Shown here: piece after piece, positions 1-24,128 of the stretch
Layout: each line of letters begins with the position of its first letter
How positions within the stretch are numbered: the stretch's first letter is position 1
Source of the DNA: a virus
DNA: 24,128 nt
Virus record (IMG/VR): IMGVR_UViG_3300033148_000777
Location: 1-24,128 of that record
Direction: 5' to 3' (one strand)
Notes under the pieces: generated by a model
What the model saw: only the letters and a program-made list of their open reading frames with translations
What the model was told of the DNA's origin: nothing
Database searches by the model: none
Translations under genes and position numbers: made by a program

Positions 1-12
1 TACCTAACTCAG

Positions 13-40
13 TTACCTTGCTCAATGTTTATGGTATAAT
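13..40 (+). promoter_or_regulatory. Promoter of the packaging genes (extended -10)
   Basis: TATAAT at 35-40 is preceded by TGG at 32-34, giving an extended -10 element. The best -35 is a weak TTACCT at 13-18 with a 16-bp spacer. The expected transcription start is at about 46-47, essentially on the ATG at 47, and no Shine-Dalgarno sequence is visible, so the terminase small-subunit message may be leaderless. Confidence 0.6.
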
Positions 41-46
41 GTTTAC

Positions 47-637
47 ATGGAAAATCTAATAAATACAAATCAAGCTATTTCTATAATTGGCTGTAACCGT
101 AGAACTTTAACTAAATACATTTCTGATGGTTTAATTATAGTTGATGAAGTTATAAAAGGTGCTAATCATTTTAAGAGTGAAAGCGTTAAATCTTTAATAG
201 CAATTTATGAAAATCAAAAAAGTTCTACACCTAAAAAATTTGTAAAAAAAAATGAGCTCAGTAAAACCGAACAAAATAAAAAAATAGACCCTAATGTAAA
301 ACTTCAATTAAATGAAATAGGTTTAGAAGTTTTAAGTCTGGCTACAGATGAGCTAAAGTTATTAGGCATATATAGAAATAGTGATAATCTAGCTTTAAAT
401 AGTTATGCGATGCAGTATCAACTATACGATTATTTTCAAGAAATGGCATTTAAAAGTGATAGTACTATATATGATGGTAAAGGGATTGAAAAAGTTTCAC
501 CATACGCTGTAATAGCTGATAAACATTTTTCTAACTATTTAAAGATACAGCATAGCTTAGGGCTTAATCCATCTGCGCGCCAGAAACTCACAGTTAAAGA
601 GGCTGGTGAGCGTGATGAAATGGCAGATTTATTTTGA
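47..637 (+). CDS. terS: Terminase small subunit, P27-like
   Basis: Likely small subunit of the DNA-packaging terminase, which recognises phage DNA and brings it to the large subunit. The 196-residue product has an N-terminal helix-turn-helix-like segment (about residues 5-50, with NRRTLTKYISDG) and a lysine-rich linker. A helical C-terminal part (about 80-180) contains LGLNPSARQKL, a motif typical of P27-family small terminases near the C-terminus. It is the first gene of the packaging block and its stop (TGA at 635-637) overlaps the TTG start of the large subunit. If the molecule is circular it directly follows an HNH endonuclease gene, a common arrangement in HK97-type phages. The start at 47 is fixed by the promoter just upstream. 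The family call rests on position plus the motif. Confidence 0.8.
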   Translation: MENLINTNQAISIIGCNRRTLTKYISDGLIIVDEVIKGANHFKSESVKSLIAIYENQKSSTPKKFVKKNELSKTEQNKKIDPNVKLQLNEIGLEVLSLATDELKLLGIYRNSDNLALNSYAMQYQLYDYFQEMAFKSDSTIYDGKGIEKVSPYAVIADKHFSNYLKIQHSLGLNPSARQKLTVKEAGERDEMADLF

Positions 638-1269
638 CAGCGCCCATCAAAAACCCTCTTATAAGAGAGAGAGAAACTATTTTAGATAATGCTAAATTAA
701 TATTTGGTATGTTAGATAAAAAGTACGCGCCTACGGTGTATACATTGGATACAGTAATAGGCTGGAAATTAATCAAGTTTATCTCAATGCTTAAACATAC
801 TGCTGGTGAATTTGCTGGTGTGAATTTTCAGTTACTACCATTTCAGATAGAATGGTTATTAGAAACTATAGCAGTAGTGCATCAAGAAACGCGCAAGCGT
901 AAACATCGTACATCTTTATTATTCATACCGCGTAAGTGTGGTAAGACTGAACTAGCTGGTGCTGTAGAACTATATATGCTATTTTTAGATAAAGAAAAAG
1001 GAAAAGAAACATATATCGTAGCATCTGAGACTAAACAGGCGCAGATACTTTTTAAGGCATCTAAAACGATGGTAAGGCAAAACTCATTTCTTAGTAATAA
1101 ATGTGATATATATGATGGGCGTAAAACTATAGAGGTAGAAGATGGCGCTTTTATGGATAACTTTGCGGTACTTACAGCTAATGCAGAAACTAAAGATGGT
1201 TTGCGCCCTAACTTCTTTATACAAGATGAGGGCATGCTTTTAAAACTGATGATATGTACCAAGTATTAA
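634..1269 (+). CDS. terL: Terminase large subunit, N-terminal ATPase part (frameshifted)
   Basis: N-terminal half of the packaging motor ATPase. It carries the terminase Walker A sequence FIPRKCGKTE (about residues 97-106) and the Walker B/catalytic Glu region FFIQDEG near residue 200. Just after DEG the frame goes wrong and ends with a foreign tail (MLLKLMICTKY). The -1 frame at 1233-1253 reads HAFKTDD, so DEG-HAFKT would restore the family consensus Asp-Glu-x-His-Ala-x-Lys. This points to one base missing within 1231-1233. The only in-frame canonical start after the upstream stop (613-615) is TTG at 634, overlapping the terS stop, so translation is probably coupled. The restored protein would be about 549 residues, the usual size for this family. 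Confidence 0.88.
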   Translation: MTAPIKNPLIRERETILDNAKLIFGMLDKKYAPTVYTLDTVIGWKLIKFISMLKHTAGEFAGVNFQLLPFQIEWLLETIAVVHQETRKRKHRTSLLFIPRKCGKTELAGAVELYMLFLDKEKGKETYIVASETKQAQILFKASKTMVRQNSFLSNKCDIYDGRKTIEVEDGAFMDNFAVLTANAETKDGLRPNFFIQDEGMLLKLMICTKY

Positions 1270-2282
1270 GCGAGGGTATGGCATCGCGTAGTGAGCCTTT
1301 AGCTGTAATGATTTCTACAGCTGGTTATAATGTTGGTGGTGCGTTTCATATACGCTATGAGTATGCTAAAAAGGTTAATGAGGGCATAATAGAAGATGAT
1401 ACTTTTTATAGCATGATTTTTGAGATACCTAAAGGCTTAACATGGCACGATAAAGAAGCATGGATAGAAGCTAACCCAGCTATAGGCTATGGTGTAACTA
1501 TGGAATACTTAGAGGCTAAATATAAGATAGCACAGCATAGTGGTAGTGATGAGATAAGTTTTAGAACTAAACACCTCAATGAGTGGCTTAATGTAAGTGA
1601 AATATTTATACCTTATGAGAAATGGCAAAATTGTGCTATGCCATTAACTGATATTACAGAGGCGCGCAGATTGATTATTGGGCTGGACTTATCACTTACT
1701 GATGATTTTACTGCTGTATCGTTTCTATATCTCTTAGACAATAATAAGTATCACTTACGCACTAAGTTTTTTATACCAGAGGCAAACATGAAAGACCGCG
1801 AAAAAGAATTAAGGATACCGTTGCGCTCATGGGTTAATGCTGGATATGTAACAGCTACAAAAGGTGATACTATAGATTTAGATTATTTGTATAATTATCT
1901 CATGCCATTTTTAGATAACACAGCACTAGACTGTGAATTAACCTATGACCCTTACAGAGCTATAGCATTAATAAACCGTATAGAGGCTGAGGCTGGTTTT
2001 TATGAAAATATACAGGTAAGACAGGGCGCGATAACTCTAAGCGCTCCGACTAAATACTTTTTAGATATTGTTAAGCGCGGTGATTTAACACATGACGATA
2101 ACCCCTGTATGAATTGGCATGTATCTAATGTAGAAGTTATTACAGACAGTAACGGAAATATTAAACCTAATAAGCAAAGTAGACTTAAAAAAATAGATGG
2201 CGTAGCATCTACTATAAACTGCTTAACCAGAGCGCTAGCACATTTTGAAGATAAAACAGAGGTTAGTATAGCGTTTATCTAA
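1254..2282 (+). CDS. terL: Terminase large subunit, C-terminal nuclease part (frameshifted)
   Basis: C-terminal two thirds of the large terminase, in the -1 frame relative to the N-terminal part. The coding sense of this frame actually resumes at about 1233 (HAFKTDDMYQVLSEG), so the ATG at 1254 is an internal methionine rather than a designed start. It contains the end of the ATPase domain (SEGMASR, motif III-like MISTAG) and then the RNase H-like nuclease domain. Candidate metal ligands are in LIIGLDLSLTDD (about residues 140-151), TYDPYRA (about 237-243) and KKIDGVAS near the C-terminus. With both halves present and well conserved, the break is a recent lesion or a sequencing/assembly error rather than old decay. 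Confidence 0.88.
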   Translation: MYQVLSEGMASRSEPLAVMISTAGYNVGGAFHIRYEYAKKVNEGIIEDDTFYSMIFEIPKGLTWHDKEAWIEANPAIGYGVTMEYLEAKYKIAQHSGSDEISFRTKHLNEWLNVSEIFIPYEKWQNCAMPLTDITEARRLIIGLDLSLTDDFTAVSFLYLLDNNKYHLRTKFFIPEANMKDREKELRIPLRSWVNAGYVTATKGDTIDLDYLYNYLMPFLDNTALDCELTYDPYRAIALINRIEAEAGFYENIQVRQGAITLSAPTKYFLDIVKRGDLTHDDNPCMNWHVSNVEVITDSNGNIKPNKQSRLKKIDGVASTINCLTRALAHFEDKTEVSIAFI

Positions 2283-2284
2283 TT

Positions 2285-2314
2285 AGCTTGTATTATATAA
2301 TATAATATGATATA
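2285..2314 (+). repeat. Promoter repeat, copy 1
   Basis: A 30-bp block that recurs at 20187-20216 with a single mismatch (position 2310 A versus 20212 G), including 25 identical bases in a row. Both copies supply the -35, spacer and most of the -10 of a promoter, so the duplication is functional rather than random AT-rich similarity. Confidence 0.85.
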
Positions 2315-2316
2315 AT
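2288..2316 (+). promoter_or_regulatory. Promoter of the PAPS-reductase-like gene
   Basis: TTGTAT at 2288-2293, a 17-bp spacer, and TATAAT at 2311-2316 with TGA at 2308-2310 (extended -10). Predicted transcription start is about 2323. It sits in a short gap between terL and the next gene and would let that gene be transcribed independently of the packaging operon. Confidence 0.8.
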
Positions 2317-2344
2317 GTGTGAAATTAAAATAAGGCTGGAAATT

Positions 2345-3076
2345 ATGAAATTATTATGGTTTAGTGCTGGCGCTACTTCTGCTGTAGCTTGTAAGATAGC
2401 TATAAATAGATATGGGTTAGATAATGTTAAGATTTTTTATTTTGAAATAAATACATCGCATAGTGACAATAAAAGATTTATAAAAGACTGTGAAAAGTGG
2501 TATGGTAAAGAAATAGAGCATATATCAAGCACAAGATATAAAAATCAATTTGAAGTTATAGAAAAAACTAAATATGTAAATGGTGCATCTGGCGCAAGAT
2601 GTACAGGAGAGTTAAAAAGAAGCCTTAGAGAAAAGATACAAGCAGATTTAGAATATAGTAACCAGATATTTGGGTTTGAGTTTACAAAAAAAGAAATAAA
2701 AAGAGCAAAAAGACTACCAAAAGATACTAAAGCTATATTCCCTTTAATAGAGGAAAGATTAGATAAAAAAAACTGTTTAGCTATTTTAAAAAATGCTGGT
2801 ATAGAAATACCGAAAATGTACAAATTAGGTTATCCTAATAATAACTGTATTGGGTGTGTAAAAGGTGGTATGGGATATTGGAATAAAATAAGAGTAGATT
2901 TCCCAGAAACATTTAATAAAATGGCATTATTAGAAAGAAAAATAGGTAGAAGCTGTATAAAAGATAGAAAAGGTCGTATATTTTTAGATGAATTAAAACC
3001 AGATATGGGAAAAGATTTAGAAATAATTGTACCAGAATGTGGTTTTTTCTGTGGTGATACAGAGACATATATATAG
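2345..3076 (+). CDS. PAPS reductase-family (adenine nucleotide alpha-hydrolase-like) protein
   Basis: A 243-residue member of the CysH/PAPS-reductase superfamily (N-type ATP pyrophosphatase fold), which activates a substrate with ATP or handles adenylyl-sulfate. The N-terminal MKLLWFSAGATSAVACK holds a variant PP-loop (S7-AGAT-S12 in place of SGGxDS). The centre has NGASGARCTGELK, and the C-terminal part has two cysteine pairs, C168-x2-C171 in NNNCIGCVKGGMGYWNK and C232-x3-C236, possibly for a metal or Fe-S site. I start it at 2345 because an upstream ATG at 2315 lies inside the -10 box and AAGG at 2332-2335 is a good ribosome site. It interrupts the terminase-portal order, has its own promoter and uses AGA for most arginines, so it looks like acquired cargo. 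Substrate is unknown. Confidence 0.8.
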   Translation: MKLLWFSAGATSAVACKIAINRYGLDNVKIFYFEINTSHSDNKRFIKDCEKWYGKEIEHISSTRYKNQFEVIEKTKYVNGASGARCTGELKRSLREKIQADLEYSNQIFGFEFTKKEIKRAKRLPKDTKAIFPLIEERLDKKNCLAILKNAGIEIPKMYKLGYPNNNCIGCVKGGMGYWNKIRVDFPETFNKMALLERKIGRSCIKDRKGRIFLDELKPDMGKDLEIIVPECGFFCGDTETYI

Positions 3077-3103
3077 ATTTAATATAACTTTAATGTATAA
3101 CTG

Positions 3104-3112
3104 TGGTACAAT
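3104..3112 (+). promoter_or_regulatory. Promoter for the head gene operon
   Basis: TGG-TACAAT at 3104-3112 is an extended -10 element in the gap between the cargo gene and the portal gene, with no clear -35. It is followed by AAAAGG at 3118-3123, a ribosome site for the portal ATG at 3131. It would restart transcription of the morphogenesis operon after the inserted cargo gene. Confidence 0.5.
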
Positions 3113-3130
3113 AGCGCAAAAGGTTTGTAA

Positions 3131-4444
3131 ATGTTTAAATTTTTAAGAAAAAAAGAGACTACAGAACTGCGCACTATGTCAGTAGCTAACACACTTTGGA
3201 ACATTGTATCAGGCTCTACACCCTCTAATACTTTACAGATTGGTACAGTTTACGCATCTATTCGCATGATTAGTGATAGTGTATCTATGACCCCTGTAAA
3301 AGTCTTTAAAAAGACCACAAAAGGGCGTGAAGAAATAGACAATAATATATCTAAACTTCTTAAAAACCCAGCACCTAATATTACTTTTTTTAAGTGGCAA
3401 AATGCTATGCTAGGGCAGTTAATCGGTTGGGGTAATGGTTATAGTATTATTGAAACTGTAAACGGTAAAGCTGTAGGGCTTATCTATATACCTAGCGAAA
3501 ATGTATCTATTATGGAAACAGGCTCAGCTATAGAGCCTTATTTCTATAAAGTTACTTTAAGTAACAGAAAGCAAATAAATGTATTTCCAGATGATATGTT
3601 ACATTATGTGAACATTACTACAGATGGTAGAGAGGGTTTAAGTCCTATTGGTTTACATATTTCTACTTATGATAGAGCGTATTATGAGAGTGAATACGCT
3701 ACTAACTATATGAAAAATGGAAATGTATTAAGTGGTATTATTACTACAGAAAAAGGGCTAAAACCAGACCAGATTAAGCAATTAAAAGAGGATTTTTCGT
3801 CTGCTTATAGTGGTGCTAGTAATGCTGGTAAAACTCCTGTTTTGGGTGATGGTATGAACTATACACAGCTTAAACCTATTTCGCCAGCAGATGCAGACTA
3901 TATAGCATCTAAAAAGCTTACTAAAAGCGAAATTATGGAAATATTCAAAGTACCGCCTCCATTATTAGGTGTAATAGATAGTACATATAACAACACAGAG
4001 CAATTAGCTCTTATCTATCAGCGTTTTACTTTAGCACCTGTTTATACTATGATACAGCAAGAATTAACACTTAAACTAATTGGTGCTGGTAAAGATACTT
4101 ATATAGAGTTTGTACCAGATGCTCTACTATTTGCTACTGCTAAAGATAAATCAGATGTTATTACTAATCTTGTACAAAAAGGAATTTATACACCTAATGA
4201 GGGTAGAGCGATATACAATAAACCAGACATAGAGGGCGGTAATGAGATAGTATTACCTCTTAACTCAGCGCCTATAGGTTTACATAAAGAGGTATTAACA
4301 CCTATACCGCCTGTAGAGCCTGTAAAACCTGTAGCAAGTTCTACAGATGGAACAGAGGGCGATGATGAGTTAAGGGCTTTAGTGCATAAGGTACAGAGTG
4401 AATTAGGACGATTAAAAAAACAATTAGGCAACGGTAAGGCGTAA
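3131..4444 (+). CDS. Portal protein, HK97 family
   Basis: Portal vertex protein, the dodecameric ring through which DNA enters and leaves the capsid. The 437-residue product shows the family pattern: NTLQIGTVYASIRMISDSVSMTPVKVF near residues 33-60, then FKWQNAMLGQLIGWGNGYSIIE (about 86-108). The DGREGLSPIG segment lies near 165-175, and SEIMEIFKVPPPLLG followed by NNTEQLALIYQRF lies near 265-305. The length is normal for HK97-type portals. The C-terminus is a proline-rich linker followed by a short charged coiled-coil-like helix (DELRALVHKVQSELGRLKKQLG). It begins the head operon and is followed by the protease and capsid genes in canonical order. Confidence 0.96.
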   Translation: MFKFLRKKETTELRTMSVANTLWNIVSGSTPSNTLQIGTVYASIRMISDSVSMTPVKVFKKTTKGREEIDNNISKLLKNPAPNITFFKWQNAMLGQLIGWGNGYSIIETVNGKAVGLIYIPSENVSIMETGSAIEPYFYKVTLSNRKQINVFPDDMLHYVNITTDGREGLSPIGLHISTYDRAYYESEYATNYMKNGNVLSGIITTEKGLKPDQIKQLKEDFSSAYSGASNAGKTPVLGDGMNYTQLKPISPADADYIASKKLTKSEIMEIFKVPPPLLGVIDSTYNNTEQLALIYQRFTLAPVYTMIQQELTLKLIGAGKDTYIEFVPDALLFATAKDKSDVITNLVQKGIYTPNEGRAIYNKPDIEGGNEIVLPLNSAPIGLHKEVLTPIPPVEPVKPVASSTDGTEGDDELRALVHKVQSELGRLKKQLGNGKA

Positions 4445-4486
4445 AACCCCCCGAGTAACCCTAAAATTAATAAAAAGGTAAAGACT

Positions 4487-5077
4487 ATGGAAAAAAGATA
4501 CTTAGAGTTAGAGGGTATAGAGTGTAGAGCTAATGAAGATAAGAGCTTATCTTTAAGCGGTTATGCTGTGAGATTTAACAAACCTAGCGGTTTACTCTAT
4601 GGTGAGTTTATAGAGTATATAGAGCGTGGCGCGTTTGATGGTGTAAATATGGATAAAGTATTCATGCTTTATAATCATAATAGTGATTATGTTTTAGGTA
4701 ATACGCGTAGTAATACACTTACATTATCTGTAACTGAGGTAGGCTTAAGATTTCAAGTAGATTTACCAGATACAGCAAAAGCGAAAGAGGTGCATGAGCT
4801 TGTAAAGCGTGGAGATATTAACGGTATGAGTTTTGGCTTTACTGTTAATGCGGATAATTGGAATATGAAAAGTGAGCCTGTAACTAGACAAATTACAGAG
4901 ATAGGCGAGCTTTTAGAAATTTCAGTCGTTCCATTTCCAGCTTATGAGGCTACAGAGGTAGATGCTAGAACTATGGAGCATTTAGCTGAGTGTAAAACAT
5001 GTAAAAAAGAGGTAGAAGCAATTCTATCTAATCCACTAGCAGATGAAGCTAGACAAATTTTAAAAGAGAGTAAATAA
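4487..5077 (+). CDS. Prohead protease, HK97 family (U35)
   Basis: Serine protease that matures the procapsid by removing the capsid protein's N-terminal scaffold domain. The 196-residue sequence has GYAVRFNKPS near the N-terminus, YIERGAFDG, the catalytic-His candidate in MLYNHNSDYVLG (about residues 64-75) and the catalytic-Ser candidate in INGMSFGF (about 112-119). EISVVPFPAYEAT lies near 150, as in HK97 proteases. The C-terminal tail (CKTCKKEVEAILSNPLADEA) carries a Cys-x2-Cys pair of unknown meaning. The ribosome site AAGG is just upstream and the stop codon overlaps the capsid start (taATG). Confidence 0.95.
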   Translation: MEKRYLELEGIECRANEDKSLSLSGYAVRFNKPSGLLYGEFIEYIERGAFDGVNMDKVFMLYNHNSDYVLGNTRSNTLTLSVTEVGLRFQVDLPDTAKAKEVHELVKRGDINGMSFGFTVNADNWNMKSEPVTRQITEIGELLEISVVPFPAYEATEVDARTMEHLAECKTCKKEVEAILSNPLADEARQILKESK

Positions 5078-6246
5078 TGACTTTAAAACAATTACAAGAA
5101 TTAAGAGCGCAAAAAGTTGCACAAATGGGTGTATTAGTTGAAGAACGCGGTGAAAGTATGGATGATGATACATTGGCAACTATTCAAACTTTAAAAGATG
5201 AAATAGGCGGTATTGATAAAAATATCGAAGCTATTGAAACTGTAAGAGGTGTAGCTATCGTAAATGCACAGCCAGCTAATGTACAACAAGGTAATGCGCA
5301 GTCTGAGTTTAGAACTGCTTTTACAGGTTACATGAGAGGTACAGTGACTAATAAACAACTACAAGAGCGTATTATGCAAGCTGGCGAAGCTGGTAAAGGT
5401 TTAGAAGCTGTACCAGATGCGTTTTTTAATAAGCTTTTAGAAAAAATATTAGAATATGGTACTATTTTATCATCTGCTAATGTTATTACTACTGAAAATC
5501 ACGGAGAGCTAAGCATACCTACTGCTGATGATACAGGTAATGCTGGTGCGTGGACTGCTGAGGGTGGAGCTATTACGCCAGCCGATTTAGTTACAGATAA
5601 CATTAAGATGGGTGCGCATAAAGTTAGTACAGGTGTAGTGGTATCTACTGAGCTTTTAGAAGATGCGTTTTTTGATATTGAAACATGGTTAGCTGGTGCT
5701 TTAGGTATCCGTTTAGCTCGTACTTTTGAAAGTGCATTTATTAATGGTGATGGTTCAGGTAAACCGTTAGGTATTGTAGCAGATACAGCTACAGTAAATG
5801 TAGTATCTGCTGTAACTTTAGTAGTAGATGAGGATGATATGCGTAATGCTATTTATGCTTTAACACCTAGTCAAAGATTAGGCGCTAAATTCTATGTATC
5901 TGATGAGCAAATGAAAGCTATGGATGAGTGGAAAGATACTACAGGTAGACCATTATTACAAGCTCAGGCAGGCGCAACACCAGCCGATGCTGTAACATCT
6001 ACTTTAGCTGGCTATCCTGTAGTAGTAAATTTTGAACTAGGCGACCCAGCAGAGGTAGCAGATGTACCTGTAATTTTTGGTAACCCTATTAGTTATTGGG
6101 TTAGAAATATTAGAAATGTAACAGTAAAAAGAAGTGATGAGTTATATGCTCTTACTGATGAAGTGTTATGGACTGCTACAACGCGTTTAGATGGTAAGCC
6201 TGTTTCTGCTAACCTACCTTTTAGTAAAATAACTGTAAAAGCTTAA
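5077..6246 (+). CDS. Major capsid protein, HK97 fold
   Basis: Main shell protein of the head. The first 75 or so of 389 residues are charged and coiled-coil-like, the delta scaffold domain normally cut off by the prohead protease. A low-complexity NAQPANVQQGNAQ stretch marks the likely linker and cleavage region. The mature part has the hallmarks of the family: AWTAEGGAITPAD, STELLEDAFFDIETWL, RTFESAFINGDGSGKPLGI (about residues 215-235) and the C-terminal NPISYWVRNIRNVTVKRSDE region. It follows the protease with a taATG overlap, as expected for a coexpressed pair. Confidence 0.97.
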   Translation: MTLKQLQELRAQKVAQMGVLVEERGESMDDDTLATIQTLKDEIGGIDKNIEAIETVRGVAIVNAQPANVQQGNAQSEFRTAFTGYMRGTVTNKQLQERIMQAGEAGKGLEAVPDAFFNKLLEKILEYGTILSSANVITTENHGELSIPTADDTGNAGAWTAEGGAITPADLVTDNIKMGAHKVSTGVVVSTELLEDAFFDIETWLAGALGIRLARTFESAFINGDGSGKPLGIVADTATVNVVSAVTLVVDEDDMRNAIYALTPSQRLGAKFYVSDEQMKAMDEWKDTTGRPLLQAQAGATPADAVTSTLAGYPVVVNFELGDPAEVADVPVIFGNPISYWVRNIRNVTVKRSDELYALTDEVLWTATTRLDGKPVSANLPFSKITVKA

Positions 6247-6275
6247 TAGCTTTTACATATAAATAAGGAATAATT

Positions 6276-6497
6276 ATGGAAATTGAAATTTTAACAAAAG
6301 TTAATACACCGTCACACTCACTTAAAAAAGGCGTGACAGTTAATATGCGTGGTGCAGATGCTATGAAATTAGTAAACGCTAAAAAAGCTAAGCTTACTGC
6401 TGGTGAAGTAAAAACACAAGCTAATACTAAAAAGATATTAGATGCTCGTGTAGATGCTAGAAGAAAAGCTAAAGAAGCATTAGCAAAGGGTGAATAA
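6276..6497 (+). CDS. Small head-cluster protein, unknown
   Basis: A 73-residue protein I do not recognise. The N-terminal half looks beta-rich (MEIEILTKVNTPSHSLKKG) and the C-terminal half is a strongly basic helix (NTKKILDARVDARRKAKEALAKGE). It lies between the capsid gene and a decoration-like gene, with AAGGAA upstream and a taATG overlap downstream, so it is translated with the head genes. A minor head component or a DNA- or capsid-binding peptide is possible, on position alone. Confidence 0.65.
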   Translation: MEIEILTKVNTPSHSLKKGVTVNMRGADAMKLVNAKKAKLTAGEVKTQANTKKILDARVDARRKAKEALAKGE

Positions 6498-6916
6498 TGG
6501 CTAATTATACAATAACGCCAGCTGATGTAGTAAAAGCTACAGTAGATGGTATAAGCCCTGTAATAGTTAAACTAATTGCTGGCGGTACTATTACTGCTGG
6601 TGAGGGTATAGCTAAAAATGAGGCAGATAGTTTAGCATATATTAACGATGCTAGTGATACTGATATAGACTTTTTTACAGGTTTAGCACTTAATAGTGCT
6701 ACTGCTGGACAGCCTATAGATATTATCACAGGTGGGTATGTAACTGTATCTGCTGTAGGTACTGCTGGTGATGTGGTAGTAATGTCACAAACTGCTGGTA
6801 AAATAGCACCTCACGATGATTTAGTAGCTACTGATGAAGTGGCAATATTTGGTTATTTTATAAGCACTAGCGTAATTAAAGTGGCTATAAATAACTTAGG
6901 CATAGCTAAAGGCTAA
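6497..6916 (+). CDS. Probable head decoration/stabilisation protein (DUF2190-like)
   Basis: A 139-residue protein, rich in Gly, Ala, Thr, Ile and Val with no long helix. Segments such as TPADVVKATVDG, KLIAGGTITAGEG, GLALNSATAGQPIDIITGGYVTV and GDVVVMSQTAGKIAPHDD resemble small capsid decoration proteins that trimerise on the shell surface (DUF2190 and related groups). Its place right after the capsid gene fits that role. Assignment is by composition, pattern and context. Confidence 0.65.
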   Translation: MANYTITPADVVKATVDGISPVIVKLIAGGTITAGEGIAKNEADSLAYINDASDTDIDFFTGLALNSATAGQPIDIITGGYVTVSAVGTAGDVVVMSQTAGKIAPHDDLVATDEVAIFGYFISTSVIKVAINNLGIAKG

Positions 6917-6919
6917 CAG

Positions 6920-7504
6920 ATGATTGATACTACAATAAGCGGAACAGATACACTAAAGCTAGAAACAGTTAAGAAACATCTAAATATAGATTTTAATGAT
7001 GATGATACATACTTAGAAACTTTAATAGATGTTTCATTAGTGGTAAGTGAAAACTATTGTAGAGATAATTTCTTAGAGCGTTTAAATGTGCAAAATATCG
7101 GTAAGTTTAGTGATGGTGAACTGCCATTATTATTACAAACTGATATTACATATAAACCTACAGGTGATGTAACTTTAAGGTACAAAGTAGGTACAGTAGA
7201 AACTACTTTAGTTATAGATGCTCTAAATATATATACAAAGGCAATTAATCATTATTACTATATAAATAACTATATAGTAATAAAATTAGCTGATACTGTT
7301 ACTATAGATGATGATGCAGATGTGACTATAGAGTGGAACACAGGCGTAGATGTAGTAGAAAAACCCATAGAGCATGCTAGATTATTGCTATGCGGTACTT
7401 ACTACGAAAATAGAGAAAGTGCGGTTACAGGTGTAAGCGTAAGCGATTTACCTCATGGTGTACGATTTCTATTAGTGCCTTATATGCGCCCACAGGTAGG
7501 ATAG
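6920..7504 (+). CDS. Head-tail connector protein, gp6-like
   Basis: Probable head completion protein forming the ring below the portal. The N-terminal third matches the gp6 connector pattern: LKLETVKKHLNIDFNDDDTYLETLIDVSLVVSENYCRDNF (about residues 12-52), short helices with acidic turns. The last part, about 145-194, contains EHARLLLCGTYYENRESAVTG, the second conserved helix and typical NRE segment. The middle (60-140) is beta-rich and makes the 194-residue protein longer than the shortest family members. It starts the head-tail joining series. Confidence 0.83.
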   Translation: MIDTTISGTDTLKLETVKKHLNIDFNDDDTYLETLIDVSLVVSENYCRDNFLERLNVQNIGKFSDGELPLLLQTDITYKPTGDVTLRYKVGTVETTLVIDALNIYTKAINHYYYINNYIVIKLADTVTIDDDADVTIEWNTGVDVVEKPIEHARLLLCGTYYENRESAVTGVSVSDLPHGVRFLLVPYMRPQVG

Positions 7505-7505
7505 T

Positions 7506-7826
7506 ATGAAAAGTGGTAAACTCAGATACCCAGCCGAAGTAGTAAGAGAGGTAACCTCTAAGACTTCTACAGGTGGTGATACTACAGAATATGAGAGCGT
7601 GTTAAAAACTAGGGTAGGTATTACTACTGTAAACTCTAAAGACTTTATAGCTGGTGGTGCTGAAACTATGGAAACTACTGTTAAAGTGGTTATGCGTAGA
7701 CCTAATCAAAGGGTGCTTATGGGTGATATAGTAAGAGCGGATAGCAAAGAGCTAAAAGTATTAGGCGTGTTAGAGTTTGATGCTGGTAAATCTTTACATC
7801 TTATGTGTACTGAGATAGTATCATGA
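7506..7826 (+). CDS. Head-tail adaptor (stopper) protein
   Basis: A 106-residue protein with the layout of the SPP1 gp16-like head-tail adaptor family: a short N-terminal beta segment (KLRYPAEVVREVTS), a Thr-rich insertion, RVGITTVNSKDFIAGGAE, TVKVVMRRPNQRVLMGDIVRADSKELKVLGV and a final strand. Members dock under the connector ring and hold the DNA in the head. It begins two bases after the connector stop and its end overlaps the next start (ATGA). Confidence 0.8.
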   Translation: MKSGKLRYPAEVVREVTSKTSTGGDTTEYESVLKTRVGITTVNSKDFIAGGAETMETTVKVVMRRPNQRVLMGDIVRADSKELKVLGVLEFDAGKSLHLMCTEIVS

Positions 7827-8176
7827 CTGTATCAGAATTTATATATAAACAGCTAAATGGTATAGCACCTACATTTCCATTAAGCACTAAGCACGATACT
7901 AAGACACCTTATATAATCTATAGCATAGATAGTATAGAAACTACTAAGGTTATATCTGGTAGAGTAGCATATAAAGAAAACTTTGTTACCATTACGGTAT
8001 ACGAAAAAGAATACGATGATGCTAATGCACTATCTACTGAGGTGATAGATGCGTTAAATGGCTCAAAAGAGCTAAATATAATGGGTACTACATTTACAAG
8101 TAAAACTACAGAGCGCTTAGATGAGCCTGTAGATTTATACAGTGTGGCACTCGATTATTCAATTTATGAGAGGTAA
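7823..8176 (+). CDS. Tail terminator / tail completion protein (DUF3168-like)
   Basis: A 117-residue protein placed where the tail terminator lies in HK97-like operons. Features are an N-terminal helix (MTVSEFIYKQLNGIAPTFP) and the TPYIIYSIDSIETTK strand, typical of DUF3168. YKENFVTITVYEKEYDDANALSTEVIDALNG follows, with a C-terminal strand pair ending in DLYSVALDYSIYER. Such proteins cap the finished tail tube and provide the interface to the head stopper. Overlap with the adaptor gene (ATGA) suggests coupled translation. Confidence 0.82.
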   Translation: MTVSEFIYKQLNGIAPTFPLSTKHDTKTPYIIYSIDSIETTKVISGRVAYKENFVTITVYEKEYDDANALSTEVIDALNGSKELNIMGTTFTSKTTERLDEPVDLYSVALDYSIYER

Positions 8177-8181
8177 TTATA

Positions 8182-8601
8182 ATGGCACAGGAAAATGTAC
8201 ATTTATCTGCTGATACAACATTTTATATCGAAGATGCTGTAGGTAGTGGTACTTATATAGAGGTAGAAGATGTTTCTACTTTTGGTGGTGAGATAGGACA
8301 GGTAGGAACTTTTTTAGATAGTACAACTATTAAAGATACTGCTAAAACATATATAGCTGGTTTAGCTGATGCACCAGATTTAACTATTAGTTTTTTATAT
8401 GCACCTACTACTAACCAGACTAACTTTATCAACAGCGCACAGGCTGGTGAAAGTAGACAGGCTAGAATAGTATTTGCTGGCGGTGTAGTTACTGCTGATT
8501 TTGAGGTAGCTATGAGTGGGTTTACTTTAAGTGACCCAGCACCAGATACAATACTTACAGGTAGTGTAACTTCTAAGGCTTCAAGTTTCGTATGGAGTTA
8601 G
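8182..8601 (+). CDS. Major tail tube protein
   Basis: Tail tube subunit, 139 residues, small but typical in layout. ADTTFYIEDAVGSGTYIEVEDVSTFGGEIGQVGTFLDSTT is the first strand-loop-strand motif of tube proteins, KTYIAGLADAPDLTISFLY follows, and the C-terminal strand pair ends in GSVTSKASSFVWS. No C-terminal Ig-like domain is present. It lies between the tail terminator and the tail chaperones, as in lambda-like phages, and has a good ribosome site (GAGAGG) upstream. A strong RNA hairpin follows the gene. Confidence 0.87.
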   Translation: MAQENVHLSADTTFYIEDAVGSGTYIEVEDVSTFGGEIGQVGTFLDSTTIKDTAKTYIAGLADAPDLTISFLYAPTTNQTNFINSAQAGESRQARIVFAGGVVTADFEVAMSGFTLSDPAPDTILTGSVTSKASSFVWS

Positions 8602-8606
8602 AGCTT

Positions 8607-8639
8607 TAAGCCCTACCATCTTTAGAGGTGGTGGGCTTA
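8607..8639 (+). terminator. Stem-loop after the tail tube gene
   Basis: TAAGCCC at 8607-8613 and ACCA at 8615-8618 pair perfectly with TGGT at 8629-8632 and GGGCTTA at 8633-8639, leaving one bulged T. This gives an 11-bp GC-containing stem, with TCT/AGA able to extend it inward. No T tract follows, so it is more likely an attenuator or mRNA-stabilising 3' hairpin that lets the tube gene be expressed above its downstream neighbours. Confidence 0.6.
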
Positions 8640-8675
8640 GTGCTTAGGCGCTTAACACATTAAAAAAGGAAACAC

Positions 8676-9008
8676 ATGTTAAATAAAGATGATTTATTAG
8701 GTTTAAAGACAGCTACCAAAAAGGTAAAACTACCTACAGGTGAAGTAACTATTAAAGAGTTTACTACATCTGATAGAGAGGCTTTTGAGCTTATGGCTAT
8801 GAATATGAGTAAGGGCGGTGCTAAGAACATGAAAGCTAAACTTATTTCTATCTCAGTAGTTACAGCAGATGGTAACCGTATGTTCGGTGATGATGAAGTA
8901 GGCAAAATAGCACAAATGCCTAGCAAGGTAACAGAGCAATTATTTACTGAGATATTAGCTCTAAATGGTATGGGTGAAGATGCGCTAGGTGATACTGAGG
9001 GAAACTAA
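8676..9008 (+). CDS. Tail assembly chaperone, short form (gpG-like)
   Basis: A 110-residue chaperone that binds the tape measure protein during tail assembly. The sequence has KTATKKVKLPTGEVTIKEFTTSDREAFELMAM, the usual start of tail-chaperone G-like proteins, and ends in an acidic tail (NGMGEDALGDTEGN). Its last two codons, GGA AAC, are the second half of a GGGAAAC slippery heptamer, followed at once by TAA. Ribosomes that do not slip make this form. The gene lies between the tube and tape measure genes, the fixed position for such chaperones. Confidence 0.87.
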   Translation: MLNKDDLLGLKTATKKVKLPTGEVTIKEFTTSDREAFELMAMNMSKGGAKNMKAKLISISVVTADGNRMFGDDEVGKIAQMPSKVTEQLFTEILALNGMGEDALGDTEGN

Positions 9009-9199
9009 GAAAAAATAACTTTTTATTTATGCTACTACAGATAGGTGAAATGTTAGGGCTTAGTTTAGAGGGTGTTAGAATGTTACCAGCTAGTGAGATT
9101 ACTTTGTGGGTAGCTTATCTTAAAATTAAGAATACGCCAGAGGGTGAAAAACCTAAGAGTGATATTCAAGGGTTTCAAAATTTAATGAAAAAGGGTTAG
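8676..9199 (+). CDS. Tail assembly chaperone, frameshifted long form (gpGT-like)
   Basis: A -1 slip at 8999-9005 joins codons 8676-9005 to 9005-9199, giving a 174-residue G-T fusion. The added 64 residues (LRKNNFLFMLLQIGEMLG..., then LPASEITLWVAYLKIKNTPEG and IQGFQNLMKKG) have no start codon of their own at the join. They resemble T domains, which recruit tube protein to the tape measure. The extension ends one base before the next gene's start region, so the whole interval is explained. A fixed ratio of short to long form is normal for long-tailed phages. Confidence 0.85.
8999..9005 (+). promoter_or_regulatory. Programmed -1 ribosomal frameshift site GGGAAAC
   Basis: The heptamer fits X XXY YYZ in the zero frame (G GGA AAC) and is followed directly by the zero-frame stop TAA at 9006-9008. 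The -1 frame then stays open to the TAG at 9197-9199. Lambda uses the closely related GGGAAAG in the same gene pair. Downstream I see only a weak A/T hairpin at 9010-9024 and no convincing pseudoknot. Confidence 0.88.
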
Positions 9200-9200
9200 C

Positions 9201-9644
9201 ATGGTTAAGTTAAAGCTAGATAAGCGAAGTGTAAACGCTATTACTAAAAAGCTTAAAGCCATGCCAGCTAAACTACAGCGTAAAGCTATACGCGCAACTA
9301 TAGACCCAGAGGCTAAGAGGCTTAAAAATCAAATGAAAGCTATTACGCCAAAGGGTAAAAGAAAGCATAAAAACAAATATACTAAAGTGGCTGGCTCAGG
9401 ATTTCTAAAACGCTCTTTTAGCGTAAGAAATACAGGGCGAGGTACTACAGCTGGTAGAGGTGTAATAGTTAGAGGATTAGGGTATTATATATTTATGTCA
9501 CCTAATGAGACAGGACGCAGAGGCGGTAAAGGTAATGGCGCTGTATCAGGTGCTAAAAAATATAGTAGATTATGGAAAGCTAGACAGATTAAAGTAACTA
9601 ATAATCTGATAAAATCTCTAAGCTCAGAATTAACAAGGGTATAA
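9201..9644 (+). CDS. HK97 gp10-like tail-completion protein
   Basis: A very basic 147-residue protein of the gp10-like group. It has helical KLDKRSVNAITKKLKAMPAKLQRKAIRATIDPEAKRLKNQMKAITPK, then HKNKYTKVAGSGFLKRSFSVR and GLGYYIFMSPNETGRR (in the family usually YA.fvEfGT). It ends with a helix carrying WKARQIKVTNNLIKSLSSELTRV. In most HK97-like phages this gene precedes the tail terminator; here it sits between the chaperones and the tape measure, which is unusual. I infer a head-tail or tail-completion role. Confidence 0.72.
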   Translation: MVKLKLDKRSVNAITKKLKAMPAKLQRKAIRATIDPEAKRLKNQMKAITPKGKRKHKNKYTKVAGSGFLKRSFSVRNTGRGTTAGRGVIVRGLGYYIFMSPNETGRRGGKGNGAVSGAKKYSRLWKARQIKVTNNLIKSLSSELTRV

Positions 9645-9645
9645 C

Positions 9646-11352
9646 ATGGCTAAAAAATCATCTTTAGGTAGTCTATTAATTAACTTAGAACTACAGACCG
9701 CTACGCTAAATAAACAAGTGAATGGTATTAATAAAAAATTCGATAATATGAGTAGAGGCTTTAAAAATACAGCTAAGCTACTTGCTAGTGTTTTTGCTGT
9801 ACGCGAACTAATACGCTTTAGTGATGAGTGGAGTAACTTAACAGCTAGGCTAAAACTAGCAAGCAGTAGCACAGAGGAATTTACAAAAGCACAGGTAGAA
9901 CTATTCGCGATAGCACAGGATAGTAGAACTAGCTTATCAGCTACAGTAAATCTATACGCAAAACTAGCACGCTCTACAGATGCGCTAGGTGTATCTAGTA
10001 AAGACCTGTTAAAAGTTACTGAAACAATATCTAAAGCTATGACAATATCAGGAGCATCTACCACAGAGGCTAATAGTGCATTATTGCAATTATCACAGGG
10101 TATGGCATCTGGTGTATTAAGAGGTGAGGAACTTAACTCAGTTATGGAAAATACGCCACGCTTAGCTATTGCTATAGCAGATGGGCTAGGTGTATCTATA
10201 GGAAAGTTACGAGCTATGGGTAAAGAGGGCTTATTAACTACAGAGGTAATAATAACTGCTTTACAGTCTCAGTCCCAGACTATTCAAGCTGAATTTACAC
10301 AGATACCACAAACTGTAGGCGCATCTATGGTTAAGCTAGAAAATGCGGTTTTATCTACAGTAGGACAAATAGCAAAGGCTTTTAGTTCTACAGAGGGATT
10401 AAGTGGTGCTATAGATTTTGTTACAGAGGCTATAACAAATTCTAAAGAGGGGATTATAGAATTTGGCGCGTTTGCTGTAGTGGTTTTAGAGCGTACTAAA
10501 ATTTTATTTGAGGCACTAGGTAGAACTATACTAGATGCAATTCTAAAAAAAGCTGGTGGTTCAGCAGAAACTAATAAAGCATGGGAACAGTTTTTTGGTT
10601 ACGATATTATTACTGAGACTATAAAACAGCTAGAAATATACAATAAGGCTTTAAAGGGCTTAGATGTAAGTAAATTAACAAGTTCTATAGTAGAGGTAGA
10701 AAAAGTAGCAGAAAAGGCTAAAGATAGCTTTAAAGATATACAATTCGTTTTTACTAATGCTTTTTCTAACATGGAAAATAAAATGGTACAATTTGCTAAG
10801 ACAGGTAAGCTAGCGTTTAGTGATTTTGTAGGCGCTATTATGGAAGATTTACTTAGAATGATTATTCGCCTAAATGTTACTATACCACTTATGAGAGCTT
10901 TACAAAATTCTGGTATGTTTTTTGGTGGCGGTGGTGGCGGTGCTACACCTACAGGTGATACTGGCGGTATGGGTTGGGGTTTTGCTAAGGGTGGCGCGTT
11001 TGCTGGTGGAGTACAGCAGTTTGCTAGCGGTGGTATTGTATCTTCACCTACACGCTTTGGCATGGCTGGCGGTACAGGTATTATGGGCGAAGCTGGCGCT
11101 GAGGCTATTATGCCATTAACCAGAACATCAAACGGTGATTTAGGTATAAAAGCTATAGGCGGTGGTGGTGGTACTACTGTTAATGTATATAATCAGAGTG
11201 GCGCAGATACAGAGGTACAACAAAATACAGATAGTAACGGTAACGATATAATAGATATTATGATAAAATCAACTGTAGAAAAAGGTTTAGGAAATGGTAC
11301 TTTTGATAAGGCACTAGGCTTAAACTTTGGACTAAATAGAAAAGGTTATTAA
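9646..11352 (+). CDS. Tail tape measure protein (short)
   Basis: Sets tail length and takes part in DNA delivery. The N-terminal part (about residues 30-220) matches the tape-measure N-terminal domain: VRELIRFSDEWSNLTARLKLA, TSLSATVNLYAKLARSTDALGV, TEANSALLQLSQGMASGVLRGEELNSVMENTPRLAIAIADGLGV and GKLRAMGKEGLLTTEVI. A hydrophobic segment near 275-290 and the helix with LLRMIIRLNVTIPLMRAL precede a glycine-rich hinge (about 425-440). The lambda-like end has SGGIVSSPTRFGMAGG and MGEAGAEAIMPLTR (about 460-495). At 568 residues it predicts a short tail, near 85 nm by the 1.5-angstrom-per-residue rule. Confidence 0.95.
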   Translation: MAKKSSLGSLLINLELQTATLNKQVNGINKKFDNMSRGFKNTAKLLASVFAVRELIRFSDEWSNLTARLKLASSSTEEFTKAQVELFAIAQDSRTSLSATVNLYAKLARSTDALGVSSKDLLKVTETISKAMTISGASTTEANSALLQLSQGMASGVLRGEELNSVMENTPRLAIAIADGLGVSIGKLRAMGKEGLLTTEVIITALQSQSQTIQAEFTQIPQTVGASMVKLENAVLSTVGQIAKAFSSTEGLSGAIDFVTEAITNSKEGIIEFGAFAVVVLERTKILFEALGRTILDAILKKAGGSAETNKAWEQFFGYDIITETIKQLEIYNKALKGLDVSKLTSSIVEVEKVAEKAKDSFKDIQFVFTNAFSNMENKMVQFAKTGKLAFSDFVGAIMEDLLRMIIRLNVTIPLMRALQNSGMFFGGGGGGATPTGDTGGMGWGFAKGGAFAGGVQQFASGGIVSSPTRFGMAGGTGIMGEAGAEAIMPLTRTSNGDLGIKAIGGGGGTTVNVYNQSGADTEVQQNTDSNGNDIIDIMIKSTVEKGLGNGTFDKALGLNFGLNRKGY

Positions 11353-11354
11353 AA

Positions 11355-11711
11355 ATGGCAGTAACATATCCAGCAACTTTACCACAAGCACCACAAAGAA
11401 CATCTTATAAACACTCACAGGCTAGCAATATAATTTCATCTAATGTAGATGTAGGCGAAGCTAAAAAGCGTAGAAGATATACTAAACCTATTTTTAATGA
11501 GACATGGAGCTTAATACTTGATACTACACAGTTACCTATATTTACCTCATGGTTTGAGGACGATTTAGCATCTGGTGTACTTAGGTTTGATTTTACAGAT
11601 ATTATTACAGGTATAAGTAAAGAGCATAGAATAAAAGATATGTACGACTTAGCACCTTATGGTACTGCTGGTGAGTATAAAGCATCTTTTGAAGTAGAGA
11701 TATTACCGTAA
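11355..11711 (+). CDS. Minor tail protein, gpM-like
   Basis: A 118-residue tail-tip protein that directly follows the tape measure. Visible pattern: an N-terminal YPATLPQAPQRTSY stretch, VDVGEAKKRRRYTKPIFNETWSLILDTTQLPIFTSWFEDDL (conserved Arg-rich and Trp-containing core), LRFDFTD, and a last strand EYKASFEVEIL. This resembles the minor tail protein group that includes lambda gpM. The position before the gpL-like, gpK-like and gpJ-like genes supports the role at the base of the tail tube. Confidence 0.7.
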   Translation: MAVTYPATLPQAPQRTSYKHSQASNIISSNVDVGEAKKRRRYTKPIFNETWSLILDTTQLPIFTSWFEDDLASGVLRFDFTDIITGISKEHRIKDMYDLAPYGTAGEYKASFEVEILP

Positions 11712-12178
11712 TGACTACTAACTATAAGCAAGCCACAAACGCTGTAGAGACTGATGAAGTATTTTTGTCACTCTTAGAGTTTACACATACAGATTTAGCT
11801 ACGCCCATATACTTTGTAAACGATACTGTATCTATAGTATCTAATGGTATTACTTACGAGCCATACCCTTTTAGGATTGTATTACCAGATGATGTAGAGG
11901 GTAAGTTACCAGAGGTAAAACTAACTATAGATAATGTAGATAGACAACTAATAGAAGCGGTGCGCGGTTTTTCTAATCCACCAGAGGTAACACTTAAAGA
12001 AGTATTAGCCTCAGCACCAGACACTATAGAAATGCAGATAGATAACATGAAACTAAGAAACTTAAACTATGATACCTTTACTATTACGGGTGCTTTAGTT
12101 ATAGATAGCCCTATGAGCCGAAGATTTCCAGCATCTAACTATAACCCTAAGCAGTACCCAGCTTTATTTTATAGGTAG
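11711..12178 (+). CDS. Tail-tip protein, DUF1833/gpL-like
   Basis: A 155-residue protein with a pattern typical of the DUF1833 group: DEVFLSLLEFTHTDLATPIYFVNDTVSIVSNGITYEPYPFRIVLPDDVEGKLPEVKLTIDNVDRQL followed by VTLKEVLASAPDTIE and a C-terminal strand-rich part ending in RRFPASNYNPKQYPALF. In lambda-like tails this slot is taken by gpL, which bridges tube and tip and carries an Fe-S cluster. No cysteine is present here, so no such cluster is expected. Its start overlaps the gpM-like stop (taATG). Confidence 0.75.
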   Translation: MTTNYKQATNAVETDEVFLSLLEFTHTDLATPIYFVNDTVSIVSNGITYEPYPFRIVLPDDVEGKLPEVKLTIDNVDRQLIEAVRGFSNPPEVTLKEVLASAPDTIEMQIDNMKLRNLNYDTFTITGALVIDSPMSRRFPASNYNPKQYPALFYR

Positions 12179-12180
12179 AT

Positions 12181-12576
12181 ATGATGCGTAAATATTTAGG
12201 TATACCATATAAAGATTTTGGAAGAACTACAGAGGGTTTGGATTGCTGGGGTTTAGTATGTATGATTGCTAAAGAGCAGTTTGATTATGAATTACCGCTT
12301 CTAAATGGTAGATATTTAAGTGCATCTAATGGTGCTAATACATCAGAATTAATAGAGGTAGAGAAACTTAAAAAATGGGTTAAGGTTTCAGACTACGAGG
12401 CTGGTGATGTTGTTTTATTTAATGTTGGTGGGTTTGCTTCACACATTGGTACATATATAGGCGAGGGTAAATTCATACATATTTTGAAAGGCTCAGATGT
12501 TACTATAGAAAATTTAGATAGTATGGTATGGAATAAAAGATTAAATGGAGTTTATAGAAGATGCAAAATAATATAG
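12181..12576 (+). CDS. NlpC/P60 cell-wall peptidase of the tail tip (gpK-like)
   Basis: A 131-residue cysteine peptidase expected to cut peptidoglycan cross-links during infection. The NlpC/P60 triad is visible: Cys22 in GLDCWGLV, His88 in FASHIGTYIG and His100 in GKFIHIL, with the usual WVKVSDYEAGDVVLFN segment before the first His. The N-terminal JAB-type metallopeptidase domain found in lambda gpK is missing, so this is the minimal peptidase. It may start at 12181 or at the next codon 12184 (ATGATG). Its end overlaps the gpJ-like gene by 16 bases. Confidence 0.9.
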   Translation: MMRKYLGIPYKDFGRTTEGLDCWGLVCMIAKEQFDYELPLLNGRYLSASNGANTSELIEVEKLKKWVKVSDYEAGDVVLFNVGGFASHIGTYIGEGKFIHILKGSDVTIENLDSMVWNKRLNGVYRRCKII

Positions 12577-15500
12577 TAACTGTAAAGCCTCACTTATTCG
12601 ATAACCGCGAAGCTCTAAAATTTGAAATGGTAGAGGGCTATACTGTTAATGATTTTATTAAAGAAGCTAAACTACCTGTAGCATTAAACAAGCATATACG
12701 AGCTAGCATAAACGGTATACCATGTACTGTAGAAGAATTTAGCATACCACTTAAAGCTACTGATATAGTTAATATATATGTAGTACCTATGGGTGGTGAT
12801 GGTGGCGGTAAAAATATCATAAGATTAGTAGCTATGGTGGTAGTAACATACTATAGCGCTGGCTTAGGTACTGCGTGGTTTGGTGCTGGCTCGTTTGGTG
12901 CTATGGCTACTACTGTAGCTTTTTCTGCTGTAGGTATGATGGCTGTAAACGCTTTAATACCACCACCTAAATTAGATACAGGCGGTTATAACGCTATAGA
13001 TAATGGCGCTGGTAAAAATACTTATAGTATTACAGGGCAAAGTAATGTTATGTCACCTTATGGTGTGATACCTAAACTATACGGTAAGCATTTATTTTTC
13101 CCTAGATTATGCGCCCAGCCTTTAGTATGGAATACAGGCACGAACTCATACATGACCGCGCTGTATGATTTTGGGTTTTCAGAAATTCAGTTAAGCGATG
13201 TGCGACTAGGTACTACATCTATAGATAACTTTAAAACTAGAACAAATTTTATACCATCTACAAAAGGCGAGGGGTTAAGATACTTTACACAGCTGGTAGA
13301 TATACAAAACATAGGTGTAGAGTTAAAATCAAATAACCAGATAATAAGAGAAACAGCCTTAGAAGCTAAAACAGCAGAGGTAGAGATTAACTTTCCGCGT
13401 GGCTTAGTTAAGGTAGCAGATAGTGGTGATTATAATAATGCTAGTGTAGAGTTTGAACTAGGCTATAGATTAGCTGGTAGCTCAGGTGGTTTTAGTGCTT
13501 TAAATATTGATGCTGTAGGTGCTGGTGTAGTGCATACACCAGCAGATACAACACTTACTAGAACTGTAGATATTTTATTAACTAAAAGTGATACATATTA
13601 TGTTTTTGAGCCTGTAGGTGGCTGGATAACTTACTATTACTTACCATCTTCTACAACTATTATTGTAAATTCAGCACATGATTTAAAGGTAGGTGATAAA
13701 ATATCTGCTCTATCATCTGTACCAAGTCTTACACCATCTGAACAGCGTACAGTAATGCAAGATGTAAGCGCTGGTAATGGTATAAGGGTGCAGATAGATA
13801 AAGCATTTACAAACATTACTAGAACTACCAGTGGTAGAGGAGCATATACTAAATATTTTTCTACAAGCACAGTACGCAGTGTTTCAAGTGGGTTAAAAGT
13901 TACAAATAATAATACAGAGGCTTTTACTGTTACTGCTAGATTTGAGTTTGATACTATAGGTAAATATGAAATATCAGTTAAAAGAATTACAGCAGATAGT
14001 ACCAGCAGTAGAATTTTAGATACTACTAATTGGACTTTATTGCGTAGCTTTTTAGATGATACTGTACTAGATTTAGATACAGAACATAGTATATTTGAGT
14101 TAAATCTTAGAGCTACAGAGCAGATAAACGGAGTGGTAGAAAATCTTAATGCGTTATGTACATCTAAAGTAAGGGTTTATGATGGCTCATCATTTACTAA
14201 TGAGTTTACATCTAACCCAGCATGGGTAGTATTAGACATACTTACAGGTGTAGCTAATGAGGGTGCGCTAGATGATAGCCAAATAGATTTAAGTAACTTT
14301 TTAACTTTTGCTAATTACTGTGATGAGCTAGTAGATGTAGTACCATTAGTAGGTGATAGTTTTACACAGGCTAGACATGAATGTAACTTAGTGGTAACAC
14401 AGCTTACTACTGTAGCAGACTTAGTACAGTCTATTTTATCTCAGGCTAGAGCATCGTTAATTATTAGTGCTAATGGTAAGTATGGTGTGTTATATGATAT
14501 AGCTAAGTCTACACCTGTGCAACTATTTACAAATAGAAATAGTAGTAATTTTTCAGCTGAGAGAACTTATGCAGATATACCGCATGCACTAAAAGTTAAA
14601 TATATAAACCCATCGCAGAACTATGAGACAGATGAAGTAATAGTATATGCAGATGGTTATACAGTAGCAAATGCTGAAAAATTCGAAGATGTTGAAACCT
14701 TTGGAATAACAGACTACTACAGAGCGTGGAGACATGGTCGCTATACTTTAGCACAGATTATAGCTTACCAAGAAACATTTACTATAACCGTAGACTTAGA
14801 GCATCTAAGCGTACAGCGTGGTGAACTTGTAAGTGTACAGGCTGATGTACCGCGTATAGGTGGTACACCTGTTAGAGTTAAAGAGGTACAAGATGCTGGC
14901 TTAACTATAATAGTAAATGATGTACTAGCTACAGACCTAGTAAGTGAATACCACTACCTAGTTAGAGCAGATAATGACAGCATACAAACAGGTGTAATAG
15001 ATACTGTTACAGATGGTACTATAGTTACACTAGCTGTAGCTAACCCTAATATAGTAGCTGGTGATTTATTTGTGTATGGCTTTAAGGATTATGTAACAGA
15101 GGATTATTTAGTAAGTGCTATTATGCCTAGTACAGACCTAAAAGCTAAACTAAGATTAACACCATATAACCCAGATGTATATACAGCAGATACAGGCAGT
15201 ATGCCAGATTATGATAGCGGTATTTCACCAGAGTTATTAAATGAGTGTAGGGTAGGTATAGAAGATTTTACACTAGCTTATAGTATTACTTATGTTAAGC
15301 GCGCACCTACACCTACTTTTAAATTAGATTGGACTGTAGAAGCTAATGCACCTGTTAAAACTTATATGGTAGAGTGGGCTAGCACCACTATAAATGATAC
15401 TGAATTTATGATAGCTGGTTACACCACTAATACAGACTATGAATTTAAGTTAGATAACATAATAAATAACCCATCTTTAGTAGATAAAGAAGTATTTTTT

Positions 15501-16742
15501 AGAATTACAGCTATAGGTACAAATGATGCACCTTGTATACCATCTGAAATGTTAAGCGTTACTATAGTACCAGATACTACACCACCACCACAGGTAGAAT
15601 TTTTTAATGTAAATGTAGTAGATGAGACTTTAAACCTTACATGGAAAGAACTAAAAGAAGATGATATATCTTACTATGTAATTAAGTTTAGTGCATCTTT
15701 AGATAGTAGTGTAGCAACATGGGAGCGCTCAGTTTTATTAACTGATGCTATAAGCTATGATACAGTTAGGCATACTACTAATGCGCGTAAGGGTACTTAC
15801 TTAATTAAGGCAGTAGATACCAGCGGTAACATGAGCGCTACAGCTAGTAGAGCTATAACAAATATACCAGAGATAGTAAAGCTAAATTTTGTACAAGATT
15901 TACAAGATAGTGTTACATGGTTAGGTGAAAAACTTAATTTTGAGTTAGAGGATAGTGAAATGGTTACTACACCTGTAACCTCAGAGCCTACATGCCCTTA
16001 TACTATGTGTGATGGCTGGTGGAGTGATGACAAAGACTGGAGCGATACTATAATATGGACTGATATTCCATTCGATTATGCTGGTACAGACTACGCACAA
16101 AACGCTAAATATACTTTTTTAGATATGGTAGATTTAGGCGATGTATATACTGCTAGAATAAATGTAGATATAAATGCTTATGCTACTAGGGCTGAAGAAA
16201 TAATGTACTCATGGGTTAAGCTTAGTGATATAGACAGCCTAGCTACTACGCGGTATGATTTATGGAATTGTTATATAGTAGCTAGGACTGCTACAGTTTT
16301 AAGTGGTATTTCTACATGGGCTAAGATGAGTGATGTAGTAGCTATGAGTGATGGGCTGGCTGGTGATTGGACTGATGAAGTCTTAACAGAAATGGGTGAT
16401 TTAACAGGTAGATACTTTAGATTTTATTTAGTGGCTGAGAGTATTACAGAAAAAATACGCATAAATGTAACAGATGCTATAATAAATATTGATATGCCAG
16501 ATAGAATTACCTCAGAAAATGATATAATATCATCAATAGGTGGCAGTAGAATTGATTTTAGTACAGGATTTTATGCAGTACCAGCCTTAGGTATTACGCA
16601 AGATGGCGCAGTAGGTGGTGATTATTACACTATAACCCTAAAAGATAAAACAGGGTTTAATATAGAGTTTTTTGATGTTACCACTACATCTGTAGTAAGA
16701 CAGTTTGACTATATGGCTAAAGCTTATGGCGCTTTAGTATAA
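12561..16742 (+). CDS. Tail tip central fibre, gpI-gpJ fusion (host specificity)
   Basis: A 1393-residue tail-tip protein that likely forms the central hub and contacts the host. Residues 1-80 are a small beta-grasp (ThiS-like) domain ending in IVNIYVVPMGGDGGGK. A hydrophobic stretch (about 85-130) follows, together the lambda gpI-like assembly module. From about 155 the gpJ core begins (YSITGQSNVMSPYGVIPKLYGKHLFFP). The beta-rich hub runs to about 900 and includes LSVQRGELVSVQAD. Two fibronectin-III-like domains lie near 915-1000 and 1005-1100 (TPPPQVEFFNV...LTWKE; YLIKAVDTSGNMS). The last 290 residues are probably the tip and receptor end. In lambda, I and J are separate genes, so this is a fusion. 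Confidence 0.93.
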   Translation: MQNNIVTVKPHLFDNREALKFEMVEGYTVNDFIKEAKLPVALNKHIRASINGIPCTVEEFSIPLKATDIVNIYVVPMGGDGGGKNIIRLVAMVVVTYYSAGLGTAWFGAGSFGAMATTVAFSAVGMMAVNALIPPPKLDTGGYNAIDNGAGKNTYSITGQSNVMSPYGVIPKLYGKHLFFPRLCAQPLVWNTGTNSYMTALYDFGFSEIQLSDVRLGTTSIDNFKTRTNFIPSTKGEGLRYFTQLVDIQNIGVELKSNNQIIRETALEAKTAEVEINFPRGLVKVADSGDYNNASVEFELGYRLAGSSGGFSALNIDAVGAGVVHTPADTTLTRTVDILLTKSDTYYVFEPVGGWITYYYLPSSTTIIVNSAHDLKVGDKISALSSVPSLTPSEQRTVMQDVSAGNGIRVQIDKAFTNITRTTSGRGAYTKYFSTSTVRSVSSGLKVTNNNTEAFTVTARFEFDTIGKYEISVKRITADSTSSRILDTTNWTLLRSFLDDTVLDLDTEHSIFELNLRATEQINGVVENLNALCTSKVRVYDGSSFTNEFTSNPAWVVLDILTGVANEGALDDSQIDLSNFLTFANYCDELVDVVPLVGDSFTQARHECNLVVTQLTTVADLVQSILSQARASLIISANGKYGVLYDIAKSTPVQLFTNRNSSNFSAERTYADIPHALKVKYINPSQNYETDEVIVYADGYTVANAEKFEDVETFGITDYYRAWRHGRYTLAQIIAYQETFTITVDLEHLSVQRGELVSVQADVPRIGGTPVRVKEVQDAGLTIIVNDVLATDLVSEYHYLVRADNDSIQTGVIDTVTDGTIVTLAVANPNIVAGDLFVYGFKDYVTEDYLVSAIMPSTDLKAKLRLTPYNPDVYTADTGSMPDYDSGISPELLNECRVGIEDFTLAYSITYVKRAPTPTFKLDWTVEANAPVKTYMVEWASTTINDTEFMIAGYTTNTDYEFKLDNIINNPSLVDKEVFFRITAIGTNDAPCIPSEMLSVTIVPDTTPPPQVEFFNVNVVDETLNLTWKELKEDDISYYVIKFSASLDSSVATWERSVLLTDAISYDTVRHTTNARKGTYLIKAVDTSGNMSATASRAITNIPEIVKLNFVQDLQDSVTWLGEKLNFELEDSEMVTTPVTSEPTCPYTMCDGWWSDDKDWSDTIIWTDIPFDYAGTDYAQNAKYTFLDMVDLGDVYTARINVDINAYATRAEEIMYSWVKLSDIDSLATTRYDLWNCYIVARTATVLSGISTWAKMSDVVAMSDGLAGDWTDEVLTEMGDLTGRYFRFYLVAESITEKIRINVTDAIINIDMPDRITSENDIISSIGGSRIDFSTGFYAVPALGITQDGAVGGDYYTITLKDKTGFNIEFFDVTTTSVVRQFDYMAKAYGALV

Positions 16743-16760
16743 AAAAAGGAGAGTAAGAAC

Positions 16761-18092
16761 ATGGCACAGCAATTAATAGGCGATTTTAATATAGACCCTA
16801 CAACTACCAGCGGTACAGAATTAGCTAGCATTTTAAATAGGCTTAACTCTGCTGTACTAAGTATGCAAAGTGGTACAAGTAGACCAGCATACGCGGTACA
16901 GGGGTATAAGTGGTTAGATGTAACAGATACTCTAAACTTAGAAAAGTTTTATACAGGTACTACAGATTTAAGTATCTTAGAATATGATACAGTAAATAAT
17001 GTAGCACAGGTAAACGGTGGCGCTAGCTTTACAGATGACACTAAGGCTATTAAAAATAAGGTATCATCTACTATAGATGCTGTACCTGTACCAGCAGATG
17101 TACAAGCTGGTGAAATACTTGTTAATACTGCTGATGAGAAAATCTTTATAAAAAATGCGTCTGGTGATATGGTAGATGTAAGTGGTAATTCTGTTTTAAC
17201 AGGGTTTAAAAATAAAATCATAAACGGTGATTTTTCTGTTAATCAATATGCTGATATAGATACTGCGCCTGTAGTTATGGTAGATAGTAAGTATCATATT
17301 GATAGATACGAGGGTTATATAGGCTCAGTAACAGGAACGATACAAAGGTTAGCTAAATTTGTAATAAATGGAAAATATGTTAATAGTGTTAAGTGTATCG
17401 CAACTTCTACAGCTACAGGCATAATTGGAATATCTCAAAAAATGGTGATTTTTTACAACGGTGAAACTAAAACTATGGGTATCTGGGTTAAATCTAACAG
17501 TATAAATGCAAGAATTTTATTATATGATGGTGTAACATATACTTCAAGTACAACACACTCAGGTGGTGGAGCTTATGAGTTTTTATCCTTAACTAAAGCG
17601 ATTAGCGTTAGTGCAACACAATTGAGAGTTTTTGTTTCAATAGTTTCTGATGTAGGAACGAATGTTTCCATAACATCTGGTGACTACATAGAGAGTACAA
17701 TGTGGCAGTTAGAAGATGGCTCAAAAGCTACTAATTTTGAACAAAGACCTATAGGGTTAGAGTTGAGTTTGTGTCAGAGATATTATTTAAGGTTTAATGA
17801 TACCAACAAACTCAGTTATCAATCAGGAAGCTGGGACGCTACAACTAATTTTGGGACTATACATTTTCCAACGAGTATGAGAGTAGCACCAACACTGAGT
17901 TATAGCAATAGTTCTGCGATTGATATATATCAATCAGGTACAATATATAATTCTACTGCAATATCTCTTACCGTAGATGGAGAAACAAGTGTCGAAATTC
18001 AATGTATTTCATCAGGATTAACTGGTGGTCATGCCTCTTTTGGTAGACTCAACTTAGCAACAGACTATATAGAATTAGACGCAGAACTTTAA
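16761..18092 (+). CDS. Tail fibre / receptor-binding protein
   Basis: A 443-residue fibre protein with the strongest ribosome site in the window (AAGGAGAG at about 16746). Residues 1-150 form an attachment and shaft region, ending in a short collar (AGEILVNTADEKIFIKNASGDMVDVSGN). At about 152 the sequence KNKIINGDFSVNQ begins the C-terminal beta-sandwich found in many phage fibres. The typical LCQRYYLRF segment lies near 333-342. No chaperone cleavage motif or peptidase is seen. From about 17210 onward base and codon use differ somewhat from the rest (more TCA serines, more GGA, fewer GCGC words), suggesting exchange of the receptor-binding domain. Confidence 0.82.
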   Translation: MAQQLIGDFNIDPTTTSGTELASILNRLNSAVLSMQSGTSRPAYAVQGYKWLDVTDTLNLEKFYTGTTDLSILEYDTVNNVAQVNGGASFTDDTKAIKNKVSSTIDAVPVPADVQAGEILVNTADEKIFIKNASGDMVDVSGNSVLTGFKNKIINGDFSVNQYADIDTAPVVMVDSKYHIDRYEGYIGSVTGTIQRLAKFVINGKYVNSVKCIATSTATGIIGISQKMVIFYNGETKTMGIWVKSNSINARILLYDGVTYTSSTTHSGGGAYEFLSLTKAISVSATQLRVFVSIVSDVGTNVSITSGDYIESTMWQLEDGSKATNFEQRPIGLELSLCQRYYLRFNDTNKLSYQSGSWDATTNFGTIHFPTSMRVAPTLSYSNSSAIDIYQSGTIYNSTAISLTVDGETSVEIQCISSGLTGGHASFGRLNLATDYIELDAEL

Positions 18093-18102
18093 GGAGATAA
18101 AT

Positions 18103-18468
18103 ATGATGATTGAAACAATAAAAATACAGGGTGATGGCTACTTAGTTAATAGTAATTTATCAGTACCTAAAGCAGATGGTAATAGACACTACGGAGAAGT
18201 AAAACTAGCTATAGCTGGTGATAATGATGATTATCCTACAGCTATAGAAGTAGAGCCAGAATTTTCGCAAGGTGAGCTAGACCAGCAAGCTATAGATGAT
18301 AATAACGCGCCTATACTAGCAGAAATAGCTACACTAGAGGTTGCACTTGCTAGACCTATAAGAGAGTTATTATCTACTACTACTGCTGGTGTAGATAAAG
18401 AATATGCACAGGGTAAAGTAGACAATATAGAAGCTCAGATAATCGCGCTTAGAGGTAATTTATTATGA
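18103..18468 (+). CDS. Tail-fibre-associated small protein, unknown
   Basis: A 121-residue acidic protein. The N-terminal half is beta-like (IETIKIQGDGYLVNSNLSVP, then YGEVKLAIAGDNDDYPTAIEVEPEF). The C-terminal half is a helical, coiled-coil-like segment (ILAEIATLEVALARPIRELL; KEYAQGKVDNIEAQIIALRGNLL). Proteins of this layout often follow tail fibre genes as fibre assembly or capping partners, so I infer that role without a recognised family. ATG at 18103 is chosen because AAGGAG at 18091-18096 is six bases upstream. The stop overlaps the holin start (ATGA). Confidence 0.65.
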   Translation: MMIETIKIQGDGYLVNSNLSVPKADGNRHYGEVKLAIAGDNDDYPTAIEVEPEFSQGELDQQAIDDNNAPILAEIATLEVALARPIRELLSTTTAGVDKEYAQGKVDNIEAQIIALRGNLL

Positions 18469-18827
18469 GCTTATTAAATTTTTTTACAGGTGGCGTGGTA
18501 GAGGGTGTTACCGATATAGCTAAAGAGTGGATAGATACAGATAAAGAGAGTGCCGAAGCTAAAGCTATTATGGTTAAAACGCTAGACCCTAACGGAGTTA
18601 TGAGGCGTGAGATAAGCAGAAAAGTTACTCAAATGTACATGGTTTATATATATATGACTGTAATTCTAGTGCTGGCGCAGTCGTTTCAGGTTGGTGATGC
18701 TGAGAATGTAAAATCTGCTATAAAAAGCTTAACAGATTTATTTATACCTATTACTGCTATGTTTAGTGCTATAGTTGGCGCATCTTTTGGTGTAAATGGG
18801 TTAAACTCTTTAAAGGCTAAGGCATGA
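18465..18827 (+). CDS. Probable holin (GTA-type 3TM-like)
   Basis: A 120-residue membrane protein likely to form holes that release the endolysin. It has an amphipathic N-terminus (LLNFFTGGVVEGVTDIAKEWI), then RREISRKVTQMYMVYIYMTVILVLAQSF (membrane segment about 57-76). A second membrane segment, LFIPITAMFSAIVGASFGVNGL, lies at about 91-112. The arrangement resembles the 3TM holin family of gene-transfer agents, where the first hydrophobic helix is also counted. It starts a lysis block: holin, second membrane protein, lysozyme, each overlapping the next. Confidence 0.72.
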   Translation: MSLLNFFTGGVVEGVTDIAKEWIDTDKESAEAKAIMVKTLDPNGVMRREISRKVTQMYMVYIYMTVILVLAQSFQVGDAENVKSAIKSLTDLFIPITAMFSAIVGASFGVNGLNSLKAKA

Positions 18828-19291
18828 CTGATATTGAAAAAAAGAGACTACAGGAAGTAGAAGAAGCTGTAATAAGGTTTGCGGTTATTGCTGATGTAGT
18901 TTTAGTAGATATGAAAGACCGCGTAAGAGCTTTAGAAAAAAGAGATAATGAACAGCAAGCAAATCACCAGCAAGCATGTGACAATAAATCTAAAGAGATA
19001 GACAATAAAACAAATAAAGTGCTAGTAAAAGCTATGGCTGTATCGTGTGGTTTATTTGTTTTATTTGTAGGTGCTGTGGTTTATTTTAACGGTGAAAATA
19101 AAGATATGGTATCTAAAAAAACAGCCTCACATAGAGTTATGTATGCTAAAATGACTAAGTATCACGCTGAAACTATAGAAACTGCTACTAATATGAAAAC
19201 TGTAATAAAATCACTAGATAAGATAAATGATAAGTTAGATGGTATGGAATTGCATAAAAGGGTAACTAATGGCACTAATAGACAACATTAA
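18824..19291 (+). CDS. Membrane protein of the lysis block
   Basis: A 155-residue protein with one central membrane segment (VLVKAMAVSCGLFVLFVGAVVYF, about residues 64-86). Charged helical, coiled-coil-like arms flank it (EKKRLQEVEEAVIRFAVIADVV before; KYHAETIETATNMKTVIKSLDKINDKLDGME after). It overlaps the holin by four bases and the endolysin by 23. It could be an antiholin, a second holin or a spanin-like protein spanning the periplasm. I see no lipobox. The exact role is inferred from place only. Confidence 0.7.
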   Translation: MTDIEKKRLQEVEEAVIRFAVIADVVLVDMKDRVRALEKRDNEQQANHQQACDNKSKEIDNKTNKVLVKAMAVSCGLFVLFVGAVVYFNGENKDMVSKKTASHRVMYAKMTKYHAETIETATNMKTVIKSLDKINDKLDGMELHKRVTNGTNRQH

Positions 19292-19661
19292 AAAATCAGA
19301 GGGTTTTGTAGGTGATGAGTATAAAGATAGCTTAGGCATACCTACTATAGGTTATGGTACTAGGTTACCTATAAGTGAGGCTGAGGCTGAGTTAATTCTA
19401 ATAAGTAGGTTAGATGTATTTAAAGCCTCTTTAGTAGATAAAAAGCCTATTATACATGTGCTATCTGATGAGCGCCAAGATGTACTATTTGAAATGGCAT
19501 ACCAGCTAGGTGTAGGTGGTGTGTTAAAGTTTAAGAACATGTGGCATGCTATAGAACACCATGATTTTTATACAGCTAGCTTAGAAATGCTTAATAGTAA
19601 GTGGGCTAAACAAACACCAAACAGAGCTAAAAAATTAGCTAAAATAATGAGAGGTTTATAA
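19269..19661 (+). CDS. Endolysin, T4-type lysozyme (GH24)
   Basis: A 130-residue muramidase that breaks peptidoglycan for cell lysis. The catalytic triad is visible at exactly the T4 lysozyme positions: Glu11 in KKSEGF, Asp20 in YKDSLG and Thr26 in PTIGYGT. Further GH24 signs are LSDERQDVLFEMAYQLGVGGVLKFKNMW and a C-terminal SKWAKQTPNRAKKLAKIMRG. No signal peptide or SAR helix is present, so export depends on the holin. It starts inside the previous gene behind AAGGG at about 19258 and is followed by a taATG overlap. Confidence 0.95.
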   Translation: MALIDNIKKSEGFVGDEYKDSLGIPTIGYGTRLPISEAEAELILISRLDVFKASLVDKKPIIHVLSDERQDVLFEMAYQLGVGGVLKFKNMWHAIEHHDFYTASLEMLNSKWAKQTPNRAKKLAKIMRGL

Positions 19662-20167
19662 TGTCACATCAAACACTAAACGATGGTGATACAGGGTTAG
19701 TATTTCGTACTAAACTTAATGATAATTTTAATGAAATGATTAAGACACACCATACTAAGGTAATTGTAGCGCTGGCTACACCCAGCGTATTAGCTGTAAC
19801 ATCTACACCTGTTACACAGCTTTTTGCAGATACAATATTATATGAGGAAAATATGCTTTATACGATAGCTACAGGCATATATGAAAATATAGATGCTGGA
19901 TTATATAAGTATGATTTTTTTGTGCTGGCTAATTGGCAAAATGGGCTAGAATTATTATTTAGTGCGTGGGTAGATGGTGTACAGTTAGGTACAAATGTAC
20001 CCGTAACGGGTACAGGTAAAAATTTACCTGTTACTATACCCTACTATTTCCCATTAACAGCTAACCAAGAAGTAGAGATTAAATTACACTTAGCATCTGG
20101 TACTACTAATGTAGACCTGATAAACGCATCTATAGGCTTATCTTTAGAGATAACACCAGAGCCTTAA
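19661..20167 (+). CDS. Small virion-like beta protein, unknown
   Basis: A 168-residue protein with no family I can name. The N-terminus (TLNDGDTGLVFRTKLNDNFNEM) looks like the short helical start of phage fibres that attach to the tail. The rest is a beta-rich domain (residues 40-168) suggestive of a C1q/TNF-like jelly roll: VTQLFADTILYEENMLYTI, GLYKYDFFVLANWQNGLELLFSAWVDGVQLG, VEIKLHLASGTTNVDLINASIGLSLEI. It is the last gene of the late block and overlaps the endolysin stop, so it may be an additional small fibre or head decoration. Confidence 0.65.
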   Translation: MSHQTLNDGDTGLVFRTKLNDNFNEMIKTHHTKVIVALATPSVLAVTSTPVTQLFADTILYEENMLYTIATGIYENIDAGLYKYDFFVLANWQNGLELLFSAWVDGVQLGTNVPVTGTGKNLPVTIPYYFPLTANQEVEIKLHLASGTTNVDLINASIGLSLEITPEP

Positions 20168-20186
20168 TAGCATATAGTACAATATG

Positions 20187-20216
20187 AGCTTGTATTATAT
20201 AATATAATATGGTATA
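20187..20216 (+). repeat. Promoter repeat, copy 2
   Basis: Second copy of the 30-bp promoter block found at 2285-2314, with one mismatch. It drives parA as the first copy drives the PAPS-reductase-like gene. Beyond it the two leaders diverge, though both have TGTGAAA shortly after the -10 (2318-2324 and 20223-20229). Confidence 0.85.
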
Positions 20217-20218
20217 CT
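20190..20218 (+). promoter_or_regulatory. Promoter of the parA operon
   Basis: TTGTAT at 20190-20195, 17-bp spacer, and TATACT at 20213-20218 with TGG at 20210-20212 (extended -10). Predicted start is about 20225, inside a palindrome. It follows the last late gene and probably opens the plasmid-maintenance region. Confidence 0.82.
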
Positions 20219-20219
20219 C

Positions 20220-20238
20220 TTTTGTGAAACACACAAAA
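20220..20238. promoter_or_regulatory. Operator-like palindrome at the parA transcription start
   Basis: TTTTGTG at 20220-20226 and CACAAAA at 20232-20238 form a perfect 7-bp inverted repeat around a five-base centre, lying on the predicted start of transcription just downstream of the -10. A site here would block RNA polymerase. The ribbon-helix-helix protein encoded second in the operon is the natural candidate to bind it (autorepression). Confidence 0.5.
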
Positions 20239-20251
20239 AGGGGTATTTATC

Positions 20252-20926
20252 ATGGGAACAAACACACTAAAAATAGTAGTTGCTAATCAAAAAGGCGGTA
20301 CAGGTAAAAGCACAGTAGCTATTAATTTGGCTATAGCACTTCACGCATCTTATGGTGGCTATGTATCACTTATAGATACAGATACGCAAAGCCTCACTAC
20401 CTCTAAATTTAATGATATTAGAAATACAGTAGAATTTGATGAAGCATATAAGCCATTACTTAGTATTTATAATAAACCTAATTCTAATGAGATAGAAAAC
20501 ATTATAAATAAATCACAAATGATTGTAGTAGATACAGGCGGTTTTAATACTATAACTACAAAGGCTTTTATAGCTACTGCTGATGTAGTATTAATACCTA
20601 TTAATCTATCAGGTGTAGAAATGGATACACTAGTAGATTTTGCATCTACTATACAAAAGATTTTAAAAGCTACAGGCTCAGCGCCTAAATTAATGATAGT
20701 ACCTACGCGCATACACCACTTAACTAATCACCACGCTTTAGAGGATTATTACAAACCACTACGAGAATTAGGCTACATAGTTACACCAGCACTAAGACAG
20801 CGTAAGATTTACCAAGATGCACACGCTTTAGGTAAGGGTGTAATAGAGTTAGATGATGTGAACGCTAGAACAGAGGTATATAATATGACACGATTTGTAA
20901 CAGAAAAAGGGGTTTTTAATGGCTAA
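20252..20926 (+). CDS. parA: ParA-family partition ATPase
   Basis: A 224-residue ATPase of the small plasmid ParA type, which moves DNA copies apart by binding the nucleoid with ATP. Deviant Walker A is KGGTGKST (residues 14-21, with the signature Lys14), Walker A' is LIDTDTQ (40-46) and Walker B is IVVDTGG (about 89-95). RQRKIYQDAHALGKGVIE near the C-terminus is typical of ParA/MinD-like partition proteins. There is no N-terminal DNA-binding domain, so the operon is probably regulated by its partner (type Ib-like). It overlaps the next gene by eight bases and has AAGGGG upstream. Confidence 0.95.
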   Translation: MGTNTLKIVVANQKGGTGKSTVAINLAIALHASYGGYVSLIDTDTQSLTTSKFNDIRNTVEFDEAYKPLLSIYNKPNSNEIENIINKSQMIVVDTGGFNTITTKAFIATADVVLIPINLSGVEMDTLVDFASTIQKILKATGSAPKLMIVPTRIHHLTNHHALEDYYKPLRELGYIVTPALRQRKIYQDAHALGKGVIELDDVNARTEVYNMTRFVTEKGVFNG

Positions 20927-21140
20927 GAATAATTTTGCAGAAGCTTTAAATAAGCTAAAAAAAGATGATAAGGGCGCTACGCTTCAAGAAACTACACAGC
21001 CTAGATATAAAACCACTAAACAGATTAGTGTGTACTTAGATGAAGATGCTATAGAGTTTATGAAAGCTAAAAAGCTAAATAGAACAGAGATTGTAAACAC
21101 ATCTGTAATAGAACATTTAAAGGCTAATTATGAGTATTAA
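20919..21140 (+). CDS. Ribbon-helix-helix DNA-binding protein, likely ParB/ParG-like partner
   Basis: A 73-residue protein. Residues 1-30 are flexible and charged, and residues 31-73 read as a ribbon-helix-helix fold: strand KQISVYLDEDA, helix EFMKAKKLNR, helix EIVNTSVIEHLKANYEY. In type Ib partition systems such small proteins bind centromere repeats and the operon operator, and their flexible N-terminus stimulates ParA. The overlap with parA and the palindrome upstream of the operon support this. No centromere repeat array is obvious nearby. Confidence 0.8.
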   Translation: MAKNNFAEALNKLKKDDKGATLQETTQPRYKTTKQISVYLDEDAIEFMKAKKLNRTEIVNTSVIEHLKANYEY

Positions 21141-21237
21141 GCAAAAGCAAAAGCTATTTTTAGATACAGTTATAGCTATTAATGGTAAACTTACTGCTGG
21201 TGAAGCTGGCGCGATGTGGCGTATAATGTACCGCTAA
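21130..21237 (+). CDS. Very small ORF overlapping the partition partner
   Basis: A possible 35-residue product (MSIKQKQKLFLDTVIAINGK, then LTAGEAGAMWRIMYR) starting inside the end of the previous gene. Codon use matches the neighbours. It has no recognisable domain; the LTAGEAGAMWR stretch vaguely resembles a helix-turn-helix recognition segment. The evidence is the overlap and composition only, so it could be untranslated. Confidence 0.4.
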   Translation: MSIKQKQKLFLDTVIAINGKLTAGEAGAMWRIMYR

Positions 21238-21260
21238 GGTTAAATTAAACTATTTAAGCG

Positions 21261-21266
21261 TATAAT
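21261..21266 (+). promoter_or_regulatory. Possible -10 box of the small-gene region
   Basis: TATAAT at 21261-21266 lies in the 113-base gap after the small ORF, with only a poor -35 (GGTTAA at 21238-21243, 17-bp spacer) and no TG extension. It would transcribe a structured leader and then the genes from 21351. Confidence 0.4.
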
Positions 21267-21301
21267 GCTGGCTGTGTTAAAGTTTCCAGCTAAAATACAA
21301 C

Positions 21302-21328
21302 GCCTAGCAAGCTACAGACGCGCTAGGC
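21302..21328 (+). promoter_or_regulatory. Leader hairpin before the small-gene region
   Basis: GCCTAGC at 21302-21308 pairs perfectly with GCTAGGC at 21322-21328 around a 13-base loop. A weaker stem precedes it: GCTGG at 21267-21271 with CCAGC at 21286-21290. No T run follows, so it is not an intrinsic terminator. It may shape the leader of the gene at 21351 or be part of a small RNA. Confidence 0.45.
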
Positions 21329-21350
21329 TGAAATAAAAGGAACTTAAAAC

Positions 21351-21479
21351 ATGAATTACTTACTACTAATACCTATAGCCTTAGCGCTAATATACATAGG
21401 TTTAAAACTCACAAAACAAATTAAAAAATCATCTGATATAATCAAACCTAAAAACGATAACACTATAAGGTTTTTATAA
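21351..21479 (+). CDS. Small single-span membrane protein
   Basis: A 42-residue protein: MNYLLLIPIALALIYIGLKL is an N-terminal membrane segment, followed by a basic tail (TKQIKKSSDIIKPKNDNTIRFL). A clear AAGGA ribosome site lies at about 21337-21341. Its TAA overlaps the next ATG by one base, so the two are translated together. The function is unknown; tiny membrane proteins in this region of phages are sometimes exclusion or lysis-timing factors, but nothing here decides. Confidence 0.55.
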   Translation: MNYLLLIPIALALIYIGLKLTKQIKKSSDIIKPKNDNTIRFL

Positions 21480-21646
21480 TGTGGTATTTTGTAACAGCAG
21501 ATAATAACCAGCTACACATATTTAACACATTAGAAGATGCAATAGACAATAAAAACATAAATGATAAGATGATTATGCACACCTACTACATAGAAGCAAT
21601 TAAAAACACTTTTGGCAGACTTGAAATAATAGATTACACTAATTAA
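21479..21646 (+). CDS. Small hypothetical protein
   Basis: A 55-residue protein (MWYFVTADNNQLHIFNTLED, then AIDNKNINDKMIMHTYYIEA and a short end). It starts in a taATG overlap with the membrane protein before it. The pattern of an aromatic strand followed by a charged helix is like many small soluble phage early proteins, but I recognise no family. Confidence 0.5.
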   Translation: MWYFVTADNNQLHIFNTLEDAIDNKNINDKMIMHTYYIEAIKNTFGRLEIIDYTN

Positions 21647-21669
21647 AATACTTAATAAAAGATTAAGTA

Positions 21670-21675
21670 TATAAT
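21670..21675 (+). promoter_or_regulatory. Possible promoter of the gene at 21715
   Basis: TATAAT at 21670-21675 in a 68-base gap, with no clear -35 or TG extension. An AAGGCTGGAAA ribosome region at about 21701-21711 follows, almost the same as that before the PAPS-reductase-like gene (AAGGCTGGAAA at 2332-2342). Confidence 0.45.
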
Positions 21676-21714
21676 GTATACAATTAGGTAACTTAAAACA
21701 AAAGGCTGGAAACG

Positions 21715-22011
21715 ATGAAAACACAGATTAAAAGAATTAAAATAGGACAGGGTTATTTTCAAAGCGGTTATGGTAAGAGTTTAAATAAACAAGCAAATGT
21801 ATATTTAATTAACGGTAAGTTATACGCTAAAGATAAAAAAGGTTGTGAGCTTAATTATAGCCCTTTAAAAGATGATTTAGAGGGTTATGTTAGAGTAAAT
21901 GAATTAAGCTGTAAGTTTACAAAAAATAGTGATAAAATCACTTTATCTTATTATCAAGTATCAGATGCTACACAAATTGATATACATAAAGAATACAAAG
22001 CGGTTGCATAA
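21715..22011 (+). CDS. Hypothetical protein of the small-gene region
   Basis: A 98-residue basic protein I do not recognise. It is beta-rich (KIGQGYFQSGYGKSLNKQANVYLINGKLYAKDKKG) with a second half that reads as strands (YVRVNELSCKFTKNSDKITLSYYQVSD). Two cysteines do not form a motif. It follows a promoter-like sequence and a good ribosome site, and precedes four more small genes closely spaced with it. Confidence 0.65.
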   Translation: MKTQIKRIKIGQGYFQSGYGKSLNKQANVYLINGKLYAKDKKGCELNYSPLKDDLEGYVRVNELSCKFTKNSDKITLSYYQVSDATQIDIHKEYKAVA

Positions 22012-22012
22012 C

Positions 22013-22327
22013 ATGTTAAGCTTTAATAGATACGACCTCTTAGAAGTTGCAGACGATAAACACCATGTAGATGTGCTTATGATGAGCGCATACAAGTATG
22101 CTAAAAAGCTAAAATCTAAGATGTTAACGATACATACACCTACTAAAAGGCGTGGTGAGTATGAAACTAGAATTATACGCCATTTTGACTTAGATACTTT
22201 AATAGTATACTACCAAAAGAAGATAAAAACAGAGGGTATTTACAGGCTAAGAAGAACTAAACACCTAAACACCTTTTTGAAGCTAAAAGAGCATCTACTA
22301 GCAAAGGCTGAGACATGCGAAAATTAA
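22013..22327 (+). CDS. Basic hypothetical protein
   Basis: A 104-residue lysine- and arginine-rich protein (LLEVADDKHHVDVLMMSAYK, TPTKRRGEYETRIIRHFDLD, YRLRRTKHLNTFLKLKEHLL). I choose the ATG at 22013, two bases after the previous stop, over an in-frame ATG at 21929 that would overlap the previous gene by 83 bases. Charge and size would suit nucleic-acid binding, and it is one of few candidates for an unrecognised replication or control protein, but there is no motif to prove it. Confidence 0.6.
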   Translation: MLSFNRYDLLEVADDKHHVDVLMMSAYKYAKKLKSKMLTIHTPTKRRGEYETRIIRHFDLDTLIVYYQKKIKTEGIYRLRRTKHLNTFLKLKEHLLAKAETCEN

Positions 22328-22620
22328 TACTATTAGCGCTGGCATTATCTCTATATGCTGGCGATATAGATACATGCACCACTAAAATTAATGAGGCTAA
22401 GACTAAGCTAACTATAGCAAATGTTAATTATAGATGGCAGAACTACGACAAAGCACTTAAAAACATGCTAGAAGCAAGCGCGCTTAAATCTGATGTTATG
22501 CAGATGTGCGAAGCTGAGCTAAAAACTGTAGAACTATATGAAACTATGAGACTAGAACAAATAACATTAGATGAAATGGTTATTATGTTATCTGAAAGGT
22601 TAGATGATGCCAGAGAGTAG
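22315..22620 (+). CDS. Small exported protein with signal peptide
   Basis: A 101-residue protein that begins with a typical Sec signal (MRKLILLALALSLYAG, cleavage expected near residue 15-17). The mature part is helical with two cysteines (DTCTTKINEAKTKLTIANVN and MQMCEAELKTVELYE) that could form a disulfide in the periplasm. The helices YRWQNYDKALKNMLEASALK have a TPR-like look. Such exported phage proteins may alter the host surface or exclude other phages, but the role is unknown. Confidence 0.65.
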   Translation: MRKLILLALALSLYAGDIDTCTTKINEAKTKLTIANVNYRWQNYDKALKNMLEASALKSDVMQMCEAELKTVELYETMRLEQITLDEMVIMLSERLDDARE

Positions 22621-22840
22621 AAAACAGAGAGCTAAAAGGCTTATGGCAGAGTTAGATGAGATTATTAACTCTAAGACTGATACAGAGCTAGAGAGCCTAC
22701 ACCGTAATGTGTGTACCTCACTTATGCGCGGTGATAGAAAAAAGTACATGCTGGATAAGATAGAAGCCAGACTAAATAGAGATACTAGGATACAAGACGC
22801 TTTAGTAGTGTCTAATACAGAGGGGTTTGAATATGAGTAG
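22607..22840 (+). CDS. Small hypothetical protein
   Basis: A 77-residue charged, mostly helical protein (SRKQRAKRLMAELDEIINSK, then LESLHRNVCTSLMRGDRKKY). The start at 22607 is preferred over the adjacent ATG at 22604 because AAAGG at 22596-22600 is then better spaced. It overlaps both neighbours, so it belongs to a translationally coupled run. No family recognised. Confidence 0.58.
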   Translation: MPESRKQRAKRLMAELDEIINSKTDTELESLHRNVCTSLMRGDRKKYMLDKIEARLNRDTRIQDALVVSNTEGFEYE

Positions 22841-23003
22841 GGATAATATAGATTTTATTATAGAAACATTAGAAAATGCTATTAGTTGGGCTGATTATGC
22901 AGATGCTTATTTTAAAGATAGACATGATTTTGATAAAGACCAAGAAAATGTTAATAAAGCAATAGCAATATTAAAAGAGCAAAAAGAGTTACTAGATGCC
23001 TAA
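22833..23003 (+). CDS. Small acidic hypothetical protein
   Basis: A 56-residue protein (MSRDNIDFIIETLENAISWA, then a D/Y-rich stretch and NKAIAILKEQKELLDA). It overlaps the genes on both sides by eight bases (ATG within the previous end, and its own stop inside the next start), which supports real translation. Helical hairpin likely; function unknown. Confidence 0.55.
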   Translation: MSRDNIDFIIETLENAISWADYADAYFKDRHDFDKDQENVNKAIAILKEQKELLDA

Positions 23004-23241
23004 GTTAATAGATTGTATATACTGTAAGGGTAAGGGTTTTAACTATACTAATTTGATGCACAAATCTAAGTGTAAAGAGTGTGAGGGTACAGGACAAACA
23101 GAGGTTAATGAGAAACGCAAAAGTATCTTAGTACCGCCAGCAGTACACCGCCAGCTAAAGAGACAAGCACACGAACACCAGCGCAGTTTAGTAGACTTTA
23201 TTACTTTTTTATCTAATAAATCTGATGAGTTAGAATTGTAA
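22996..23241 (+). CDS. Zinc-ribbon plus ribbon-helix-helix regulator candidate
   Basis: An 81-residue protein joining two modules. Residues 7-33 carry two DnaJ-type CxxCxGxG repeats (C7-x2-C10-KGKG and C26-x2-C29-EGTG), enough to bind one zinc. Residues 38-81 look like a ribbon-helix-helix domain: strand EKRKSILVPPAVHRQLKRQA, then HEHQRSLVDFITFLSNKSDE. I infer a small metal-containing DNA-binding regulator. It is the last gene before the long gene-free region and could control a promoter there. No J domain is present, so it is not a DnaJ. Confidence 0.68.
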   Translation: MPKLIDCIYCKGKGFNYTNLMHKSKCKECEGTGQTEVNEKRKSILVPPAVHRQLKRQAHEHQRSLVDFITFLSNKSDELEL

Positions 23242-23248
23242 CACTAAG

Positions 23249-23254
23249 TATAAT
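23249..23254 (+). promoter_or_regulatory. Possible promoter of the structured RNA region
   Basis: TATAAT at 23249-23254, just after the last small gene, without TG extension or a clear -35. Transcription would start near 23261 and run through the gene-free region to the HNH gene. Confidence 0.4.
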
Positions 23255-23281
23255 TTAGATAGATAATATTTTATATTTAAG

Positions 23282-23320
23282 CAAGGGTTAATCATTTAAT
23301 AGATAAATTTTTAACCCTTG
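23282..23320. repeat. 10-bp perfect inverted repeat
   Basis: CAAGGGTTAA at 23282-23291 and TTAACCCTTG at 23311-23320 with a 19-base loop. It could be the 5' hairpin of the following RNA, a terminator of the small-gene run (a short TTTT follows only after five bases), or a protein-binding palindrome. Confidence 0.65.
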
Positions 23321-23330
23321 ATAAGTTTTA

Positions 23331-23735
23331 TAGTGTGCTTTAGCGTGAAGCACATTACTAAGATTTTTGGAGCAGTCTTTAAGTAGCGGTTGGGAACATG
23401 CCTAGACAGATGGCATCGGTTAAGGAAAATCTGTAGCCTGTATGGAGTTAATAGCCCATACTTGAAATTAAAAAGCACCTAACAGGGCTAATCCAGCATA
23501 CTATTTTCTGTATGCACTCTTATCTAATAGTACGTGGTTAAAGGCTCAGGCTTACGCGATATAGTACCGAAGCGGAACGGTGGGCTGAACTATTAGCTGT
23601 AGTGATATACATGCGCTTATTAGTATGTATGGTGAACACTACAGGCAGATAGATGGGCGCTGATGTATTGCGTTTGAGTATCTATATGTACTTAGAGAGG
23701 GTTGATATAGCCCTCAGTATGCAAACTCAAAACAC
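23331..23735 (+). ncRNA. Candidate large structured non-coding RNA
   Basis: A 528-base stretch (23242-23769) has no credible gene on either strand. Within it perfect complementary segments are dense: 23331-23340 with 23348-23357 (one G-U), 23361-23367 with 23426-23432, 23398-23402 with 23412-23416, 23434-23438 with 23486-23490, 23440-23445 with 23456-23461, 23496-23501 with 23510-23515, 23524-23531 with 23589-23596, 23597-23604 with 23637-23644, 23607-23612 with 23625-23630, 23673-23679 with 23725-23731, and 23697-23701 with 23711-23715. They nest cleanly, and two long helices abut at 23596/23597 as if stacked. GC is raised (25, 26 and 28 of 60 in 23341-23400, 23401-23460 and 23521-23580, against 17 of 60 at 22861-22920). 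I cannot assign a known class; ROOL/GOLLD-like or a new phage RNA are options. Confidence 0.6.
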
Positions 23736-23769
23736 CTCACTTTACATTTGAATTAAAAGGATTAACACC

Positions 23770-24128
23770 ATGCCTAAGAAGATATGCAACTACTCAGGGT
23801 GTAACGAACTCATAACATTTAATAGAACTTACTGCTTAACACATGGCACTACTCAAACTAACTACAGTAAATATAATAGAGATAAAGACAGCGCTAAGTT
23901 TTATAACTCTACAGCATGGCGTAAGAAGCGTAGAGAAGTCTTAGCTATTCATGGTGGATTATGTCAAGACTGTTTAGCTGATGATAAGATAGTAGAAGCT
24001 GATGTAGTAGACCACATCACAGAGTTAAAAGATGATGCCTCACTAGCATTAAATAACGATAATCTAAAGCCACTTTGTCACGCATGCCATAACAAGAAAA
24101 CATTAAGTAATAAATCAAGTATAGGGTA
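23770..24128 (+). CDS. HNH endonuclease (cut by window edge)
   Basis: The first 119 codons of an HNH nuclease. The N-terminus has a small Cys cluster (C6, C11, C22). Then NSTAWRKKRREVLAIHGGLCQDC opens the HNH domain, with VVDHITELKDD (His82), NNDNLKPLCHACHNKKT (Asn98 region, C103-x2-C106, His107) completing the metal and catalytic residues. HNH proteins next to terminase genes nick or cut DNA and aid packaging in HK97-type phages. AAGG at 23757-23760 is the ribosome site. Continuing into base 1 of the window adds Tyr-Thr and a TAA at 5-7, giving 121 residues if the molecule is circular. Confidence 0.92.
   Translation, partial: MPKKICNYSGCNELITFNRTYCLTHGTTQTNYSKYNRDKDSAKFYNSTAWRKKRREVLAIHGGLCQDCLADDKIVEADVVDHITELKDDASLALNNDNLKPLCHACHNKKTLSNKSSIG

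Follow-up and report, generated by a model that had tools for sequence, protein, structure and literature searches.

The window, a stretch of 24,128 nucleotides, contains a ParA-like ATPase gene along with packaging, tail and lysis genes that are recognised by Pfam, PHROGs and NCBIfam. No integrase, replication initiator, helicase or polymerase was recognised by the same collections in the early region, and the genome carries no tRNA genes. A ParA match was found in 16 of 50,697 phage records, several of which are plasmid prophages; the matching records include phiHAP-1, with RepA and a protelomerase in the neighbourhood, and D6. Two copies of a 30-bp repeat, one of them preceding parA (Table 1), are candidates for a shared operator or centromere. 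Among the early genes, the product of 22013-22324 yielded a predicted structure of modest confidence (pLDDT 73) that matched no known fold. The gene at 22996-23241 encodes a small protein with CxxCxG zinc-finger-like motifs resembling those of DnaJ and anti-TRAP and possibly an RHH C-terminus, which might act as a regulator. Directly downstream of it, and ending at the gene of an HNH endonuclease whose ATG is shortly preceded by its own ribosome site (AGGA), lies the largest gap of the window. With 528 bp, it is 4.7 times the size of the next gap (113 bp) and accounts for about half of the total intergenic DNA. The second largest gap (21238-21350) holds a GC-rich hairpin with two TATAAT hexamers close by.

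Table 1. Coordinates of the features of the window that are discussed in the text.
Feature	Position	Strand	Basis
30-bp repeat, second copy, before PAPS-reductase-like gene at 2315	2285..2314	+	97% identical to 20187-20216
30-bp repeat before parA, candidate operator or centromere	20187..20216	+	97% identical to 2285-2314
ParA partition ATPase	20252..20926	+	phrog_164 ParA-like, E 5.5e-32; NF041546, E 1.7e-29, under its cut-off
Small protein overlapping ParA, probable ribbon-helix-helix partner	20919..21140	+	suggested by weak antitoxin-type matches and position after parA
Very AT-rich stretch (GC ~22%) at the 5' edge, candidate unwinding element	23180..23300	.	putative unwinding role
Gene-free interval, candidate structured RNA or origin region	23242..23769	+	no coding signal, largest gap, fold z on + strand only
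TATAAT, possible -10 element of the RNA	23249..23254	+	exact match; weak, without good -35
Hairpin 1, perfect 10-bp outer stem and 5-bp inner stem	23282..23320	+	pair probability 0.96-1.00
Hairpin 2, ~20 bp with one bulge, then short T run	23323..23366	+	pair probability 0.93-0.97
5' domain, closing stem and hairpins 23398-23416, 23418-23438, 23440-23461	23368..23495	+	predicted fold
3' domain, long branched rod; near-equal alternative of separate hairpins	23496..23722	+	z -3.95
HNH endonuclease (phage type, terminase neighbour), runs off window end	23770..24128	+	PF01844, E 9.7e-10; phrog_144, E 3.9e-39

A sequence-only reading of this DNA had described the interval 23242-23769 as free of genes, which is confirmed by our analysis. 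Its sole open reading frame of at least 50 amino acids is a 55-residue frame on the minus strand that starts with GTG. Each of the six frames is interrupted by 11-17 stops, and their codon log-odds range from -0.30 to +0.07 compared to 0.28-0.88 for genes of the phage. We rejected the possibility of a decayed gene, as the analysis of codon usage and stops in the six frames revealed no trace of one. The GC content amounts to 36.9% for the interval and to 42% for its core (23366-23720), in a genome of 34.7%. The preceding gene, which had been quoted at about 28% GC, in fact measures 36.2%, and a value of 26.6% belongs to the gene one further upstream. GC skew is positive everywhere and uninformative. 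The TATAAT reported at 23249 is present as an exact match, but the case for a -10 element is weak since it is not accompanied by a good -35 and since the hexamer is no more frequent in the window than expected (50 occurrences vs 71). At the 3' end of the region, no clear intrinsic terminator was found. An origin based on iterons was rejected because the interval contains no family of direct repeats.

The interval is exceptional in its predicted stability as RNA. The plus-strand RNA folds with an energy of -152.6 kcal/mol, corresponding to a z-score of -4.5 to -5.0 with none of 150 shuffled sequences reaching as low a value, whereas the reverse complement shows a z-score of -1.35. The same asymmetry is found in the core (23366-23730), with -3.6 on the plus vs -0.05 on the minus strand. 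Among the 44 non-overlapping plus-strand segments of 528 nt in the window, the interval ranks first for both z-score and energy; the other 43 have a mean z of -1.16 (sd 1.35), although two coding segments reach -4.3. The interval is thus supported as a non-coding element that is structured on the plus strand only. Of the earlier proposal of a large non-coding RNA, it is this non-coding and strand-specifically structured character that stands (z -4.5 vs -1.35), whereas the argument from the abundance of helices does not, since their numbers are at the level of chance, with 10 perfect helices of at least 7 bp compared to 6.7 ± 2.7 and 3 of at least 8 bp compared to 2.0 ± 1.4.

The fold signal is unevenly distributed and carried by the two 5' hairpins (z of about -5.0 for 23242-23320 and about -4.8 for 23321-23368) and by the 3' domain, for which none of 150 shuffles was as low. 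The branched 5' domain is weak, with a z-score of only -1.6 for 23366-23496 and pair probabilities of 0.93-0.99 in the outer stems of its hairpins and 0.4-0.7 in its closing stem. Of two 8-bp helices that had been proposed to abut end to end, 23597-23604/23637-23644 is retained with a probability of 0.93. Its partner 23524-23531/23589-23596 is present in the sequence but has a probability of about zero in the ensemble and is absent from the best fold. As a fold forced to hold both helices is only 6.4 kcal/mol costlier, either of two folds may describe the exact structure.

The nearest relatives of the phage, judged by the sequence of the large terminase TerL, are L074 (93% amino acid identity), L078 (81%, from a Campylobacterota MAG) and L075 (75%), all of which end near the terminase so that none reaches the region. 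In the window, the large terminase is split into the reading frames 634-1269 and 1254-2282 by an apparent one-base frameshift at 1220-1270. The relatives read through in one frame, and the frameshift could be either real or an assembly error. In L075 (positions 1-2244), TerL seems, from reading its translation by eye, to hold an intein-like insert ahead of the conserved ATPase portion. Among the TerL contigs L170-L249, 57 end upstream of the gene, and by our count 27 of them stop 1,020-1,260 bp upstream of its second half. The left end of the window lies 1,253 bp upstream of the same point. That about half of the contigs with such an end stop in one interval of 240 bp suggests cos ends, by which complete genomes would become recognisable among records classed as linear. 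In two long relatives, HNH is located at the opposite contig end. From the shared ends upstream of TerL and the location of HNH at the other end, we infer that the ends of the contig are cos ends, with TerS on the left and HNH on the right, and that the window probably represents a genome of about 24.1 kb from cos to cos, complete or nearly so. As the cos ends would be situated beyond HNH, on its far side, we regard a cos or pac element within 23242-23769 as unlikely.

The position of the region in front of HNH can be compared with that in the prophages L276, L277 and L278, whose bacterial genomes belong to the family of L078. In these, the slot is filled without gaps by a DnaB-type helicase, a protein of 251-270 amino acids and a gene of 83-96 amino acids, and in L276 the protein following DnaB is a clear O-like initiator (phrog_9773, E 1.1e-22). 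It is this slot, used for replication genes, that the structured gene-free region occupies in the window. Nearly all of the other relatives that were examined have a small gap ahead of HNH. A gap of 697 bp in the Moraxella prophage L085 is no counterpart, as it consists mostly of small reading frames and terminators, and no HNH match was found in G001, the genome of L078.

The two kinds of search that had been suggested with the sequence-only reading, for RNA families and for homologues, both came back empty. No family of Rfam 15 matches the region at gathering threshold, and a scan at E <= 10 gave nothing relevant. Single-family searches of the record at E <= 10 also failed to detect ROOL (RF03087) and GOLLD (RF02032), neither of which had been matched before; for ROOL, control genomes in the same search gave no match either. 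At the nucleotide level, blastn against phages and plasmids returned only AT-rich chance matches around 23245-23306, and a scan of viral contigs with three exact patterns only chance matches. No homologue was found in 397 genomes of L078's phylum by blastn or by two single-sequence covariance models, built on the 5' and 3' domains, which also had no match in 15 loci. The same holds for 175 genomes of L078's family and for about 250 loci examined. Sequence searches of this kind reach close relatives only, and the covariance models were run with no known positive.

Taken together, a probably complete genome, a partition pair unaccompanied by recognised replication genes and a slot that holds such genes in relatives point to an origin. 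The leading explanation, which we put forward tentatively as possible rather than probable, is that the 528-bp region is the RNA-based replication origin of a plasmid prophage. It is the best single explanation because it accounts for a fold signal like that of mycobacteriophage origins, a partition gene and the lack of a recognised replication gene. On this view, which goes by inference beyond the observed fold and gene content, the region would be transcribed into a functional RNA that starts replication. In such a mechanism, a host-type promoter near 23249 would drive a plus-strand transcript of about 450-500 nt that would fold into the two 5' hairpins, the branched 5' domain and the long 3' domain. 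The folded RNA would prime or open the DNA for host replication enzymes, and the ParA/RHH pair would segregate the copies. Several points weigh against this assignment. The small uncharacterised early genes could hide an unrecognised initiator, coding segments of the genome come close in z-score, the position and orientation relative to parA differ from those in mycobacteriophages, no homologue was found in the searches described above, completeness is deduced from contig ends in a virus record that states none, and a lytic cycle would also need host replication functions. A fuller scenario is more doubtful. In it, the phage, with a genome of about 24 kb and probably infecting Campylobacterota, would have lost the DnaB/O-like module of its relatives and be maintained as a plasmid prophage by a new RNA of about 450-500 nt that belongs to no described class.

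Other explanations appear less likely. The region might encode a stand-alone large structured phage RNA that acts in trans in the manner of ROOL and GOLLD and has no role in replication. The strand-specific stability of the whole region and of the 3' domain, a size of about 450-500 nt and a prophage setting as found for ROOL and GOLLD (PMC12286853) would all agree with this proposal, which we nevertheless consider improbable in view of the failure of either model to match even at a permissive threshold, the lack of a tRNA gene in the genome, ROOL and GOLLD being often located close to tRNA islands, and the empty homologue searches.

About as improbable is that the region forms an extended structured 5' leader for HNH or the late operon and would control transcription or translation, for example by antitermination as in put of HK022. 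A leader is conceivable because the region has no clear 3' terminator and the HNH gene behind it possesses a ribosome site of its own, and it would fit the two strong hairpins at the start of the region and the zinc-finger-like gene just upstream, with its weak Arc-like and Q-like matches. However, TerS is equipped with its own TATAAT at 35-40, and almost all of the examined relatives have HNH behind other genes with no leader of this kind. Elements of the put type measure about 70 nt and are thus far shorter than the region, whose size and slot speak for more than a leader.

Equally improbable is that the interval is ordinary intergenic DNA, composed of an early-operon terminator, an HNH promoter and spacer or degraded sequence, with a stability that is partly due to chance. 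Such DNA could account for the chance-level helix counts, for a fold signal that resides to a large part in the two 5' hairpins and for comparable z-scores in coding segments, but not readily for a gap of this size, for a 3' domain that is distinctly stable on its own or for the missing trace of a decayed gene.

If the RNA-based origin were correct, it would be a second, unrelated RNA-only case in an AT-rich phage and suggest a wider exchange between protein and RNA modules for replication. It would also provide a minimal replicon for hosts that are difficult to work with and a concrete, testable function for large phage RNAs, most of which lack an assigned role.

In comparison with known systems, the region resembles ROOL and GOLLD in being large, structured and phage-borne and differs from them in matching neither model and in belonging to a genome without tRNA genes. 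Origins of the ColE1 type use RNA II, a structured RNA. With these origins the region would share a long RNA and the absence of an initiator protein (PMC7157519), unlike them it matches no Rfam family, and no antisense RNA was identified here. The closest parallel is found in mycobacteriophages, where prophages without RepA replicate from gene-free stretches some 600 bp long, which yield a non-coding RNA and function without a protein product, the only group in which RNA-only prophage replication has been shown according to the same study (PMC7157519). Like RedRock, Gladiator, Alma, LadyBird and Et2Brutus, the phage possesses a partition system and a stretch of about 0.6 kb that is free of genes and, barring unrecognised small initiators, has no repA. 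Its fold signal is also of the same sign and size on the RNA strand, as illustrated by the three mycobacteriophage RNAs that we have folded (z -2.85 for RedRock, -3.37 for Gladiator and -5.04 for Alma), whose neighbouring segments range from 0.75 to -1.63 around a background of about -0.5. In contrast, the mycobacteriophage RNA abuts parA and is transcribed away from it, whereas here the parA operon ends at 21140 and the region, beginning at 23242, follows 2.1 kb downstream on the same strand. Moreover, the mycobacteriophage origins have been tested for function and their phages encode a DNA polymerase I, whereas the present candidate belongs to an unrelated, AT-rich phage. By analogy, and with no claim to membership in this group, the region may work like the RNA origins of mycobacteriophages.
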